DNA from: Desulfovibrio mangrovi
Lineage (GTDB): Bacteria > Desulfobacterota > Desulfovibrionia > Desulfovibrionales > Desulfovibrionaceae
DNA: 64,000 bases
Assembly (NCBI RefSeq): GCF_026230175.1
Contig: NZ_CP104208.1
Coordinates: 496,001-560,000, forward strand
Direction of reading: 5' to 3'
Shown: positions 1 through 64,000 of the stretch, piece after piece
Position numbering within the stretch: the stretch's first letter is position 1
Layout of the letters: every line of letters starts with the position of its first letter
The notes under the pieces: generated by a model
What the model was told of the DNA's origin: nothing
Databases searched by the model: none
Seen by the model: the letters and a program-made list of their open reading frames with translations, nothing else
Made by a program: the position numbers and the translations under genes

Positions 1-441
1 GAATCGCTGCGCAACGGGTTGAAGTATCCGTGGCGTGAGACTGCGGACATACTGAGCCGTGCGTGGGATTCCACCCTGTGGCAGCACCGTGCGCGGCATT
101 GCTTCTCGTGCGGCACCTGCAATCTGGTCTGTCCCACCTGCTACTGCTTCGACATGAAGGAGGAGCTGGACAACTCCCTGACCAAGGGAGAGCGCTACCG
201 CGAATGGGACGGCTGCATGATGGACAGTTTCTCGCGCGTGGCGGGCGACCACAATTTCCGCCCGCATACCCGTGAGCGTTTCCGTCACCGCTATTACCGC
301 AAGGGCAAATACATCTTCGACAAGATCGGCCAGTTGGGCTGCGTGGGCTGCGGCCGGTGCGTTTCCGGATGCACCTCGGGCATTGCCGATCCCAAGGCCG
401 TATTCAATGAACTGTGGGAGGCAGACCGTCATGACTCCTGA
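1..441 (+). CDS. [NiFe]-hydrogenase FeS (beta-like) subunit, 3' part
   Basis: The reading frame is open from base 1, so the true start lies left of the window; 146 residues are visible. Two cysteine clusters typical of [4Fe-4S] ferredoxin domains are seen: CxxCxxCxxxCxxC starting near residue 34 (CFSCGTCNLVCPTCYC) and CVGCGRCVSGC near residue 115. The layout resembles the electron-transfer beta subunit of sulfhydrogenase-type group 3 [NiFe]-hydrogenases and anaerobic sulfite reductase subunit A. It overlaps the FAD subunit start by 11 bases, and small and large hydrogenase subunits follow. Its likely role is to pass electrons between the small subunit and the flavin subunit in the cytoplasm. 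The family is well supported; the exact hydrogenase subgroup is inferred. Confidence 0.85.
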   Translation, partial: ESLRNGLKYPWRETADILSRAWDSTLWQHRARHCFSCGTCNLVCPTCYCFDMKEELDNSLTKGERYREWDGCMMDSFSRVAGDHNFRPHTRERFRHRYYRKGKYIFDKIGQLGCVGCGRCVSGCTSGIADPKAVFNELWEADRHDS

Positions 442-1264
442 TACCCTGTTCCAATACGTTCCCACGCCCGCAACGCTGGTGAAGAAGGAAAAGCTCTCCG
501 ACTTCGTCACCTTGTTCACCTTCCAGCCGGACAGCGGCAGGGCGCTCATGCACAAGCCCGGCCAGTTCATCATGCTTTCCATGTACGGCGTGGGCGAGGC
601 CCCGTTCTCGGTCAGCTCGCCGCCCAACGCCTCGGGCAGCACCTTCGAGCTTGCCGTGCGCCGCATAGGCAACGTGACCAACGCCATGCACGCCATGAAG
701 GTGGGGCAGAAGGTCGGCATCCGCGGACCTTACGGCACCAGCTTTCCCGTGCAGGACTTCGTGGGCAAGGACACCATCTTCGTGGCGGGCGGCCTCGGCT
801 ACATTCCGCTGCGTAGTCTGCTGCACTATCAGTTGCGGCACCGCGACGAATTCGGCCGCATCATCGTCATGATCGGCTGCCGCAATCCTTCCGAGCGTAT
901 CTTCATCGACCAGATCAAGGAACTTGAAGCGCGCGACGACGTGGAAGTCTACGAAACCGTGGATTGCGGCGACGAGAGCTGGTGCGGCAACGTGGGGCTC
1001 ATCACGTCCCTGCTGCCCCATGTCGAGATCGATCCGGACATCACCCACGTGGCCATGGTGGGCCCGCCCGTCATGTACAAGTTCGTGATCAAGCAATGTC
1101 AGGCGCGCGGCATCTCCCGCGAGAACATCTATGTTTCGTTGGAGCGCCACATGAAGTGCGGCATAGGCAAGTGCGGGCACTGCCAGATCAACGGGCTGAA
1201 TGCCTGTGTGGAAGGGCCGGTGTTCAAGTATCACGATATTCAGACCCACCCCGAAGCCATTTAG
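431..1264 (+). CDS. Hydrogenase FAD/NAD(P)-binding (gamma) subunit
   Basis: 277 residues from the ATG at 431, which overlaps the end of the FeS subunit; this start gives MTPDTLFQYV and avoids a long unlikely extension. It has a ferredoxin-NADP reductase fold: an FAD part (RGPYGTSFP near residue 100), an NAD(P) part beginning VAGGLGYIPLRS near residue 119, and a C-terminal CGIGKCGHCQ motif with another Cys further on, as in the [2Fe-2S]-binding electron-transfer subunits of dihydroorotate dehydrogenase and sulfhydrogenase. It is expected to exchange electrons between NAD(P)H and the hydrogenase FeS chain. NAD versus NADP preference cannot be read from the sequence. Confidence 0.9.
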   Translation: MTPDTLFQYVPTPATLVKKEKLSDFVTLFTFQPDSGRALMHKPGQFIMLSMYGVGEAPFSVSSPPNASGSTFELAVRRIGNVTNAMHAMKVGQKVGIRGPYGTSFPVQDFVGKDTIFVAGGLGYIPLRSLLHYQLRHRDEFGRIIVMIGCRNPSERIFIDQIKELEARDDVEVYETVDCGDESWCGNVGLITSLLPHVEIDPDITHVAMVGPPVMYKFVIKQCQARGISRENIYVSLERHMKCGIGKCGHCQINGLNACVEGPVFKYHDIQTHPEAI

Positions 1265-1273
1265 GAGGACGCC

Positions 1274-2020
1274 ATGCAACGGAAACCGAAAATCGCGTTC
1301 TTTGATTTTGCGGGGTGCGAGGGCGACCAGCTTCAGGTGGCGAATCTTGAGGAAACCCTGCTCGACGTGCTGGGGCATGTGGAGGTGGTGAGCTTCCGCG
1401 AGGTGATGACCGGCCATAGCGACAATTACGACATTGCGCTGGTGGAAGGTTCCATTACCCGTCCCGAGGATGAGGAGCGGCTGAAGCAGATACGCGCCAA
1501 CGCCAAGATTCTGGTGGCCTTCGGGGCCTGTGCGACCATCGGCGGTGTGAACACCATGAAGAACTTCATGAGTGAGACCATGTATCGCCGTCAGGTCTAT
1601 GGCGACAACGCCCGCTGTTACGACACCTATGCGGCGCGGCCGCTTTCCGCCGTGGTGAAGGTGGACGCCGAGATTCACGGCTGCCCCATCGACCGTAACG
1701 AGTTTCTGCGCATCACCAAGGACCTACTCATCGGCAAGCGTCCCTTCGTGCCGGATTATCCCGTCTGCGCGGAATGCAAGCAGGTTGGCAACATCTGTCG
1801 CTACGATCTGGGCCAGTTGTGTCTGGGCATGATCACCCGCGCGGGCTGCGGCGCATGCTGCATCACCGAAGGCGCGCATTGCTGGGGCTGTCGCGGGCTT
1901 GCGCCCATGGCGAACCTTGATGCCGCCCGCTACGTGATGGAGGAGCGCGCCGGTTACAGCCGTTCCGAAGTGCAGGACCTGCTGCGCATATTCCTCAGCC
2001 ATACCACCGCGCCCCTGTAG
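1274..2020 (+). CDS. [NiFe]-hydrogenase small (delta) subunit
   Basis: 248 residues; an AGGAGG sits just before the ATG. The N-terminus has the small-subunit fold (DFAGCEGDQ, then LVAFGACATIGGV near residue 78), as in NADH:ubiquinone oxidoreductase 20 kDa / F420-non-reducing hydrogenase small subunits. The C-terminal half is cysteine rich (CAECKQVGNIC, then CGACC and CWGCRG) and probably carries additional FeS clusters. There is no Tat signal peptide, so this is a cytoplasmic enzyme, unlike the periplasmic HynB/HysB of sulfate reducers. It is co-transcribed with the neighbouring subunits. Confidence 0.9.
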   Translation: MQRKPKIAFFDFAGCEGDQLQVANLEETLLDVLGHVEVVSFREVMTGHSDNYDIALVEGSITRPEDEERLKQIRANAKILVAFGACATIGGVNTMKNFMSETMYRRQVYGDNARCYDTYAARPLSAVVKVDAEIHGCPIDRNEFLRITKDLLIGKRPFVPDYPVCAECKQVGNICRYDLGQLCLGMITRAGCGACCITEGAHCWGCRGLAPMANLDAARYVMEERAGYSRSEVQDLLRIFLSHTTAPL

Positions 2021-2038
2021 GCGGCGGGAGGAGATACG

Positions 2039-3481
2039 ATGAGCGCCAAGAAAGTGAAGACAACCGAACCCAAGGCTGCCGCGCCCGTGGCCACCTGTGC
2101 CTCGTGCACGGACCCGGCGCTGGCTGCGGAGGCTGAGGGTAAGAAGACCATACGCGTGCACCACGTGACGCGCGTGGAAGGGCACGGCAACATCGTCGTG
2201 GTGATCGGCGAGAACAACGCGGTGGAGACCGTGCGCTGGGAAGTGCCGGAAGCCCCCCGTTTCTTCGAGGCCATTCTGCAGGGCCGCAGCTACAAGGACG
2301 TGCATCAGATCGTGTCGCGCATCTGCGGCATCTGTTCCATCGGCCATCAGCTGTCGTCGTTGCAGGCCACGGAAGACGCTATGAACATCCGCATATCCAC
2401 CCAGACGGTCACGCTGCGCAAGCTTGCCATCCATGCGGAGAACCTGCAGAGCCATCTGCTGCATCTGGCCTATCTCGTCCTGCCGGACCTGATGGGCGTG
2501 AATTCCGTGATTCCGCTGGCGGAGACGCACAAGCCGCAGCTCGTGGGGCTCATCGGCCTGCGCCGTCTGGCCAACGAGTTCTCGCGCATCATCTGCGGGC
2601 GTACCACGCACCCGCAGCGCATGGTGCCGGGCGGCTTTACCAAGCTGCCCACGGAAGAGGAGCTGCTGCAGCTCATGCAGTCCTTCCGCGACAGCGTTCC
2701 CGGATTCAAGGAAGCCGCCAACCTGTTCGCCTCCCTTGCGGGCAAGTTCCCCGACTTCAAGCGCGAGACCGAATATGTGGGCCTTGTGTCGCCCTCCGAA
2801 TACGCCCTGTATCGCGGCGAGGTGGGCTCAACGGACGACAGCCGCAAGCCTGCCAGCTTCTATAAGGACGTGACGCAGGAATACTGCGTGCCGCAGTCCA
2901 CGGCCAAGTGGACCAGGAACAAGCGTGATTCCTTCATGGTGGGCGCGTTGTCCCGCTACAAGCTGAACCACACGCACCTGAAGCCGCTGGCGCAGGACGT
3001 GGCCAAGCTTGTGGGACTGACCCCCAAGACCGTGAACCCCTTCCATAACAATCTTGCGCAGTTGGTGGAGTGTGTGCATTCCGTGGAGGATTCCATGGAG
3101 TTGATAGACAACCTGCTCACCAACGGCATCAAGCGTGAAAAGGCCCCCGTTATCCGTCCCCGTGCGGGGCGCGGTGTGGGGGCCGTGGAAGTGCCGCGCG
3201 GCATTCTGTTCCACAGCTACGAATACGACGCCAAGGGCCGCATGGTAGAGGCGGATTGCGTTATCCCCACCAACATGAACCACGCCAATATCCAGAAAGA
3301 TCTGGAAGGGCTGGTGCCCATGATTGCGGACAAGTCCGAAGCGGAGATAGAGCTGATCACCTCCATGCTGGTTCGTGCGTACGACCCGTGCATTTCGTGC
3401 TCCACCCATTGTCTGGACATTACCCCCAATCAGGAAAGCAAGCCGGATAGGGGAGTGAGGTTTGTGTATAAGGGGCGGTAG
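2039..3481 (+). CDS. [NiFe]-hydrogenase large (catalytic) subunit
   Basis: 480 residues; GGGAGGAG precedes the ATG. Both nickel-binding motifs are present: RICGIC near residue 94 (RxCGxC) and DPCISCSTH from residue 449 (DPCxxCxxH), which supply the four cysteine ligands of the Ni-Fe site. About 23 residues follow the final motif, consistent with a C-terminal peptide removed by a maturation protease. The first 38 residues are a Lys/Ala/Cys-containing extension before the conserved VTRVEGHG. No maturation genes lie in the window. With its FAD partner this should be a bidirectional soluble hydrogenase coupling H2 to NAD(P)H, related to group 3b/3d enzymes; the subgroup is inferred. Confidence 0.93.
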   Translation: MSAKKVKTTEPKAAAPVATCASCTDPALAAEAEGKKTIRVHHVTRVEGHGNIVVVIGENNAVETVRWEVPEAPRFFEAILQGRSYKDVHQIVSRICGICSIGHQLSSLQATEDAMNIRISTQTVTLRKLAIHAENLQSHLLHLAYLVLPDLMGVNSVIPLAETHKPQLVGLIGLRRLANEFSRIICGRTTHPQRMVPGGFTKLPTEEELLQLMQSFRDSVPGFKEAANLFASLAGKFPDFKRETEYVGLVSPSEYALYRGEVGSTDDSRKPASFYKDVTQEYCVPQSTAKWTRNKRDSFMVGALSRYKLNHTHLKPLAQDVAKLVGLTPKTVNPFHNNLAQLVECVHSVEDSMELIDNLLTNGIKREKAPVIRPRAGRGVGAVEVPRGILFHSYEYDAKGRMVEADCVIPTNMNHANIQKDLEGLVPMIADKSEAEIELITSMLVRAYDPCISCSTHCLDITPNQESKPDRGVRFVYKGR

Positions 3482-3526
3482 GTGAGAGTTGGGAAGTGTA
3501 GGAAGAGATAAGAGAAGAAATGAAGA

Positions 3527-3556
3527 AGCCCGCACCGGAAGGTGCGGGCTTTTTCA
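3527..3556. terminator. Bidirectional terminator after hydrogenase operon
   Basis: A perfect 10-bp stem (AGCCCGCACC / GGTGCGGGCT) with a GGAA loop is followed by a T run. It lies between convergent genes and ends the hydrogenase operon; it abuts the stop codon of the leftward gene at 3554. Confidence 0.85.
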
Positions 3557-4189
3557 TTTCGACATGATAGATGACCATTCTCGCATGTCATGTGTATCAA
3601 AAAAAACATTTCTCATTTCGTTGGAGTTGCCGCATGTTACAAAGTAGATAGGATGGTTTTTTGTGCTTTTGCTTGGAGATTTTGTAAGTGTTTCAGGGTC
3701 AATATTTTTCATGCATAGAGTGTTGTGTTGGTGTAGGTAGTTTATTGCATTTGTAAATTGTTTTTTATTATTTGATGTGTATTCGTCCCAGTAGATGTCT
3801 TGAATGGTGTAAATACGTTGACCTTTAGATGTTTTGTTTATAATGCGTAGTGATGACTTGGGGATCCATCCTGATGTTTCGTTTGGTGCGCTGTGTGTTG
3901 AGATGATTATAAATACATAGTCATCTCTTGAGCAAATAGCATTTACGGTTGATGAGTAGTCTAGTGTGTGGTAGTGTGTGGTTTTAAGTATCTTTGAAAC
4001 TGTTTCATTGACTAGTTTTTTGCTGTTTTTGTTAGGTGCTGTGTATATGACAGTTTTTTTTGATATTGCAAATGTTTCATTTATTTTGATGTCATTTGGT
4101 TTGCATTCAGTAATAGGTTCTGCTTTTGAATTTAGATAAAGGCATATGACTAAAATGTAAGAAGTAAGCAATATGTTGAAAAGTTTCAT
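3554..4189 (-). CDS. Hypothetical secreted protein, AT-rich
   Basis: 211 residues with an N-terminal hydrophobic signal-like segment (LFNILLTSYILVICLYL) followed by SKAEP. The middle has a pattern like a bacterial SH3-type domain (TVIYTAPNKNSKKL ... GWIPKSSLRI, residues about 45-115), suggesting a small exported or periplasmic protein. Three cysteines after the signal (in ECKP, NAIC and FVTC) plus one in LCMK could form disulfides. The gene is strikingly AT rich, with many Asn, Lys, Ile and Thr codons, unlike every flanking core gene, so recent acquisition is likely. I do not recognise a specific family, and function is unknown. Confidence 0.65.
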   Translation of the reverse strand: MKLFNILLTSYILVICLYLNSKAEPITECKPNDIKINETFAISKKTVIYTAPNKNSKKLVNETVSKILKTTHYHTLDYSSTVNAICSRDDYVFIIISTHSAPNETSGWIPKSSLRIINKTSKGQRIYTIQDIYWDEYTSNNKKQFTNAINYLHQHNTLCMKNIDPETLTKSPSKSTKNHPIYFVTCGNSNEMRNVFFDTHDMREWSSIMSK

Positions 4190-4324
4190 GGTATTGCCTG
4201 GAGTATTTGAAGGTTATGTTGCTAGGTGTTTCTATTTTCACCATTCCCACTCGATTTATCCGCCAAACCATCCAGCCTGTAGGGAGTTTCGAACGTTTTC
4301 ATCAGCCAGAACTGGTGCAAACCA

Positions 4325-4462
4325 TTAGCTTTGGTTCAGCATTTTCCGAAGTTCAACACGGTTAGTGTTGCCATCTGCCCACGCAGTGTGGGCGACATAG
4401 TATTCTTCAACATAGTCTTGTTTGATAGCAGGGATAATAGATTTATAATAACTATTCTTTCT
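4325..4462 (-). pseudogene. Possible truncated gene remnant
   Basis: An open frame of about 46 codons without an initiation codon ends at a TAA at 4325-4327 and starts directly at the edge of the palindrome at 4463. Its composition (acidic/aromatic VEEYYVAHTAWADG, then NRVELRKML) looks like genuine protein rather than random translation. Family not recognised. It might be noise. Confidence 0.3.
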
Positions 4463-4523
4463 AAAAAATAACGCAGCCGCTGCTCAATATCAATAAATTG
4501 ATGCAGCGGCTGCGTTATTTTTT
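4463..4523. terminator. Long perfect palindrome, surE terminator
   Basis: A perfect 21-bp inverted repeat (arms 4463-4483 and 4503-4523) with A6/T6 ends and a GC core CGCAGCCGCTGC, plus a short TCAAT/ATTGA pairing in the 19-base loop. It lies 31 bases beyond the surE stop and should terminate leftward transcription. A related hairpin occurs at 5486-5540. Confidence 0.85.
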
Positions 4524-4553
4524 AACAAATTTCCTGTAAGTTTACGCGCAAGC

Positions 4554-5360
4554 TTATCCTCGCTCCCCCCAGCCCCTCAAAACCTGCGCTATATTCCTTG
4601 CCGTCAAATCTATCGTCATAGGCGTAACAGACACCACTCGGTCAATCGCCAAGGCATACACGTCCGTATCGGTGGGCTCTTCCGCGCAGGTCTCCTTGCT
4701 TACGATGACATCTCCCAAGAGGCTGGTCACGGATGGTTCAGGGATGTCCTGCCTGTAGTAGAGGCTTTTGGAGAGGCGGGTGGTACGCCACGGGCAGTCC
4801 GGTGCGGCGGTGCTGGGAACGTCTATCTTCAAAACATCCACACCAGCCGGAAAGCCGTGTTGCAGCGTGCGTTCCGTGAAGTACTTCAGGAAGTGCTTCG
4901 ACGTGCCCCAGTCCTGTTCCGAATAGACAAAGTGGGTGTCTACCTGCGTTTCAAGTGAAACAGCTATGGAGGGGATGCCGCGGCATGCGCCTTCAATGGC
5001 TGCGCCTACGGTGCCGGAGCTGGTGACGCTGGCACCGAGGTTTTCCCCGTAGTTGATGCCGGAAATCACGAGATCAGGCCGGTAGCCGGGGAATACGCTG
5101 AGGGCGTGGTTGACCACTCTGGCGGGTGCGGCGTCGCAGGCGAAGGCCTCGAAATCGCGGCCGTCCACATGCAGGATTCGCTTCATTAAGCCTGTCGTGG
5201 CATTGCCGCGCTGGGCGCGCCCCATGGCCGTCTGCTGCACGAGCGGGGCCACGATAAGCAGTTCCGCCAAGGGATTAACAGCCTGAATAACCGCCGCAAG
5301 GCCGGGAGAGTCTATTCCGTCGTCATTGGTAATAAGGATCTTGTATTTGCTCATATGCAT
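4554..5360 (-). CDS. surE: 5'/3'-nucleotidase SurE
   Basis: 268 residues. Metal-dependent phosphatase that dephosphorylates nucleoside 5'- and 3'-monophosphates and is linked to stress survival. Seen: the metal-binding NDDG at residues 12-15, the SGINYGENLG motif near residue 101, and SSGTVGAAIEGA just after, all diagnostic of SurE. Start: the ATG at 5360 has GGGAG five bases upstream; a second in-frame ATG two codons later is possible. The length matches the family (about 250-270). It ends with its own strong terminator and is separated from marC by another hairpin, so it is probably monocistronic. Confidence 0.93.
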   Translation of the reverse strand: MHMSKYKILITNDDGIDSPGLAAVIQAVNPLAELLIVAPLVQQTAMGRAQRGNATTGLMKRILHVDGRDFEAFACDAAPARVVNHALSVFPGYRPDLVISGINYGENLGASVTSSGTVGAAIEGACRGIPSIAVSLETQVDTHFVYSEQDWGTSKHFLKYFTERTLQHGFPAGVDVLKIDVPSTAAPDCPWRTTRLSKSLYYRQDIPEPSVTSLLGDVIVSKETCAEEPTDTDVYALAIDRVVSVTPMTIDLTARNIAQVLRGWGERG

Positions 5361-5485
5361 GAAACTCCCGTTCCGGGAGAGGGTTGATCAGTCGTGCCGA
5401 ACAGCGTTCCCTTGGCAGGGAGCGTTGCGGAAAGGGAACGCGTAACCATACAGGTTTCGCGCCGGATATGTGACATCCACTACGC

Positions 5486-5540
5486 AAAAAATAACGCAGC
5501 CGCTACTCAATAGTGATTGAAGCAGCGGCTGCGGTTTGTC
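5486..5540. terminator. Hairpin terminator after marC-type gene
   Basis: Arms CGCAGCCGCT (5495-5504) and AGCGGCTGCG (5524-5533), with the same TCAAT…ATTGA loop feature and the same A-rich flank as the hairpin at 4463-4523. On the minus strand it lies 47 bases beyond the stop at 5587 and is followed by a T run. Confidence 0.75.
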
Positions 5541-5586
5541 GTCTGTCACTGGTTTTCGGCAAGCTTACATGCTTGCTTCCAGCCTT

Positions 5587-6204
5587 TTAAAACGTCTTCA
5601 GATACATGCTCACGCCGTCTTCCAGCATCTGGACCGCAAGAAAGACGAGAATAAGTCCCATGAGCCGTTCTGCCGCCCGCATGCCGCGCTTGCCCAGATA
5701 CTTGAGCAGGCTGGGGGAGCTCATCATGATGACGAAGGTGGCAACCCATGCGCCGATGATGCCGAGCAGCACTTCGGGTGAGCCCATCCAGCCGTGAGTG
5801 CCCTGCGCCCTGTGGGCATACAGCATGACGGCCGCCAGCGCGGAGGGGCCTGCAATGAGCGGCACCGCAATGGGCACGATGAAGGGGTCGCGGTCAAGCT
5901 CCACCACGCCTTCGCCAGCCTGCGGGAACACCATCTTCATGGCGATGATGAACAGGATGATGCCGCCGGAAAGGCGCAGGGTGGACTGGTGGATGTTCAG
6001 TACACCCAGCAGCCATTCGCCGAAGTAGTGGAACACGAAGATGATGATCAGCGCGAAGATGAGTTCGCGGAACAGGATGCGGCGCTGCCGCGCCGGAGAA
6101 TGCTCGTTGAGCATGGGCAGGCACACGGCGGCGTTGCCGATGGGGTCCATGATCAGGAAAAGGGGCAGGGCGATTTCAAATACCGCCCGCAGGCTGAGTT
6201 CCAT
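5587..6204 (-). CDS. MarC family integral membrane protein
   Basis: 205 residues with about six hydrophobic segments (for example ALPLFLIMDPIGNAAVC near residue 13, FALIIIFVFHYFGEWLLG, GGIILFIIAMKMVFP, PIAVPLIAGPSALAAVML, VATFVIMMSS, LILVFLAVQML). The conserved DPIGN and PLIAGPSA motifs place it in the MarC/UPF0056 family, inner-membrane proteins of uncertain function, once misattributed to antibiotic resistance. It starts two bases after the queD stop, so it is probably translated from the dnaE-queD-marC message. No transported substrate can be inferred. Confidence 0.88.
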   Translation of the reverse strand: MELSLRAVFEIALPLFLIMDPIGNAAVCLPMLNEHSPARQRRILFRELIFALIIIFVFHYFGEWLLGVLNIHQSTLRLSGGIILFIIAMKMVFPQAGEGVVELDRDPFIVPIAVPLIAGPSALAAVMLYAHRAQGTHGWMGSPEVLLGIIGAWVATFVIMMSSPSLLKYLGKRGMRAAERLMGLILVFLAVQMLEDGVSMYLKTF

Positions 6205-6206
6205 GC

Positions 6207-6617
6207 CTATAGCTCCATGTAGGTGGCGGACTGGGCCGCCTTTTCGGATACGGTGACGGCATGCACGCGCACGCCGTTGGTGTCTTCCCTGCCGGAAAGG
6301 CGCTTGGCGAGATGCTGGTAGATGAAGCGGGAAAGGTTCTCGGACGAGGGGTTCTGCACGTCAAAGGGCGGCACCTCGTTCAGCATCTTGTGGTCCAGCA
6401 TCTCCAGCACGGCCTTCAGTTCCTGCTTGAGGATCTTGAAGTCCAGCACGATTTCCGTGTCGGTGGTGAGGCGGTCGCCCTCCACCACGGCTTCCACGGC
6501 AAAATTGTGGCCGTGCATGTTCTCGCACTTGCCGCAATAGTTGCGCAGCGCATGGGCTGCGGCAAAATCAGAACGTACTGTGAGACGCCAGATGCCCTTA
6601 GGCTGTCTGTCTGTCAT
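6207..6617 (-). CDS. queD: 6-carboxytetrahydropterin synthase QueD
   Basis: 136 residues. Converts 7,8-dihydroneopterin triphosphate to 6-carboxy-5,6,7,8-tetrahydropterin, an early step of queuosine (7-deazaguanine) synthesis. Visible zinc ligands: His22 in FAAAHAL and the HGH at 35-37; the catalytic Cys31 sits in C-x3-HGH. NPSSENLSRFI near residue 90 and the conserved C-terminal VSEK near residue 123 fit the PTPS family. It overlaps the 3' end of dnaE by 20 bases, indicating translational coupling. No other que genes are in the window. Confidence 0.92.
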   Translation of the reverse strand: MTDRQPKGIWRLTVRSDFAAAHALRNYCGKCENMHGHNFAVEAVVEGDRLTTDTEIVLDFKILKQELKAVLEMLDHKMLNEVPPFDVQNPSSENLSRFIYQHLAKRLSGREDTNGVRVHAVTVSEKAAQSATYMEL

Positions 6618-9600
6618 TGATGGCTCCTTTCCAGGCTGTAAAATCCTTTTCGAACGCGGGACCGGGCAGGATGGAGTAGCGGTCGTCCACCTGATAGAAG
6701 GCGAAGGTTCCGTTGATATTCACGCACACCTGCACGGGCACGGCTCCCTGATGCCGTTGCAGCAGGCCCTTGAGCGCGACCAGCGATTCGCGGTTGAGTC
6801 CTTCCGAGGGAAGGTCCAGCGTCGTGGGGTCGCCGCTGCTGAAGCAGGCTTCTGCCAGAGGCTGCACCTTTTCGGCAAGCAGTTTGATCTCTTTTACGGC
6901 ATCTTCATCCTCTTCCGCGGGCTCATCGTCGTCCTTGCCGTTCTTCTGCTCCGCCACCTTGGCCGTGAGCAGCAGAGGCTGGTCGGAATGGAAGAGCTCG
7001 CGCCCTTCGGCATAGGCCTCGGGGAAGATGATGAGCTCGCCGGAGGCGGTGAGGTCTTCAATGTTCGCAAAGGCCATCTTGGAGCCTTTTTTGGTGATGT
7101 GCTCCTTGATGCCGGTGATGAGGATGGCGCACTTCACTTCCGTGCCTGCGGGGAAGTCGGCGCATTCTTCCAGCGGCGTGAGCTGCAGGCGCAGCATCTC
7201 GCGGCGGTAGGGCTGCAGCGGATGGCTGGTGAGGTAGAAGCCCAGCGCTTCCTTCTCGAACTTCAGCTTCATCTCGTCCGACCATTCATCCATGGTCTGT
7301 TCCTCGCAGTCGAACCCGATGCCGGGGCAGACCTGCGGTTCCTCCTTGATCATGGTGAACAGCGAAACCTGATTGGAATCCTTTTCCTTGGCCTTCTTCT
7401 GCGCGCGGGCCACCACGTTGTCCAGCGAGGCCAGCATGCCCTGACGTGAGCAGCCGAGGCAGTCCATGGCGCCGCCCTTGATCAGGCTTTCCACCACGCG
7501 CTTGGTTACTTTGCGGGTGTTCACGCGGCACAGCAGGTCCAGCAGCGAGGCGAAGGGGCCGGCTTCCTGCCGAGCTTCCACTATTTCGCGGATGGCTTCG
7601 TCGCCCACGTTCTTGATGCCGCCAAGGCCGTAGACGACCTTGCCCTCATGCACCGTGAACTGGCGGTAGGAATTCTGCACGCTGGGCTGCACCACCTCGA
7701 TATCCATGTCGCGGCAGGCGGCCACGTACTTGAGAATCTTGTCCTGGTTGCCCATTTCCGAGGTCATGAGCGCGGCCATGAACTCGGCGGGGTAGTGCAC
7801 CTTGAGGTAGGCGGTCCAGTAGGAGATGAGCGCATAGGCGGCAGAGTGCGACTTGTTGAAGCCGTAAGCCGCGAACTGCTCCATCAAGTCGAAGATTTCG
7901 TTGGCCTTGGACTCCTCGATGCCGTTCTCGGCCGCGCCGCTCACGAACTTGCCGCGTTCCTGCGCCATGGCCTCCGGGTTCTTCTTACCCATGGCCCGTC
8001 GCAGAAGGTCAGCACCGCCCAGCGTGTATTTGGCGACTATCTGGGCGATCTGCATGACCTGCTCCTGATAGACGATAACGCCGTAGGTGGGCTTGAGGCA
8101 GTCTTCCAGCGTGGGCAGCGGATAGACCACGGGCACCTGCCCGTGCTTGCGCTTGATGAATTCATCCACCATGCCGGAGTTCAGCGGCCCCGGACGATAC
8201 AGGGCCAGCATGGCGATGACGTCGTCAAAGCAGGTGGGCTTGAGCATACGCAGATAGGTACGCATGCCGGAGCTTTCTACCTGAAAGATACCGTCCGTGT
8301 CGCCGCGCTGATAGAGTTCGTAGGTGGGCCAGTCGTCAAAGGGCAGCGTATCCAGATTGGGCGGCTCTTTGCCCGCCAGCGCGATGTTGTCCACCGCGTC
8401 CTGAATAACGGTCATGGTGCGCAGGCCGAGGAAGTCGAACTTCACCAGACCCACGGCCTCGACCTTCTTCATGTCGAACTGGGTCACCATGCCGCCCTTC
8501 TTATCCTTGTAGAGCGGCAGATAGTCCGTCATGGGGCGGTCGGACATGACCACGCCCGCAGCGTGGGTGGAGGCGTGGCGGCACAGCCCCTCAAGACGCA
8601 TGGAAACATCCAGCAGCTTGGTCACGGTGGGGTCCGAGCGGTAGAGTTCCGCCAGTTCCGGCTCCGCGTCCAGCGCCTTCTTGATGGTCATCTTCAGGTC
8701 TTCGGGAATGAGCTTGGAAATGCGGTCGCCTTCCTGAAAGCTCAGGCCCTGCGCACGCGCAACGTCGCGTACCACGGCCTTGGCCTTCATCTTTCCGAAG
8801 GTGGTGATCTGCGCAACCTTGTCCTCGCCGTAGCGATGCTGGGTGTACTTGATGACCTCGCCGCGACGGCGTTCGCAGAAGTCCACGTCGATATCGGGCA
8901 TGGACACGCGTTCGATGTTCAGGAAGCGTTCGAACAGCAGGTCGTAGGGGATGGGGTCAAGGTTGGTTATACGCAGCGCCCACGCCACCAGCGAACCGGC
9001 GGCGGAACCGCGGCCCGGACCGACGGGAATGCCGTTGTCCTTGGCCCAGTTGATGAAGTCCTGCACGATGAGAAAGTATGCCGGAAAGCCCATCTGGTTG
9101 ATGACGCCAAGCTCGTAACGCAGGCGCTCCCAGTAGGCTTCTTCATCCACCTCGTAGGGGATCATATCAAGGCGCTTGCGCAGCCCTTCTTCGGACAGAC
9201 GGGTGAATTCTTCCGCCATGGAGACGCCTTCAGGCAGCTCGTAGACGGGGAAATAGTAGTTACCCAGATCGAGCTTGCAGTCGATCATGTCGGCAATCTT
9301 CACCGTGTTGGCAATGGCCTCGGGCACGTGGCTGAAGGCCTTTTCCATCTCTTCCGGCGACTTGTAGTACAGCTCCGTGGTGTCAAAGCGCATGCGTTTT
9401 TCATCGGTCACCTTGGCGCTGGTCTGAATGCAGAGCAGGGTGTCGTGAGCTTCCACGTCGCTGGCGTTCAGGTAGTGGCAGTCGTTTGTGGCCACAAGGG
9501 GCAGGCCCGTGATCTTGGCAAGCTCTATGAGCTTGTTGTTCAGGTCATCCTGTTCCTGAATGCCGTTGTCCTGCAGTTCCAGATAGAAGCGGCCGGGGTA

Positions 9601-10095
9601 GATGTCGGAATAAATTTTTGCCAGCTCCACGGCGCGGTCCATGCCTTCCTTCAGGAGGGCACGCGGGATTTCGCCAGCAAGACAGGCGGAAAGGGCGATA
9701 ACGCCTTCGCTGTATTCGGCAAGCATTTCACGGCTGACTCGCGGCTTGTAGTGGAAGCCTTCCGTGAAGCCGCGCGTCACCAGACGGCAGAGGTTGTGGT
9801 AGCCTTCGTCGGTCTGGGCCAGCAGCACAAGGTGATAGCGCTTGCGGCTGTTCTCGCTGGTGCGGTCGGTGTGGTCGCCGTGAGCCACGTAGACCTCGCA
9901 GCCGATGATGGGCTTCAGGCCCATCTTCTGGGCCAGCGCGTAAAAATAGACTGCGCCGAACATGTTGCCGTGGTCGGTGATGGCCACCGCGGGCATGCCG
10001 AAATCCTTGGCCTTGTTGCACAGGTCTTCCAGGCGGATGGCACCGTCGAGCAGGCTGTATTCAGTATGACAATGAAGATGAACGAAATCTGGCAT
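6598..10095 (-). CDS. dnaE: DNA polymerase III subunit alpha
   Basis: 1165 residues, the usual length for DnaE1. Catalytic subunit of the replicative polymerase. N-terminal PHP domain (FVHLHCHTEYSLLDGA from residue 4; AITDHGNMFG near residue 38), then the polymerase palm with the catalytic PDIDVDF near residues 397-403 and GPGRGSAAGSLVAWA upstream of it, a thumb/fingers region, a helix-hairpin-helix part near residues 830-860, and a C-terminal OB-fold region (about 970-1060). An acidic stretch (KDDDEPAEEDEDAVKE, about residue 1060) is lineage specific. First gene of a dnaE-queD-marC group, divergent from the small membrane protein at 10304. Confidence 0.97.
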   Translation of the reverse strand: MPDFVHLHCHTEYSLLDGAIRLEDLCNKAKDFGMPAVAITDHGNMFGAVYFYALAQKMGLKPIIGCEVYVAHGDHTDRTSENSRKRYHLVLLAQTDEGYHNLCRLVTRGFTEGFHYKPRVSREMLAEYSEGVIALSACLAGEIPRALLKEGMDRAVELAKIYSDIYPGRFYLELQDNGIQEQDDLNNKLIELAKITGLPLVATNDCHYLNASDVEAHDTLLCIQTSAKVTDEKRMRFDTTELYYKSPEEMEKAFSHVPEAIANTVKIADMIDCKLDLGNYYFPVYELPEGVSMAEEFTRLSEEGLRKRLDMIPYEVDEEAYWERLRYELGVINQMGFPAYFLIVQDFINWAKDNGIPVGPGRGSAAGSLVAWALRITNLDPIPYDLLFERFLNIERVSMPDIDVDFCERRRGEVIKYTQHRYGEDKVAQITTFGKMKAKAVVRDVARAQGLSFQEGDRISKLIPEDLKMTIKKALDAEPELAELYRSDPTVTKLLDVSMRLEGLCRHASTHAAGVVMSDRPMTDYLPLYKDKKGGMVTQFDMKKVEAVGLVKFDFLGLRTMTVIQDAVDNIALAGKEPPNLDTLPFDDWPTYELYQRGDTDGIFQVESSGMRTYLRMLKPTCFDDVIAMLALYRPGPLNSGMVDEFIKRKHGQVPVVYPLPTLEDCLKPTYGVIVYQEQVMQIAQIVAKYTLGGADLLRRAMGKKNPEAMAQERGKFVSGAAENGIEESKANEIFDLMEQFAAYGFNKSHSAAYALISYWTAYLKVHYPAEFMAALMTSEMGNQDKILKYVAACRDMDIEVVQPSVQNSYRQFTVHEGKVVYGLGGIKNVGDEAIREIVEARQEAGPFASLLDLLCRVNTRKVTKRVVESLIKGGAMDCLGCSRQGMLASLDNVVARAQKKAKEKDSNQVSLFTMIKEEPQVCPGIGFDCEEQTMDEWSDEMKLKFEKEALGFYLTSHPLQPYRREMLRLQLTPLEECADFPAGTEVKCAILITGIKEHITKKGSKMAFANIEDLTASGELIIFPEAYAEGRELFHSDQPLLLTAKVAEQKNGKDDDEPAEEDEDAVKEIKLLAEKVQPLAEACFSSGDPTTLDLPSEGLNRESLVALKGLLQRHQGAVPVQVCVNINGTFAFYQVDDRYSILPGPAFEKDFTAWKGAINDRQTA

Positions 10096-10303
10096 GGTTG
10101 TGTCGTGTTAGAGGGGAAAAGATCGTCATCTGTGTAGCAGATTCATCCTGCCGTCACAACCTTGCAAGTTGAAGTAACTGCTAACGTGTTGAAAAAATAT
10201 GGCATGTTCCTGAATGTTTCAGATGGTCCCGGCACTTGCCCCTGCGCAAGCCATGGCGTACAAGAACTGCGGTATAACCGCCGTTTGGCGTAAGGAGTGA
10301 GCC

Positions 10304-10666
10304 GTGTTCCAATCCATTCGCACTATTGGCCGCCGTGCCCTTGTTCTCGGATATGCTCTTGCCGGTGTTCTGACCGGAGCTGCTTCCATGGCGTATGCTG
10401 CACCTGCCGTGGAAGAAGGTGCCGCACCTTCCGAATTCATGGTGAAGCTGGAAGCCTTTATCAATACCAAGTGGGGGCAATATGCCCTGATCTTCGTCTT
10501 CTTCCTCATGATTATAGGCTATCTGCGTATTTTGTTCGGGCCCAAGGGCTTTTTCCGCGAGAAGAAGTGGGACGAGTGGAACGAAGAAGCCCGCCGTAAG
10601 GAGGCCGAAGCCAAGGCTGCGCGTGAAGCCATGCTTGCCGAAGCCAAAGCCGGGAAGCGTGCGTGA
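10304..10666 (+). CDS. Small membrane protein, hypothetical
   Basis: 120 residues from a GTG with AAGGAG eight bases upstream. It has an N-terminal signal-like segment (ALVLGYALAGVLTGAASMAYA), then one transmembrane helix (ALIFVFFLMIIGYLRILFG, about 62-80), then a highly charged Lys/Glu/Ala-rich cytoplasmic tail (about 80-120) that should form a helix or short coiled coil. Family not recognised. The stop overlaps the GTG of the next gene (GTGA), so the HD phosphohydrolase is translationally coupled; a functional link is only inferred. Confidence 0.75.
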   Translation: MFQSIRTIGRRALVLGYALAGVLTGAASMAYAAPAVEEGAAPSEFMVKLEAFINTKWGQYALIFVFFLMIIGYLRILFGPKGFFREKKWDEWNEEARRKEAEAKAAREAMLAEAKAGKRA

Positions 10667-11469
10667 CATCCCTGCCGGATATCGCCGCACACGAGGCGTG
10701 GTTTAAGACATGGACAGCGGGATACCTGACGGACAACGAGCAGGATAACCGCTATATCGAGCTCAAGCGCAACCATACGTTGCGCGTGCTTGATAACGCC
10801 CGTTGCATAGTGGCCACGCTGGATGTTTCTGAAGACGTGGCGCGGGGGGCGTTGCTGGCCGCGTTGTATCACGATGTGGGGCGCTTTCCCCAATATGCGC
10901 AGTACCGGACCTTCAGCGACCAGCGTTCCGTGAACCACGGCATTCTGGGCTGCAAGACGCTCAAGCGTGAGCGAACCTTGCAGGGCGGCAGGGAGGGCAA
11001 TGCAGCTCTCACGGAAGCCCGCTCTACGCAAGGCGACGTGCTGGCTGCCGTGGCCATGCATAACCGGTTCCGCCTGCCTGCGGGAGTTTCCGAATCCCTT
11101 CGCACCATCACCGGCGTCGTGCGCGACAGCGACAAGCTGGATATTTTTCCCGTTATGATTTCCACCTTCACCCGCGACGGGTCGGACAGTGACGTCGTGA
11201 CCCTGCATCTGGAAGAGAAGGAAGGCGCGTGGTCGCAGGAAATTCTTGCGGCACTGAAGGAGCGTCGTCTGGCCAGTTACAGGGACATGCGTTATGTGAA
11301 CGACTTCAAACTGCTGCTGGGGTCGTGGGTGTTCGAGCTGAACTACGCGGAGAGCCGCAGGCTGCTTCGCGAGCGCGGACTTGTGGAAGCCTTGCTCGCC
11401 ACATGGCCCGAGCACCCCGATGTGGAAGCCATAAAGAATGTGGTGCGGGAAGCGCTTATGTGCGACTAG
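10663..11469 (+). CDS. HD-domain phosphohydrolase
   Basis: 268 residues starting at a GTG that overlaps the previous stop. The HD metal-binding pattern is visible: H38 in RNHTLRV, the HD pair in LLAALYHDVGRFPQY near residue 68, a further His in SVNHGILG, and D in VVRDSDKLDIF near residue 155. HD proteins hydrolyse phosphomonoesters or phosphodiesters of nucleotides; the exact substrate is unknown, and relationship to small-alarmone or nucleotide phosphohydrolases is only possible. No sensor domain is attached. A terminator follows at 11530. Confidence 0.85.
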   Translation: MTSLPDIAAHEAWFKTWTAGYLTDNEQDNRYIELKRNHTLRVLDNARCIVATLDVSEDVARGALLAALYHDVGRFPQYAQYRTFSDQRSVNHGILGCKTLKRERTLQGGREGNAALTEARSTQGDVLAAVAMHNRFRLPAGVSESLRTITGVVRDSDKLDIFPVMISTFTRDGSDSDVVTLHLEEKEGAWSQEILAALKERRLASYRDMRYVNDFKLLLGSWVFELNYAESRRLLRERGLVEALLATWPEHPDVEAIKNVVREALMCD

Positions 11470-11529
11470 GGCTGCACACGGATCTGGCCTTCTGCAATGC
11501 AGGTTGTAAGGAGTTTTGAATAGACAAGC

Positions 11530-11557
11530 AAAAGCCCCGCCGGAAGGCGGGGCTTTT
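11530..11557. terminator. Bidirectional terminator
   Basis: Perfect stem AAAAGCCCCGCC / GGCGGGGCTTTT with a GGAA loop, between the convergent HD-protein and methyltransferase genes. Confidence 0.9.
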
Positions 11558-11579
11558 GCATTATAAGAATTGGCGCCTG

Positions 11580-12335
11580 TTATTTATCAATATCTTGATT
11601 ACAAAAAACACTGGCTGTTAATGCCTTGCCATATTCATAAAAGCTGTTGGTGTATTCAGATTCTTTTTTGATCAGGAAAAAAATGGAGAAAGCTAGTTGA
11701 GGGAATATGCTTGAAGCAACACGAGAAAGTGAACGTGGCAGAGGATAAAATTGCGATCCTGAAAACTTGGTAATGGAAAAAGCCCCGCCCCCTGCCACCT
11801 CGAAGAGTTTTTTGGTGTCATGATAGGAAAATGTTCTGACGTGGGCAGAGTATGACTTTGCCTGACTAGGGTGACGACCGAGTAGCAAAAGTATTCTGTT
11901 GTGGAAAGAGGCAACATTGGGAACCCCAATGATCATATGCCCCCCGACCTTTAATGTTCTAGCCATTTCGTGGAGGGTGAAAAATATATCCTTCAAGTGT
12001 TCCATGACTTGATTTGATATGATGATGTCAAAGAAACAATTTTTAAACGGTAGTTGTTCTTTTTCTATGTCGGTTTGGAACGTTATTATGCCTTTTTTTG
12101 AAAGAGCTTCGCAGCAAGATGGAGAGAATTCAAGGCCATGCAGTTCTGCGCTTGGAAATGCTTGTTGTGCTATATTCAGGTCTCTTCCAGATCCTGCTCC
12201 GATGTCTAGGATTATGTCTCCGTTTTGTATTGAAGAGAGATAGTTTTTTATTACGTGTTCACCGTATTGTTCATTTGTTGATACAAACTTAAGAAAGACG
12301 CTGTTGCCTCCACTTGCACCAATTGGTTTGTTCAT
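11580..12335 (-). CDS. Class I SAM-dependent methyltransferase
   Basis: 251 residues. SAM-binding motif I is ILDIGAGSGRDL near residue 43; the acidic residue LHGLEFS follows, then FDIIISNQVMEHL near residue 103, the Methyltransf_11/23 signature. The substrate is unknown; such genes often act on sugars, lipids or ubiquinone-like compounds. The gene is clearly more AT rich than its neighbours and stands alone between a terminator and another isolated gene, which suggests horizontal transfer. The C-terminal part (SRVASSIFPQLAFSIFFLIKK) is moderately hydrophobic and could contact the membrane. Confidence 0.85.
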   Translation of the reverse strand: MNKPIGASGGNSVFLKFVSTNEQYGEHVIKNYLSSIQNGDIILDIGAGSGRDLNIAQQAFPSAELHGLEFSPSCCEALSKKGIITFQTDIEKEQLPFKNCFFDIIISNQVMEHLKDIFFTLHEMARTLKVGGHMIIGVPNVASFHNRILLLLGRHPSQAKSYSAHVRTFSYHDTKKLFEVAGGGAFSITKFSGSQFYPLPRSLSRVASSIFPQLAFSIFFLIKKESEYTNSFYEYGKALTASVFCNQDIDK

Positions 12336-12439
12336 TATATTCCTTTAAATATTATATGTTTTTGAGTTGGTGGTGTGTGGTTTTTTGTGCTGAAGTGACA
12401 GATGATAGGGGGCTGATTGTGTAGAGGTGAATGTAGGGA

Positions 12440-12772
12440 TCATTTCGGCACTCGCAGATCATAATGTGTCTCCAGATACGTCAGCAGCGTGTCGAGATTG
12501 CGATATACAGGTATCCTGTCTGCTCCGAACTTGTATACCCCATCCATGATGACGCTTGCGTCAATCTCTCCGCCGGTAAGCAGTTCCCAGCTCTGTGTCT
12601 GGCAACCGGCTTTGCTGAATGTGGCAGGATACCCCTGTCTGCCGGTGTCATCATCATCTCCATCTCTGCTGATGTAGTGCTTTTGCGTATGTTCATTACA
12701 GCAGTAGGATATGATTTCCTCAAGTTTCATCAGAAGACACAGTCTGTCTTTGGATAGCCCGTTTGCAGCCAT
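12440..12772 (-). CDS. Hypothetical protein
   Basis: 110 residues from the ATG at 12772, with an AAGGGGG about ten bases upstream; a longer reading frame continues upstream but that part looks non-coding. It has an acidic run (SRDGDDDDTG near residue 36) and three cysteines. The end (PVYRNLDTLLTYLETHYDLRVP) suggests a small folded domain. No family recognised. It lies downstream of the large adenylate cyclase on the same strand, separated by about 208 bases and a GC-rich hairpin. Confidence 0.5.
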   Translation of the reverse strand: MAANGLSKDRLCLLMKLEEIISYCCNEHTQKHYISRDGDDDDTGRQGYPATFSKAGCQTQSWELLTGGEIDASVIMDGVYKFGADRIPVYRNLDTLLTYLETHYDLRVPK

Positions 12773-12963
12773 GGTTGGAAACCCCCTTGCGCGAGTGTGA
12801 GCAGCGTTGGCAGTACCGCATGAAGTTGAGTTTGTATCTACTTGCCAGTTGTTGCATGGCAATGCAAGGGGGGTGAAAAAAGAATGTGGAGAAACAATGC
12901 TGTCGGACTGCACATGCGTACAGATTAACGCAGTTGGTGTGACTGATATATGCAGAAGAAATG

Positions 12964-12979
12964 CTGCCCCGTGGGGGCA
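12964..12979 (-). terminator. Short hairpin beyond cyclase stop
   Basis: TGCCCC-GTG-GGGGCA just 3' of the adenylate cyclase stop; the following T stretch is weak, so termination may be partial. Confidence 0.4.
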
Positions 12980-12980
12980 A

Positions 12981-15900
12981 TCATACAATGGAAATGCGAG
13001 GGGTGCGCGATTTGTATGGAATAAGGCACTGCAGATCTGCATCCATTGTCAGGCTGCGGGGCAGTTCCTTGGCAAGAAAGATTCGGCATGCCTTGGTGAG
13101 TACTGTGGAATCTGCAACATCAACTGTCTTGCAGAACATTTCGCCCCAGTTGGTTACATAGACCACGCTAAGTTGTTTGTGCACGGTGGTGTCACGCGGC
13201 AGGGCAAAGTTGGGCGCCAGATAGGCCTTGAGTATCTTTTCGCTCTTCAGCGTTTCTTCGGTATCCGTTTCCAGTGCCGACTTGGGGAAGAATTCGTACA
13301 GGCCCTGCAGCAGGGAGGATATGTCCTGTGCGGCAATGGGCGACATGGACATGTCCACTTCCACGTGCATGCCCGGATAGAACAGGCCGTTCGCCACAAT
13401 CCACGCAATGAGGCGGATGGGGTCGCTTTCCGTTTTCACCTCAAGAAAGGATTCGCGTCGGGATGCCACGCCTTGCGGCAGGCCCATGGCTATCCATTTC
13501 TTCTTCTTACCGGGGGTTGTGTCCTTTTTGAACATCAATTCGCGGATGGTGCGTCCCATGCTGTTTACAAAGGGCAGGCGCGTCACCTTGTCTGCCTGCG
13601 GCGCAAAGGCTGCGAATATCTTGCGTCCGAGCCGCGTTACGTCTTCCGGAGAAATGCGCGCGGTTATCTGCTGGGCTTCCAGTTTTTGCTGTAGCGAGGC
13701 ATATGACTTCAGGAAAAAGGTATTGAGCTTGTCGCCAAGCAGCTTGGCCTGCAAAAAGTCATGTTGCCTGATCTGGGTTTCCGTGCCGTAGAGTTCCTTG
13801 ATGGCTCGGGTGCGCAGGGTGTCTAGCAATCTGTTTTCCGCTGACCTCCCTGTTCCGCTGGCGTTCAGCTTTGCCATGAAGGCCGTTTGCAACAGGGTTG
13901 CGGCATCGCGGTTGCCTGAGGTCTGATAATGCTCCTGCAAGGTACGCATAAGCGTGACATAGGGGTCGGTCTTGAGCACCTTGCGATTGCCCTGGACGAC
14001 GTGGTGTTTGATGCTTTCGCAGAGCAGCGGCGTCTCCGGTCTGGAAAGGTAGGCCTCCAGAATCCCCAGTTTCATGACGGATTTGAACGGGTTCTTGAAG
14101 GCTTTTACAATCTGCCACAGAGCCGCGCCGAAGTATTCTTCGGCAGGTATGGCTTCCACCAGGCCGAAATCCACAAAACAGTCGCCCGAATGGAAGGGGA
14201 GTGCTGCCAGTTGTTCAAGCTGTTCGGCATGCTTCTGTGCATCAGCGTTCGGAGGCATGGCCCACCATGCAAGGTCGCGCCCGCAGACCTTCAGCGCGGT
14301 GCGGTAGAATTCTTCCTTTAACAGCAGCGCCTGTGCGGAACCGGAACTTTCCTTGTCGGATATGCCGAAATCGTTGGAGATGATGGCATTGCGGTTCATG
14401 ACGAAGAACGTGGTTTCCAACCCGAAGGCTTGCTCGGCCCACTCGGAAATGCGTTCCAATTTGGTGGAGAGGGCTTTGAGCGTTTTGCTGTCAGAGGTTT
14501 TCGGGTCCAGACTGATCCAGTAGTCGATGTCTGAATCGCTCGTCATGGCGATGGAGCCCACGCTGCCGATGGTGTAGATCGCGTCTACGGTTACGGTGGG
14601 GGCGGGGAGGTCTTCCAGTGGATCTGCTTTGAAGAGGGAACGTGCAATCCGCAGGGTCTCCAGCGTGGGGGCATAACCGGTAATTGTGCAGATGGGCCAT
14701 TTGGTGCCCGGCGCGAACTGCTTCTCAAATAGTCTTGTTTGCAGCAGCAGGGGAAGCAGGGTGAAGAAGTTGGAGCGTTGCGTATCCAGCGTGCCGTGTG
14801 TGAGGCCGATTCGTTGCCCGTTCTGGCGCAGGAAGTGGTAGCGGCTGCGTACCACGTTGCGGAACTGGAGGATACAGCCGATGACGTGTTCTGCCAGCGG
14901 CTCAACTGTCCGGCACCATTTGGGGACCGCGGAAGGTGGTATGGTGGTCGCCAGTTCCATGAGCTCATTGAATCGCTGGTGCTCTGCAGACATAAGCAGG
15001 TGCGGTTCATCACAGGTGGTCTGCCTGAAATTGCAGCGGTAATAGTTGCCGGCGGAAGAGAAAGTGTGCTCGGCCTTGGTCCGTTCGAACACGTTATGAT
15101 TGAAAGTGCTTTCTCTGAATGTGCAGCCGCGCAGGATGGAGTAAAAGAATGAGGCCCGGGTAAAATCGCAAAGGTCAAAATGAGTGGCTGAAAACTGCGC
15201 TCTGGTGAAGCTGGTTTCCCAGAATACGGATTCGCCCATACGCACTTCGGTCCAGTTGGTGGAATGGATATGGGCGGATGAGAGCTGCAGGTGGTCTGCA
15301 GAAATCCGGCAGAATATCGAACGGTAGAAGTCCGATTCCACGGCGCTTACATCCATGAACGTGCAGTCATAGAAGGAGCATGTGTCGAACAGGCTTCTGT
15401 CGGCATCGCAAGACTCGAAGCGGCAGTTGGAGAACGTGCAGTCCTTGAATACAGCCTCTGTCAGGTCTGTCCGTTTGAACATGCACTGGTCGAATGAGCA
15501 TTTTTGGAACGATGCGCGGGCGAAGGTAACATCCTGGAAATCGAGGCCGAGCAGAGACTGCCCCTGCAACTGTAGCGTTGCGAAGTCTTTGTTGTTGATT
15601 CTGCTGGAAGGGATGGTCAGGGCCTGTAAAAACACTTCTTCCGGCGTACTCTTCTTTTTGCCGAAGAGCGGGGAGTCTTCCTGTTTAGGACGCTTCGCAG
15701 GCGTTCGCTGGGGGCGCGTGGCACTGGCAAGCGGTTCTATGTAGCGTTTTTTGTGGCAGGAGAGGACAAATGCCTTGAGCGCAGCTGCGGGCTCCGGCGG
15801 CAGGTTCTTCAGCAGTTGCGTAGCGGTGGTCATGGAGTGGGAGGCAAGATCGCTTGCGCCGTTCATGAAAAGGTGCAGCAGGTAGCCCAGAGCATCCTGT

Positions 15901-16865
15901 TTCAGCTTGGGTGGCATCAGGCCGAGAAACTCGGTGAACTGCTCCGGTGAAAGGAAAAGCAAGGCCGGATAGAACTGGTTACGCTCCTTGGTGAACTTAC
16001 GCATTACCAGCAGGAATATGCTGATAAGATTGGGGACGTTCAGCACGACCATGGTGAACAGGGCGTCTTTGCGCACCTGGGGCTTGTCGTGGTGCGCAAG
16101 TTTTACAAGTACTTTGAGCAGTGGCTGTGACAGAGGGGTCAGCGGGTTGGTTCGGAGAGCCTGTAGCAGGCGTGCGATTTGCCCGGTGTCCGTTTCTGCC
16201 GTAATGCGTGTGAATGTGTTGGTTGAGGGAGCCTGCTCCATGATGCAGAGGGCCGTGGCAGCAAGGCTGGCGAGTTCCGGCGAGATGGGCGATTCCACCA
16301 GGGCAATGCACTGCTGGTGCATTTTCAGGTGAGCCAGCCGTTCCGCCATCTGCAGGTTGAGTATGCGTTTCGCCGCGTGCAGGCTGTTCATGAAGAGGAG
16401 CAGTTCATGAAAGGGCCATGTGGAGCTTTGTTCAAGGAATGCCAGACACCATCTGCCGAGAGGCAGTTCGGGACCAATGCCGTTACGCAGTACCTCATGG
16501 GTCAGCAGAAGCTTTGTGGGCAGGGGCAGGCTGTTGAGCGTGGGTTCGCAGAAATTGAACGGCAGAGTCGTGCTGATAAGGTGGCGTATGGCGTGGTTCC
16601 AGCAGGCGACCGGCATGGAGAGCCAGAAGTGGAGGCAGGGGCCGAGCAGGGGCGCAGCTGATTCCTGAGCAGCGATGCGTCTGACCGCAATAGCCATGGG
16701 GACTGTCTCCTGCGGAGCGTAGCCATGTTCGGCTTCATAGGCGGCCACTGCGGATTGTGCCTCGGCCAGCAGCATAGAAACCTCTCCGGGAGGCTGGGCG
16801 CAAACGTCATGCGTTTTTCGCAGTCTGGCGAGCAGGTCGCCGAGTATGTTTGTTTTTTGTTGCAT
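12981..16865 (-). CDS. Class I adenylate cyclase with pentapeptide repeats
   Basis: 1294 residues, far larger than E. coli CyaA (848). Three regions: residues 1-420, helical and Leu-rich, HEAT-like in parts (KLAHHDKPQVRKDALFTMVV); residues about 426-620, a pentapeptide-repeat beta-helix with many A/C-(D/N/S)-(L/F)-xx units (for example FKDCTFSNCRFESCDADRS); residues about 650-1290, a class I adenylate cyclase core with YTIGSVGSIAMTSDSDIDYW near residue 760, matching the GS…S-D-x-D-x-W nucleotidyltransferase signature. It should convert ATP to cAMP in the cytoplasm, with the beta-helix serving in binding or localisation. No transmembrane segment seen. Probably monocistronic and divergent from the aminotransferase. 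Confidence 0.88.
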   Translation of the reverse strand: MQQKTNILGDLLARLRKTHDVCAQPPGEVSMLLAEAQSAVAAYEAEHGYAPQETVPMAIAVRRIAAQESAAPLLGPCLHFWLSMPVACWNHAIRHLISTTLPFNFCEPTLNSLPLPTKLLLTHEVLRNGIGPELPLGRWCLAFLEQSSTWPFHELLLFMNSLHAAKRILNLQMAERLAHLKMHQQCIALVESPISPELASLAATALCIMEQAPSTNTFTRITAETDTGQIARLLQALRTNPLTPLSQPLLKVLVKLAHHDKPQVRKDALFTMVVLNVPNLISIFLLVMRKFTKERNQFYPALLFLSPEQFTEFLGLMPPKLKQDALGYLLHLFMNGASDLASHSMTTATQLLKNLPPEPAAALKAFVLSCHKKRYIEPLASATRPQRTPAKRPKQEDSPLFGKKKSTPEEVFLQALTIPSSRINNKDFATLQLQGQSLLGLDFQDVTFARASFQKCSFDQCMFKRTDLTEAVFKDCTFSNCRFESCDADRSLFDTCSFYDCTFMDVSAVESDFYRSIFCRISADHLQLSSAHIHSTNWTEVRMGESVFWETSFTRAQFSATHFDLCDFTRASFFYSILRGCTFRESTFNHNVFERTKAEHTFSSAGNYYRCNFRQTTCDEPHLLMSAEHQRFNELMELATTIPPSAVPKWCRTVEPLAEHVIGCILQFRNVVRSRYHFLRQNGQRIGLTHGTLDTQRSNFFTLLPLLLQTRLFEKQFAPGTKWPICTITGYAPTLETLRIARSLFKADPLEDLPAPTVTVDAIYTIGSVGSIAMTSDSDIDYWISLDPKTSDSKTLKALSTKLERISEWAEQAFGLETTFFVMNRNAIISNDFGISDKESSGSAQALLLKEEFYRTALKVCGRDLAWWAMPPNADAQKHAEQLEQLAALPFHSGDCFVDFGLVEAIPAEEYFGAALWQIVKAFKNPFKSVMKLGILEAYLSRPETPLLCESIKHHVVQGNRKVLKTDPYVTLMRTLQEHYQTSGNRDAATLLQTAFMAKLNASGTGRSAENRLLDTLRTRAIKELYGTETQIRQHDFLQAKLLGDKLNTFFLKSYASLQQKLEAQQITARISPEDVTRLGRKIFAAFAPQADKVTRLPFVNSMGRTIRELMFKKDTTPGKKKKWIAMGLPQGVASRRESFLEVKTESDPIRLIAWIVANGLFYPGMHVEVDMSMSPIAAQDISSLLQGLYEFFPKSALETDTEETLKSEKILKAYLAPNFALPRDTTVHKQLSVVYVTNWGEMFCKTVDVADSTVLTKACRIFLAKELPRSLTMDADLQCLIPYKSRTPRISIV

Positions 16866-17088
16866 AGCCCGCTTGGAATGCTGGTCTGTCCATGAAAAGT
16901 ATAGTGTACGGGCGTGACGTTCAACCTCAAATGATATTGCCCGCTTGATTAACTATATTGCGCTGCTGTGCGGCTGGTCAAGTCGACAAGAAAAAAGAGG
17001 GGTATGCATCCGGAACAATTTGGTATAATCCAGCTTGGGCGGTTTTGCCGCAATGGTGTAGAATGATGCAGCTCAGGAGGCCGGTTAT

Positions 17089-18255
17089 ATGAAGGTGGCA
17101 TGTGTAGAGACTTCGCGTACGAAAGATATCAAGCCATTTTATGTCATGGATGTGCTGGAGCGCGCCCACGCCATGGAGCGTGAGGGTAAGAGCATTATCC
17201 ACCTGCAGGTCGGGGAGCCGGATTTTGACGTTCCCATGCCGGTGCGTGACGCCGTGTGCAGGGCTATGTATGACGGACGTACGCATTATACGCATTCCAT
17301 GGGAACCATGGACCTCAGGGAAGCCATTGCCGAGGATTATCTCAAGCGCTACGGCGTGGAAATTTCTCCCGAACAGATCGTTGTAACCAACGGCACCTCT
17401 CCGGCCATGTCGCTACTTTTCGGTGCGTTGCTCGAGCAGGGCGACGAGATTATTCTTTCCGACCCGCATTACGCCTGTTACCCGAGCTTCATCACCTTCA
17501 ACGGCGGCGTTCCCGTGAAGGTTCCGGTTTTTGAGGAGGACGGCTTCCAGTACCGTGCCGCCGCCATCCGCGAGAAGATGACGGGCCGCACCAAGGCCAT
17601 CTTCATCAACTCGCCCTCCAACCCCACCGGCAACCTGCTTTCGCCGGAGCGCATGCGCAAGATTGCGGACATGGACGTGCCCATCATCTCTGACGAGATT
17701 TATCACGGGCTCGTGTATGAGGGCGAGGAGCACTCTATTCTCGAATACACGGACAACGCTTTCGTCTTCAATGGCTTTTCAAAGCTGTATGCCATGACCG
17801 GGCTGCGTCTGGGCTACCTCATTGCTCCCAAGCAGTGCATGCGCACACTCAACAAGCTGTGCCAGAACTTCTTCATCTCTCCCAACGCCGTTTCGCAGTG
17901 CGCCGGTATTGCGGCTTTGCGCGAATGCGATGCGGAAGTGGCGAAGATGAAGCTGATATACAACGAACGACGCAAGTTCATGATTCGTCGGCTCAAGGAA
18001 ATAGGCTTCGGCATCACCGTGGAGCCCACCGGTGCGTTTTACGTGCTGGGCAATGCGCGCCATTGGTCCGGAGATTCCTACAAGTTCGCTTTCGAGATTC
18101 TGGAGAATGCCCACGTGGGCGTTACGCCGGGCATCGACTTCGGTCAGGGCGCGGAGGGCTACATCCGTTTCTCCTACGCCAACTCGCTGGAGAACATCAA
18201 CGAGGGCATGAACCGTCTGGAACGCTTCATCAAGGAGCGTTTCGGCTCCCGCTAG
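17089..18255 (+). CDS. PLP-dependent aminotransferase, class I/II
   Basis: 388 residues from the ATG at 17089 (CAGGAGG upstream). Fold type I PLP enzyme: VGEPDFDVP near residue 39, NGTSPAMSLLFGALL near 100, SPSNPTGNLL near 171, and the PLP-binding lysine in FNGFSKLYAMTGLRLGY (about residue 230). Substrate is probably aspartate/aromatic or another 2-amino acid with 2-oxoglutarate; specificity cannot be fixed. A perfect TATAAT at 17024-17029 could be the promoter -10 element, although no good -35 is seen. The methyltransferase gene follows after 22 bases. Confidence 0.93.
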   Translation: MKVACVETSRTKDIKPFYVMDVLERAHAMEREGKSIIHLQVGEPDFDVPMPVRDAVCRAMYDGRTHYTHSMGTMDLREAIAEDYLKRYGVEISPEQIVVTNGTSPAMSLLFGALLEQGDEIILSDPHYACYPSFITFNGGVPVKVPVFEEDGFQYRAAAIREKMTGRTKAIFINSPSNPTGNLLSPERMRKIADMDVPIISDEIYHGLVYEGEEHSILEYTDNAFVFNGFSKLYAMTGLRLGYLIAPKQCMRTLNKLCQNFFISPNAVSQCAGIAALRECDAEVAKMKLIYNERRKFMIRRLKEIGFGITVEPTGAFYVLGNARHWSGDSYKFAFEILENAHVGVTPGIDFGQGAEGYIRFSYANSLENINEGMNRLERFIKERFGSR

Positions 18256-18277
18256 CATCAGTCGGACAAGAAATCCC

Positions 18278-18895
18278 ATGGACGAATACGCCCGTATTGC
18301 CCCGTACTACGACCTGCTGCTCAATCCTTTTCTGGATTCGGTGAGGCAGCGTGTGGTGGAACAATGCGGGCGTTTTGGCGCTGTCCGCGTGCTTGATGTG
18401 TGTTGCGGGACGGCACGGCAGGCGGGGTTTTGTTTTGCTTCGGCTATGAACTATGCCGGGGCGGATGTTTCGGACGCCATGCTGGGAGCAGCCCGCAGGG
18501 CGTACGCAGATTCGGCTGTCCTGCCGTCTCTGGTCCGTGCCGACTGCACGCAGCTGCCCTTTGCCGACGGTTGCTTTGACGTAGCCGTTATTGCCTTTGC
18601 CCTGCACGAAAAGCCGTTAACCATGGCTGAGGGCATTGTGCGCGAGGCTCAGCGTGTGGCCCGCCACTGCATGCTGGTGGATTACACCTTGGCTGAACGT
18701 AATCTGGAATTGCCCTTTCAGTGGCTCATGCAGGTGCCGGAGCGGATGGCGGGCGGGGAGCACTGGCGATGCTACAGGGATTTCATGCGTGCAGGAGCCC
18801 TGCAGGGGATGGTGCACAGGTTGGGGCTGCCTGTTATTGAGCGTACGCGGTTGTTCGGCGGCGGTGCCGCCATCTATGTGTGTGGTCCGGTCTGA
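18278..18895 (+). CDS. Class I SAM-dependent methyltransferase
   Basis: 205 residues. Motif I is VRVLDVCCGTARQ near residue 31, then AGADVSDAMLGAAR (acidic loop) near 62, LPFADGCFDVAVIAFALHEK near 95, and a C-terminal region of the ubiE/Methyltransf_11 type. Substrate unknown. It starts 22 bases after the aminotransferase stop and is probably in the same transcript; convergent with the HAD gene that ends 17 bases downstream. Confidence 0.87.
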   Translation: MDEYARIAPYYDLLLNPFLDSVRQRVVEQCGRFGAVRVLDVCCGTARQAGFCFASAMNYAGADVSDAMLGAARRAYADSAVLPSLVRADCTQLPFADGCFDVAVIAFALHEKPLTMAEGIVREAQRVARHCMLVDYTLAERNLELPFQWLMQVPERMAGGEHWRCYRDFMRAGALQGMVHRLGLPVIERTRLFGGGAAIYVCGPV

Positions 18896-18912
18896 TAACG
18901 GACAGCGTTTCT

Positions 18913-19626
18913 TCAGGCTGTCCGCGGCAGATAGGTGCCCTGCAACGCTTTGTATAATTCCAGACAATTGCCTGCAACGAAGTCGGGGTGGGCTGCCACC
19001 AGCACCTCGCGTGAGGCGTTTCCGCTGGCTACGCCAGCCGTGAGTGTGCCGCCCGCCTTGCCTGTTTCAATGTCCATGGGGTGATCGCCCACCATCAGGC
19101 TGTGCTGCGGCTGGGTGCCCGTGTGAGAAAGGGCGCGCAGCAGATGGTCCGGGTCGGGTTTGACTCTGGGCACATCCTCCCGCGCCAGCAGGCAGGCGCA
19201 ATAATCAAGCATATCCGGAAAGACCGTGAGTACCGCCTTGCGGCAGTTGCGGGTTATGACGCCCACGGAAATATTCTGCGCCTTCAGATCGGCGAGCAGG
19301 GGGCGCGTCCATGGAAACAGGCTGCCCCGCGAGGCGGCTTCCACCTCCACATCTTCAATGGCAGCATGGGCTGCCGTTATGATGGCCTGAGCGGTTGTCG
19401 TGCAATGTGCCGCAATGCAGGTGCCGGCGAGTTCCAGCCATTCCAGCACGGGGCGTCCGTCGTCTTCCGGCAGGGCGGGCATGGCCTCCGGTGTTCCGTT
19501 CCAAACCTTGCGTAGTGCCTTGTGGGCTGCGGTCAAGGCGTTGCGGCGCATGACGCCGAAGTCCAGCGTGAGATGGGCCAGAGTACCGTCAAAATCGAAA
19601 ATCATGGCTTGCACGTGAGTGGGCAT
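18913..19626 (-). CDS. HAD-superfamily phosphatase
   Basis: 237 residues if started at the ATG at 19626 (MPTHVQAMIFDFDGTLA); an upstream ATG at 19659 adds 11 residues. Neither has a strong ribosome-binding site. Motif I DFDGTL with both catalytic aspartates, motif II GVITRN, motif III lysine in RVKPDPDHLL, and motif IV MVGDHPMDI are all present, as in phosphoglycolate phosphatase-like enzymes. The cap domain lies between residues about 20 and 90. Substrate unknown. Confidence 0.88.
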   Translation of the reverse strand: MPTHVQAMIFDFDGTLAHLTLDFGVMRRNALTAAHKALRKVWNGTPEAMPALPEDDGRPVLEWLELAGTCIAAHCTTTAQAIITAAHAAIEDVEVEAASRGSLFPWTRPLLADLKAQNISVGVITRNCRKAVLTVFPDMLDYCACLLAREDVPRVKPDPDHLLRALSHTGTQPQHSLMVGDHPMDIETGKAGGTLTAGVASGNASREVLVAAHPDFVAGNCLELYKALQGTYLPRTA

Positions 19627-19707
19627 TGTCGTATCCGGTTTGTAACAATCACGATTCATGGTTCAAGAACCATACACAGCCGCCCGTTAGCACAAGGAGG
19701 GGGTCCC

Positions 19708-20859
19708 ATGCGGTCTGAGTATGATGTCGTCGTTGTCGGGGGCGGTCCCGCCGGGGCAACTGCCGCGCTTGCCGTGGCCCGTTGCGGGTTTTCCGTGCTG
19801 GTGGTCGAGGCGCTCGACGTGCCGCGCGAAAAGCTCTGCGGTGGCTTGTTGTCGCGCAAGACGGTGCGTATCGTCAACCGCCTCCATGGGACCACGGATG
19901 AAGATCTTGTCAGGCTCGGTATCATCAATTTTTCTTCGCATGGCTACCGGATTGTCTTTGATAATGCCCCGTTGTGCGACGATGTCTACAACTACCCCTT
20001 TCATTTTGTGGAACGTGCCGTGCTGGATGCATGGCTGCTTGAGCAGGCCTGCGCCGCCGGAGCGGAATTGTGTTCGGGCGTGCCCGTCAGCGACGTGAAT
20101 CTGGCTGCTGGCCTTGTGAGGCTGCGTGATGGCCGTATCATCCGTGCCCGCCGCATCATCGGGGCCGATGGGGCCAACAGTGTGGTACGGCGTGCATTTC
20201 CCGTAGACAAAAGGGCATGGGCCCGTTCCCTCGCCTCCACGGTCGAGGTGCGCATTCCGCGAGACCGCTACCCAAGGCCGGTGGACGTGCCCGAAGTGCA
20301 CATAGGTCCTATTGCCGAAGGGTACGGATGGGTATTTCCCAACCGCGAAACCGTCGTGGTGGGGTTGGGGGGACGTATGCCAAAGGGCGGCAACATTGCG
20401 GCCCTGTTCCGTGTGTTTTGCCGTGAGTTGGGGATACGGGACATGGACTCCATGACGCTCCGTGGACATCCCTTGCCTTTCGGCAACTATCTGCCGCGTC
20501 TTGTGCAGGGCAAAGGTCTGCTTGCGGGAGATGCGGGGGGGCTTGTGGAGCCGGTGTTCGGCGAGGGCATCTATTTTGCCATCCGTTCCGGTGAAGCGGC
20601 GGCCGAGGCAGTCTGCCATGCATTCAGGTCAGGCCAATCCGTCGAGTCGGAGTATATGCGCAGCATAAGGGATGACGTGTACGGCGAAATTCGCGGTTCG
20701 CGCTGTATGCAGCGTTTTCTCTACTTTTTTGACCGCAACGGTCTTAATCCGCTGGTCAAGTGGGGCGTGCACTACGGCAGGGATATCCTGCTGGACGTCA
20801 TTCACGGCAGACGCTCGTTCCGTTTCTTCCGGAAAGTGGTGGAAGAACAGTCGCGCTAG
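19708..20859 (+). CDS. Geranylgeranyl reductase-family flavoprotein
   Basis: 383 residues from the ATG at 19708, with AAGGAGGGG nine bases upstream; a longer frame upstream looks spurious. N-terminal Rossmann FAD motif VVVVGGGPAGATAALAVA, then the family-specific PREKLCGGLLS near residue 47 and the second FAD motif LLAGDAGGLVEPVFGEGI near residue 270. Such enzymes reduce isoprenoid double bonds (menaquinone side chain, lipids) or act on related substrates. No obvious isoprenoid genes flank it, so the substrate stays open. Confidence 0.88.
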   Translation: MRSEYDVVVVGGGPAGATAALAVARCGFSVLVVEALDVPREKLCGGLLSRKTVRIVNRLHGTTDEDLVRLGIINFSSHGYRIVFDNAPLCDDVYNYPFHFVERAVLDAWLLEQACAAGAELCSGVPVSDVNLAAGLVRLRDGRIIRARRIIGADGANSVVRRAFPVDKRAWARSLASTVEVRIPRDRYPRPVDVPEVHIGPIAEGYGWVFPNRETVVVGLGGRMPKGGNIAALFRVFCRELGIRDMDSMTLRGHPLPFGNYLPRLVQGKGLLAGDAGGLVEPVFGEGIYFAIRSGEAAAEAVCHAFRSGQSVESEYMRSIRDDVYGEIRGSRCMQRFLYFFDRNGLNPLVKWGVHYGRDILLDVIHGRRSFRFFRKVVEEQSR

Positions 20860-20892
20860 ATCTGCTCCTGATGCCTGTCATGCAGAAGGGGA

Positions 20893-20920
20893 AGCGCCCC
20901 TCTTCACCATTCGGGGCGCT
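20893..20920. terminator. Weak hairpin between convergent genes
   Basis: An 8-bp stem AGCGCCCC / GGGGCGCT with a 12-base loop separates the flavoprotein and DUF3179 genes; neither side has a strong T run. Confidence 0.4.
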
Positions 20921-20952
20921 GTATTCCTGTCGATAATGCCTGTGACAGCAGC

Positions 20953-22101
20953 TTACTGCCTGGGAATGATCTCTGCGTTGGGGAAGAAACCCACCCACGC
21001 AAACCACATGCAATCCATGCTTGCCACGGGGGGCAGCACGGCCCCGCGCAATACGCCGAAGAGGGCTTCTCCGTCATAGGACCACTCCGAGTGAGTCGCC
21101 TTGTCCAGCAGCTTGTCGTTTTGGATGAAGAAATCGACGGTCCGTTCCGCGGCAATGCGTTCGTAGACCCTGACGGTTGCCAGCTTTCTGTCCCACACGG
21201 CCACCATGGGGGTCACACCCAGCGAAAAGTTCACGGCTCCTTCGCGGCGCACCACCGAGTGGGGCAGGGCGTAGTAGAGGCCGTCCTGTTCAAGGGCCGC
21301 AATGCGCTCCTTGGGGGGCAGGCGATTATCCCTGTTCAGTACGGGGTAGGTGATCTGCTGGGTATTGTAGTAGGAGTCCCTGCTGGAATATGAGCCGTAT
21401 GGATCGCTGCCGTAGCGTCTGTTGAAGCCTGTGGCGCGTGAAAGCACCATGGCATCGGGGTAGGCTCGGGCGGCGCGTTCCCATGTGGTCCAGATGAGGG
21501 GGAAGCGGTCCAGTTTGGTGCCCAGCATGGGGCCCTCTATGGCGATGCCGAGCAGTTGCGGCCACAGGCTGCCGGTGGCTCTGTCGAACAGTACCGTGTT
21601 GGCATTCAGCAGGCTGCCGGAGACGCCGAAGCTGGTGTCGAAACGTCCGGCTCTGGCGTGGTAGCCGACAAGACCTCCGCTGAGCGGGCTGTAGGTGATG
21701 CTTACCCGTACGCCGTCAATTTCTTCGTTGACTACCTCATGGTATACCATGATGCGTTGCGGGTAGATGCGTATGGCACCCGGAAAGCGGGCCACGAAGA
21801 CCTGGTCCTCGTCATCCATGCTGAGTGCGGCGTCCGCTACCGGCAGGTAGGCAGGTTTAGTGAGCGAGGGAATCTGGTCCGGTTTCACGCCCGTATCTAC
21901 CAGTTGGTCGGCCATGCGGCGCAGGGCCGCAGGGTCGGGAGCTTCGGCATGGGAGGCGGCGGGGGACAACGATAGCATAAGCAGGCAGAGACAGGTGCAT
22001 GCAGCCTTAAAGGAAACCCTCCGGCCCGAAAACAAGCGCGCCAAAGGTTTCACCTGGTGTAGCCGCAGTACCAACGTAGCTGTTTGCAAGCAGTGTATCA
22101 T
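20953..22101 (-). CDS. DUF3179 domain-containing exported protein
   Basis: 382 residues from the ATG at 22101, chosen because TAAGGAGG lies about eleven bases upstream; the open frame continues further but crosses the divergent galE promoter. A signal-like segment (AACTCLCLLMLSLSPAASHA, about 33-52) precedes the mature protein. The body matches DUF3179: IRIYPQRIMVYHEVVNEEIDG, then YSPLSGGLVGY, LLNANTVLFDRATGSLWPQ and a C-terminal MWFAWVGFFP. The family is widespread in envelopes, but its function is not known. Divergent from galE. Confidence 0.82.
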   Translation of the reverse strand: MIHCLQTATLVLRLHQVKPLARLFSGRRVSFKAACTCLCLLMLSLSPAASHAEAPDPAALRRMADQLVDTGVKPDQIPSLTKPAYLPVADAALSMDDEDQVFVARFPGAIRIYPQRIMVYHEVVNEEIDGVRVSITYSPLSGGLVGYHARAGRFDTSFGVSGSLLNANTVLFDRATGSLWPQLLGIAIEGPMLGTKLDRFPLIWTTWERAARAYPDAMVLSRATGFNRRYGSDPYGSYSSRDSYYNTQQITYPVLNRDNRLPPKERIAALEQDGLYYALPHSVVRREGAVNFSLGVTPMVAVWDRKLATVRVYERIAAERTVDFFIQNDKLLDKATHSEWSYDGEALFGVLRGAVLPPVASMDCMWFAWVGFFPNAEIIPRQ

Positions 22102-22284
22102 GTGGTATATAGCCTCCTTAAAGCAGGGTACTGCAACTGTGCATGCATGGCAACAGCATGACAGCAAAGGGGGGATTCCGGATGACAGGCTTGACCGTTT
22201 CCGGTACTGGTCCCATCCTTTGAAACGCCGGGTTGCATTTGTTCCGGCGGCAGACCCAGAACCATTACAGTGAGGTATGTGGCC

Positions 22285-23283
22285 GTGAGTACACCCATGA
22301 ATGTACTTGTTTGCGGCGGGGCGGGGTACATAGGCTCCCACATGGTGAAGCTGCTGCAGTTGCAGGGGCATTCTCCCATTGTGTTCGACAATCTTTCCAC
22401 GGGGCATGAAGAAGCCGTGCCTCCGGAACTGCTTGTTCTCGGCGATCTGCGCGACAAGTCTTCCCTGCGGCGTGTTCTTGCGGAACACTCCTTCGATGCG
22501 GTCATGCATTTTGCCGCCAAGAGCATCGTGCCCGAATCCGTGGCAGAGCCCGCGGCCTATTACGAGAATAACGTGGTGGGCACGTTGAACCTGCTTGAGG
22601 CCATGCGGGAAGAGGGCATACAGCGCTTTGTGTTTTCCTCAACGGCTGCAGTGTACGGCAATCCCGTTGCCGGAACCGGCAGCTCCCTGATTGATGAACA
22701 GCACTCCCTTGCCCCTCTCAATCCTTATGGACGCAGCAAGCTGCAGGTGGAGCAGGCGTTGCAGGATTATGCGCAGGCCTACGGTTTCCGCTCGGTCACC
22801 TTCCGCTATTTCAATGCCGCCGGTGCTGATCCTTCCGGCGATTTGGGCGAATCCCACGATCCCGAAACGCATCTCATTCCCAACACGCTCAAGGCCATTC
22901 TGGGCACGGGGCCGCAGCTCAAGGTTTTCGGCGACGACTACGAAACGCCGGATGGCACCTGCGTTCGGGATTATATCCATGTGAACGACCTTGCGGACGC
23001 GCATTTGCGGGCTCTCATCCATATGCGAGAGAATGAGGGTGCTCATGTGTTCAACCTTGGCAACGGGCTCGGTTTCTCCGTGAAGGAGGTGCTGAACGCC
23101 GCCGCAGAAGTAACCGGCAGGGAGGTGCCTCACGAAATGGCTCCCCGTCGTGCCGGAGACGCTGCCGTGCTGGTTGCGGACAGTGCCAAGGCGCGCGAGG
23201 TGCTGGGCTGGGCTCCCGAGTTTACGGATGTGCGTCAGATTATCGAAACCGCATGGCGCTGGCATAACGATCAGCGTTTTTAG
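22285..23283 (+). CDS. galE: UDP-glucose 4-epimerase
   Basis: Interconverts UDP-glucose and UDP-galactose for surface polysaccharides. About 332 residues from the GTG at 22285 (GAGG nine bases upstream); the ATG at 22297 and the GTG at 22270 are alternatives. Short-chain dehydrogenase features: NAD motif VLVCGGAGYIGSHMV near the start, FDNLSTGH, catalytic Ser in FSSTAAVYG, and the YxxxK pair in NPYGRSKLQVE near residue 146. The GalE signature AAGADPSGDLGE also fits. A strong terminator follows. Confidence 0.93.
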   Translation: MSTPMNVLVCGGAGYIGSHMVKLLQLQGHSPIVFDNLSTGHEEAVPPELLVLGDLRDKSSLRRVLAEHSFDAVMHFAAKSIVPESVAEPAAYYENNVVGTLNLLEAMREEGIQRFVFSSTAAVYGNPVAGTGSSLIDEQHSLAPLNPYGRSKLQVEQALQDYAQAYGFRSVTFRYFNAAGADPSGDLGESHDPETHLIPNTLKAILGTGPQLKVFGDDYETPDGTCVRDYIHVNDLADAHLRALIHMRENEGAHVFNLGNGLGFSVKEVLNAAAEVTGREVPHEMAPRRAGDAAVLVADSAKAREVLGWAPEFTDVRQIIETAWRWHNDQRF

Positions 23284-23306
23284 CGGATTTCAGATTCGTT
23301 GGTATG

Positions 23307-23333
23307 AAGGCAGCCGCTTGGCTGCCTTTTTTT
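23307..23333 (+). terminator. Terminator of galE
   Basis: AAGGCAGCC / GGCTGCCTT stem with a short GCTT loop followed by T7, 24 bases beyond the galE stop. Confidence 0.9.
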
Positions 23334-23414
23334 ATGAGGTTTGTTGGCAACACGCCGACAGCGTGTTTTTTCCTGTTTCCTTCTGAAGAACGGCGTGTTT
23401 TTTGTTGTACGGGC

Positions 23415-23441
23415 TTAAGAATTTTCAGGCAGAACCGATAT
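23415..23441 (+). promoter_or_regulatory. Candidate flagellar sigma-28 promoter
   Basis: TTAAGAAT, 11 bases, ACCGATAT. Compared with the sigma-28 (FliA) consensus TAAAGTTT-N11-GCCGATAA this has the CCGAT core and correct spacing; it lies about 75 bases before the first FlgO-family gene. This agrees with a flagellar role for the operon. Confidence 0.55.
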
Positions 23442-23517
23442 GCTTGGACAGAAGGATCCAGCCGGAAACAGCAAAGGTCAGCATGGATGCAGGCCGTCCG
23501 GTTCAGGGAGGACAGGG

Positions 23518-24417
23518 ATGTCTCTTATATCATTACGAAATATTTCGGCACTGCTGCTTGCAGTGGCCGTAGCATTGCCTGCCGTGGCGGACGATGGTGG
23601 CAACAACGCGGGGACCTTGTCTCCTGTTGGTGCCTATTCCGCGCAGGGGCCGGTCATGAATGCCATGGAGTACACGGGCGTTGCCGAGGAATTCGATCCC
23701 GGCACGGCCATGCGTGTGGACCCCAAACAGGAGTCCATGGTGCTTGATGGGGCAACCGTTCCCATGCATGTCATGCGGAAGCTGGACAGCGGCGTCATGC
23801 TGCCGGACGGCAGAGGCGGCATGATCTGGAAAGAGGGCGTGCGTCCTGATCCGAATCTTGAGCACGTTGCGGCCCGTGAGATGAAACTGAAAGTGCGCGA
23901 ATTGGCAGACCAGCTTCTTGCCGGTCTCGACCGTCGTGCCTTGCGGGGTGTGACCGCCATGCCCATTTCGCTCGTGAATCAGGATGACTTTGAGGAAAGT
24001 TCGTCATTCGGACGCTATATCGCTGAGGCCTTGTTCTACGAGTTCAACCAGCGTGGATTTCCCGTGCGTGAATATCGCGCTGAAAGCCAGTTGAGCCTGC
24101 GTCACGGACAGGGCGAGTTTCTCCTTTCCCGTCAGCAGCAGCGCATCTATGCCGATAGTCCTACTGCCATGTTCGTGGCGGGTACCTACTACCATGACAA
24201 GCAGAACGTGTTTGTAAACGTGCGCATGTTCCGAGCTGCGGACGGCATGGTGCTGCGGACGGCACAGCTCGTGTTCCCGCAGACCGGAGTTTCCAAACGC
24301 ATGCTCGCCAACACCGGCAATCGTCTGGAAGAAACCTATGTCGGCATGCAGGACTATCAAACCATGACCCGCGCCACGGATCTGACCGCACTGGATCTGG
24401 GCGAGGATTTTCATTAG
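23518..24417 (+). CDS. FlgO-family outer membrane/flagellar protein
   Basis: 299 residues from the ATG at 23518 (CAGGGAGGACAG upstream). A signal peptide (ISALLLAVAVALPAVA) ends near residue 24. The mature N-terminal half (about 25-130) has a sequence I do not recognise; the C-terminal part from about 135 (MKLKVRELADQLL … SFGRYIAEALFYEFNQRGFPV … GEFLLSRQQQRIY … VFVNVRMFRAADGMVL) matches the FlgO domain. In Vibrio, FlgO is an outer-membrane component of the flagellar T/H-ring region. First gene of a three-gene operon below a sigma-28-like promoter. Role in flagellar assembly is inferred from family. Confidence 0.8.
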   Translation: MSLISLRNISALLLAVAVALPAVADDGGNNAGTLSPVGAYSAQGPVMNAMEYTGVAEEFDPGTAMRVDPKQESMVLDGATVPMHVMRKLDSGVMLPDGRGGMIWKEGVRPDPNLEHVAAREMKLKVRELADQLLAGLDRRALRGVTAMPISLVNQDDFEESSSFGRYIAEALFYEFNQRGFPVREYRAESQLSLRHGQGEFLLSRQQQRIYADSPTAMFVAGTYYHDKQNVFVNVRMFRAADGMVLRTAQLVFPQTGVSKRMLANTGNRLEETYVGMQDYQTMTRATDLTALDLGEDFH

Positions 24418-24426
24418 GGGGCGCGT

Positions 24427-24738
24427 ATGAAAAGACTGACCGCTCTCCTGACGACGCTGACCGTCATGTTGATGCTGGAAGGGTGCGCCATGTTTGAAGC
24501 CCTGAAAGCCAGACCGGAGCAACCTGCCCCCCGGCCGTCTGAGGTGGTTGTGGCCCCCTATAACGGCAATGCCCTGCATAATTTCTATATGGGACGGCAA
24601 TATGTGGCCGAAGGGCGTTACGAGCTGGCGCGTGAGCACTATCTGCTGGCGCTGGCCTCTGCCCGTGAGGAAACCATGCGCGATGCGCTGGTGGCAGAAC
24701 TGCAGTCCGTTGACAGGCTGATCAAAACCCTGCGCTAG
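24427..24738 (+). CDS. Small lipoprotein with TPR-like repeat
   Basis: 103 residues. A lipobox LEGC places the lipidated cysteine at residue 20. After a Pro-rich linker, NFYMGRQYVAEGRYELAREHYLLALASA resembles a single TPR motif. It starts 9 bases after the FlgO-type gene and sits between two FlgO-family genes, so it probably acts with them at the outer membrane, in the position that FlgP or a similar lipoprotein has elsewhere; it is not recognisably FlgP. Confidence 0.75.
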   Translation: MKRLTALLTTLTVMLMLEGCAMFEALKARPEQPAPRPSEVVVAPYNGNALHNFYMGRQYVAEGRYELAREHYLLALASAREETMRDALVAELQSVDRLIKTLR

Positions 24739-24782
24739 GCGCAGTTGACGTACCTCCCCGTACGTACGAGAGGAAACCAGCC

Positions 24783-25424
24783 ATGTTGCATATCATACTC
24801 CGCACCGTCACCATGCTTGTGTGCCTGTTGCTGCCGGTGGCAGCCTCGGCGGACATGTTCGACTTCATGAAGAAAGAGGAAAAGCCGGTCGTCTCGTATG
24901 TGACCTTGCCTTCCGCCGCCTTCAAGATGGGCGAAATGCTGGATGCCCAGCTGGTGGAACGCCTCAACCTTCTTGAAGGGCCGGCCAAAGGGTATACCCT
25001 TATCGTGACGACTCCTGTCGATCTTAATGATCTGGAAGCGTCTTCACCTCTGGCCCGCCAGATGGGAGAGGAACTTGCCTTGTGGTTCGTGCAGTCCGGA
25101 TACAAGGTGCAGGAAATCCGCAAGGGCCGGACCGTTCTCTTTGAACCTAACGAGGGAGAAATGCTTCTCACTCGTCGCCAGACTCTGCTGGGGAACGAGA
25201 ACATCCGCAGTTCCCTTATCATGGTGACCACCTATACGCAGTCGCGCAAGAGCATCCGTTTCAATACCCGTCTGCTCCACGCGGCCACCAACGAGGTGCT
25301 TGCCATGTCCAGCCAGACCATTCCGCTCAACTCCGAGATGCGCACCCTCGCGGTGAGCACCAACGGCAAGTCGGGCGCACAACTTACGGGCATAATGCCT
25401 TCGGTGGGCACAAGGCTCCCGTAG
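24783..25424 (+). CDS. Second FlgO-family protein
   Basis: 213 residues, signal peptide ending ASADMF near residue 24. The FlgO-domain pattern recurs: AFKMGEMLDAQLVERL, DLNDLEASSPLARQMGEELALWFVQSGYKVQEIR, GEMLLTRRQTLL, and IRFNTRLLHAATNEVLAMSSQTIPL. It is paralogous to the gene at 23518 but lacks its long N-terminal extension. GAGAGGAAACC precedes the ATG. End of the operon. Confidence 0.82.
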   Translation: MLHIILRTVTMLVCLLLPVAASADMFDFMKKEEKPVVSYVTLPSAAFKMGEMLDAQLVERLNLLEGPAKGYTLIVTTPVDLNDLEASSPLARQMGEELALWFVQSGYKVQEIRKGRTVLFEPNEGEMLLTRRQTLLGNENIRSSLIMVTTYTQSRKSIRFNTRLLHAATNEVLAMSSQTIPLNSEMRTLAVSTNGKSGAQLTGIMPSVGTRLP

Positions 25425-25449
25425 CCTCCCTGATGACACACACTGACCG

Positions 25450-25480
25450 ACGCCCCGCTTACCCGAAGCGGGGCGTCTTG
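25450..25480 (+). terminator. Terminator of FlgO operon
   Basis: ACGCCCCGCTT / AAGCGGGGCGT stem followed by CTTGCTTT. Confidence 0.8.
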
Positions 25481-25523
25481 CTTTGGTGCGGGATAAAGCG
25501 GGCCTCGGGATTGTCTTCAAACA

Positions 25524-25560
25524 GAAAAAAGCCCGCCGGAATATTTCCGGCGGGCTTTCG
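25524..25560 (-). terminator. Terminator of typA
   Basis: AGCCCGCCGGAA / TTCCGGCGGGCT stem flanked on the left by A6, giving T6 after the stem on the minus strand, about 20 bases beyond the typA stop. Confidence 0.88.
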
Positions 25561-25580
25561 TTGTCATATGTGGAACAGGC

Positions 25581-27422
25581 CTACATGCCTTCCTTCTTCT
25601 TCTTGCCGAAGATGCGGTGACGTTCCATGGCGGAAAGTACTGCCTTGCGCAGACGGATGGACTGGGGCGTTACTTCCACCACTTCGTCTTCGCGAACGAA
25701 GTGGATGGCGCGTTCCAGCGTCATGGGGCGTACAGGGGTGAGGGTGACGGCTTCGTCCTTGCCGGAGGCGCGCATGTTGGTCAGCTTCTTGCCCTTGGCG
25801 GGGTTTACGTCGATGTCGTTGTCGCGGTTGTGTTCGCCTACGATCATGCCTTCGTAAATGGGCTGGCCGGGGGTGGTGAACAGTTCGCCGCGCGGTTCAA
25901 GGTTGAACAGCGCATAGGCAACGGCAACGCCTGCACGGTCAGCCACAAGGGAGCCGGTGAAGCGGGTGGGGAACTCGCCGCGGTGGGGCTCGTAGCCTGC
26001 GAACAGGGAGTTCATGATGCCGGTACCCTTGGTGTCCGTGAGGAATTCGTCACGGTAACCGATGAGGCCGCGCGAAGGCACGGAGAATTCCATGCGGATG
26101 CGTCCGGTGCCATGGTTGATGAGGTTGGTCATGCGGCCTTTGCGCACGGCCAGCTTTTCGGTCACGACTCCCATGAACGCTTCATCGCAGTCGATGAACA
26201 GCTGTTCGATGGGCTCGTGAATCTTGCCGTCGATTTCTCTGTAGATAACTTCGGGACGGCCCACGGTGAGTTCAAACCCTTCGCGGCGCATCTGTTCAAC
26301 GATGATGGCCATCTGGAATTCGCCACGGCCTTTCACGATGAAGCTGTCACGCTCTTCGCTGTCTTCAACGCGGATGGCCACGTTACGCAGCATTTCCTTC
26401 TGCAGGCGCTCACGGATCTTGCTGGACTGTACCAGCTTGCCTTCCTGACCAACCAGCGGGGAGGTGTTGATGGAGAAGCGCATGGACACGGTGGGTTCGT
26501 CCACGTTGATGCGCTTGAGGGCTCGGGGGTTGTCGCGGGTACAGATGGTGTCGCCGATAACCACGTCCTCGATGCCGGAGATAACCACGATGTCGCCGGG
26601 CTGGGCTTCCTTGGTTTCACGCAGCTGCAGGCCGTCGTAGGTTTGCAGCTTGGAAACCTTGAGGGTCTTGGCCTTACCGTCTGCACCGATGCAGGCGAGG
26701 GCGTCGTTGTTGTGAGCAGTGCCATGGAAGACGCGGCCCACGGCAAGACGGCCGAGGTAGTCGGAGTAGGAAAGGTCGGCTACCAGCATCTGGAAAGGCT
26801 CTTCCGGGTTGTAGGAGGGGCCGGGAATCTGTTCGATGATGGTCTCGAAGAGCGGGGTGAGATTCTCGCGCGGGTCTTCCAGTTCGCGCATGGCCACACC
26901 TTCACGGCCGATGGCGTAAAGCACGGGGAATTCAAGCTGCGCGTCGTTGGCGTCCAGATCGATGAAGAGGTCGTAGATTTCGTTGAGCACTTCGTCGGCG
27001 CGGGCGTCCTTGCGGTCGATCTTGTTGACGACCACGATAACCTTGAGGCCGGCTTCCAGCGTCTTCTTCAGAACAAAGCGGGTCTGGGGCAGGGGGCCTT
27101 CAGAGGCGTCCACCAGCAGAATGGCGCCGTTGGCCATGGAGAGGGAGCGTTCCACCTCGCCGCCGAAGTCGGCGTGGCCGGGGGTGTCGATGATGTTGAT
27201 CTTGCGATCGCCCCAGCGTACTGCGCAGTTCTTGGCTGCAATGGTGATCCCGCGCTCGCGTTCCAGATCCATGCTGTCCATGACGCGGTCGCTAACTTCC
27301 TGATTGTCGCGGAAAACGCCGCCCTGACGGAACATGGCGTCCACAAGGGTGGTCTTGCCGTGGTCAACGTGAGCGATAATGGCCACGTTACGCACGGAGT
27401 CGTTCGTAATGGTGTTCTTCAA
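25581..27422 (-). CDS. typA: Ribosome-associated GTPase TypA/BipA
   Basis: 613 residues if started at the TTG at 27422, which follows GAGGA with a seven-base gap and gives [26 protein letters not shown], the usual position of the G1 motif; the longer frame from 27551 adds unlikely sequence. Translation-factor GTPase that binds 70S ribosomes under stress and in cold. Switch and base motifs are present: [15 protein letters not shown]-like (LERERGITI), [23 protein letters not shown], then EF-G-like domains and the BipA-specific C-terminal domain (about 480-613). Monocistronic. Confidence 0.93.
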
Positions 27423-27608
27423 GAAAATATCCTCGTAAAGAAAGCTGTCGCTTGTATGTATGCTGTTCCTGTTTCGGAACGGAGTCGGCGGGAGAAAAAA
27501 CGGCAGATGCCGTTTTAGGACAGAATCTGTGTTGCAGCGGCATATACCCAATGCGGCGAAAGGGCAAGTATTGCTTTGATGGAAAGAAGGGGTGGTAGCA
27601 GTCAGGAA

Positions 27609-29495
27609 CTATAGCGACAGTACGATGATCCTTTGTTCATCAGGATCATAGAAGATTTTGCTGTGCTCAATGGGAGTGTTGACCTTGAAAACCTGTCCGT
27701 AACTGTGGATGACCGTACCGGGATAAATGGTGCGGGTCACTTTGAGCTTGGACTGTATGGATTGTTTCATGGCCATTCGTTCCTGCTGGATGTTGCTTTC
27801 AATGTCCCGCAGTTCCTTTTCGGCACCGAGGCGCATCTTCAGCAACTGGGCAACGGTCTCGCGTTTCGGGGGCGGCGTATTGACCAGAATGGTGCGGGGA
27901 TCTCCCGTTCCCAGCGTGGCGTAGACCTTTTGCAGCAGGGCGTTGAGTTCGCGCTTGCGCTCGGAGTAGTCCGTGGTTTCCTGTTCTATGCCCAGAAAAA
28001 TGGTGGTGGCAACGCCAAGGTCCGAACCCACTTCGTTGGCGATGATGGAGCCGCCGCAGCGGACTGTGGAGCCGATGATCTTGCCCCGTCCTTTGGTGGC
28101 GATGACGTTCTGACCGGCAAAGACGATGCAGTTGCTCATTTCATGGGCAATGTTCACATCGCCCTGCGCCTCTATGGTGGCGCCTTTGGCGAACATGGCG
28201 GAAACACCGCCCTGGGCGATGATGCGGCCGCCCTTGTCCATGATGATTCCGCCCTTTACTTCCACGTCGCCGCCTGCCTCTATGACGGCACTTTCCACAG
28301 TGTCGTTGACGAGCACGTTGCGGGGGCATTTGACCTTGAAACCGGAAAGGATGGCACCTCTGACATGCACGGAGCCCTTTTCCAGCTCCAGATTGCCGGT
28401 GCCCATATTGACGTCGCCTCGGGTGGTGAAGACCTCGGTAACGGAAAGTGTGTTCTGGATAAAGAACACCATGCCCGCGATGAGCGATTTGAATTCGGAA
28501 CCGCTTTCAGTCGCTTCCACGTTTTCGCCGAGGTTGATGCGGAAAACTGCGCCGTCGTGGGCGGGTATGACCCGGCCATAAACATCTTTGCCGGGCATGC
28601 CTCGCGAGGGTGCGTGCAGTTTGCCCACAGTGGCGTCTGCGCCAACAGAGCGGATGACGCCGCGAGCCCTGAAATCGATATTGCCTTCGTCGTCCTGTAC
28701 GCCGACATCGGAACGTTCGTCTTTGATGTACAGTTCGAACCAGCCGTTTTTGCCGTTCACGGGCTCAAGGCCTCGTGCGATGGTGACGTTGGGCACCTCG
28801 GTACCGCTTGTCTTTGCCTGCTCCATGGCCTTGAGAAACCGTTTTCGGTCGAGCAGGGCAGAGATCTCCAACGCTTTCAGTGCGTCTTCCATCCGTGCTG
28901 CGGTGAGTTCCTTCCCCCTGAAGTCCGTGGGGTAGATGGTTGCCTGAACCAGCATGTCCCCTTTGGTCACGGTCAGCAGGGGCTTTACGTGCATGGTCAA
29001 CTTGTCAAAGATGGCCAGTCCGTAAGTTTCGGAACGGATCTGCAGCGTGGTGGTATCAATGAAGCAGTGAGGTGACTCGGAGAAGGTAATGCTCTTGCCC
29101 TGTGGCTCGCCCGGCGCCTTGATGGGCTCGCCAGTGACGGACATGCCGTCCTTGGCTGGACGGGCCTTGATTATTTCGCAAAACGCTTCGCCGGGGAATA
29201 TCGGACGGGAAAGATCGCCGAAGGGCTTTATGGAGGCATTTACAGCGGGCGTGGGCGGAGTGCCGCGGACAATGACCATGCCGCGCACGTCCTTGCCGCT
29301 TTCCATTGCTACGGCCAGCGCCTGAACTGCTTCCGAGTCTGGTTTTTCCGTCACTTTCGCAGCTTCAAGGGCCCGATCAAGGCTTGCCTTGGAAAAAAGA
29401 GGAGCCGCATTGCCTGCGTGTGCAACGTCGGAAACAACGGCAGTCAGGCCGTCGTCGGAAACGGTGATGGTTATGGCTAGTTTTGGGTCGCTCAC
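27609..29495 (-). CDS. FapA (DUF342) family protein
   Basis: 628 residues. The family, 'flagellar assembly protein A', has a polymerised beta-helix-like core; here a long run of short repeats rich in G, A and V (about residues 330-500: NMGTGNLELEKGSVHVRGAIL … VEVKGGIIMDKGGRI … GVSAMFAKGATIEAQGDVNI) fits this. A helical region near residues 520-580 (REL…EKELRDIESNIQQERM) could be a coiled coil. The name is historical; function in Gram-negatives is undetermined, with a possible link to flagella or cell polarity. Monocistronic, with no clear promoter. Confidence 0.85.
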   Translation of the reverse strand: MSDPKLAITITVSDDGLTAVVSDVAHAGNAAPLFSKASLDRALEAAKVTEKPDSEAVQALAVAMESGKDVRGMVIVRGTPPTPAVNASIKPFGDLSRPIFPGEAFCEIIKARPAKDGMSVTGEPIKAPGEPQGKSITFSESPHCFIDTTTLQIRSETYGLAIFDKLTMHVKPLLTVTKGDMLVQATIYPTDFRGKELTAARMEDALKALEISALLDRKRFLKAMEQAKTSGTEVPNVTIARGLEPVNGKNGWFELYIKDERSDVGVQDDEGNIDFRARGVIRSVGADATVGKLHAPSRGMPGKDVYGRVIPAHDGAVFRINLGENVEATESGSEFKSLIAGMVFFIQNTLSVTEVFTTRGDVNMGTGNLELEKGSVHVRGAILSGFKVKCPRNVLVNDTVESAVIEAGGDVEVKGGIIMDKGGRIIAQGGVSAMFAKGATIEAQGDVNIAHEMSNCIVFAGQNVIATKGRGKIIGSTVRCGGSIIANEVGSDLGVATTIFLGIEQETTDYSERKRELNALLQKVYATLGTGDPRTILVNTPPPKRETVAQLLKMRLGAEKELRDIESNIQQERMAMKQSIQSKLKVTRTIYPGTVIHSYGQVFKVNTPIEHSKIFYDPDEQRIIVLSL

Positions 29496-29769
29496 TCTGT
29501 TGCCGCATCATGCCAGTTTAGAATATGCGCATAAACAGTCTGTCTTGCGTTGGCCCTTGCCGGACACAAGATAGCGAGAGTGTGCAGTCAGACTGTGGTC
29601 TCATCTCTTTCCCCGGCTTGACCGTAGGCTAATATGGGAAAGAGGGCAATATCTTGAGACCAATTAGTTAATTGTATACCAAGGATGAAGTGTTTTGAGG
29701 GTATTATTTTTTACGGGCAGAACCGGCTGTTGCAGAGATGTTGATTGATTATTCAGAAGGGGAGGCTGT

Positions 29770-30024
29770 ATGCCATACATTCCAGGGGAACGCCGTGCAG
29801 TGTTTGATGCTGCACTGGAGGCCTGTGCTGCGGAAATCGCGAATGAAGGGGAGCTCAATTACTGCATCTACAAGCTTTCCACTTTGCTTATTGACCGTAT
29901 AGGTCCGAGTTATACCAAGCTTTCCATGTGCTCCAGCGCCATGGAACATGCCAAGATGGAGTGGTACCGGAAGAAGCTGGCTCCGTATGAAGACGAGAAG
30001 ATTGTCGAACATGGCGATATTTAA
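29770..30024 (+). CDS. DUF6899-like small protein
   Basis: 84 residues from the ATG at 29770, with GAAGGGGAGG upstream. MPYIPGERRAVFD at the start, GELNYCIYKLSTLLI in the middle, and EWYRKKLAPYEDEKIVEHGDI at the end match a small conserved family, also found in phages, that I recall as DUF6899. Function unknown. The next gene starts 13 bases downstream and probably shares the message. Confidence 0.7.
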   Translation: MPYIPGERRAVFDAALEACAAEIANEGELNYCIYKLSTLLIDRIGPSYTKLSMCSSAMEHAKMEWYRKKLAPYEDEKIVEHGDI

Positions 30025-30037
30025 AAGGAAGGAAGCA

Positions 30038-30436
30038 ATGACAAAGGAACAGGAAAAAGGCGGCGCGCTTTGCAAGGTGTTCAATCTGCCGATGATCGTG
30101 TCGCTTCTGGCGCTGATCGTTTCCGTGGTGTTCGCATTCGGTCTTACGCAGAATGTATCCGGTTTGCGGCAGGAAGTGGAACGCGTGGCCGAGCAGGGCG
30201 AAGTGCGTGCGGAATTGAATGCAGTGAAGACCGACGTGGCTGCACTGCAAAAGCGTCTGGATGGTATTGCCGACTTTGACAAAGAGGCGCGCAAGGCGGT
30301 TCTTACCGCAACCATGCTGGACCTGACACAACGCCTTGGCGTGCTTGCGGGGACGGTGGATAACGATGTTTATGCCCGCAAGTTGGGCGAAGCCATGAAG
30401 CTCATGCAGGAGATTCAGGCGGATCTGGATAAGTAA
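30038..30436 (+). CDS. Small coiled-coil membrane protein
   Basis: 132 residues from the ATG at 30038 (AAAAGGAAGGA upstream). One transmembrane helix near residues 18-40 (LPMIVSLLALIVSVVFAFGL), then a coiled-coil-like heptad region (LRQEVERVAEQGEVRAELNAVKTDVAALQKRLDGI, about 44-80) and a helical end. Orientation predicts a periplasmic coiled coil. Family not recognised. It probably forms a two-gene unit with the DUF6899 gene; a terminator follows at once. Confidence 0.72.
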   Translation: MTKEQEKGGALCKVFNLPMIVSLLALIVSVVFAFGLTQNVSGLRQEVERVAEQGEVRAELNAVKTDVAALQKRLDGIADFDKEARKAVLTATMLDLTQRLGVLAGTVDNDVYARKLGEAMKLMQEIQADLDK

Positions 30437-30438
30437 TG

Positions 30439-30478
30439 AAACCGCCCGATACGGCAGCGTATCGGGCGGTTCTTTTTG
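30439..30478. terminator. Bidirectional terminator
   Basis: AACCGCCCGATACG / CGTATCGGGCGGTT stem with a GCAG loop and TCTTTTT tail. It also lies downstream of the leftward purine nucleoside phosphorylase. Confidence 0.9.
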
Positions 30479-30500
30479 CAAGGCTCAAGCAGAAGCCGGA

Positions 30501-31328
30501 TCAGGCCAGTCTGGTGACCACGCTTTCGATAAGACGGGCAAGGTTGCCGCCGGACTTGTTGGCCATGGCGATGACTACTTCGATGGGGGCGTCTTCCATG
30601 CAGTCGGGCAGGTTCTTGTTGGTCAGGCAGGAAAAGCCCAGCACCTTCAGTGACATGTGCCGTGCGGCGATGACTTCCATGACGGTGGACATGCCTACGG
30701 CATCGGCGCCAAGGCGCTTGAACATGCGGGTTTCCGCAGGGGTTTCCATCTGGGGGCCCTGCACGCCCACATACACTCCGCGTTCCAGGCGAATGCCCAG
30801 TTCGTCCGCCTGCTGCATGGCCAGCCGTACCAGTGCGGGGTCGTAGGCTCTGCTCATGTCGGGGAAACGCGGTCCCCAGGCATCGTGGTTTTCTCCCGCA
30901 AGCGGGGTTCTGCCTGTAAAATTGATATGGTCCGTAATGACCATGAGGTCGCCTGCGTCCCATTGAGGATTCAGGCAACCGGCTGCGTTGGTGACAATGA
31001 AGGTCTCAATGCCGAGTGCCGCCATGCAGCGCACGCCCATGCAGACATCGTCAGGGCCGTATCCTTCATACAAATGGTTTCGCCCCTGCTGCATGACAAC
31101 CTGCACCCCGCCCAGCGTGCCGAACAGAAAACGGCCTGCGTGGGACTGTACGGTGGAGCGAGGGAAGTCGGGAATATCATCGTAGGGTACGGAAGCCTGA
31201 ACCTGCATTGCTTCTGCCAGTCCCCCAAGTCCGGTTCCGAGGACGATCCCGACGCGGGGAGCGGGAAGCCCGCTCAGGCGGGCCTGTAAGGCGCTGACAG
31301 CATTCTGGACTTTTTTTGGTTTTTGCAT
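30501..31328 (-). CDS. Purine nucleoside phosphorylase
   Basis: 275 residues from the ATG at 31328, chosen because CAGGAAT lies at correct spacing; an ATG at 31358 would add ten residues. Phosphorolysis of purine nucleosides to base plus ribose-1-phosphate in salvage. Trimeric PNP signatures: GIVLGTGLGGLAE near residue 29, GRNHLYEGY near 80, FIVTNAAGCLNP near 111, YVGVQGPQMETPAE near 190, and GMSTVMEVIAA near 215. The asparagine-containing loop LTNKNLPD suggests 6-oxopurine preference, though this is inferred. Divergent from motA. Confidence 0.92.
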   Translation of the reverse strand: MQKPKKVQNAVSALQARLSGLPAPRVGIVLGTGLGGLAEAMQVQASVPYDDIPDFPRSTVQSHAGRFLFGTLGGVQVVMQQGRNHLYEGYGPDDVCMGVRCMAALGIETFIVTNAAGCLNPQWDAGDLMVITDHINFTGRTPLAGENHDAWGPRFPDMSRAYDPALVRLAMQQADELGIRLERGVYVGVQGPQMETPAETRMFKRLGADAVGMSTVMEVIAARHMSLKVLGFSCLTNKNLPDCMEDAPIEVVIAMANKSGGNLARLIESVVTRLA

Positions 31329-31449
31329 AAGATTCCTGAATATATTATAGTTGGTCATTGCCTGCGGGGGGCATGGCAGCGGAAAAGGACTCCTGCTGTC
31401 GTGATCGACTTTGCACAGTCCGCATACCATGGGTGTATAGGCCGAACAT

Positions 31450-32205
31450 ATGGATATTGCAACGCTACTTGGGATCATACTCGGTTTTGCTCTTGTTATC
31501 GGCGCTATTTTCATGGGTGGTTCCATCGGCGACTTCATCGATGTTCCCAGTATGATGATCGTGCTTGGGGGCACTGGTGCCGCCATAAGCGTTACCTTTC
31601 CTTTCGAGGAAGTGGTTCACGCTTTTGCAGGGGGCATTCAGGTGTTCGCCGCGCGGCGCGTCAAGCCGCAGGAAGTGGTAAACACCATGGTGCGCATTGC
31701 GGAAATCAGCCGCCGCGAAGGGCTTGTGGCCCTTGAGAATATCCAGACTGAAAATGCTCTGCTCAAAAAGGCTTGCCAGCTTATCGCAGACAACGCGGAC
31801 CCGGCCCTTATACGCGACACCGTGATGATCGAGATTGCTACAATGAAGCGGCGTCATGCTGTGTCCATTGCCGTGTTCAACCGGCTGGGGGCTGTGGCTC
31901 CAGCCTTCGGCATGATCGGTACCCTGATAGGTCTTGTGCAGATGTTGGCGCGGCTGGACGACCCCAGTGCTATCGGGCCTGCCATGGCTGTTGCTCTTAT
32001 CACCACCTTTTACGGGGCTCTTATCGCCAACCTGCTTTTCCTGCCCATTGCAGGCAAGTTGAAGGCGCGTACCCTTCAGGAAGAAGTGCATCTCTTCATT
32101 ATTTTCGAAGGCGCCAAGTCGATTCTTGAGAATAACAACCCGCGGCTGGTGTACGAAAAGCTGAGTTCGTTCCTGCCGCCTCAGGAGCGCAAGAGTGCAA
32201 GATGA
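31450..32205 (+). CDS. motA: Flagellar motor stator protein MotA/PomA type
   Basis: 251 residues with four predicted transmembrane helices: ATLLGIILGFALVIGAIFM at residue 4, VPSMMIVLGGTGAAISVTF at 33, then two around residues 150-200 (LGAVAPAFGMIGTLIGLVQML and AMAVALITTFYGALIANLLFL). GAVAPAFGMIGTLIGLVQML is the MotA/TolQ/ExbB signature. A cytoplasmic loop (about 55-145) carries charged residues for contact with FliG. Couples ion flow to flagellar rotation. The last 11 bases overlap motB. Length and motifs resemble the Na+-type PomA; the coupling ion is not certain. Confidence 0.93.
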   Translation: MDIATLLGIILGFALVIGAIFMGGSIGDFIDVPSMMIVLGGTGAAISVTFPFEEVVHAFAGGIQVFAARRVKPQEVVNTMVRIAEISRREGLVALENIQTENALLKKACQLIADNADPALIRDTVMIEIATMKRRHAVSIAVFNRLGAVAPAFGMIGTLIGLVQMLARLDDPSAIGPAMAVALITTFYGALIANLLFLPIAGKLKARTLQEEVHLFIIFEGAKSILENNNPRLVYEKLSSFLPPQERKSAR

Positions 32206-32926
32206 CATTCACCATACAGGTGTGGAGCTGGAGGAAGAGGGCACGGCGGAATGGCTGGTCACCTTTGCCGATCTGACCACCTTGCTGCTGGTATTCTTTG
32301 TTCTCCTGTTTTCCATGTCGGTTATTGACGAGAAGCGGTTCACCGACTCCTTTCTCACGGTCCGTGAAGTGTTCGGCGGTAAAGATAAAGACTTGCTTAC
32401 AACCACGGTTCGGAAGGATGATGCTGCCATTCTTGATTCTGTAAGGTTGCAGAAGCAGCTTATTGAATCCCAGCGTAAGGTCTTTTCCGATGTCCGTACC
32501 TTCATGAACCAGAAGGGAGTGGAAGGAAAGATTGGTGCAGTGTTCGACGAAGGCGTCATTACTCTGCGGGTACCTTCCGGCGTGCTGTTTGGAAAGGGAG
32601 AGGTGGAAATCTCTCCGGAAGGGCAGGAGACCCTTGGTGCGCTCCGAGACTTTTTTTTAAAAAATAAGACTCAGACTATCAATATTAAGGGTTACACTGA
32701 CGACACGCAGCCTTTGCCAGGCAGTCGTTTCAAGGACAATTGGGAGATTTCGGCCCTTCGTGCGGTGAACGCGTTACGCTTTTTCGTGCGCTCGGGTATC
32801 GAATCAAACAGGTTGACAGCAACCGGACTTGGTGATTTAGACCCCCTGTTACCTAATACAAGTGAAGAGAACCGAGCCAAGAACAGACGAGTTGAGTTTG
32901 TGCTTGAGCGCCGGGTAGGCAAGTAG
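32195..32926 (+). CDS. motB: Flagellar motor stator protein MotB/PomB type
   Basis: 243 residues from a GTG that overlaps motA. One transmembrane helix (LVTFADLTTLLLVFFVLLFSM, near residue 20) contains the Asp expected for ion translocation; then a plug/linker region and a C-terminal OmpA-like peptidoglycan-binding domain (about 120-243: INIKGYTDDTQPLPGSRFKDNWEISALRAVNALRFF … NRRVEFVLERR). It anchors the stator to the wall. Partner of motA. Confidence 0.93.
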   Translation: MQDDIHHTGVELEEEGTAEWLVTFADLTTLLLVFFVLLFSMSVIDEKRFTDSFLTVREVFGGKDKDLLTTTVRKDDAAILDSVRLQKQLIESQRKVFSDVRTFMNQKGVEGKIGAVFDEGVITLRVPSGVLFGKGEVEISPEGQETLGALRDFFLKNKTQTINIKGYTDDTQPLPGSRFKDNWEISALRAVNALRFFVRSGIESNRLTATGLGDLDPLLPNTSEENRAKNRRVEFVLERRVGK

Positions 32927-32940
32927 GCAGGCAGTGCGGC

Positions 32941-33324
32941 GTGACTAATTTTGAATTTTCTCTCGGCGGCGGTGGCGAATCAGCTCGCCGCGCCTTTCGT
33001 GCTCAGGTCCCGGGCCTTGAAGGATGGTTTGCGGATAGGCAAAAAGGATATCCCATCAAGGATATCAGTGCCACCGGCTTCGCGATCCTTGACGAGACCC
33101 GCTCTTTTAAGCAGGGCGAATCCCTGCAGATGGATCTGTTTATCAAGCAACGACTGTATGTAGGTGAAATCCCGTGCCAGGTTGTCCGTGCTCTTGAGAA
33201 CGGTATTGTGGGATTCGACTTTCTGCCGCTTGACCGCAGGCAGGAAGCCCGAATCGACAAGCTGGTGCTGGAAGTCCAGAAGCGAAGCATTGCCAACAAA
33301 CAAGCTGGATCTGAAGTAGACTGA
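32941..33324 (+). CDS. PilZ-domain protein
   Basis: 127 residues from a GTG 14 bases after motB. The central part resembles PilZ: R-x(3)-R-like Arg residues near the start (GESARRAFRAQVPG), DISATGFAI near residue 42 matching D/N-x-S-x-x-G, then LPLDRRQEARIDKLV. PilZ domains bind cyclic di-GMP; with motAB next door it could act on motor output as YcgR does. Whether all c-di-GMP residues are kept is unclear (the RxxxR motif is not perfect). Confidence 0.75.
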   Translation: MTNFEFSLGGGGESARRAFRAQVPGLEGWFADRQKGYPIKDISATGFAILDETRSFKQGESLQMDLFIKQRLYVGEIPCQVVRALENGIVGFDFLPLDRRQEARIDKLVLEVQKRSIANKQAGSEVD

Positions 33325-33348
33325 TTGAAACCATATCGAGGGAACTAG

Positions 33349-34767
33349 GTGCATACAAAAGACCATAAGGTGCTGGTGGCAAACAGAGGGGAAATTGCCA
33401 TCCGCATCGTTCAGGCCTGCATTAAGCTGGGTTTGGATTTCGTTTGTGTTTACACGGCGGAGGACGCCGCTTCCGGCCACGTGCGCATTGCGCGTGAAAA
33501 GGGAGGCGAGAAGAGCCTTTACCGCATTTCATCCTATCAGGACGCCAATGAGTTGCTCGCTGTGGCGGATGACTCCGGCGCAACTGCCATTCACCCCGGT
33601 TACGGCTTCTTTGCCGAAGACTATCGCTTCGCACGCCGCGTTGCGCAGCGGGAAAACAAACTTATCTTCATCGGCCCTTCCTGGCGCGTCATCCGTGAAC
33701 TTGGCGACAAGATCAACACCAAGCGCCTTGCGCGCAGTCTTGGTGTGCCCACTGTGCCCGGTTCCGACAAGCCCATCTATGATGAAATGGAAGCGGAAAG
33801 AGTGGCCCGCCAGCTCTTCGAATTCCAGGAAGAGCAGGGCATCGAACGGCCGCTCGTTCTGGTCAAGGCCTCGGCCGGTGGCGGCGGTATGGGTATTGAA
33901 GAGGTGCATGACATCGACCTCTTCAAGTCCGTCTATCGTCGTATCCGCAACTACGCGCTCCGCCAGTTCAAGGACGACGGTGTGCTCATCGAGCAGCGCG
34001 TGCTGGACTTCAACCACCTTGAAGTGCAGGTCGTTTCCGACCGTTCCGGCAAGAATCCGGTGCACTTCGGCACCCGTAACTGCTCCATCCAGTCCACCGG
34101 TCTCCAGAAGCGTCTGGAAATCGCTCCCGGATTCGATCCCAGTTCTCTGAACTACTCCTTCGACGCCCAGAAGGTGCTGGACGACATTACCGAGCACTCT
34201 CTGGCCATGGCCCGCAAGGTCGGCTACGACAACGTGGGCACGTGGGAATGGATCGTTACCCGCGACGGCCGTCCCTTCCTCATGGAAGTGAACACCCGAA
34301 TCCAGGTGGAAAACGGTGTTTCCGCCATGATCTCCCGCATCCGCGGTGAGAAGGGTGTGGACCTTATCAAGGAACAGATCCGTATCGGTCTTGGTGAGCC
34401 GCTCGGCTTCACGCAGGACGACATCACCTTCGAAGGGGTGGGCATTGAGTACCGCCTGATTGCCGAAGATCCCGATAACAAGTTCACCCCTTGGGTGGGC
34501 CGTATCGAGCAGTTCGGCTGGCAGCAGGAAGACTGGTTCAGCATGCACACGCACGTCCCCACGGACACGCCATACGATATCCCCACGGAGTTCGACCCCA
34601 ACCTTGCGTTGGCCATCATCTGGGGCAAAGACCTTGCGCACGTAAAGGAGCGCGGTCTTGAGTTCCTGGACAAGCTCAAGCTTGAAGGCGGCAACAAGGC
34701 TGGTGAGGCATTGAAGTCCAACGTGAATTTCTTGCGGGTAAAAACACCCATTATCCTGAAATTCTAG
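33349..34767 (+). CDS. accC: Biotin carboxylase (acetyl-CoA carboxylase)
   Basis: 472 residues from the GTG at 33349. ATP-dependent carboxylation of biotin on the carrier protein. N-terminal VLVANRGEIAIRIVQAC, ATP-grasp region LVLVKASAGGGGMGIEEV near residue 177, catalytic region FLMEVNTRIQVENGV near residue 304 (E-N-R/Q pattern), and C-terminal YRLIAEDPDNKFTP. It differs from typical AccC in GGGGMG where an R or K is usual, and in LVVSDRSGKNPVHFGTRNCSIQ instead of the usual RDCSxQ. Reads with the fused accAD and carrier gene behind it, so it is the ACC of this cell. The start at motAB-pilZ suggests read-through. Confidence 0.88.
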   Translation: MHTKDHKVLVANRGEIAIRIVQACIKLGLDFVCVYTAEDAASGHVRIAREKGGEKSLYRISSYQDANELLAVADDSGATAIHPGYGFFAEDYRFARRVAQRENKLIFIGPSWRVIRELGDKINTKRLARSLGVPTVPGSDKPIYDEMEAERVARQLFEFQEEQGIERPLVLVKASAGGGGMGIEEVHDIDLFKSVYRRIRNYALRQFKDDGVLIEQRVLDFNHLEVQVVSDRSGKNPVHFGTRNCSIQSTGLQKRLEIAPGFDPSSLNYSFDAQKVLDDITEHSLAMARKVGYDNVGTWEWIVTRDGRPFLMEVNTRIQVENGVSAMISRIRGEKGVDLIKEQIRIGLGEPLGFTQDDITFEGVGIEYRLIAEDPDNKFTPWVGRIEQFGWQQEDWFSMHTHVPTDTPYDIPTEFDPNLALAIIWGKDLAHVKERGLEFLDKLKLEGGNKAGEALKSNVNFLRVKTPIILKF

Positions 34768-34857
34768 GGCTTGATCCGGTCGGGCAGGGCGATTGTGCGC
34801 CCCTCCGGTTCCGTTACGACATCGACTGTCCCCGCCTTGCGGCGCAGGGAGTGCAAT

Positions 34858-37125
34858 ATGGATATTGATAAGAAAATACAGCATCTTGCCGAACGTCTTT
34901 CGTACATCAAGGACATTTTCGGCGATAAGCAGACGGAGAACGTCCGCCTGCTTGAAACCCGTCTGGAAGAGTTTGTGCAGCGTGAACAAGCGCTGCCGAC
35001 CAAGGAGAAGCACGCGGCCATTGCCACCGTGGAAGATCTGTTCGGCTTTGTGGAAAAAAAGCTGGAAACCGAACTGACCCCCATGGACAAGGTACGCATC
35101 GTGCGCCATTCGCAGCGTATCTGCCTGCGCGACATTCTGGAAAACGTGTACGATAACTACACGGAAATTGGCGGCAAGGACGAAAACAGCATCGACCCCA
35201 GCATGCTCATCGCCCGCGCCTACATCACCCGTCGCAGCGGCAAGAAGACTTATCATCAGCCCGTCATGGTCATCGGCCAGGAAAAGGGCCACGGCGAGGA
35301 ATTCCGCAACGGCGGTTCCGTTAAGCCGTGGGGTAACGCCAAGGCGCTTCACTACATGAAGGTTGCTGAGACTGAAAACATCCCCGTGCATACCTTCGTG
35401 TTCACCCCCGGTTCCTATCCCATTGAAGACGCTCCGGGCGCAGCCCAGCAGATTGCCAAGAACCTGTACGAAATGTCGGGCCTGCGCGTACCCATCGTTT
35501 CCATCTTTTCCGAAGGTGGTTCCGGCGGTGCGGAAGCCATCGGCCTTGCCGACATGCGCCTCATGCTGTCTCACGGCTACTACTCGGTTATCTCTCCCGA
35601 AGGTGCCGCGGCCATTGAAGGCCGTTTGCGCTCCGGTGAACGTGCCGGTTCCGAGCTTATTGAGAAGTGCGCCACCCAGTTGAAGATGACCGCGGCAGAC
35701 AACGTGCGCATGGGCTACATTGACCATGCCATTGACGAACCTGCGCTGGGTGCCCGTCCTTACCACTATGATTTCTTCCGCCGTTTGCGCCAGGAAGTCA
35801 TCCGCGCCACCGACGAAGTGGTGCTGAGCGTGAAAGGATTCACTCCCTTCCGCGCCATGGCCCTGCGTCGCCGTCGTGGCAAGACCATAGAAGATCTCGA
35901 TCTCGAGAACATCTATGTGCGCTGGAGCCTTTCCTCCGCGGCCCGTACCCGTCTGGTGCAGAAGCGCCACAAGAAGTTCCTGCGCCTGTCCCGTCAGGCC
36001 TTCCTTGACCGCCGTCCCTTCGTGCGTCGCTGTTCGGCGTGGTGGTGGGACAAGGGCTGGGACATCTACTCTTACTTCAAGTACGACCTGTGGCGTAAGC
36101 ATCAGAAGCAGCTCATCTATGCTGTGGAAGAAGTGGACGCCGAAGCCCGCGTACTCATGGAAAAGGTGCTTCGTCCTTGGCGCAAGCTGACCAGCTCTCT
36201 GCCCAGCGTGCCTACCAAGGATAATTCCAAGGAACGCGATCTGACCATGCTTTCCCAGTGGGATCAGGAAGATGAAGCCCGTAACGGCCAGTGGAGCTAT
36301 GTTTCCGGTCGTGCCAAGGAAGATAAGGCAATTACCTGCCCCAACTCCGGAAGCCATGGCTGCCTTGACCTGTGGGCACCTGACCTGTTCGGTGAATTCG
36401 CGGGTGTATGTAACTACTGCGGTCACCACTTCCCCATGGAATATCAGTGGTACCTGCACAATATCTTCGATCCGGGTTCGATTTTCGAATTCAACTCCGA
36501 AGTGGAAGCAGCCAACCCGCTGGGCTTTGAGGGCCTTGACGTGAAGCTGGAGCAGGCCAAGAAGAAGACCGGCCTCAAGTCCGGCTGCATGACCTTTGAA
36601 GCACGCATCGACAACGTCAAGGTTGTTGTGGCCATGCTGGTCGCCCCGTTCCGTGGCGGCTCCGTTGGCGCTGCGGAAGGTGAGAAGTTCATTCAGGCTG
36701 CAGAGCGCGCCAAGAAGAAGCGTTTCCCCTTCCTTGCCTACGTGCACGGCACTGCCGGTATCCGTATTCAGGAAGGCGTGAACGGCGTTATCCAGATGCC
36801 GCGCTGCACCATGGCCGTCCGTCGCTATATCGACGCCGGGGGCTTGTACCTCGTGCTGTACGACACCAACTCCTATGCCGGTCCGTTGGCCAGCTTCCTC
36901 GGCTGTTCCCCTTACCAGTTCTCCATCCGCTCGGCGAACATCGGCTTTGCCGGTCCCGGCGTTATCAAGGAGACCACGGGTATGGACATTCCTCCGGACT
37001 ACCACCGTGCACACCGTGCGCTGTCCCGTGGCCATATTCAGGGCATCTGGGACCGTCGTGATGCGCGCAGCAACCTGCGTCAGGCGCTGCTCACCATGGG
37101 TGGGCGCAACCTCTACTACAGGTAA
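34858..37125 (+). CDS. Fused acetyl-CoA carboxylase carboxyltransferase
   Basis: 755 residues from the ATG at 34858 (GCAGGGAG upstream). The N-terminal half (about 1-470) is like AccA, with RAYITRRSGKKTY…, FSEGGSGGAEAIGLADM near residue 220 and YSVISPEGAAAIEGRL; the C-terminal half (about 475-755) is like AccD, with a zinc ribbon (ITCPNSGSHGC … CNYCGHH, about 485-525) and GGSVGAAEGEKFI … FLGCSPYQFSIRS. The order alpha-beta in one chain differs from separate AccD and AccA. It should transfer the carboxyl from biotin to acetyl-CoA to give malonyl-CoA for fatty acids. Confidence 0.85.
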   Translation: MDIDKKIQHLAERLSYIKDIFGDKQTENVRLLETRLEEFVQREQALPTKEKHAAIATVEDLFGFVEKKLETELTPMDKVRIVRHSQRICLRDILENVYDNYTEIGGKDENSIDPSMLIARAYITRRSGKKTYHQPVMVIGQEKGHGEEFRNGGSVKPWGNAKALHYMKVAETENIPVHTFVFTPGSYPIEDAPGAAQQIAKNLYEMSGLRVPIVSIFSEGGSGGAEAIGLADMRLMLSHGYYSVISPEGAAAIEGRLRSGERAGSELIEKCATQLKMTAADNVRMGYIDHAIDEPALGARPYHYDFFRRLRQEVIRATDEVVLSVKGFTPFRAMALRRRRGKTIEDLDLENIYVRWSLSSAARTRLVQKRHKKFLRLSRQAFLDRRPFVRRCSAWWWDKGWDIYSYFKYDLWRKHQKQLIYAVEEVDAEARVLMEKVLRPWRKLTSSLPSVPTKDNSKERDLTMLSQWDQEDEARNGQWSYVSGRAKEDKAITCPNSGSHGCLDLWAPDLFGEFAGVCNYCGHHFPMEYQWYLHNIFDPGSIFEFNSEVEAANPLGFEGLDVKLEQAKKKTGLKSGCMTFEARIDNVKVVVAMLVAPFRGGSVGAAEGEKFIQAAERAKKKRFPFLAYVHGTAGIRIQEGVNGVIQMPRCTMAVRRYIDAGGLYLVLYDTNSYAGPLASFLGCSPYQFSIRSANIGFAGPGVIKETTGMDIPPDYHRAHRALSRGHIQGIWDRRDARSNLRQALLTMGGRNLYYR

Positions 37126-37136
37126 GGGAGCAAGCC

Positions 37137-37787
37137 ATGCTGGATATTACCAAACTGCTTGAAGAGATTAAGGCTTCTCCCTACGAGGAGCTTGTGATTA
37201 CCGCCCCCCACACCGGGGTGGTGAGCTTTGCCGGAGTGGAAGAGGGCACCCGTGTCGTGGGAGCCACCGGTCTGTGGAAGGAGGTTCCCGGTACCCGCCT
37301 CGCAACCATCGAGCGCGAGCATAACCAGAAGTTCATCCTTGCCCATGAAAAGGGTGTCATTTCCAAGGTGCACAAGGAACTTGAAGGCACCTTCGTGGAA
37401 GCCGGTACCCCGCTGGTACATCTTCGCCACTTCCTTTCCAAGGATGAGGTGATGAGCATCATCCTGAAGAAGGCCCTGTACCTTTTCAACGCACCTGAGC
37501 GCGCCAAATACTACTTCGCGCCCGATGCGGACAAAAAGATCAAGGCGTCCGGTCCCAAGGCCGTTACCGTGCATGACGGACAGGAACTGTTCATCATGTC
37601 GCGCATGAAGCGCGAAGCCTCTCTCTGCTATTCCGGTCCCGAAGGCGTTATCTATGCTGTGTACTTCCAGCATAACGAAAACGTGGATGCAGGCGCGCCG
37701 CTCATCGGCGTGTGCCCGCCCGATCAGGTCGGCCTGATCGAGGACGTAGTCATCCGCGTGCAGACGGAATGGGTTGAGCAGGATTAG
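37137..37787 (+). CDS. Divergent biotin/lipoyl carrier-like protein
   Basis: 216 residues, 11 bases after the carboxyltransferase. Two hairpin-type domains are visible: residues about 20-105 (APHTGVVSFAGVEEGT … EVPGTRLATIEREHNQKFILAHEKGVISKVHKELEGTFVEAGTPLVHL), and residues about 140-210 (TVHDGQELFIMSRMKREASLCYSGPEGVIYAVYFQHNENVDAGAPLIGVC). The second aligns by position with biotin carrier domains, with Lys158 in RMKRE at the biotin site in place of the usual EAMKM. Likely the BCCP of this ACC; the atypical lysine context needs biotinylation data. No accB gene is otherwise seen nearby. Confidence 0.7.
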   Translation: MLDITKLLEEIKASPYEELVITAPHTGVVSFAGVEEGTRVVGATGLWKEVPGTRLATIEREHNQKFILAHEKGVISKVHKELEGTFVEAGTPLVHLRHFLSKDEVMSIILKKALYLFNAPERAKYYFAPDADKKIKASGPKAVTVHDGQELFIMSRMKREASLCYSGPEGVIYAVYFQHNENVDAGAPLIGVCPPDQVGLIEDVVIRVQTEWVEQD

Positions 37788-37798
37788 CGGAGGTCGCG

Positions 37799-38146
37799 AT
37801 GGGCAAGGTTTTGCAGGTTCGGGTGTGGGCAACCACCTATGATGAGGACGACGTGCTGCGGGAATGGCCCCGCCTGCACCGTCTTGCATGGCCCGAAGAA
37901 GATTCCGTGTATGTGGCGAAGCAGGGGGTTCTTGAACTGATTGATACCCTTGTGGACGCCCACCGTTTTGCAGACTGGTCCGCCGAAGTGAAGGACGTGA
38001 CGGCAGAAGGGCTGCAGCGCCTCGACAAGCTCAGACAGGAGCTTGACGCCGCGCTGGCCGACTGGGATCCGGCACGAGCCAACAAGCTGACGGATCAGAT
38101 GGAAGACGTGCTGACGGGTATTGAAAAAGTCCTGCCCAAAGCGTAA
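37799..38146 (+). CDS. Hypothetical helical protein
   Basis: 115 residues (GGAGGTCGCG before the ATG), 11 bases after the carrier gene. Trp and Leu-rich with an N-terminal VLQVRVWATTYDEDDVLREWPRLHRLAW and a helical C-terminal half (ELIDTLVDAHRFADW … GLQRLDKLRQELDAAL … NKLTDQMEDVLTGIEKVL). Looks soluble. Family not recognised; it probably belongs to the ACC transcript, so a role in that complex is possible but unproven. Confidence 0.7.
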   Translation: MGKVLQVRVWATTYDEDDVLREWPRLHRLAWPEEDSVYVAKQGVLELIDTLVDAHRFADWSAEVKDVTAEGLQRLDKLRQELDAALADWDPARANKLTDQMEDVLTGIEKVLPKA

Positions 38147-38214
38147 TCTGCTCAATCCGTGTTGCCCGCAGAGGGGGCACGGTTTGAACAATTGAATTGC
38201 AAGGAGCCATTCTC

Positions 38215-38760
38215 ATGCTGAATAAAGTGATGATCATCGGGCGTCTTGGCGCTGATCCGGAGTTGCGCTACGCGGGCAACGGCACGCCCATCGCCAGCTT
38301 CAACGTGGCGACGGACGAATCCTATACCGACCGCGAGGGCAACCGTGTGGACAGGGCCGAATGGCACCGTGTGGTTGTCTTTCAGCGTCAGGCCGAAAAC
38401 TGCGCCAACTTCCTCGCCAAGGGCAGCCTCGTGTATATTGAAGGCAGCCTGCAGACCCGCCAGTGGCAGGATCAGCAGGGCCAGAACCGGTACACTACGG
38501 AAATCAAGGCGCAGCGCGTGCAGTTCCTTGACCGCCGTGGCGAAGGTGCCCAGCAGGGCGCTTCTGCCGGAGGCGGAGAACGTCGTTCCTTCGCCAATCA
38601 GGGCGGCGGCCAAAGTGGCCAAGGTGGCCAGGGCGGTCGTGGTGGTTACGGCGGCGGTCGTCCCCAGCAGGGCGGCTATGACAACGGCCCCAACTACGAC
38701 GACGATCTCGGTCCCGCATTCCCGTCTGAAGCCAGCGGCATGGATGACGTGCCGTTCTAG
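38215..38760 (+). CDS. ssb: Single-stranded DNA-binding protein
   Basis: 181 residues from the ATG at 38215, with AAGGAGCC upstream. N-terminal OB fold: MLNKVMIIGRLGADPELRYAGNGTP … SFNVATDESYTD … WHRVVVF … LVYIEGSLQTRQWQDQ. Then a Gly/Gln-rich linker (about 120-165) and the acidic tail MDDVPF at the C-terminus that contacts DNA-processing partners. Homotetramer that coats ssDNA in replication and repair. Followed by a terminator. Confidence 0.96.
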   Translation: MLNKVMIIGRLGADPELRYAGNGTPIASFNVATDESYTDREGNRVDRAEWHRVVVFQRQAENCANFLAKGSLVYIEGSLQTRQWQDQQGQNRYTTEIKAQRVQFLDRRGEGAQQGASAGGGERRSFANQGGGQSGQGGQGGRGGYGGGRPQQGGYDNGPNYDDDLGPAFPSEASGMDDVPF

Positions 38761-38783
38761 GGCTGCAGGTCGATAGATAGCTG

Positions 38784-38824
38784 AGCCCCGCTGCGGAGAT
38801 GACATCGCGGCGGGGCTTTTCTTT
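38784..38824 (+). terminator. Terminator of ssb
   Basis: AGCCCCGCTGC / GCGGCGGGGCT stem with a 12-base loop and TTTTCTTT tail. Confidence 0.85.
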
Positions 38825-39096
38825 GATATGTCGGTGGGGATTGGCGCGTATGTCAGGCCGGGGTGGTAGCCAGTTCCTAAGACATTCTAAGCGCCTGTAC
38901 AAAGAGCCATGACTGTGAAAGGAAAGGCGACGCCGATAAGTTGTCTATCTGGAATCTTGTTAGTGGTATCAATTAGTACTACGTTGAGTGACGGATCAGA
39001 CTTGATTTCTACCCCGTTTTGCAGATAATACGCAGTTCGACCTTGTCGATCATGTGGCGTAACGGCAAGGACCATAATGTGCGTAAGGAGCGTTTT
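38825..39096. other. Intergenic stretch, no clear gene
   Basis: About 270 bases without a convincing gene. A 62-codon minus-strand frame ending at 38887 looks fairly protein-like (…NKIPDRQLIGVAFPF…) but has no ribosome-binding site. The right end carries the ribosome-binding site of the zinc-ribbon gene. Confidence 0.4.
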
Positions 39097-39270
39097 GTGA
39101 CCAAGGGTAATGCTATATCGGATCGCTATAAGCGTGAATTTGTAGAGGTCATGTGCCCCAAGTGCAGGCGGACCCAGATTATTGCTGTTCCTGAAGAGTC
39201 CATGCCGCGATGCGAGGATTGCAAAAGGGAAATGATCATCAAGGAAGTCCTCACTGAAGGGAAGTACTAG
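39097..39270 (+). CDS. Small zinc-ribbon protein
   Basis: 57 residues from the GTG at 39097, with TAAGGAGCG six bases upstream. Two cysteine pairs, MCPKCRRTQ near residue 24 and CEDCKREM near residue 42, are arranged as a zinc ribbon. It is basic to neutral and could bind nucleic acid or protein. Family not recognised. It ends 52 bases before the ABC substrate-binding gene; both may share a promoter, or it may be independent. Confidence 0.65.
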   Translation: MTKGNAISDRYKREFVEVMCPKCRRTQIIAVPEESMPRCEDCKREMIIKEVLTEGKY

Positions 39271-39322
39271 GGAGTTGGATGCTTCGGCATCCGTGACAAT
39301 CAACGGGATTTGGAGGAAACGA

Positions 39323-40141
39323 ATGAAATTTCTTAAGGCTCTGTTTCTGGCCCTGCTCATAGCCATGATCGCACTGCCTGCAGCCGCTGCAGACATCGAA
39401 CTGGCCAAGAAGTCCACCATCAGCGAAATCCTGAAGCGCGGTGAACTGCGTGTAGGTTTCGACGCTGGCTATCCGCCCTTTGAAATGACCGACAAGAACG
39501 GCAAGTACATCGGTTTTGACGTTGACCTCGGCAAGGAACTTGCCAAGGCCATGGGCGTGAAGTTCGTTCCCGTGAACACCGATTTCGACGGCATGATTCC
39601 TTCCCTGCTCGCCGACAAGTTCGACGTGATCATCTCCGGTATGACCCTGAGCCAGGAACGCAACCTGAAGATCGGCTTCACCGATCCCTACATCATCATG
39701 GGGCAGACCGTGCTGGTGAACGCCAAGCACAAGGGCAAGATCACCTCTTACAAGCAGCTGAACGACCCCAATTTCATCGTTATTTCCCGTATGGGCACCA
39801 CCGGTGAAGAAGCCACCAAGCGCTTCCTTCCCAAGGCGACCTACAAGTCTTTCGAAAAGGAAGTTGACTGCGCCATTGAAGTTATCAACGGTCGCGCAGA
39901 CGCTTTCGTATACGATCTGCCCGTGAACGAAGTGTTCCAGAAGCAGCAGGGCAAGGACAAGACCTTCCTGCTCAACGAGCCCTTCACCTTTGAGCCCATG
40001 GCCATCGGCATCAAGCAGGGCGATCCTGATTTCATGAATTTCCTGAACAACTTCCTCCGTCAGCTCAAGAACGACGGCCGCTACGAGCGTATGTACGACA
40101 AGTGGCTGCGTTCCGACGAATGGCAGTCTCAGGTTAAGTAA
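39323..40141 (+). CDS. Amino-acid ABC transporter substrate-binding protein
   Basis: 272 residues (GGAGGAAACG before the ATG). Signal peptide KALFLALLIAMIALPAAAAD, cleaved near residue 23. SBP_bac_3 fold: GELRVGFDAGYPPFEMTDKNG near residue 39, GFDVDLGKELAKAMG, DGMIPSLLADKFDVIISGMT and ERNLKIGFTDPYI. Periplasmic receptor for a polar amino acid (glutamate, glutamine, or similar); exact ligand not known. First gene of the SBP, permease, ATPase operon. Confidence 0.93.
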   Translation: MKFLKALFLALLIAMIALPAAAADIELAKKSTISEILKRGELRVGFDAGYPPFEMTDKNGKYIGFDVDLGKELAKAMGVKFVPVNTDFDGMIPSLLADKFDVIISGMTLSQERNLKIGFTDPYIIMGQTVLVNAKHKGKITSYKQLNDPNFIVISRMGTTGEEATKRFLPKATYKSFEKEVDCAIEVINGRADAFVYDLPVNEVFQKQQGKDKTFLLNEPFTFEPMAIGIKQGDPDFMNFLNNFLRQLKNDGRYERMYDKWLRSDEWQSQVK

Positions 40142-40151
40142 AGGTATTCCA

Positions 40152-40197
40152 GCGCATTGGGGGCCGGATGGAACGCCATCCGGCCCTATGCGCGTTT
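40152..40197 (+). terminator. Intra-operon hairpin after the binding protein
   Basis: A long imperfect stem (GCGCAT…GGCCGGATGG / CCATCCGGCC…TGCGC) with a short loop and a T5 tail, a few bases after the SBP stop. It likely attenuates read-through, giving more binding protein than permease. Confidence 0.7.
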
Positions 40198-40211
40198 TTG
40201 TAATCCTGTTT

Positions 40212-40258
40212 TCGGCTCGGGCCGCGTTGCGGGTCAGTGTGGACGCGGTCCGGGCCGA
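40212..40258 (+). repeat. Second hairpin between SBP and permease genes
   Basis: TCGGCTCGGGCCGCGT / ACGCGGTCCGGGCCGA: 16-base arms with one mismatch and a 15-base loop, no T run. With the previous hairpin it fills the 183-base gap, likely protecting the upstream mRNA 3' end. Confidence 0.6.
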
Positions 40259-40324
40259 AGCCGGGAATGGCCCAGTGCGAGGGGCCATAACCAGTTTTAG
40301 ATAGCGTAAGTAGGGGACCATTAC

Positions 40325-41335
40325 ATGAGTCGATACGTTGGATTGGACCGCCCCAAGGGACCGGGCTACTATCTCTTCTGGAAGTCCGCGTTTCTGGTTT
40401 TGCTGCTTGGTTTCATGTACTTTGTGTACATGGCATCCAGCGCGGTGGAATATGTCTGGCGCTGGGAGCGCGTGCCGCAGTATTTCTGGCTCAAGGAGGA
40501 CGTGGACGTCCGGGCCGAATCGCAGGGAGAGCTTCTCTCCATTGTGCGTGATGCGAGCGCTGTTACCCTGACCATAAAGACGGATAGCGGCGAGGTGCTT
40601 CGCAAGCTGCCCGCCATAGCTGAAATGCATCTTAGCGAGGGTGATTACGTGTACATGGGCGATTCCATCGCCTCGTACCATCAGTCAAAGCCCGGCGTGC
40701 TGCTTGAAGGCCTGTGGATTACCCTCAAGGTCAGTTTCATTGCCATCATTTTTGGTATCGTCCTCGGCGTGATGACGGGCCTGTGCCGTATTTCGAACAA
40801 TCCGGCGCTACGATGGTCTGCCATTGCCTACATTGAGCTTATCCGCGGTTCCCCTCTGCTTGTGCAGATTTTTCTGTGGTACTTCGTGGCAGGAACGCTC
40901 ATCAACGGCATGCTGCAGAGCATCGGTCTCGGCGCCATGCCGCCCTTGTGGTACGGCGTGCTGGCCCTGGCCATCTTTACCGGTGCATATGTGGCAGAAA
41001 TCGTGCGTGCGGGGATCCAGTCCGTGCATCGCGGCCAGATGGAAGCCGCCCGTTCGCTCGGCCTCAACTACAATCAGGCCATGCGCAGGATCATTCTGCC
41101 GCAGGCCTTCCGCCGTATCCTGCCGCCTCTTGCCGGTCAGTTCATCAGCCTTGTGAAGGACTCTTCGCTGCTCGGTGTTATTGCCGTGCGCGAACTTACC
41201 AAGGCTACGCGCGAGGTGGTCAGCTCTTCCCTGCAGCCTTTCGAACTCTGGATTCTCTGTGCCGTGCTGTATCTGGTGCTGACTTTTGCCCTCTCGCTTC
41301 TGATTCAGCAGCTTGAAAGGAGAGCCCTGCGATGA
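40325..41335 (+). CDS. Amino-acid ABC permease with N-terminal extra domain
   Basis: 336 residues, against the usual 220-250. Residues 1-120 are unusual: one transmembrane helix ([23 protein letters not shown]), then a predicted periplasmic part, residues about 45-115 ([53 protein letters not shown]), which looks like a small beta-barrel/hairpin module. The remainder is a normal HisM/GlnP-type permease: [33 protein letters not shown], and the EAA loop [24 protein letters not shown]. Reads with the ATPase, with a 4-base overlap. Confidence 0.9.
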
Positions 41336-42063
41336 TCAATGCCGTTAATGTAAACAAATACTTCTACACTCCCGACAAGCTGCATGCCCTGCGCGATGTT
41401 TCGCTGCAGATTGCTCCCGGTGAGGTGGTGGTTGTGATCGGACCTTCCGGTTCCGGCAAGTCCACCTTCCTGCGGTGTCTGAACAGGCTGGAATTCGCCG
41501 ATGCCGGCGAGATATATGTGGATGGCGAGAACATTCTTGATCCCAAGTGCGATATCAACAAGATTCGTGCGGAAGTGGGCATGGTGTTCCAGTCCTTCAA
41601 CCTGTTCCCTCATATGACCGTGCTTGAGAACGTTGTGATGGCGCAGATGACTGTGCGCAAGCGTTCGCGCAAGGAAGCGGAAGCCAAGGGGATGGAGTTG
41701 CTCGGCAAGGTCGGTATCGCTGAGAAGCATAGCGTGTATCCGGATCAGCTTTCCGGTGGGCAGCAGCAGCGCGTGGCCATTGCGCGTTCTCTTGCCATGA
41801 ATCCCAAGGTAATGTTGTTTGACGAACCTACCTCTGCACTTGATCCTGAAATGGTCGGCGAAGTGCTTGACGTTATGCAGAACCTTGCCCGTGAAGGCAT
41901 GACCATGGCCGTGGTTACCCACGAAATGGGCTTTGCCCGTGAAGTGGCGGACCGGGTTGTTTTCATGGATGCAGGGCAGGTGCTCGAAGTGGGCACGCCT
42001 GAGCATTTCTTCACCAACCCTCAGCATGAACGTACCAAGCTTTTCCTGAGCCAGATTCTCTGA
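41332..42063 (+). CDS. Polar amino-acid ABC transporter ATPase (GlnQ-like)
   Basis: 243 residues; its ATG overlaps the permease stop. Walker [14 protein letters not shown] near residue 37, signature [19 protein letters not shown] near residue 139, Walker [15 protein letters not shown], and the H-loop [11 protein letters not shown]. Typical polar amino-acid importer ATPase. Followed by a terminator. Confidence 0.94.
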
Positions 42064-42088
42064 TCGGGGAGCGTTTGCGTGTTATATT

Positions 42089-42124
42089 GCCCCCTTGCAG
42101 CGTTCGCTGCGAGGGGGCTTTTTT
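42089..42124 (+). terminator. Terminator of the ABC operon
   Basis: GCCCCCTTGCAGCG / CGCTGCGAGGGGGC stem with short loop and T6 tail, 26 bases past the ATPase stop. Confidence 0.9.
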
Positions 42125-42277
42125 GTTGTGCCGGTGCAACGCCTCCATGCACTGTGAGGACCTATTATTTTGTAACAATATACTTGGGAATTTTCTTGCC
42201 TGTGCTTATACATAGAGTAGGGAAGGTTGCATGGGAGCAGCCTTTGCGTATCTGTTTCAGGATCAAGGAGGTATGCC

Positions 42278-42760
42278 ATGTTACCGACTGTAAAGAAGGT
42301 GTTGTACGCAACTGACCTGTCTCCTGCCGCCACGCATGCTCTTGGGTTTGCTTTGAGCGTTGCGCAAAAGTATGGCGCAGAGCTTACCGTGCTGCATGTC
42401 ATTCCTGAATTGCCTCAGGAATACGGACTTGCATCCGGTTTTGACTTCACCCCCGATTTCGATAAGGAAATGTGGGAATCTTTCAAGAAGGGTAGAGAGA
42501 CTGGCGCACGAACAGAACTGGAAAAGGTGGTTCGCGAAGCATGTGTGAAGTTCGGTGCAACTCCTGTCGGGCCCGAGCATCTTGTTGTCCGTCATGGTAG
42601 AGCTGTCGAGGTGATTGTAGACGAAGCGCGACGTGCTGATCTGGTAGTGATGGGTACTCAGGGTCATGGACGCATCGGCGGTCTGCTTATGGGTAGTGTA
42701 GCGCAGGGTGTTCTTGCCAAGTGTGAAACTCCTGTTATGGTGGTACGCGTCGGTTCATAG
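42278..42760 (+). CDS. Universal stress protein (UspA family)
   Basis: 160 residues from the ATG at 42278, with AAGGAGGT upstream. N-terminal VLYATDLSPAATHALGFALSVAQKYGAELTVLHV and C-terminal ATP-binding motif GTQGHGRIGGLLMGSVAQGV (G-2x-G-9x-G-S type). Probably ATP-binding. Role in stress adaptation is inferred from the family. Stands alone. Confidence 0.9.
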   Translation: MLPTVKKVLYATDLSPAATHALGFALSVAQKYGAELTVLHVIPELPQEYGLASGFDFTPDFDKEMWESFKKGRETGARTELEKVVREACVKFGATPVGPEHLVVRHGRAVEVIVDEARRADLVVMGTQGHGRIGGLLMGSVAQGVLAKCETPVMVVRVGS

Positions 42761-42875
42761 CTTTTGATTCGCCTGTTCCGTAGAGAGTGCCATTCGCAGC
42801 GTAGCTGCATCATGCGCACGCGGAAATGAGAATCATGTGTGCAATCGAATGACGCAGATATCGGAAGTGGAATGT

Positions 42876-42912
42876 GAAAAGCGGCTGTCGTCGGTAAGAC
42901 GGCAGCCGCTTC
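42876..42912 (-). terminator. Terminator of FAD oxidoreductase gene
   Basis: AGCGGCTGTCGTC / GACGGCAGCCGCT stem with one mismatch; on the minus strand it ends with TTTT, 24 bases past the stop at 42936. Confidence 0.75.
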
Positions 42913-42935
42913 TGTGTGCGTCGGGGCGGCTGTAA

Positions 42936-44486
42936 TCAGCCGATAAGAGCAGCCACTGCCGTGGCCACACGTTCGCCGTCCATGGCGGCGGAGATGATGC
43001 CTCCGGCGTACCCTGCGCCTTCGCCACAGGGGAAGAGACGTCCGGCCGTTGGATGCTCCAGCGTGTCCTTGTCGCGCGGGATGCGCACTGGTGAACTGGT
43101 ACGGGATTCCACGGCAAGCACCTTGGCTTCGTTTGAATCGTATCCTTTGTACTTCTTGCCGAAGAGAGGCAGGGATGTGCGTAGACGGCGGGCCACCCCT
43201 GCAGGCAGCAGTTCATGCAGCGGGGCGGCATAGATGCCGGGAATATAGGACGACTTGGGCAGGCTTGCGGAAACGCGGCCCATGATGAAGTCGCCCACCA
43301 TCTGTGCCGGTGCCTTCTGCGAGACGCCGTCACCGGCAGCAAACATGGCCTTTTCCACGGAGGCCTGAAATTCCAGAGCGGCAAGCGGGTTCTCCGTAGC
43401 GCCGATGTCTTCCAGCCTGATTTCCACCACCAGACCCGCATTGGCAAAGGGGGCGTTGCGGGCGGCCAGGCTCATGCCGTTCAGCACCAGTTCGCCGGGA
43501 GCAGTGGAGGCGGGTACAACGAATCCACCCGGACACATGCAGAAGGAGAACACGCCGCGTTCGTCAACCTGCTGGGTGATGCGGTAGCTGGCAGCGGGCA
43601 GATTGGGGTGGCGTGGCGACTGGTGATAGAAGATGCCGTCTATCAGCTCCTGAGGGTGCTCAATGCGGACGCCCAGCGCAAACGGTTTGGCCTCTATGAG
43701 AATGTTACGTGCGTGGAGCATGTGGAACACGTCCCGCGCAGAATGGCCTGTGGCGAGAATCACGGCATCCGCTTCAACTGTGGAACCGTCTGCGAGAACG
43801 GCGCCGGTCACCTGACCGTCCTTCATGACAAGGTCGGCCACATGGGCGTTGAAATGGATTTCGCCGCCGGCACCCTCAATGGCTTCGCGGATACGTCGCA
43901 CAATGCGCGGCAGCATGTTGGATCCCAGATGCGGGTGCGCATCGATACGGATGTCCGGCGTGGCCCCATGCTCAATGAGCAGATCCAGAATGCGCCCCAC
44001 GTTGCCGCGCTTGGTGGCGCGGGTGTAGAGCTTGCCGTCGGAATAGGTGCCTGCGCCGCCCTCGCCGAAGCAGTAGTTCGAGTGGGGGTTGACCGTGCCA
44101 TCCGTGTACAGCGGCTTGAGATCCTTGCGGCGGGCGTTTACGTCCTTGCCCCGTTCCAGAACAATGGGCTGTATGCCGTGTTCAAGCAGGGTCAGGGCGG
44201 CCACATAGCCTGCGGGACCTGCACCGGCAATGACGACCCTGCGTCCCTTGAGCGGAACAGGGCGGAAGAAGGGACCTTCCGTTGCGGGCTCGTCCTGCGG
44301 GGCAATGACCACCTGCAGCACGAACTGCGGGCGGCGGGAACGGGCGTCGATGGACCGGCGGGTGACGCGGGTATACAGATTCGGGTCGTCGTGCAGTCCC
44401 GCCTTGTTCAGGGCGGCTTTGCGGATGGCGTTGGGCTTGTGAATGCGGTCGGGATCTATTTTAATTTCCACGGTAACAGGCTTCAT
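42936..44486 (-). CDS. FAD-dependent oxidoreductase
   Basis: 516 residues. An N-terminal region (1-75) with alpha/beta pattern, then FAD motif RVVIAGAGPAGYVAALTLLE near residue 84, PLYTDGTVNPHSNYCFGEGGAGTYSDGKLYTR near residue 127, VILATGHSARDVFHML, and a C-terminal CGEGAGYAGGIISAAMDG. This matches the NAD(P)/FAD-dependent oxidoreductase family with PF-like N-terminal domain, common in anaerobes and bacteria. Substrate unknown; sometimes annotated as dehydrogenase or protoporphyrin-like, but no firm activity. Divergent from the HD gene. Confidence 0.85.
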   Translation of the reverse strand: MKPVTVEIKIDPDRIHKPNAIRKAALNKAGLHDDPNLYTRVTRRSIDARSRRPQFVLQVVIAPQDEPATEGPFFRPVPLKGRRVVIAGAGPAGYVAALTLLEHGIQPIVLERGKDVNARRKDLKPLYTDGTVNPHSNYCFGEGGAGTYSDGKLYTRATKRGNVGRILDLLIEHGATPDIRIDAHPHLGSNMLPRIVRRIREAIEGAGGEIHFNAHVADLVMKDGQVTGAVLADGSTVEADAVILATGHSARDVFHMLHARNILIEAKPFALGVRIEHPQELIDGIFYHQSPRHPNLPAASYRITQQVDERGVFSFCMCPGGFVVPASTAPGELVLNGMSLAARNAPFANAGLVVEIRLEDIGATENPLAALEFQASVEKAMFAAGDGVSQKAPAQMVGDFIMGRVSASLPKSSYIPGIYAAPLHELLPAGVARRLRTSLPLFGKKYKGYDSNEAKVLAVESRTSSPVRIPRDKDTLEHPTAGRLFPCGEGAGYAGGIISAAMDGERVATAVAALIG

Positions 44487-44772
44487 GGATATCTCTCTGT
44501 AAATGCTGTTCTGGCAGGAGCGGGCATTACGGTCTGCCCGTGCGCGGCCTACTATACTCCCTGCCTGTGTGTCACGTCAAAATAAAGCCCTGCAAGGCAA
44601 AGGGATACGGGCATGCGTAGTTACCCGCCCTGTTGCCGGTGTGTGCTGCAGTAAAGTGTGTGAACAGTCACGCTAATGTGCGCGTATTGTGACAGAGCAG
44701 GGTGGGCGGGCATGTATCTTCCCTTCATGTTTCATGATCTCATGAATGATAACAACAGGAAAGGTAAGGTAC

Positions 44773-45891
44773 ATGATCAATCTTGAACGTAGAGAATTGT
44801 TGAAGTTGGGCGCGGTTGCGGGGGCACTCGCCCTTGTCGGAACCAAACCGCTTGCTGCAGGTGCTGCATCGTCGAGAATAACCCTTGAAGCACTGCGGGA
44901 AATGAGCCCTGTGCAGATGGCAGAGGCTTCCGGCCCTGCCATGGCCTCATGGGAAAGCGTGCGCAGTCAGGCTGCGGAAATCCGTAACCCTGCACTTCGT
45001 CGTCAGGTGGCTGCAATTCTTGAGAATCCTTCGCCCACCCTCATGAAGCACATCGGCGCTCCGGAAAAGAAGGCCATTCACAAGGAACTGGTTGCCGAGA
45101 AACTCATCGAGGGCGTGAGCGAGCAGGTCTTTCTGCCGCCGGTCAAGGATGCCTCCAAGGCCAGCCAGCCGTTTTACGCGGCTCCCGGAAGCGGTTACCA
45201 GAGCCATCATGCCTACCCCGGAGGACTGGCCACGCATACGGACCTGAACGTCCGCGTTTCCAAGGCGCTGGCCGACGGTTACCTTGATGTTTACGGTTAC
45301 GGATTGGATCGTGACGTGGTCATTGCATCCCAGTTGCTGCATGACCTGCACAAACCGTGGGTCTTTCAGTGGCAGGTTAACGGCGAATCGCGCTCGGAAA
45401 TGAAGCTGGCCGGTACCGGCGAGCACCATCCTCTCGGTGTTGCCGAGTCCATTGCCAGAGGGCTTCCTGCTGATGTCATTGTTGCGCAGGCCTGTGCGCA
45501 TAACCATCCCCGCACGCCGGAAGATGAGGCGCAGGTGGTGGGTTGGCTGAAGGCGGCCGCCATTCTCAACGGCATAGACCCCGTGCAGTACGGCCTGCTC
45601 GAAAAGGGCGGCAAGACTCTGCCTCTGCCCAGACGGCAGGAAGGGTTTGTCTGCCATCTCGGCGACCATGACTGGGTGCTTACCGTTCCGGCTGCACAGT
45701 GGATCATTCCTGTCGTACAGACCATTGCTCAGCGCGATTACGGCATCAAGGCTGATGATGCGGCCATGTTTAACAGGTTCCGCAACTATGTGTTCTCTCA
45801 GATTTCGATCATGTCTCTTTACGAGACCTACGCTGCCAAGGGAGAAGCAGAGCTGACCCGCGTGGTGCACAGCTTGGTGCAGCGGGCTTAG
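44773..45891 (+). CDS. Tat-type HD-domain protein
   Basis: 372 residues from the ATG at 44773. The N-terminus MINLERRELLKLGAVAGALALVG has RRELLK, a twin-arginine signal, so the protein is predicted to be exported folded to the periplasm. HD metal-binding features: YQSHHAYPGGLATHTDLN near residue 142, LLHDLHKPWVFQW near 190, and CAHNHPRTPEDE near 240. It is a divergent metal-dependent phosphohydrolase; a Tat-exported HD enzyme is uncommon. Substrate unknown. Confidence 0.8.
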   Translation: MINLERRELLKLGAVAGALALVGTKPLAAGAASSRITLEALREMSPVQMAEASGPAMASWESVRSQAAEIRNPALRRQVAAILENPSPTLMKHIGAPEKKAIHKELVAEKLIEGVSEQVFLPPVKDASKASQPFYAAPGSGYQSHHAYPGGLATHTDLNVRVSKALADGYLDVYGYGLDRDVVIASQLLHDLHKPWVFQWQVNGESRSEMKLAGTGEHHPLGVAESIARGLPADVIVAQACAHNHPRTPEDEAQVVGWLKAAAILNGIDPVQYGLLEKGGKTLPLPRRQEGFVCHLGDHDWVLTVPAAQWIIPVVQTIAQRDYGIKADDAAMFNRFRNYVFSQISIMSLYETYAAKGEAELTRVVHSLVQRA

Positions 45892-45910
45892 ACAGTCCCG
45901 GCATGTAAAA

Positions 45911-45941
45911 AAGAAGGCCCGCTTGCTGTAGCGGGCCTTTT
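45911..45941 (+). terminator. Terminator of Tat HD gene
   Basis: AAGGCCCGCT / AGCGGGCCTT stem with a 6-base loop, T-rich tail, 22 bases beyond the stop. Confidence 0.85.
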
Positions 45942-46085
45942 GGCGTGGTGCGGGTGGAGTATCGGATAATAGCCGCAACTGGATGCAGTGTGCGCATGGA
46001 GCGGGTTCCCCAGCCCGTCATGCAAAGCCGTGGCGTCGAACCACCATTGCGATGGGCGGCTGGGCAGCCGGGTAGGTCATTGTGC

Positions 46086-46919
46086 TCAGCGAATGGTTGC
46101 CAGAATGGCCATGGCGTCTTGAGGCAGCGGGATGATGCCGCGCGGGAAGTGCTCGATCTGGTCTCCGGCCATGACGTGGGCGGCCCATTTGCGAACGGAG
46201 ACGTGAAACAGCCCCGGGTTGTTCTGCACGATGAACGCCTTGGCCGCTGCATCGTCCGCCACGGCCTGACCGGTGAAGCTGCCCCCGTGTTTGCAGTAGG
46301 TGAACAGGGGCTGTTCCACACGCTCGAAGCGGAAGTTCTTTACAGCCGCCTGTGCCCAGAAGTCCCAGTCTTCGTATTTGGTATTGCTGCGGAATCCCTG
46401 GCTCTGTTCCCACACCCTGCGGCGGAAGACCGCCGGAGATGTGACCACGTTCTGCCACGACAGCAACAGCGGGGTAGCGCAGGGGAGGAGGATTGTCTGC
46501 GGCTGCGCGCCTTCCTCGCTTTCGAAGACTACCTGCTGGGCCGTGTAGACCAGATCGATTTCCGGCCTGCTGAGCAGTACGGAGCAGCAGGCCTGCAGGA
46601 ATTCTGGGGCTATGAGGTCGTCTGCATCAATCGTGAACAGGAGTGCGCCCTTTGCTCTTGCAAGCCCCTTGTTGCGCACAGGGGCGGGGTGTCCCTTGCC
46701 TCCGGCCTGCAGCAGGACGAATCGGCCGCAATCCAGATCCTTGCCCAGTTCCTCCGCAATGGTCATCGAATCATCCGAACTGCCGTCGTCCACCAGAATG
46801 ATCTCCGTATTGCCCAGAGGACGGCTCTGGTGCCGCAACGCGTCAAACAGGCGGGGCAGATAGGCCCCGTAGTTATGATTGGTTATGACGATACTGAGTT
46901 CCGGTGACAGGTTGTTCAT
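46086..46919 (-). CDS. Glycosyltransferase family 2
   Basis: 277 residues. GT-A fold: LSIVITNHNYGAYLPRLFDAL at the start, IILVDDGSSDDSM near residue 40, the GKGHPAPVRNKGLARAKG stretch, then the LLFTIDADD DxD-like motif near residue 94. Transfers a sugar from a nucleotide sugar in polysaccharide or glycan synthesis; acceptor unknown. C-terminal part (ENF…PQDAMAILATIR) may bind acceptor. Stands alone and is divergent from nfeD. Confidence 0.88.
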   Translation of the reverse strand: MNNLSPELSIVITNHNYGAYLPRLFDALRHQSRPLGNTEIILVDDGSSDDSMTIAEELGKDLDCGRFVLLQAGGKGHPAPVRNKGLARAKGALLFTIDADDLIAPEFLQACCSVLLSRPEIDLVYTAQQVVFESEEGAQPQTILLPCATPLLLSWQNVVTSPAVFRRRVWEQSQGFRSNTKYEDWDFWAQAAVKNFRFERVEQPLFTYCKHGGSFTGQAVADDAAAKAFIVQNNPGLFHVSVRKWAAHVMAGDQIEHFPRGIIPLPQDAMAILATIR

Positions 46920-47188
46920 GTCGGATGATCTTGCCTTGGATTGTTACTGGAAAAGCCGGATGGCCCTCAAAGCAGTATCCCATATCCCCACACGACTGCA
47001 AAGTGCTTTCGGAACGTTGTGAAGGTGCGGGTAGTTGATGCGACAGTAAAGCGGGGATTACCGGTTATTAATTCTGTGCAGACGTGATATGGTTACCGGT
47101 ATGGATGTATACATTTTTGCTGGTTGCGATTACCCTGTATTTCGTGAGTTAAGCCAATGTCCCTGAACTTTCGCAAGGAGCCTGCCTG

Positions 47189-47653
47189 ATGCCCTATTTT
47201 CTTTCTCCTTGGCTTCTCTGGTTTCTGGCCGGTGTTGTCATCATGCTGGCGGAACTGGCTGTGCCGGGATTCGTCATCATCTTTTTCGGTGTCGGCTGCT
47301 GGGCAGCCGCCCTTGCAGCGATGTTGTTTCCTGATGCTTTCACGGCCCAGATTGCCGTGTTTATGGTGGTATCGCTGGTGTCGCTTTTGTGTCTTCGTAA
47401 AGCGGCTGTACGGATTTTTGTGGGGCGCAGTGAAGATGCCCCGGAAGAGGATACCGGCAATGTACCGTTAGGCGCACGCGTCATGGTGGAGCAGGACATT
47501 CTTCCCGGCAGGGAAGGGCGAGTGCGTTTTCGCGGTACGCTCTGGTCGGCCATTGCGGAGGAGCCCATTGTTGCCGGAACCGAAGCGGAGATCGTGGGGG
47601 TGGATAAGGCCAACCGTTCCTGCCTGCGGCTCAAATCTGTTTCTTCCAATTAA
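47189..47653 (+). CDS. NfeD family membrane protein
   Basis: 154 residues (AAGGAGCC before the ATG). Three transmembrane helices: WLLWFLAGVVIMLAELAVPGFVIIFFG, CWAAALAAMLFP and TAQIAVFMVVSLVSLLCLRK; then the C-terminal OB-like NfeD domain (about 85-154: VPLGARVMVEQDI … GRVRFRGTLWSAIAEEPIVAGTEAEIVGVDKA). Short NfeD1b form, typically encoded next to a stomatin-type protein, as here. Confidence 0.88.
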   Translation: MPYFLSPWLLWFLAGVVIMLAELAVPGFVIIFFGVGCWAAALAAMLFPDAFTAQIAVFMVVSLVSLLCLRKAAVRIFVGRSEDAPEEDTGNVPLGARVMVEQDILPGREGRVRFRGTLWSAIAEEPIVAGTEAEIVGVDKANRSCLRLKSVSSN

Positions 47654-47780
47654 CCCCGGCCTGCCGGGAAGATTGAATGTGTTTCTTCCCGCAGGTTGCA
47701 TGTGCTCCGAGGTTTCTGTCCATAATGAACAGAAGGGGCGGTGTGTCCCGGTTCAATAATAACTACTGGAGAGTACTCAT

Positions 47781-48713
47781 ATGCTGACTCCTGCAACAGT
47801 TGCCCTTATTGCCCTTGCTGTGCTGCTTATCGTCGTTCTCATCAAGGGAGCGGTGATTGTACCGCAGAAAACAGCGGCCATTGTGGAACGTCTGGGCAAG
47901 TACAGTCGTACCCTGGAGGCCGGCTTTCACGTACTTATCCCGTTTGTTGACCGCACTTCCTATACCTTCAGCCTGAAGGAAAAGGTGGTGGATGTGCCCG
48001 CGCAGATCTGTATCACCAAGGATAACGTGAGCGTAGAGGTGGACGGCATCATCTATCTGGAAGTGCAGGATGCCTTCAAGGCCGCCTACGGCATAGACAA
48101 CTACCTGCGTGCCGCTTCGCAGCTGGCGCAGACCACGCTGCGTTCGGCCATAGGCAAGATCGATCTCGACAAGACGTTTGAGGAGCGCGAGAAGATCAAC
48201 AATGAAGTCATTGACGCCATTGATCAGGCGGCCATGACGTGGGGCGTTAAGGTGCTGCGATACGAAATCAAGGACATCACGCCGCCCCTGTCCGTGAAGG
48301 AAGCCATGGAAGCGCAGATGACGGCGGAACGCCAGAAGCGCGCCAATATCGCCACCTCGGAAGGGGTGCGGCAGAGCATGATCAATCAGTCGGAAGGCGA
48401 AAAACAGAAGCAGATCAACGAGGCGGAAGGTAAGGCTGCACAGGTGACGCTGGTCGCCGAGGCCGATGCCAAGCGTATCGAGATGCTGGCGAGCGCCACG
48501 GCACAGGGTATTCGTCTGGTGGCAGAAGCCATCAAGGCCGATGGCGGACTTGAAGCTCTGAATATGCGGCTTGCCGAGCAGTACATCAAGGAGTTCGGCA
48601 ACCTTGCCAAGCAGACCAACACCGTGCTCATGCCTGCCAACGTCTCGGATGTGGCAGGGGTCATTGCCACCGCCATGTCTACGGTGAAGGAAATGAAGGT
48701 CAAAGTGGAGTGA
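47781..48713 (+). CDS. SPFH/stomatin-like (paraslipin) protein
   Basis: 310 residues. One N-terminal membrane helix (VALIALAVLLIVVLIKGAVIV), then an SPFH domain (IVPQKTAAIVERLGKYSRTLEAGFHVLIPFVDR near residue 29; KDITPPLSVKEAMEAQMTAER near 165) and a coiled-coil (about 160-230). Forms oligomers in the membrane and is paired with NfeD, thought to control membrane protein quality or microdomains. Followed by a terminator. Confidence 0.9.
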   Translation: MLTPATVALIALAVLLIVVLIKGAVIVPQKTAAIVERLGKYSRTLEAGFHVLIPFVDRTSYTFSLKEKVVDVPAQICITKDNVSVEVDGIIYLEVQDAFKAAYGIDNYLRAASQLAQTTLRSAIGKIDLDKTFEEREKINNEVIDAIDQAAMTWGVKVLRYEIKDITPPLSVKEAMEAQMTAERQKRANIATSEGVRQSMINQSEGEKQKQINEAEGKAAQVTLVAEADAKRIEMLASATAQGIRLVAEAIKADGGLEALNMRLAEQYIKEFGNLAKQTNTVLMPANVSDVAGVIATAMSTVKEMKVKVE

Positions 48714-48744
48714 GGGAGTTTTCCCACATCCGGGCACCAGCTAT

Positions 48745-48780
48745 AAAGGCCGGAAGCGATGTCGCTTCCGGCCTTTTTTT
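48745..48780 (+). terminator. Terminator of stomatin gene
   Basis: AAAGGCCGGAAGCGA / TCGCTTCCGGCCTTT, loop TG, T7 tail. Confidence 0.92.
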
Positions 48781-48945
48781 ACTGGAAATCCGGGACAAGC
48801 CGCCTTTATTGCCATCTGCCGATCGAAGGGCAGGGGGCTGGACATCAGCGGGCTTGCGGCGTCAGGGATACAGCAGGCAATTGGGTGGTTGCCTCTTGTC
48901 CGGCGGAGTGATGCGTTTTGCTGTTCTTGATTGTTATCCCAATTC

Positions 48946-51525
48946 TCAGGCGTCCAGCACTTCGCGGACGATGCGCGAGAATTCGGCCAGTTCAAACGGT
49001 TTGAGCATGATCTTGCGTATGCCGTGCTGCCCTTCGCGTATGGAGCGCAGCGCTTCCGAGTAGCCGGTACAGAGAATGACGGGCAGGTCGGGGCGGATGG
49101 CATAGACCGACTCGGCGAGCTTGGAGCCGGTGAGTCCGGGCATGGTCTGGTCGGTGACGATCAGGTCGAAGGCATCGGGGGTCGCGGCCACCCGCTCCAG
49201 TGCGGCACGGCTGTCGGTAAGTCCCGTGACTTTGTAGCCGAGATCTTCCAGCAACTGGCTGTTGATGGCGACGAGATCCTCTTCGTCGTCCACAAGCAGG
49301 ATGCGGCCCTGTCCGTGTACGGCAGCTTCCTCTTCTCCGGCCACTTCCGCGTCTGCCTTTCCGGCAAGGGGGAGCAGCAGGGTGAAGGCTGTGCCTTTTC
49401 CTTCCTTGCTGCGTGCGGTGATTTCGCCCCCCATGCTGCCGATGATGCCGTGCACCATGGCGAGGCCCATGCCGGTGCCTTCGCCTTGCGGCTTGGTGGT
49501 GAAGAATGGATCAAAGATGCGGTTCAGCAGGTCGGCGGGAATGCCGCTGCCGGAGTCCGAGACTTCAAGCTGGATGTATCTTCCCGGTACGAGTTGGCTG
49601 GTGGGCGTGATGTCACGTTCCGTCAGCGTACGCGGACGGGTGCTCACACGCAGCACGCCGCCGGTTTCGCGCATGGCGTAGGCTGCGTTGGTGCCGAGGT
49701 TCATGATGATCTGATGGATCTGGCTGGGGTCCGCCATGAGAGTGCCCTCCGCCTGCAGGTCCGCCTCAATGGTGATGGTCGAGGGCAGGGACGTGCGCAG
49801 CAGGTTGAGTACCTCATGAATGAGCGGGGCCAGTTCCACGCGGCGGCGTTCCGGTTCGCGGCGGCGGGAGAAGACCAGAATCTGGTTCACCATCTCGCGT
49901 GCGCGTGCGGCTACCTTGCGGATGCGTTCAAGATTGCTTGCGGCGCGGCTGTCCGGAGAGACTGAAGGCAGCGCGAGCTCCGCATAGCCGGATATGGCCG
50001 CGATGATGTTGTTGAAGTCATGGGCAATGCCACCTGCGAGTGTGCCCAGTTCCTCCATCTTCTGGCTCTGGCGCATTCGGGTTTCCATGCGCAGCTTTTC
50101 GGTAATGTCTCTTACTACTTCCACAATGTTAATGACCTTGCCTTCGTCATCAAGCACGGGGGTAATGGAAAGGTCGCCTTCAAGCAGACTGCCGTCTTTT
50201 CGCTTGTACGTTGTCTGGCCGCGCCATACTTCACCTTTGCCTATGTTGTCCCATATGCTCCGGTAGAAGGAATCGTCGTGCCTGTCGCTGCGGACCATGG
50301 CGATGTGCCTGCCTTTGAGCTCGGCTTCGGAGTAGCCGGTCATGGCCTGAAATGACGGGTTGGTGTATTCCACGTATCCCTGCGTATCCAGAATGAAGAT
50401 GCCGTCCTCGGTCTGCTCCATGGCAGCAAGCATGCGCATGCGGTCCTTGAGCTCCTTCTTGAGCTCTTCGGTGCGTTGCTGCACGCGGCGTTGCAGGGTG
50501 CGGTTCCATATGATGATGGACACAAAGGTGAAGATCACGAAGAGCACGCTGCCTGCCACATAGAACCAGAAGCGCTTGTTCTGCAGGAAGAAGGACATGT
50601 AGTTCTGGTCCAGACGCACCCAGCGGCGATAGATGGTGCTCTGTTCGGCAGGGGTGATGCTGTCCAGCCCCTTTTGCATGATGCGGGCGAGAATGGGCCA
50701 GTCGGAGCGCACGGCAATGCGGTTGAAGATGGCAAATTCCGTATGTCCGGCAACGCGAAGGTTGGTAATGCCCTTGTCTTCGATGAAGTAGCTGGCCTGC
50801 GGCAGCGAGATGATGGTGGCGTCTATTTCGTCAAAGGAGACATGCAGCAGGGCGGCAAGGTAGTTGTAGACCGGCTGGATGTGGATTGTCGGATAATATT
50901 TATGGATGTAGTCGATGACCGCGTATTCATTGGGCAGGGCAAGTTCCATGCGTTTTTCGCGCATGGTTTCCAGCGTGAGGAAATCCTTCTGGCTCTTGTT
51001 GACCAGAATGACGGTGGGCAGTTCCAGATAGGGTTTGGTGAACTGCATATAGTCGATGCGCGCCGGATTGCCAGCAAAGGCCGCGATCATGTCTATCTCG
51101 CGATTCTTTGCCATATCGAGGAGTTGCTTCATGTTGTCCGGCTCCACGATTTTGAACTTCACGTGCAGCCGTTCTTCCAGCAGGTGCATGTAGTCCGCAA
51201 CCATGCCACGGTATTCACCGTACTCATCCAGATATTCCAGCGGCCGGGAGGCAGGGGTGGCGGCAACCACGAAGGTTTTGTCATGCTCCGTGAGCCAGAC
51301 CCGCTCTTCAAAGGTCAGCGGGTCCTTCCAGCCCTGATGCAATGGCAGCAGGTTCAGGGCGAAGGCTGAAATGAAGATGATGACGAGCACTGCGAAGCCG
51401 AATCCCCAGAATGGGAGATACTGTTGAGAGAGCAGGCTGGCGAAACGGCCCTTGGGGGCGCGTGCCTGCTTCCCGTTGCGGGACTTGTTTTTCCGGCTAT
51501 CGCTTGTGCGGGTGGTGTTGGACAT
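48946..51525 (-). CDS. Hybrid sensor histidine kinase with SBP sensor
   Basis: 859 residues from the ATG at 51525 (GTGGAGGAAG upstream); a longer frame would cover the sigma-54-like promoter. Transmembrane helix at about 33-60, a periplasmic SBP_bac_3-type sensor domain (about 75-310: FVVAATPASRPLEYLDEYG … RIDYMQFTKPYLELPTVILVN), a second transmembrane helix near 318-340, a PAS domain (IFILDTQGYVEYTNPSFQAMTGYS, about 380-480), HisKA with AGGIAHDFNNIIAA (His about 500), ATPase motifs, and a C-terminal receiver with DLIVTDQTMPG (Asp about 790). Senses a small periplasmic ligand, probably an amino acid. Phosphorylates the regulator at 51823. Confidence 0.9.
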   Translation of the reverse strand: MSNTTRTSDSRKNKSRNGKQARAPKGRFASLLSQQYLPFWGFGFAVLVIIFISAFALNLLPLHQGWKDPLTFEERVWLTEHDKTFVVAATPASRPLEYLDEYGEYRGMVADYMHLLEERLHVKFKIVEPDNMKQLLDMAKNREIDMIAAFAGNPARIDYMQFTKPYLELPTVILVNKSQKDFLTLETMREKRMELALPNEYAVIDYIHKYYPTIHIQPVYNYLAALLHVSFDEIDATIISLPQASYFIEDKGITNLRVAGHTEFAIFNRIAVRSDWPILARIMQKGLDSITPAEQSTIYRRWVRLDQNYMSFFLQNKRFWFYVAGSVLFVIFTFVSIIIWNRTLQRRVQQRTEELKKELKDRMRMLAAMEQTEDGIFILDTQGYVEYTNPSFQAMTGYSEAELKGRHIAMVRSDRHDDSFYRSIWDNIGKGEVWRGQTTYKRKDGSLLEGDLSITPVLDDEGKVINIVEVVRDITEKLRMETRMRQSQKMEELGTLAGGIAHDFNNIIAAISGYAELALPSVSPDSRAASNLERIRKVAARAREMVNQILVFSRRREPERRRVELAPLIHEVLNLLRTSLPSTITIEADLQAEGTLMADPSQIHQIIMNLGTNAAYAMRETGGVLRVSTRPRTLTERDITPTSQLVPGRYIQLEVSDSGSGIPADLLNRIFDPFFTTKPQGEGTGMGLAMVHGIIGSMGGEITARSKEGKGTAFTLLLPLAGKADAEVAGEEEAAVHGQGRILLVDDEEDLVAINSQLLEDLGYKVTGLTDSRAALERVAATPDAFDLIVTDQTMPGLTGSKLAESVYAIRPDLPVILCTGYSEALRSIREGQHGIRKIMLKPFELAEFSRIVREVLDA

Positions 51526-51556
51526 TCTTCCTCCACATTTTTCAATAATACCCAGA

Positions 51557-51573
51557 TGCATGAAGCTTGCCAA
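51557..51573 (-). promoter_or_regulatory. Sigma-54 promoter for the sensor kinase
   Basis: On the minus strand TTGGCAAGCTTCATGCA: GG and GC are ten bases apart as in the sigma-54 consensus TTGGCACG-N4-TTGCA. Transcription would start about 20 bases before the kinase ATG. Confidence 0.7.
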
Positions 51574-51645
51574 GAAATGAATTTGTTTGCTTAATCAATC
51601 ATTGTTGTTCATGGAGATTGTCATGCGGAAGCGTGCGCAGGTTTT

Positions 51646-51666
51646 GTGTCCCGAAAAAGTGAACAT
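51646..51666. promoter_or_regulatory. Operator copy 1 (TGTCCCG-N5-GTGAACA)
   Basis: GTGTCCCGAAAAAGTGAACAT: two half sites in inverted orientation around an A5 spacer, about 75 bases upstream of the kinase sigma-54 promoter, a normal position for an enhancer-binding activator. The same sequence recurs three times upstream of dctP. A further half-site GTGTCCCG lies at 51675. Confidence 0.7.
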
Positions 51667-51716
51667 GCCCTTTAGTGTCCCGTCATTCCTTGGTTTGAGG
51701 GGCGCGTGACCGGTTG

Positions 51717-51732
51717 TGGTGCGGGATGTGCG
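51717..51732 (+). promoter_or_regulatory. Possible sigma-54 promoter for the regulator
   Basis: TGGTGCGGGATGTGCG has GG and GC ten bases apart and 8 of 11 consensus bases, about 90 bases upstream of the regulator ATG. Weak candidate. Confidence 0.35.
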
Positions 51733-51822
51733 GGTTGATTGTCTCGCCTGTATGGTGCATTGAGCTTTCCACAAGGACAGCAACAGCGTACACTGTGCCG
51801 AACAGGCAGGTATGGAGACGAC

Positions 51823-53355
51823 ATGGCCCGCATTCTGATTATTGATGACGATCCGGATATCAGCACGATCATTGCCCAGTTGGCAGAAGACGCAGGGCAT
51901 GCGCCCTTTACTGCGGGAACACTGGGTGAGGGGTTGAGCCGCCTGCGGTCCACGGCCATAGATCTGGTGTTTCTTGATGTGCGCCTGCCGGACGGCAGGG
52001 GCATTGACGCGCTGGCGGATATCCGCAAGTCGGACGGGCAGCCTGATGTCATTATCATTACCGGGCTTGGGGATCCGGACGGCGCGGAACTGGCCATTCA
52101 GAACGGCGCGTGGGATTACATCGAGAAAGGCAGCACGCTCAAGCAGATTGCCTTTTCCATGGACAGGGCGCTCAAGTATCGTGAACGCCATCGCCAGAGT
52201 GATTCCGGTTCACTGAAGCGGGATAAGCTTGTAGGCGACAGTCCCGCGCTGCATGCCGTGCTCGAGAATCTTGTTGTGGCGTCGGCCGGAGAAGCCAGTG
52301 TGCTTATTACCGGCGAAACGGGCACCGGCAAGGAAGTGGTGGCCCGTACCGTACACGAGAACAGCAACAGGGCCTCCGGTCCCTTTGTGGTGCTTGACTG
52401 CGCCTCCATTCCCGCCAATCTGGTGGAAGGCGAGCTGTTCGGTCATGTGAAGGGCTCGTTCACCGGTGCCACTGCCTCGCGTCAGGGCGTGGTTGGGCAG
52501 GCGGACGGCGGTACGCTGTTCCTTGACGAAGTGGGCGAACTGCCGCTGGCCATGCAGGGGGCCTTCCTGCGCGTGCTGCAGGAAAAGCGTTACCGCCCTG
52601 TAGGCTCGACACGCGAACTTGTCAGTGATTTCAGGTTGGTGGCCGCTACAAACAGGGATCTTGAGGCCATGTGTCGCGCGGGTACCTTCCGTACTGATCT
52701 TTTTTATCGCATAAAATCCTGCGCCATTCTCATGCCCCCGTTGCGGCAGCGGCTGGAGGACGTTCCGGCGCTGGCACGGCATCATCTGGATGCCATCTGC
52801 GCCCGATACGGCTGGCCGTCCAAGAAGCTTTCCGAAGAGTTGCTTTCACTGCTTATGCATTACGAATGGCCGGGCAACGTGCGTGAACTGGTGCAGACTC
52901 TGGAGCGAACCGCCGTGTTTGCTGCGGAGGAAGAAACCATCTATCCCGAGCACTTGCCCGTGGATATCCGCGCCCGCGCGGCCGGTCGCATGGTGCAGCG
53001 CACCTGCGCCGTGGAAGAGGGCGGAGCTGTGTCGGCCGCTGAAGGCGTTGCTGCCCCTGAAACAACGGGGGTTGCGGTAAGGGCAGACGATGCCGCTGCC
53101 CATGCAATCGGAGAACTGCCTGCAACGGCTGCGGTTCCCCAGTCTGATATCGTTTCCCGTTACCTTGATTCCGGCGGTCCCTTCCCCTCGTTCAAGGACT
53201 ATCGTACCGCCTGCATTGATCATATTGAAAAAGCCTACCTTGAGCGTCTGCTTGATGAGGCCAACGGTTCCATCAAGGAAGCCTGCAAGCTTTCCGGCCT
53301 TTCCCGCACCCGTCTGTACGTGCTGATGAAGTCGCATGGGGTGGGGAGAGAGTAG
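51823..53355 (+). CDS. Sigma-54-dependent response regulator
   Basis: 510 residues from the ATG at 51823. Receiver domain: acidic pocket Asp8/Asp9, phosphorylation Asp52 in DLVFLDVRLPDG. AAA+ domain: Walker A GETGTGKE at about 164, GSFTGA at 211-216 (the GAFTGA sigma-54 contact loop with one conservative change), Walker B GGTLFLDEVGELP. C-terminal Fis-type helix-turn-helix (GSIKEACKLSGLSRTRLYVLMK, about 480-508). The 425-465 linker is Ala-rich and long. It is divergent from the hybrid kinase; the regulator probably binds the TGTCCCG operators and activates dctP and the kinase gene. Confidence 0.92.
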   Translation: MARILIIDDDPDISTIIAQLAEDAGHAPFTAGTLGEGLSRLRSTAIDLVFLDVRLPDGRGIDALADIRKSDGQPDVIIITGLGDPDGAELAIQNGAWDYIEKGSTLKQIAFSMDRALKYRERHRQSDSGSLKRDKLVGDSPALHAVLENLVVASAGEASVLITGETGTGKEVVARTVHENSNRASGPFVVLDCASIPANLVEGELFGHVKGSFTGATASRQGVVGQADGGTLFLDEVGELPLAMQGAFLRVLQEKRYRPVGSTRELVSDFRLVAATNRDLEAMCRAGTFRTDLFYRIKSCAILMPPLRQRLEDVPALARHHLDAICARYGWPSKKLSEELLSLLMHYEWPGNVRELVQTLERTAVFAAEEETIYPEHLPVDIRARAAGRMVQRTCAVEEGGAVSAAEGVAAPETTGVAVRADDAAAHAIGELPATAAVPQSDIVSRYLDSGGPFPSFKDYRTACIDHIEKAYLERLLDEANGSIKEACKLSGLSRTRLYVLMKSHGVGRE

Positions 53356-53382
53356 GGCGTTATACCGAGATTGTTTTTCATG

Positions 53383-53406
53383 CCCCGCCATCCGGCGGGG
53401 TTTTTT
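53383..53406 (+). terminator. Terminator of the response regulator
   Basis: CCCCGCC / GGCGGGG stem, ATCC loop, T6 tail, 27 bases after the stop. Confidence 0.88.
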
Positions 53407-53422
53407 GTTCCGTCCTGCGGGA

Positions 53423-53443
53423 CTGTCCCGTAATTGTGAACAT
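53423..53443. promoter_or_regulatory. Operator copy 2
   Basis: CTGTCCCGTAATTGTGAACAT, same half sites and spacer as at 51646; first of three in the dctP upstream region. About 140 bases upstream of the candidate -24 element. Confidence 0.7.
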
Positions 53444-53456
53444 CGCATAGATTGCA

Positions 53457-53477
53457 GTGTCCCGTTTTTGTGAACAT
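53457..53477. promoter_or_regulatory. Operator copy 3
   Basis: GTGTCCCGTTTTTGTGAACAT. Starts 34 bases after copy 2, about three helical turns, so bound regulators would lie on the same face. Confidence 0.72.
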
Positions 53478-53493
53478 TTGGTACGCCGCACAG

Positions 53494-53510
53494 GTTCACA
53501 AAAGCGGGAC
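53494..53510. promoter_or_regulatory. Operator copy 4, inverted
   Basis: GTTCACAAAAGCGGGAC, the reverse complement of the same pattern. About 37 bases past copy 3. Confidence 0.68.
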
Positions 53511-53561
53511 TCTTACGTCTGTTTTGCTCTTAACATGTCGTATATTCGTGGGAAATCGAGT

Positions 53562-53578
53562 TTGGCACCAATCGTGGA
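53562..53578 (+). promoter_or_regulatory. Possible sigma-54 promoter of dctP
   Basis: TTGGCACCAATCGTGGA has a perfect -24 element (TTGGCAC); the -12 GC is GG, so it is only a candidate. It lies about 50 bases past the operators and 110 before the ATG. Confidence 0.4.
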
Positions 53579-53633
53579 TTGGTGCGGCGTACAGGCTGAA
53601 CTGCCAGCCTGAAAGGGAATATGTGTAGGGAGT

Positions 53634-53656
53634 AGAGTCCGCATTCAGGACTCTCT
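53634..53656 (+). repeat. Hairpin in the dctP leader
   Basis: AGAGTCC / GGACTCT arms with a 7-base loop, about 32 bases upstream of the ATG; may stabilise the 5' end of the transcript or affect ribosome binding. Confidence 0.5.
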
Positions 53657-53685
53657 AAACTAAAAGACATTTTTAGGAGTTCATC

Positions 53686-54702
53686 ATGAAGCGTATTGTT
53701 GCCGTACTGCTTTGCATGGCAGCCGTTTTCGGTCTGACCGCGTGCAACGACAAGCCTGCCGAAAAGAAGGCTGAGAAGGTTACCCTGAAGTTCGCCACTC
53801 AGCACCCCATTGAGCACATGGCTCACAAGGCCGCTGAGCGCATCAAGGCTCGTGTGGAAAAGGAAACCGAAGGCCGTGTGGAGATCCAGATCTTCCCCGC
53901 CAACCAGCTGGGTGACGCTTCCCAGATTTACGAAGAAGTCATCCGCGGTTCCATCGACATCGCGCACATCACTGTGCCGGACCAGTTTGACTCCCGTCTC
54001 GGCGTAGGCTTCCTGCCCTTCATCGCCCGCGACTACGACCAGATTCGCAAGGTTTTTGCTACCGAAGCCTTTATTCCCCAGGAAATGGCTAAGATGCATG
54101 ACAAGCTCGGCGTAAAGTTCTTCAGCTACTTCGGCGAAGGCTTCATCGGTGTGGGCACTGTTAAGCCTCTCGAAGCCATCAACGTTGCAGGCACCGAAAA
54201 GGGTCACATGATCCGCGTTCCCGGCCTGGACGTGTTCAAGTTCGGCGCAGAAGAGCTGGGCTTCCGCACCACCTCTCTGCCTTACGCCGACACCTATTCC
54301 GCTCTGCAGACCGGCGTTGTTGACGGCTGGCTCGGTGGCCCGCCCAACCTGAACTACCTGGGCTTCCGCGACGTCATCAAGCACTTCTACCAGTACAACG
54401 TAAACTTCGAATCTACCCAGTACGTCATGAACAAGAAGACCTTCGAAGGTATTGCTGACGCTGACCGCGCAGTAGTCGAGAAGGCATTCGTGGAAGAAGG
54501 CCAGCAGTCCTTCCTCATGGCTGAAAGCGAAGACCAGATGTACCGCAAGAAGATGCAGGAAATGGGTATCGAGGTTGTTACCTTCTCCACTCAGGAGCTG
54601 GAAGCAATGGCTAACTACGTACGCGAAAAGGCTTGGAAGCGTCTGGAAGCCAACCTTACCCCCGAACTGCTCAACGGCCTGAAGGCTTCTTACAACAACT
54701 AA
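53686..54702 (+). CDS. dctP: TRAP transporter substrate-binding lipoprotein
   Basis: 338 residues (AGGAG before the ATG). Lipobox LTAC puts the lipidated Cys at residue 20, so the receptor is membrane-anchored and faces the periplasm. DctP fold: VTLKFATQHPIEHMAHKAAERIKARVEKETEGRVEIQIFPANQLG near residue 32, and IRVPGLDVFKFGAEELGF near residue 180, whose Arg usually clamps a carboxylate. Ligand is thus a carboxylate-containing compound. First gene of the operon with a strong leader and hairpin after it. Preceded by three regulator operators. Confidence 0.92.
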   Translation: MKRIVAVLLCMAAVFGLTACNDKPAEKKAEKVTLKFATQHPIEHMAHKAAERIKARVEKETEGRVEIQIFPANQLGDASQIYEEVIRGSIDIAHITVPDQFDSRLGVGFLPFIARDYDQIRKVFATEAFIPQEMAKMHDKLGVKFFSYFGEGFIGVGTVKPLEAINVAGTEKGHMIRVPGLDVFKFGAEELGFRTTSLPYADTYSALQTGVVDGWLGGPPNLNYLGFRDVIKHFYQYNVNFESTQYVMNKKTFEGIADADRAVVEKAFVEEGQQSFLMAESEDQMYRKKMQEMGIEVVTFSTQELEAMANYVREKAWKRLEANLTPELLNGLKASYNN

Positions 54703-54756
54703 ACCTCCTCCAGTTTCCCGACCAGTATCTGTAACAGGATACGTCACTCCCAGTAC

Positions 54757-54800
54757 GTGCGGCGGGTGTCCGGAATACCCCCGGACAACCGCCGCACCTT
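54757..54800 (+). terminator. Intra-operon attenuator after dctP
   Basis: 17-base arms GTGCGGCGGGTGTCCGG / CCGGACAACCGCCGCAC with one mismatch and a 7-base loop, then CTTTT. Likely gives excess binding protein over the permease. Confidence 0.75.
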
Positions 54801-54838
54801 TTCGAAACGGTTCTTATCCCAACCAAAGGGGAAAAAAA

Positions 54839-55360
54839 GTGAACGCCATCAACTCCAATCCCGTGCAATTTTTCTGGAAGGGGCTCAACAAGTTCCAGAA
54901 GATTATTATGGCCACCACCAGCATCTGCATTGTGGTCATGATCTGTATTGCCGTGGTCGCACGATATATTTTCGGTTCCGACTTCTACGGCGCAGAAGAG
55001 CTCATCCAGATGCTTGCCTTCTGGCTCTACTTCATGGGCGCGGCCCAGGGCAGCCGCGAGCGCAGCCAGATTTCCGCCGACATTCTCACCTGCTACATCA
55101 CTGACGACAAGCGCTGCCGCATGGCGCATCTGCTCAAGGATTTCATTTCCACTGCCATCTGTCTGCTGGTGACGGTATGGGCGCTGCAGTTCGTTATGTG
55201 GGGTATGCAGATGGGACCCAAGTCTCCTGTGTTCCGTCTGCCCATGCTCATTCCGCACATCGCGGTAGGGCTCGGTTTTGTTCTGATGTCCATGTATCAG
55301 GTTGTGTACCTTGTGCAGGACGTTGCTGCCCATGTGCGTCTGGCGCGCGTGGAACGTTAG
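54839..55360 (+). CDS. dctQ: TRAP transporter small permease
   Basis: 173 residues from a GTG with AAAGGGG upstream. Four transmembrane helices: KIIMATTSICIVVMICIAVVARY near residue 18, LIQMLAFWLYFMGAAQGSRERSQI, FISTAICLLVTVWALQFVM, and PMLIPHIAVGLGFVLMSMYQVVYL. Small integral component of a TRAP importer, which couples uptake to an ion gradient. Confidence 0.9.
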   Translation: MNAINSNPVQFFWKGLNKFQKIIMATTSICIVVMICIAVVARYIFGSDFYGAEELIQMLAFWLYFMGAAQGSRERSQISADILTCYITDDKRCRMAHLLKDFISTAICLLVTVWALQFVMWGMQMGPKSPVFRLPMLIPHIAVGLGFVLMSMYQVVYLVQDVAAHVRLARVER

Positions 55361-55373
55361 GAGGGAAGTAGAA

Positions 55374-56672
55374 ATGACAGTTGCAATAGCCATCGGTATC
55401 CTTATGTTCACGCTGTTCATCGGCGTGCCTATTCCCTTCGCCTTCTTCGGCTCCGGCGCCTACCTGATTTTTGCCGGCGGATATGACCCCGGATTCCTGC
55501 TGCCTTACGGTTTCGCCAAGATGAACTCCATCGTGCTGCTTACCATTCCGCTCTTCATCATGGCAGGCGGCGTAATGGACAAGGGCGGCATCGGCGACAA
55601 ACTCGTGGAAGTTGTCGATACCATTGCCGGCCGCATCCGCGGCGGTCTGGGCGTGGTAACCGTTGTTACCTGCGCCATCTTCGGTGCCGTAACCGGCTCC
55701 TCTTCCGCCACTGTTTCCTGTATCGGCTCCATCATGATGCCCAAGCTGAAGCAGGCCGGTTACCCCATGGGCCATTCCGCTGCACTGCTCGCAAGCTCCG
55801 GCGTTCTGGGTATCCTTATTCCCCCGAGCATGCTGATGATTCTGTATGCGTGGATGGGTAACCAATCCGTTCTCGCCTGCTTCCTCGCTGCCTTTGTTCC
55901 CGGTCTCATCCTGACCGTGCTGCTCAGCCTCGTGAACCTGTTCCTGCTGCGCAATAACAAGAATATCGCTGTGTCGCCTGCCATGGACATGGCCACCACC
56001 GCCAAGACTTTTGCTACCAAGAGCGCCAAGGCTTCTCCGGCCCTGATGATGCCCGTGATCATTCTCGGCGGCATCTACGGCGGCATCATGACTCCCACGG
56101 AAGCTGCAGCCGTTGCGGTTCTCTATGCCATCCCCGTGGCCATGTTCGTGTACCGCGGCCTCAAGGCCAAGAACCTCATGTATACCCTGATTGAATCCGC
56201 CACCACCACCGGCGTTATCATGGCCATGATGTTTGCGGTTATGATCCTTTCCCGTCTGTACATCATGGAAAACCTGCCCGATCAGATCATGGGCGTGCTG
56301 ACTTCCATTTCTGACAACAAGTTCGTGCTGCTGATGATGATCAACGTGTTCATGCTTATCATGGGTATGCTCATGGACGACGTTTCCGGTGTGCTGCTTG
56401 GTACCCCCATTCTGGTTCCCCTGATCATGAAGCTTGGTGTTGACCCCATCCAGTTTGCCGCTATCATGGGTGTTAACCTCGGCATGGGTAACGTTACGCC
56501 GCCCACGGCTCCGCTGCTGTATCTCTCGGGCCGTATATCCGGCGCACCCGTGACCGAAATGCTGAAGCCCACGTTGTACCTCATTCTGTTCGCATGGCTG
56601 CCTACGCTGCTGCTGACCACCTACGTGCCTGAAGTGTCTCTGACCCTCGTGCATTACCTGATGGGCAACTAG
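55374..56672 (+). CDS. dctM: TRAP transporter large permease
   Basis: 432 residues from the ATG at 55374 (TAGGAGGGA upstream). Eleven to twelve transmembrane segments. TTP-type motifs: VPIPFAFFGSGAY, TIPLFIMAGGVMDKGG, AIFGAVTGSSSATVSCIGSIMMP and GGIYGGIMTPTEAAAVAVLYA. It is the transport channel of the DctPQM importer. The serine dehydratase gene starts 19 bases downstream and is therefore in the operon. Confidence 0.92.
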   Translation: MTVAIAIGILMFTLFIGVPIPFAFFGSGAYLIFAGGYDPGFLLPYGFAKMNSIVLLTIPLFIMAGGVMDKGGIGDKLVEVVDTIAGRIRGGLGVVTVVTCAIFGAVTGSSSATVSCIGSIMMPKLKQAGYPMGHSAALLASSGVLGILIPPSMLMILYAWMGNQSVLACFLAAFVPGLILTVLLSLVNLFLLRNNKNIAVSPAMDMATTAKTFATKSAKASPALMMPVIILGGIYGGIMTPTEAAAVAVLYAIPVAMFVYRGLKAKNLMYTLIESATTTGVIMAMMFAVMILSRLYIMENLPDQIMGVLTSISDNKFVLLMMINVFMLIMGMLMDDVSGVLLGTPILVPLIMKLGVDPIQFAAIMGVNLGMGNVTPPTAPLLYLSGRISGAPVTEMLKPTLYLILFAWLPTLLLTTYVPEVSLTLVHYLMGN

Positions 56673-56691
56673 GCAAAAGGAAAATACTGAA

Positions 56692-57909
56692 ATGCGTAGC
56701 TTACGGGAATTGTACCGCATTGGCGTCGGGCCTTCTTCCAGCCATACCATGGGCCCCAAGATCGCAGCAGAGCGTTTTCTGGAGCGCAACCCCTCGGCTG
56801 TCTCCTTCAAGGTGTATCTGTATGAGAGCCTTGGTGCCACCGGCAAGGGTCACCTTACTGACTGGGCAGTGCAGCAGGTTCTGGGACCGGACCGGACGGA
56901 AATCGTCTGGTGTCCCGAACTCAAGCAGCCCCTGCATCCCAACGGTATGCTCTTCGAGGCGCTTGATGCCGAATGCAAGGTGATCAATTCGTGGACCGTG
57001 TACAGTGTTGGAGGTGGTGCCATCCGTGAGGAAGGCGAAGCTGCCGATGCAGGCCAGCATGTTTACGATCTGCCGGATATTGCCACCATAATGGCGCACT
57101 GCGAAGACAAGGGCATTACCTACTGGGAATATGTGGAACGCTGCGAAGGGCCCGCCATATGGGACTTCCTTGGCGAAGTGTGGATGACCATGCGTTCCGC
57201 AATCGAACGCGGGCTTGATACGCAGGGCGTTCTGCCCGGGTCCATAGGTCTGCGCCGCCATGCGTGGAGCTACTACCGCAAGACCAAGCTTGCCGGCCCC
57301 GACATGCAGCAGTCCGGTCTGCTCACGGCCTATGCCATGGCGGTTTCCGAAGAAAACGCCGCGGGCGGCACTATTGTCACCGCACCCACCTGCGGGGCAT
57401 GTGGCATCGTGCCTGCCGTGCTGCACTACCTGCAGCAGACCGGTTCCCTTTCCGACAAGGATGTGCTGCGCGCTCTGGCTACGGCAGGTCTGTTCGGGAA
57501 CGTGATCAAGCATAACGGCTCCATCTCCGGCGCTGAAGTGGGTTGCCAGGGTGAAGTGGGCTCTGCCTGCGCCATGGCTGCCGCTGCCGCGACCCAGCTT
57601 ATGGGCGGTTCGCTGCGTCAGGTGGAATATGCTGCGGAAATGGGGCTTGAGCACCACCTTGGGCTCACCTGCGACCCGGTGGATGGTCTTGTGCAGATTC
57701 CCTGTATCGAACGCAATGCCTGCGCCGCCAGCCGTGCCCTTTCCTGCGGCCAGATGGCTATTCTCTCCGATGGCTCGCACCGCATTCCCTTTGATGAAGT
57801 GGTGCACGTCATGACCCAGACCGGGCATGACCTGCCCAGCCTGTACCGCGAAACCTCCACCGGAGGTTTGGCTCAGGCCTACTTTGCTCGAATGAAAAAC
57901 AAGGCATAA
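56692..57909 (+). CDS. L-serine dehydratase, FeS type (first copy)
   Basis: 405 residues in a single chain, with SdaAB-like beta domain at the start (VGPSSSHTMGPKIAAERFL) and SdaAA-like catalytic domain at the end (TAPTCGACGIVPAVLHYL near residue 231; GCQGEVGSACAMAAAAATQLMGGS; LTCDPVDGLVQIPCIERN). The cysteines in the last two regions bind the [4Fe-4S] cluster that removes water from L-serine to give pyruvate and ammonia. It ends in the common YRETSTGGLA form. A close alternative is another amino acid. It belongs to the TRAP operon, so its substrate may be what TRAP imports. Confidence 0.85.
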   Translation: MRSLRELYRIGVGPSSSHTMGPKIAAERFLERNPSAVSFKVYLYESLGATGKGHLTDWAVQQVLGPDRTEIVWCPELKQPLHPNGMLFEALDAECKVINSWTVYSVGGGAIREEGEAADAGQHVYDLPDIATIMAHCEDKGITYWEYVERCEGPAIWDFLGEVWMTMRSAIERGLDTQGVLPGSIGLRRHAWSYYRKTKLAGPDMQQSGLLTAYAMAVSEENAAGGTIVTAPTCGACGIVPAVLHYLQQTGSLSDKDVLRALATAGLFGNVIKHNGSISGAEVGCQGEVGSACAMAAAAATQLMGGSLRQVEYAAEMGLEHHLGLTCDPVDGLVQIPCIERNACAASRALSCGQMAILSDGSHRIPFDEVVHVMTQTGHDLPSLYRETSTGGLAQAYFARMKNKA

Positions 57910-57918
57910 TACGGAAAA

Positions 57919-57957
57919 GCGCCCCTCCTCCGCATGCGGATGGAGGGGCTTTTTTTA
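57919..57957 (+). terminator. Terminator of TRAP/serine dehydratase operon
   Basis: GCCCCTCCTCCGC / GCGGATGGAGGGGC stem with T7 tail; it lies before the second dehydratase and may be partial. Confidence 0.75.
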
Positions 57958-57970
57958 CAGGAGCTCATGG

Positions 57971-59548
57971 ATGGAAAATGTGATTTCCGAACCGGCCAGC
58001 ATATTCAATGACGTAATCGGTCCTGTCATGACGGGGCCTTCAAGTTCGCACACCGCCGGTCCCGCCCGCATAGGCAAAGCAATCCACGGGCTGGTAGGCG
58101 GGATAAGCAAGGCGGTTATCCATTTCAAGAAGGATGGTTCGTACCCGGGCACATACCGTGGGCAGGGTACGGACAAAGGATTCATCGGCGGTCTGCTTGG
58201 ATTCGGTCCCGAACATGAGCTGCTTGGCGACTCGCTGCAGGAGGCAGGGAGGCGGGGGCTGGAGTTCGCCTTCGAGATTGAGGAGAACAGCCATCCTAAT
58301 CCCAATACTGCCCGCATTGTAGTTGAGGATGCAGCCGGAAATGAGCGTGAGTTTCTTACGGAATCCACGGGCGGCGGCATGTTCCGGATCGTTGCCATGG
58401 ACGGCTTTCCCGTATCTGTCACCGGAGAATTTTGGGAACTGTTTGTCCAGCATCCGCTATCTGTCGCGCTTGATGAGCTGAATGCGCAGGCGCTGGGCTG
58501 TGGTTGCCGTATTGTCCGGCAAGAGAACTCCTCGGGTTGCCTGTTGCAGGTGACAGGGCAGGCCCCCTTTGCTTCCGCCCTGCTGGACGCGGTTAATGCG
58601 TTGCGGGACGAGACTGAATGCCGCGTCTCCTTTCTTGACCCGCTGTTGCCGGTAGCCGGGAAATTTCGGTATGATCTCCCGTTCTTCACGGCGGCGGAGG
58701 CCCTGAAGACGTGTGGAGATACCGCTGCCACGGCAGCCGGATTGGCTCTTGACTATGAGCGGGCACGGAGCGGATGTGGTGACGATGATATTTTGTCCCG
58801 CATGGTGGATATTGTTCGCGTGATGCGGCGTGCCTCCGTTGCAGGAATGGAAGGGGAACTGCCTGTTTCCGGCTTCCTGAAGCCCAAGGCGGCGGCAATG
58901 GCACGGGCGGTGTCTGAAGTCAGGCTGGCAGATCTGGGCGTCATGAACCGTGGTATGGTTATCGCCACAGCCATCATGGAATACAACAGCTCCGGTGGGA
59001 TCGTGGTTGCGGCACCCACAGCCGGTTCCTGCGGTGTGCTCCCCGCAGCGGTTCTTTCGCTGGCAGAGAGCATGGGGCTCTCAGAAGCTGAACAGGCCGA
59101 GGCCATGCTGGCCGCAGGGGTGGTGGGCGTATTTATTGCGCATCAGGCTACGTTCGCGGCAGAGGTCTGCGCCTGTCAGGCGGAGGTAGGAGCGGCGAGC
59201 GCCATGGCTGCGGCGGCAGTCGTGCAGATTTTGGGCGGGAATGCCTCTCAGGCGTTTTCCGCTGCCGGGCTTGCTTTGCAGAATGTTCTGGGACTCATCT
59301 GCGATCCGGTTGCAGGGCTTGTCGAGATTCCCTGCATCAACCGCAACACCATGGGAGCGGCCAACGCTGTTGCCTCCGCCAACATGGTAATGGCCGGGTT
59401 TGACCCTGTCATTCCACTGGATGAGGTTGTCGCCACCATGCTTCGGGTGGGGAATATGCTGCCTGCTGAGTTGCGGTGCACCAACAGGGGCGGGCTGTGC
59501 ACGACCCCTACTGCTTGTAGGATTCAGGACTCGCTGTCCGCAAGATGA
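57971..59548 (+). CDS. L-serine dehydratase, FeS type (second copy)
   Basis: 525 residues, clearly different from the first copy. SdaAB-like beta domain (VIGPVMTGPSSSHTAGPARIGKA at residue 15 and DKGFIGGLLGFGPEHELL), then SdaAA-like domain (VVAAPTAGSCGVLPAAVLSLAES near residue 343; CACQAEVGAASAMAAAAVVQILGG; LICDPVAGLVEIPCINRN). C-terminal LRCTNRGGLCTTPTAC has further cysteines that could be FeS ligands or a redox pair. ATG at 57971 with AGGAGC eight bases before. Substrate should be L-serine or a related amino acid. Confidence 0.85.
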   Translation: MENVISEPASIFNDVIGPVMTGPSSSHTAGPARIGKAIHGLVGGISKAVIHFKKDGSYPGTYRGQGTDKGFIGGLLGFGPEHELLGDSLQEAGRRGLEFAFEIEENSHPNPNTARIVVEDAAGNEREFLTESTGGGMFRIVAMDGFPVSVTGEFWELFVQHPLSVALDELNAQALGCGCRIVRQENSSGCLLQVTGQAPFASALLDAVNALRDETECRVSFLDPLLPVAGKFRYDLPFFTAAEALKTCGDTAATAAGLALDYERARSGCGDDDILSRMVDIVRVMRRASVAGMEGELPVSGFLKPKAAAMARAVSEVRLADLGVMNRGMVIATAIMEYNSSGGIVVAAPTAGSCGVLPAAVLSLAESMGLSEAEQAEAMLAAGVVGVFIAHQATFAAEVCACQAEVGAASAMAAAAVVQILGGNASQAFSAAGLALQNVLGLICDPVAGLVEIPCINRNTMGAANAVASANMVMAGFDPVIPLDEVVATMLRVGNMLPAELRCTNRGGLCTTPTACRIQDSLSAR

Positions 59549-59947
59549 TGTTCGAATCCGTTTAATACGACGGATGAGGGAATGCGCATACTTGAAACAG
59601 CCGGATACCAATCCGGCTGTTTGCGTTTGCAGGAGGAGGCAATTGCGCCCTTGGTGGGCATGGGCAAACTCTCTTCCACTGATCACCGATTGTAATTGTT
59701 GCAATGTGACAAATTTGTAATTGCAAAATTGAGAGGTTAAATGGGGGCGAAGTGCATGCTCTGGAGTTGAATGTCGCAGGATAACAGACTATTTTATGCA
59801 ACAGTCTTGTGATATACAAAATTGTCAAAATTATTGTCGTACAATTGACAATATTGTAATCATATGGCTTGGTGAACGGAGTCCTGAATCGTACGCCTGA
59901 GAGTTCCGATTGCTAATCTGCTGATATAAATCAATTAAATTATATCG
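59549..59947. other. AT-rich regulatory region
   Basis: About 400 bases without a gene, strongly AT rich in its right half. Contains two similar TTGTAATTG stretches (59690-59723) and a nested inverted repeat at 59821-59852: ATTGTC…GACAAT outside and ATTGTCGTACAAT inside. Likely promoter and operator of the degenerate NifA-like gene; no strong sigma-54 promoter seen. Confidence 0.5.
59821..59852. repeat. Nested inverted repeat, possible operator
   Basis: Outer arms ATTGTC (59821) and GACAAT (59847); inner ATTGT-CGT-ACAAT. About 96 bases upstream of the next gene start. Confidence 0.45.
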
Positions 59948-61528
59948 ATGCGTTTCGGCACTCCCTTTGCTTGTAGCGAGGGCATGCATGAAATCTCCCC
60001 CCTCAAACTAAAGGTGTTGTCAGAACTTGGCGGCATAGTCGGCAGGGCTCTCAGGCTTGAGCGCGCCTTGTACGAAGTGCTTTCTGTTCTGGGGAGCCAC
60101 CTTTCCATGAAGCATGGAACCATTTCATTGCTGAATCGGGAACGTACGGCAGTGGTCAGCTGTGTGTCGCATAACCATTCCATGCGTGATCAGAGCAAAG
60201 GGATGTGTCGTCTGCCTGATTCGGAGATCGTGAAAACGGCTCTGAAGGGGCAGCCGTTCGTGGTTATGGAGGGTAATGCTGCGCCGGTGACACTTGATGG
60301 GGCTGTAGCCAGAAGACTTGTGCGCCAGAAGGTGGCCATGCTCGGTGTTCCCGTCATGGAGCATGGCCGGGAGGCTGGTCTCGTGGCTGTGGACCGACTG
60401 TTTGAGTCTCCGGTCTCCATTGATGCGGATATGGAGTTTCTTTCCATGATAGCCGCGTTTGTCGGGCAGCTCGTCTGTCTCAATAACGCGGTTGCGGAGA
60501 GGATGGATGAGTTGAAGCGGGAGAACGTGGCCTTGCGGTATCGCGTATCCGGCGAAACCCGAAAGGGATACGTGGTGGCCCGCAGTGCGTCCATGTCCGA
60601 GGTGGAGTGCCAGATGGAACAGGTCGCTGCTTCGGACGAGCCAGTGCTGATCGTCGGTGAGGCCGGAGTCGGTAAGGCTATGCTGGCCGCCCTTATTCAT
60701 GATATTTCCGAGCGTTCCCGCCATCCGTTCGTCCGTGTCGATTGTCAGGCTGTGTGGCAGTCTCAGGGGAATGCGGCGTGGGGCAAAAGTCCTTTGGCTG
60801 GTGGTGATGCCTTCGCCGTCCACTTTGCTGAGCGGGTTGAGGCGTCGCATGGTGGAACATTGTGCGTTGAACATATGGAATTTCTTCCTCCTGCAGTGCA
60901 GGCCCTGTTGCTCAGGGTGTTGCAGGGGCAGGAGCTTGAGCGCGCGGGCTGCAATCTGGTGCGCCGTGTGGATGTGCGTGTCATTGCGTTGAGCGATTCG
61001 GATATTGTGCAGGATGTCAGAATGGGCCGCGTCAGTCCTGAGCTCTACGGGATGCTTGCCGGCAGCCAGATACACGTTCCCCCGTTGCGCGAGCGTAAGG
61101 AGGATTTGTCGGCACTGCTGAATCACCTGATTGCGAAGGTGGATCGCGAGTACGGGCGGCACTTGAGCTTTGGTGCGGATGCGTTGGAAGTGCTGCAGCG
61201 ATATGATTGGCCCGGCAACGTCAGCGAGGTTGAGATGGTCGTTGAGCGTCTGGCTTCCATGACTGACGGCGAGCGTATCGGTGCGGCGAGCCTGATGTCG
61301 CTGCTTGGCGGCGAAGGTGCAGGCACCGGAAGAAAGGGTGGGGCGACTGGAGCCGCTTCGCTGAAAGATATGGAGCGCAAGGAAGTGCTGAGCGCGCTGC
61401 GCCGGACGGGCTGGGTTCAGTACAGGGCGGCGGAAGAGCTTGGACTCACCCCGCGCCAGATGGGATATCGCATCAGAAAGTTCGGGTTGGAGAATATGGT
61501 GGCTTCCGAGCGGGCGCGTGTTCGTTGA
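59948..61528 (+). CDS. Degenerate NifA-like sigma-54 regulator
   Basis: 526 residues from the ATG at 59948; an ATG at 59984 is possible (the ribosome-binding site is unclear). GAF domain about 20-165, a truncated-looking AAA+ domain about 200-430, and a NifA-type helix-turn-helix (about 475-515, YRAAEELGLTPRQMGYRI). Walker A is GEAGVGKA at 237 instead of GESGTGKE; the GAFTGA loop is missing (AAWGKSPLAGGDAFAVHF); Walker B is GGTLCVEH (302-309) with the Asp and Glu changed. It therefore probably cannot activate sigma-54 and may be a repressor or a scaffold. Reading frame is intact, so not obviously a pseudogene. Confidence 0.82.
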   Translation: MRFGTPFACSEGMHEISPLKLKVLSELGGIVGRALRLERALYEVLSVLGSHLSMKHGTISLLNRERTAVVSCVSHNHSMRDQSKGMCRLPDSEIVKTALKGQPFVVMEGNAAPVTLDGAVARRLVRQKVAMLGVPVMEHGREAGLVAVDRLFESPVSIDADMEFLSMIAAFVGQLVCLNNAVAERMDELKRENVALRYRVSGETRKGYVVARSASMSEVECQMEQVAASDEPVLIVGEAGVGKAMLAALIHDISERSRHPFVRVDCQAVWQSQGNAAWGKSPLAGGDAFAVHFAERVEASHGGTLCVEHMEFLPPAVQALLLRVLQGQELERAGCNLVRRVDVRVIALSDSDIVQDVRMGRVSPELYGMLAGSQIHVPPLRERKEDLSALLNHLIAKVDREYGRHLSFGADALEVLQRYDWPGNVSEVEMVVERLASMTDGERIGAASLMSLLGGEGAGTGRKGGATGAASLKDMERKEVLSALRRTGWVQYRAAEELGLTPRQMGYRIRKFGLENMVASERARVR

Positions 61529-61656
61529 AATTGCGAAGCTGATGTTTTTGGTTTGTGCAATTAGGTGAGGTAGAACTGTATATTTGTCCTTTTTCCCCTT
61601 GCCGTGCATGAGGAAGGTGCGCTAAAGCCGCGCACGCATGCAGCAGGGGGAATGCA

Positions 61657-62157
61657 ATGAAGGATAGAGCTGTGTTATTTGACTGGGGCGGAACCCTCAT
61701 GACCTCCATGCCCTATTACATGGGGGCGGGAAGAGGTTGGTCCGCTGTTCCGGCCGTAGAGGGCGCGCTTGAGACAGTTCGGGCGCTTAGTGCCTCGTGG
61801 ACCATTGGGCTCGCATCGAATGCGTCCGAATCCGATGAAGATGAAGTGCGGACAGCGTTGGACACTATCGGTCTCGGCTCGCTCATGGACAGGATATATA
61901 CATACCGTCGGGTAGGCAGGCCGAAACCGTGGCCTGATTTCTGGCGCTACGTTCTCTCTGATCTCGGGTTGCAGCCTTCCCGCGTTGTCATGGTTGGTGA
62001 CAACTACATGGATGACGTGTGGGGTGCCTCCAATGTCGGTATGCACGCTGTGTGGCTGAACCTTGATTCGGCTGATGTGCGCACAGGCGAACGCTACCGG
62101 ACAATCCATTCTTTTGCGGAATTGCCCGGAGCGCTTTCCGAGATGGGCTTTGTATAA
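61657..62157 (+). CDS. HAD-superfamily hydrolase
   Basis: 166 residues from the ATG at 61657, with AGGGGGAAT upstream. Motif I VLFDWGGTLM (with W instead of the usual second Asp-containing turn: DxDGT becomes DWGGT), motif II LASNASES, the lysine in VGRPKPWPDFW, and motif IV VMVGDNYMDD. The Asp of the general acid/base is replaced, so it may be a phosphotransferase-like or a different HAD variant. Substrate unknown. Confidence 0.82.
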   Translation: MKDRAVLFDWGGTLMTSMPYYMGAGRGWSAVPAVEGALETVRALSASWTIGLASNASESDEDEVRTALDTIGLGSLMDRIYTYRRVGRPKPWPDFWRYVLSDLGLQPSRVVMVGDNYMDDVWGASNVGMHAVWLNLDSADVRTGERYRTIHSFAELPGALSEMGFV

Positions 62158-62179
62158 CGCCCCGACATTGATAATGCAT

Positions 62180-62211
62180 AAAAAAAGCCGGACATTGGTC
62201 CGGCTTTTTTT
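62180..62211. terminator. Bidirectional terminator
   Basis: AAAAAAGCCGGA / TCCGGCTTTTTT stem with CATTGG loop, between convergent genes. Confidence 0.92.
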
Positions 62212-62229
62212 GTGTCATTTGGGCAGATG

Positions 62230-62499
62230 CTACACGATAGAGCCGAACGAGTGGATCACGTTCTTGCGGAAGGCGCGGGTTCGCCAGATCTCTTCAGCGC
62301 CGGCAGTGCTCAGGTCGCCGCGAACAGCGGAACGCAATTCGTCCTGCTGCGCAGGCGTTAGTTTGAGCAGCTTGATGTCGCCAAGCAGGGCAAGGGGATC
62401 GGAATAATCCTTGGGCATGGGAGTGTTCCCGTTGTCGTGATACAGGAAACTGATGGTTGCCTTGGGACTGGTCTTGAGGCGTTCGATAAAAGTAAGCAT
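62230..62499 (-). CDS. Hypothetical small protein
   Basis: 89 residues from the ATG at 62499, with GGGAGA eight bases upstream; another ATG at 62505 is possible. MLTFIERLKTSPKATISFLYHDNG at the start, then LLGDIKLLKLTPAQQDELRSAVRGDLSTAGAEEIWRTRAF. Looks like a small folded soluble protein; no family recognised. It has its own shared terminator. Confidence 0.6.
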   Translation of the reverse strand: MLTFIERLKTSPKATISFLYHDNGNTPMPKDYSDPLALLGDIKLLKLTPAQQDELRSAVRGDLSTAGAEEIWRTRAFRKNVIHSFGSIV

Positions 62500-62505
62500 G
62501 GTCAT

Positions 62506-63100
62506 TCTCCCTTCCGGAGCGTCTGGCTCCCGGCAATCGGACAATCTGGCCGACGTTTTAGCTGTCATTGTTGTTCAAGCGGCAAGCCGCTTCGGTGGGC
62601 GCGCAATAAGTCACAAATCCGCCCGCCGGTATTACCGTTCCCGTCATTTCAGCGCTCCTGCAGGACGCAGGCTGCCGTTTTTCCGGTACTCCAAGAAAAA
62701 ACGACCCCTCATGCCGAGAGGCCGATTGCATTACGTAATCTGGCCTCATGGTACCATGGTTGCATGGTTCGGCTTTGGCACCTTGCCTGGGGCAGGTTGC
62801 CGGACGGTCTCAGGGCCATTCCCTCGCGTCCTCGTCATGAGTGCTGTTGCTTGCTTGTAGGAAAATGATTTACAGTTGTCAACAAGGAAATTCGGAAAAA
62901 ATTATATAGTAATTAATTTAGATGGTTATGGTTAAGAAAATCGATTTTAGTTGTCCTTTTAGGTACTACTTTTTACCATCTTGTTCACAAAAATGTAGTT
63001 GCTGCTAGTACTACTATCAAAATGGCTTTGCTGGTCATTCAGCAGGCAATAGGATAGGCAGAAGCCTGCATTGCATAATCCAGCAAGGAGCTTGTTGCCG
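62506..63100. other. Intergenic region upstream of murJ
   Basis: About 595 bases. Left half (62506-62860) is GC rich and holds overlapping frames on both strands with no convincing gene; the right half (62870-63010) is very AT rich, and is probably the murJ promoter region. No tRNA or clear repeat found. Confidence 0.5.
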
Positions 63101-64000
63101 ATGGGCATTCTTACCGGGCGGCATCGCATGGGGACCGCCGCCCTCATCATGGCCGGCAGTGTGTTTCTGTCCCGCTTCATGGGATTGATCCGCGATAAAT
63201 TCATATCCTACTATCACGGGGCTTCCGTGGAGTCGGACATATATTTCACCTCGTTCGTCATTCCGGATTTCCTGAATTATCTGCTTGCAGGAGGGTATTT
63301 TTCCATAACTCTGATTCCTCTGCTGGCTGAGTATTTTGAACGGGACGAGCGCGAAGGCTGGCAATTCCTTTCCGCCGTACTGTGTTGGGTGGCGTTGGTG
63401 GCTAGCCTGCTGACGGGGGCGGCGTGGATGGCAGCACCGTGGCTGTCGAAGCTTGCGGCTCCCGGTTTTGATACCGCCTCGCTTGAGCGCCTTGCATCCT
63501 TTCTTCGCATCATTCTGCCTGCGCAGGTGTTCTTTTTGATCGGAGCCTGCCTTTCCGGCGTGCTGTACATGCGCAGGCAGTTTTCCGTGCCCGCTTTGAC
63601 GCCGCTCGTATACAACGCCTGCATCATTCTTGGCGGCTGGCTGATGATCGATTCCGGTATGGAAGGTTTTTGCTGGGGCGTGCTGGGCGGTGCGGCAGTA
63701 GGGAGCTTTCTGCTGCCATTGATGGCTGTGCGTTCCGGTGGCGGCATGCGGCTTTCTGTCTGCTTCAGACATGCCGGAGTGTGGCGTTTCATGCTGCTGG
63801 CGCTGCCCTTGATGATAGGGCAATCCATTGTGGTGCTGGATGAGCAGTTTGTGCGTATTTTTGGCTCCCTGACAGGCGACGGTGCCGTCAGTCTGCTCAA
63901 CTATGCCCGGCGCATCATGCAGGTGCCCGTGGGCGTGGTGGCGCAGGCTGCGGGGGTTGCTTCCTATCCCTTCCTTGCCTCGCTGGTGGCGAAACGCGAG
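63101..64000 (+). CDS. murJ: Lipid II flippase MurJ, 5' part
   Basis: The frame is open from the ATG at 63101 (CAAGGAG ten bases before) through base 64000, so the 3' part lies beyond the window; 300 residues are visible, of about 500 expected. N-terminal MGTAALIMAGSVFLSRFMGLIRDKFISYYHG has the MviN family signature, then repeated transmembrane helices (LNYLLAGGYFSITLIPLLAEYFE, FLSAVLCWVALVASLLTGAAW, IILPAQVFFLIGACLSGVLYMRRQF, TPLVYNACIILGGWLM). It translocates lipid II for peptidoglycan synthesis across the inner membrane. Confidence 0.92.
   Translation, partial: MGILTGRHRMGTAALIMAGSVFLSRFMGLIRDKFISYYHGASVESDIYFTSFVIPDFLNYLLAGGYFSITLIPLLAEYFERDEREGWQFLSAVLCWVALVASLLTGAAWMAAPWLSKLAAPGFDTASLERLASFLRIILPAQVFFLIGACLSGVLYMRRQFSVPALTPLVYNACIILGGWLMIDSGMEGFCWGVLGGAAVGSFLLPLMAVRSGGGMRLSVCFRHAGVWRFMLLALPLMIGQSIVVLDEQFVRIFGSLTGDGAVSLLNYARRIMQVPVGVVAQAAGVASYPFLASLVAKRE

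Follow-up and report, generated by a model that had tools for sequence, protein, structure and literature searches.

What does a NifA protein do once the machinery by which it acts on sigma-54 polymerase has been lost? This question is raised by a gene of Desulfovibrio mangrovi (genome G000, one contig of 3.95 Mb), which lies in the window analysed here, a stretch of 64,000 nucleotides covering contig positions 496001-560000. The gene encodes a paralog of NifA in a genome that also carries a canonical NifA. Enhancer-binding proteins (EBPs) without GAFTGA and interacting NifA-family paralogs are already in print (PMC10274813, PMC9542535), and among the literature matches listed, the titles and abstract openings describe no ATPase-dead NifA paralog.

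Gene and domain organisation

The open frame claimed by the first-pass annotation is present at window positions 59948-61528 (526 aa). Its GAF, sigma-54 AAA+, lid and HTH_8 domains all exceed the Pfam cut-offs, which bears out the earlier description of GAF, AAA+ and NifA-type HTH parts that are intact as a frame, and the GAF-AAA+-HTH_8 order fits NifA. The start first placed at 59948 has been revised (Table 1). Translation most likely begins at ATG 59984, because positions 59956-59970 form a sigma-54-type -24/-12 element (GG-N10-GC) that all four genes of the locus before the HAD phosphatase and murJ share, and because in the ortholog of the related genome G003 a TAA stands, by eye, in frame shortly before the corresponding ATG.

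Table 1. Features of the NifA paralog and its upstream region, in window coordinates.
Feature	Position	Strand	Remarks
Putative nitrogen-regulon operator, copy 1, ACAAATTTGT	59709..59718	.	ACA-W4-TGT
Putative nitrogen-regulon operator, copy 2, ACAAAATTGT	59816..59825	.	ACA-W4-TGT
Putative nitrogen-regulon operator, copy 3, ACAATATTGT	59848..59857	.	ACA-W4-TGT
Sigma-54-type -24/-12 promoter, CGGCACTCCCTTTGC	59956..59970	+	GG-N10-GC; ends 13 nt before ATG 59984
CDS, probably ATPase-dead NifA paralog	59984..61528	+	514 aa; a start at 59948 would add 12 residues overlapping the promoter
GAF domain	60056..60469	+	Residues 37-174 of the 526-aa frame; 30/57 near-invariant NifA positions lost
AAA+ sigma-54 activator domain	60575..61072	+	Residues 210-375; 46/81 near-invariant positions lost; fold predicted intact
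Degenerate Walker A, GEAGVGKA	60656..60679	+	T to A; lysine kept
Place of the GAFTGA L1 loop	60797..60814	+	From the multiple alignment; unrelated residues, same length
Degenerate Walker B, CVEH	60863..60874	+	FLDE in canonical NifA
Arginine-finger segment, VSPELYGM	61031..61054	+	Canonical FRxDLYYR; both arginines gone
HTH_8 (Fis/NifA-type) DNA-binding domain	61361..61483	+	12/12 near-invariant positions kept

A search of G000 with the paralog gave 37 matches, itself counted, and the next-best was the canonical NifA at 1558714-1560264 (38% identical), which adjoins nitrogenase-component-1-like (nifE/N-type) and nifB genes. Among solved structures, the best full-length sequence match is Azotobacter vinelandii NifA (9qq6_C, 205 bits). 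The likeness to NifA resides in the domain order, in the NifA-type HTH and in a position nested within the NifA clade, whereas on the NifA equivalog model TIGR01817 the paralog reaches 301.9 bits, below the curated cut-off of 528.85; four canonical NifA proteins of the genus score 521-528 bits, also just under it.

The AAA+ region is predicted to have the AAA+ fold of EBPs. In the AlphaFold model (mean pLDDT 85, pTM 0.59), whose input alignment consists of ordinary EBPs and so biases it toward an ordinary fold, and whose L1 stretch is of low confidence, a TM score of 0.87 was obtained with Foldseek on the 1ny6_A domain, and a Z of 27.8 over 232 residues at 1.4 Å with VIA-align on 1ny6_C.

Elsewhere in the window, positions 48946-59548 hold in a row a hybrid sensor kinase (assigned by eye), a sigma-54 response regulator and a TRAP transporter together with two serine-dehydratase-like genes. 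This row may form a unit for uptake and deamination under two-component control. The second serine-dehydratase-like gene adjoins the NifA paralog in genome G006 too.

Loss of the catalytic machinery

Conservation was scored against 53 canonical NifA proteins, which give 167 alignment columns with a conservation of 95% or more. At these columns the paralog departs in 46 of 81 AAA+, 30 of 57 GAF and 5 of 17 lid positions and in none of the 12 HTH positions; for the G006 ortholog the departures number 44, 29, 5 and 0, respectively, and 39 AAA+ columns are lost in both proteins. The AAA+ and HTH losses of the paralog differ with a Fisher p of 0.0002, for positions that are not strictly independent.

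The altered Walker A (GEAGVGKA) and the Walker B with E-H for D-E, both reported by the first-pass annotation, were recovered in the alignment, and the G006 ortholog reads GEDGVGRA, with the lysine lost as well, and EN for DE, so that an acid stays at the first place of the pair in both proteins. The contact loop for sigma-54 had been described as missing. GAFTGA is indeed absent, but the L1 stretch has been replaced at equal length and not deleted. That list of losses was also incomplete. In the residues assigned as sensor I, TN has become SD; both arginine fingers are gone; D stands for the switch asparagine; and GNVSE replaces GNVRE, with loss of the sensor II arginine. Common to the paralog and the G006 protein is the loss of GAFTGA, the Walker A threonine, the Walker B DE pair, sensor I, the arginine fingers and the switch asparagine, whereas the sensor II arginine is lost in the paralog and the Walker A lysine in the G006 copy.

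Motifs were examined in 30 of the 37 G000 matches, the paralog included. In all 29 other EBPs the L1 loop and the Walker motifs can still be recognised; one has TE in place of DE in Walker B, and in a few the loop or the arginine-finger segment is variant. A NifA-family search at E 1e-100 matched in 107 of 247 genomes; among the 55 NifA-family proteins whose motifs were examined, only the paralog and its G006 ortholog are degenerate, and the loop variants found were GAFTSA (L161) and GAFSGA (L163). A scan of genome contigs at 80 loci, from which 34 alignment rows were chosen and 33 used, one being dropped for a stop codon, gave no close ortholog of the paralog.

The paralog thus has neither GAFTGA nor a tolerated L1 variant, and neither canonical Walker A and B motifs, nor sensor I, nor arginine fingers. 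It is probably ATPase-dead, and the sequence gives good support to the earlier proposal that the protein has ceased to be a sigma-54 activator and has probably retained DNA binding. The further suggestion of a GAF-gated DNA binder is doubtful, the GAF domain having lost over half of its near-invariant positions.

Orthologs, descent and probable exchange of nif genes

In six of the ten genomes of the genus, G000 included, nifH was found above the family cut-off, and the genomes with NifA-like proteins at E 1e-90 are these same six. The degenerate form occurs in two of the ten, G000 and G006 (58-60% identity to each other), both of which also have a canonical NifA. At the same locus, before the HAD phosphatase and murJ, G003 and G004 carry an intact NifA, which is the only NifA found in either genome (the G003 assembly being 86% complete). 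The first-pass annotation had held that a canonical GAFTGA in homologs would imply local decay. This loop is indeed present in the same-locus homologs from G003 and G004, but the nearest ortholog, in G006, shares nearly all the losses.

In the tree, the same-locus genes of G000, G006, G003 and G004 are united with support 98/95, and the nif-cluster NifA proteins of G000, G006, G005 and G007 lie elsewhere, intermixed with two proteins of other genera (99/99). The branch leading to the degenerate pair measures 3.4 changes per column, and the program warned of long branches and odd composition; the joining of the four same-locus genes is, however, supported independently of the tree by their shared gene neighbours. 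By these comparisons, the paralog descends from NifA.

The history of the nif genes probably differs from that of glnN. GlnN of G000 is 94% identical to that of G006, 91% to G003, 90% to G004 and 72% to G005. NifH of G000 is 89-90% identical to each of G003, G004, G005 and G007 and does not separate them, nor does the first quarter of NifK, for which the same 108 residues give 85% with G003, 90% with G004 and 87% with G005. Because NifD, NifH and the NifK fragment lack the closeness to G003 and G004 that GlnN has, it is likely but not proven that the nif genes were exchanged in one of the two lineages. If this happened in the lineage of G000 and G006, it would explain the release of the old NifA. 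When G000:C1:1547207-1558400 (L214, L167) is compared with L229, L231 and L170, NifD, unlike GlnN, is nearer to G005 (85%) than to the closer relatives G003 and G004 (77-79%), which suggests such an exchange. As a separate observation, genes that resemble, by eye, the primase/helicase and integrase of a mobile element lie just upstream of the nif cluster (L214:8061-13071; G000:C1:1538060-1543070).

Selection by domain

The central result of the analysis is that the sensor and motor have been released and the DNA-binding end retained. Between G000 and G006, dN of the degenerate gene is 0.370 in GAF, 0.390 in AAA+, 0.215 in the lid and 0.119 in the HTH, and the corresponding values of the functional NifA are 0.025, 0.050, 0.060 and 0.149. 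Relative to the functional NifA, the AAA+ domain therefore evolves about 8 times and the GAF domain about 15 times faster, and the HTH is equally slow, a comparison of dN that is independent of dS. The omega values of the degenerate gene, rough because dS is near saturation, are 0.23 for GAF, 0.38 for AAA+ and 0.09 for the HTH (the lid is saturated and not computable), with 0.22 overall.

Over the HTH, the identity of the paralog is 79% with the sole NifA of G003, 69% with the sole NifA of G004 and 62% with the resident NifA; G003 and G004 share 79% with each other. In the GAF and AAA+ domains, the identity to the sole NifA proteins of G003 and G004 is 36-38% (37 and 38%, respectively, for G003), whereas G003 and G004 are 90 and 92% identical to each other in these two domains.

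Promoter and nitrogen-regulon operators

In 40 of 55 NifA-family genes the start lies in frame 11-13 nt past a GG-N10-GC element, the next-best 3-nt bin holding 14; all eight NifA-like genes of the genus are among the 40, together with, for example, L002, L031-L033, L058, L059 and L140. Sigma-54 promoters initiate transcription some 12 nt past the -12 GC, and with start codons 11-13 nt after this GC the transcripts of those 40 genes are probably leaderless, and that of the paralog, with its 5' end predicted near 59982, is expected to be near-leaderless.

Three putative operators of the form ACA-W4-TGT lie further upstream of the paralog (Table 1). The genus has eight NifA-like genes, which are preceded by 15 such sites in all, against 0.19 expected from shuffles, and at least one site is present upstream of 18 of the 55 NifA-family genes. 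In G000 there are 28 copies of the 12-base form DACAWWWWTGTH, at 23 places, against 10 for the reversed control. Paired or tripled copies were found at four of these places, before amt-glnB-glnD, a type III glutamine synthetase gene, nifA and the paralog (G000:C1:450905, 555708, 1560368, 2679653 and nearby; L208, L169, L167, L221), and the clusters at amt-glnB-glnD, nifA and type III glutamine synthetase precede sigma-54-type promoters. Among the single sites (22 of the 23 places were inspected, 3847957 being left out), four are inside predicted genes, one precedes a second amt gene (3426256), one (3779743) precedes a gene whose product is similar to branched-chain amino acid binding proteins, with a score under the model cut-off, and most others lie by further genes.

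Across the genus, the ACA-W4-TGT core and a sigma-54-type promoter precede glnN in 10 of 10 genomes and, in 9 of 10, an amt gene as well, G004 being without an exact core there; in six genomes this amt gene matches the query at only 37-39%. For four of those genomes, no nifH passes the cut-off and the NifA search at E 1e-90 gave no match. NifA or the paralog as the binder of its own upstream operators was therefore dropped, and binding of the paralog at 59690-59852, which the first-pass annotation had proposed to test, gives way to another regulator as the likelier occupant. Since the core precedes glnN and amt in genomes without a nifH or NifA match, the operators are probably bound by another nitrogen EBP. 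DVU1949 of Desulfovibrio vulgaris Hildenborough is described in PMC4641369 as a one-component EBP with a predicted nitrogen regulon, co-transcribed with ior genes in four of the genomes of that study; it keeps GAFTGA. G000 likewise has an ior-linked EBP (L228:3893-5410), and this is perhaps the binder; that the DVU1949 motif is the ACA-W4-TGT operator is a guess. The 10-kb stretch around the ior-linked EBP operon contains no exact ACA-W4-TGT core.

A match to the classical TGT-N10-ACA element at 59835-59850 was given no weight, because the window has 9 matches against a shuffle mean of 11.45. A near-palindrome, TTGTCGTACAATTGACAA, was also noted at 59834-59851, where it overlaps the third operator.

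nifH enhancers as the candidate target

Exact copies of TGTAG-N4-CTACA precede nifH twice each in G000, G005 and G007 and once each in G006 and G003; upstream of nifH in G004 no exact copy was found, only similar half-sites by eye. By eye, a TGGCA-type sigma-54 element follows some 80-115 bp after the end of the exact sites. The exact copies in G000 number four in total, two before nifH and two inside predicted genes, and the 64-kb window has none with up to one mismatch. The paralog should recognise the nifH enhancer, because G003, in which only the same-locus NifA was found, has the site and an HTH 79% identical to that of the paralog. The target could have moved, since the identity to the resident NifA is 62% over the HTH and 75% over the 16 residues of the recognition segment.

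Proposed function and alternatives

With a probability of about one half, we favour the reading that the paralog is a NifA-derived pseudo-enhancer-binding protein, made under nitrogen limitation, which would sit on NifA-type enhancers and dampen the action of NifA. In the G000 and G006 lineage a NifA of its own belongs to the nif cluster, and another NifA, at the HAD-phosphatase/murJ locus, lost its ATPase and sigma-54-contact machinery but kept its sigma-54 promoter, nitrogen-regulon operators and HTH. Under nitrogen limitation a general nitrogen EBP would turn on both the true nifA and the paralog, and the latter may bind the nifH-type enhancer TGTAG-N4-CTACA while being unable to remodel sigma-54 polymerase. 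From enhancer binding without remodelling it would follow that the paralog competes with NifA, perhaps in mixed oligomers, and that nif expression is damped or delayed; this negative sign we infer. Counting against the reading are the restriction of the degenerate form to two of ten genomes, intact same-locus relatives being known, the failure to find an exact site before nifH in G004, whose only NifA is the intact ortholog, and the absence of any nifH-type enhancer from the window. The fuller history, in which a NifA made redundant by an exchanged nif cluster became an ATPase-dead repressor on the nitrogen signal of nifA, and in doing so an incoherent feed-forward brake on nitrogen fixation, is put forward tentatively.

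A somewhat unlikely alternative is that the paralog regulates sigma-70 promoters independently of ATP, with targets other than nif. According to PMC10274813, EBPs without GAFTGA, namely NtrC of Caulobacter and Rhodobacter capsulatus and VpsR of Vibrio (there written VspR), act on sigma-70 promoters, and VpsR is said to work without ATP. The paralog resembles them in lacking the sigma-54 contact loop, and VpsR (7v2b_A, Z 25.4) is among the structural matches of the modelled AAA+ domain, below many ordinary EBPs. However, the NtrC examples carry L1 deletions in response regulators for which a need for ATP binding is reported or predicted in the same source, whereas the paralog is a GAF protein with an equal-length loop replacement and nucleotide motifs that are altered together, and its HTH remains NifA-like, pointing to nif enhancers. 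Less probable is an action mainly through protein contact, by which the paralog would enter NifA oligomers and poison or tune them. The predicted EBP fold and an AAA+ domain still under purifying selection would suit it, as would, by analogy, the VnfA paralogs of Azotobacter vinelandii, NifA-family proteins whose genes also have sigma-54 promoters and which hetero-oligomerise, VnfA1 and VnfA3 sharing promoters and interacting (PMC9542535). In the available part of that paper, ATPase loss is not described for VnfA1, VnfA2 or VnfA3, and in the present paralog the loss of both arginine fingers and of most near-invariant AAA+ positions, together with an HTH constraint that exceeds that of AAA+, argues against this mode of action.

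Slow decay of a gene whose frame is still unbroken is improbable. The intact same-locus orthologs, the fast GAF and AAA+ domains and the restriction to two genomes would all be expected of it, but the frame is open in both species at dS above 1 with an overall omega well below 1, the promoter element is retained, and the HTH is conserved as in functional NifA, so that neither the broken frame nor the lost constraint of a pseudogene is seen. The local decay considered by the first-pass annotation is, for the same fully kept HTH and a dN/dS below 1 wherever a domain could be computed, an unlikely account. It is harder still to credit that the protein activates sigma-54 polymerase through an unusual loop. 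The Desulfovibrio EBP DVUA0100, with GVATGV, is predicted to be active (PMC4641369), but the paralog has also lost its Walker B DE pair, its sensor I and both arginine fingers, and G006 is also without the Walker A lysine.

If the pseudo-enhancer-binding reading is true, this locus would show clearly how an activator can become a passive DNA binder, having lost almost all of the catalytic set with an HTH as constrained as that of its active paralog. The intact same-locus orthologs allow a direct comparison of before and after, and the case bears on how one genome handles two NifA proteins.
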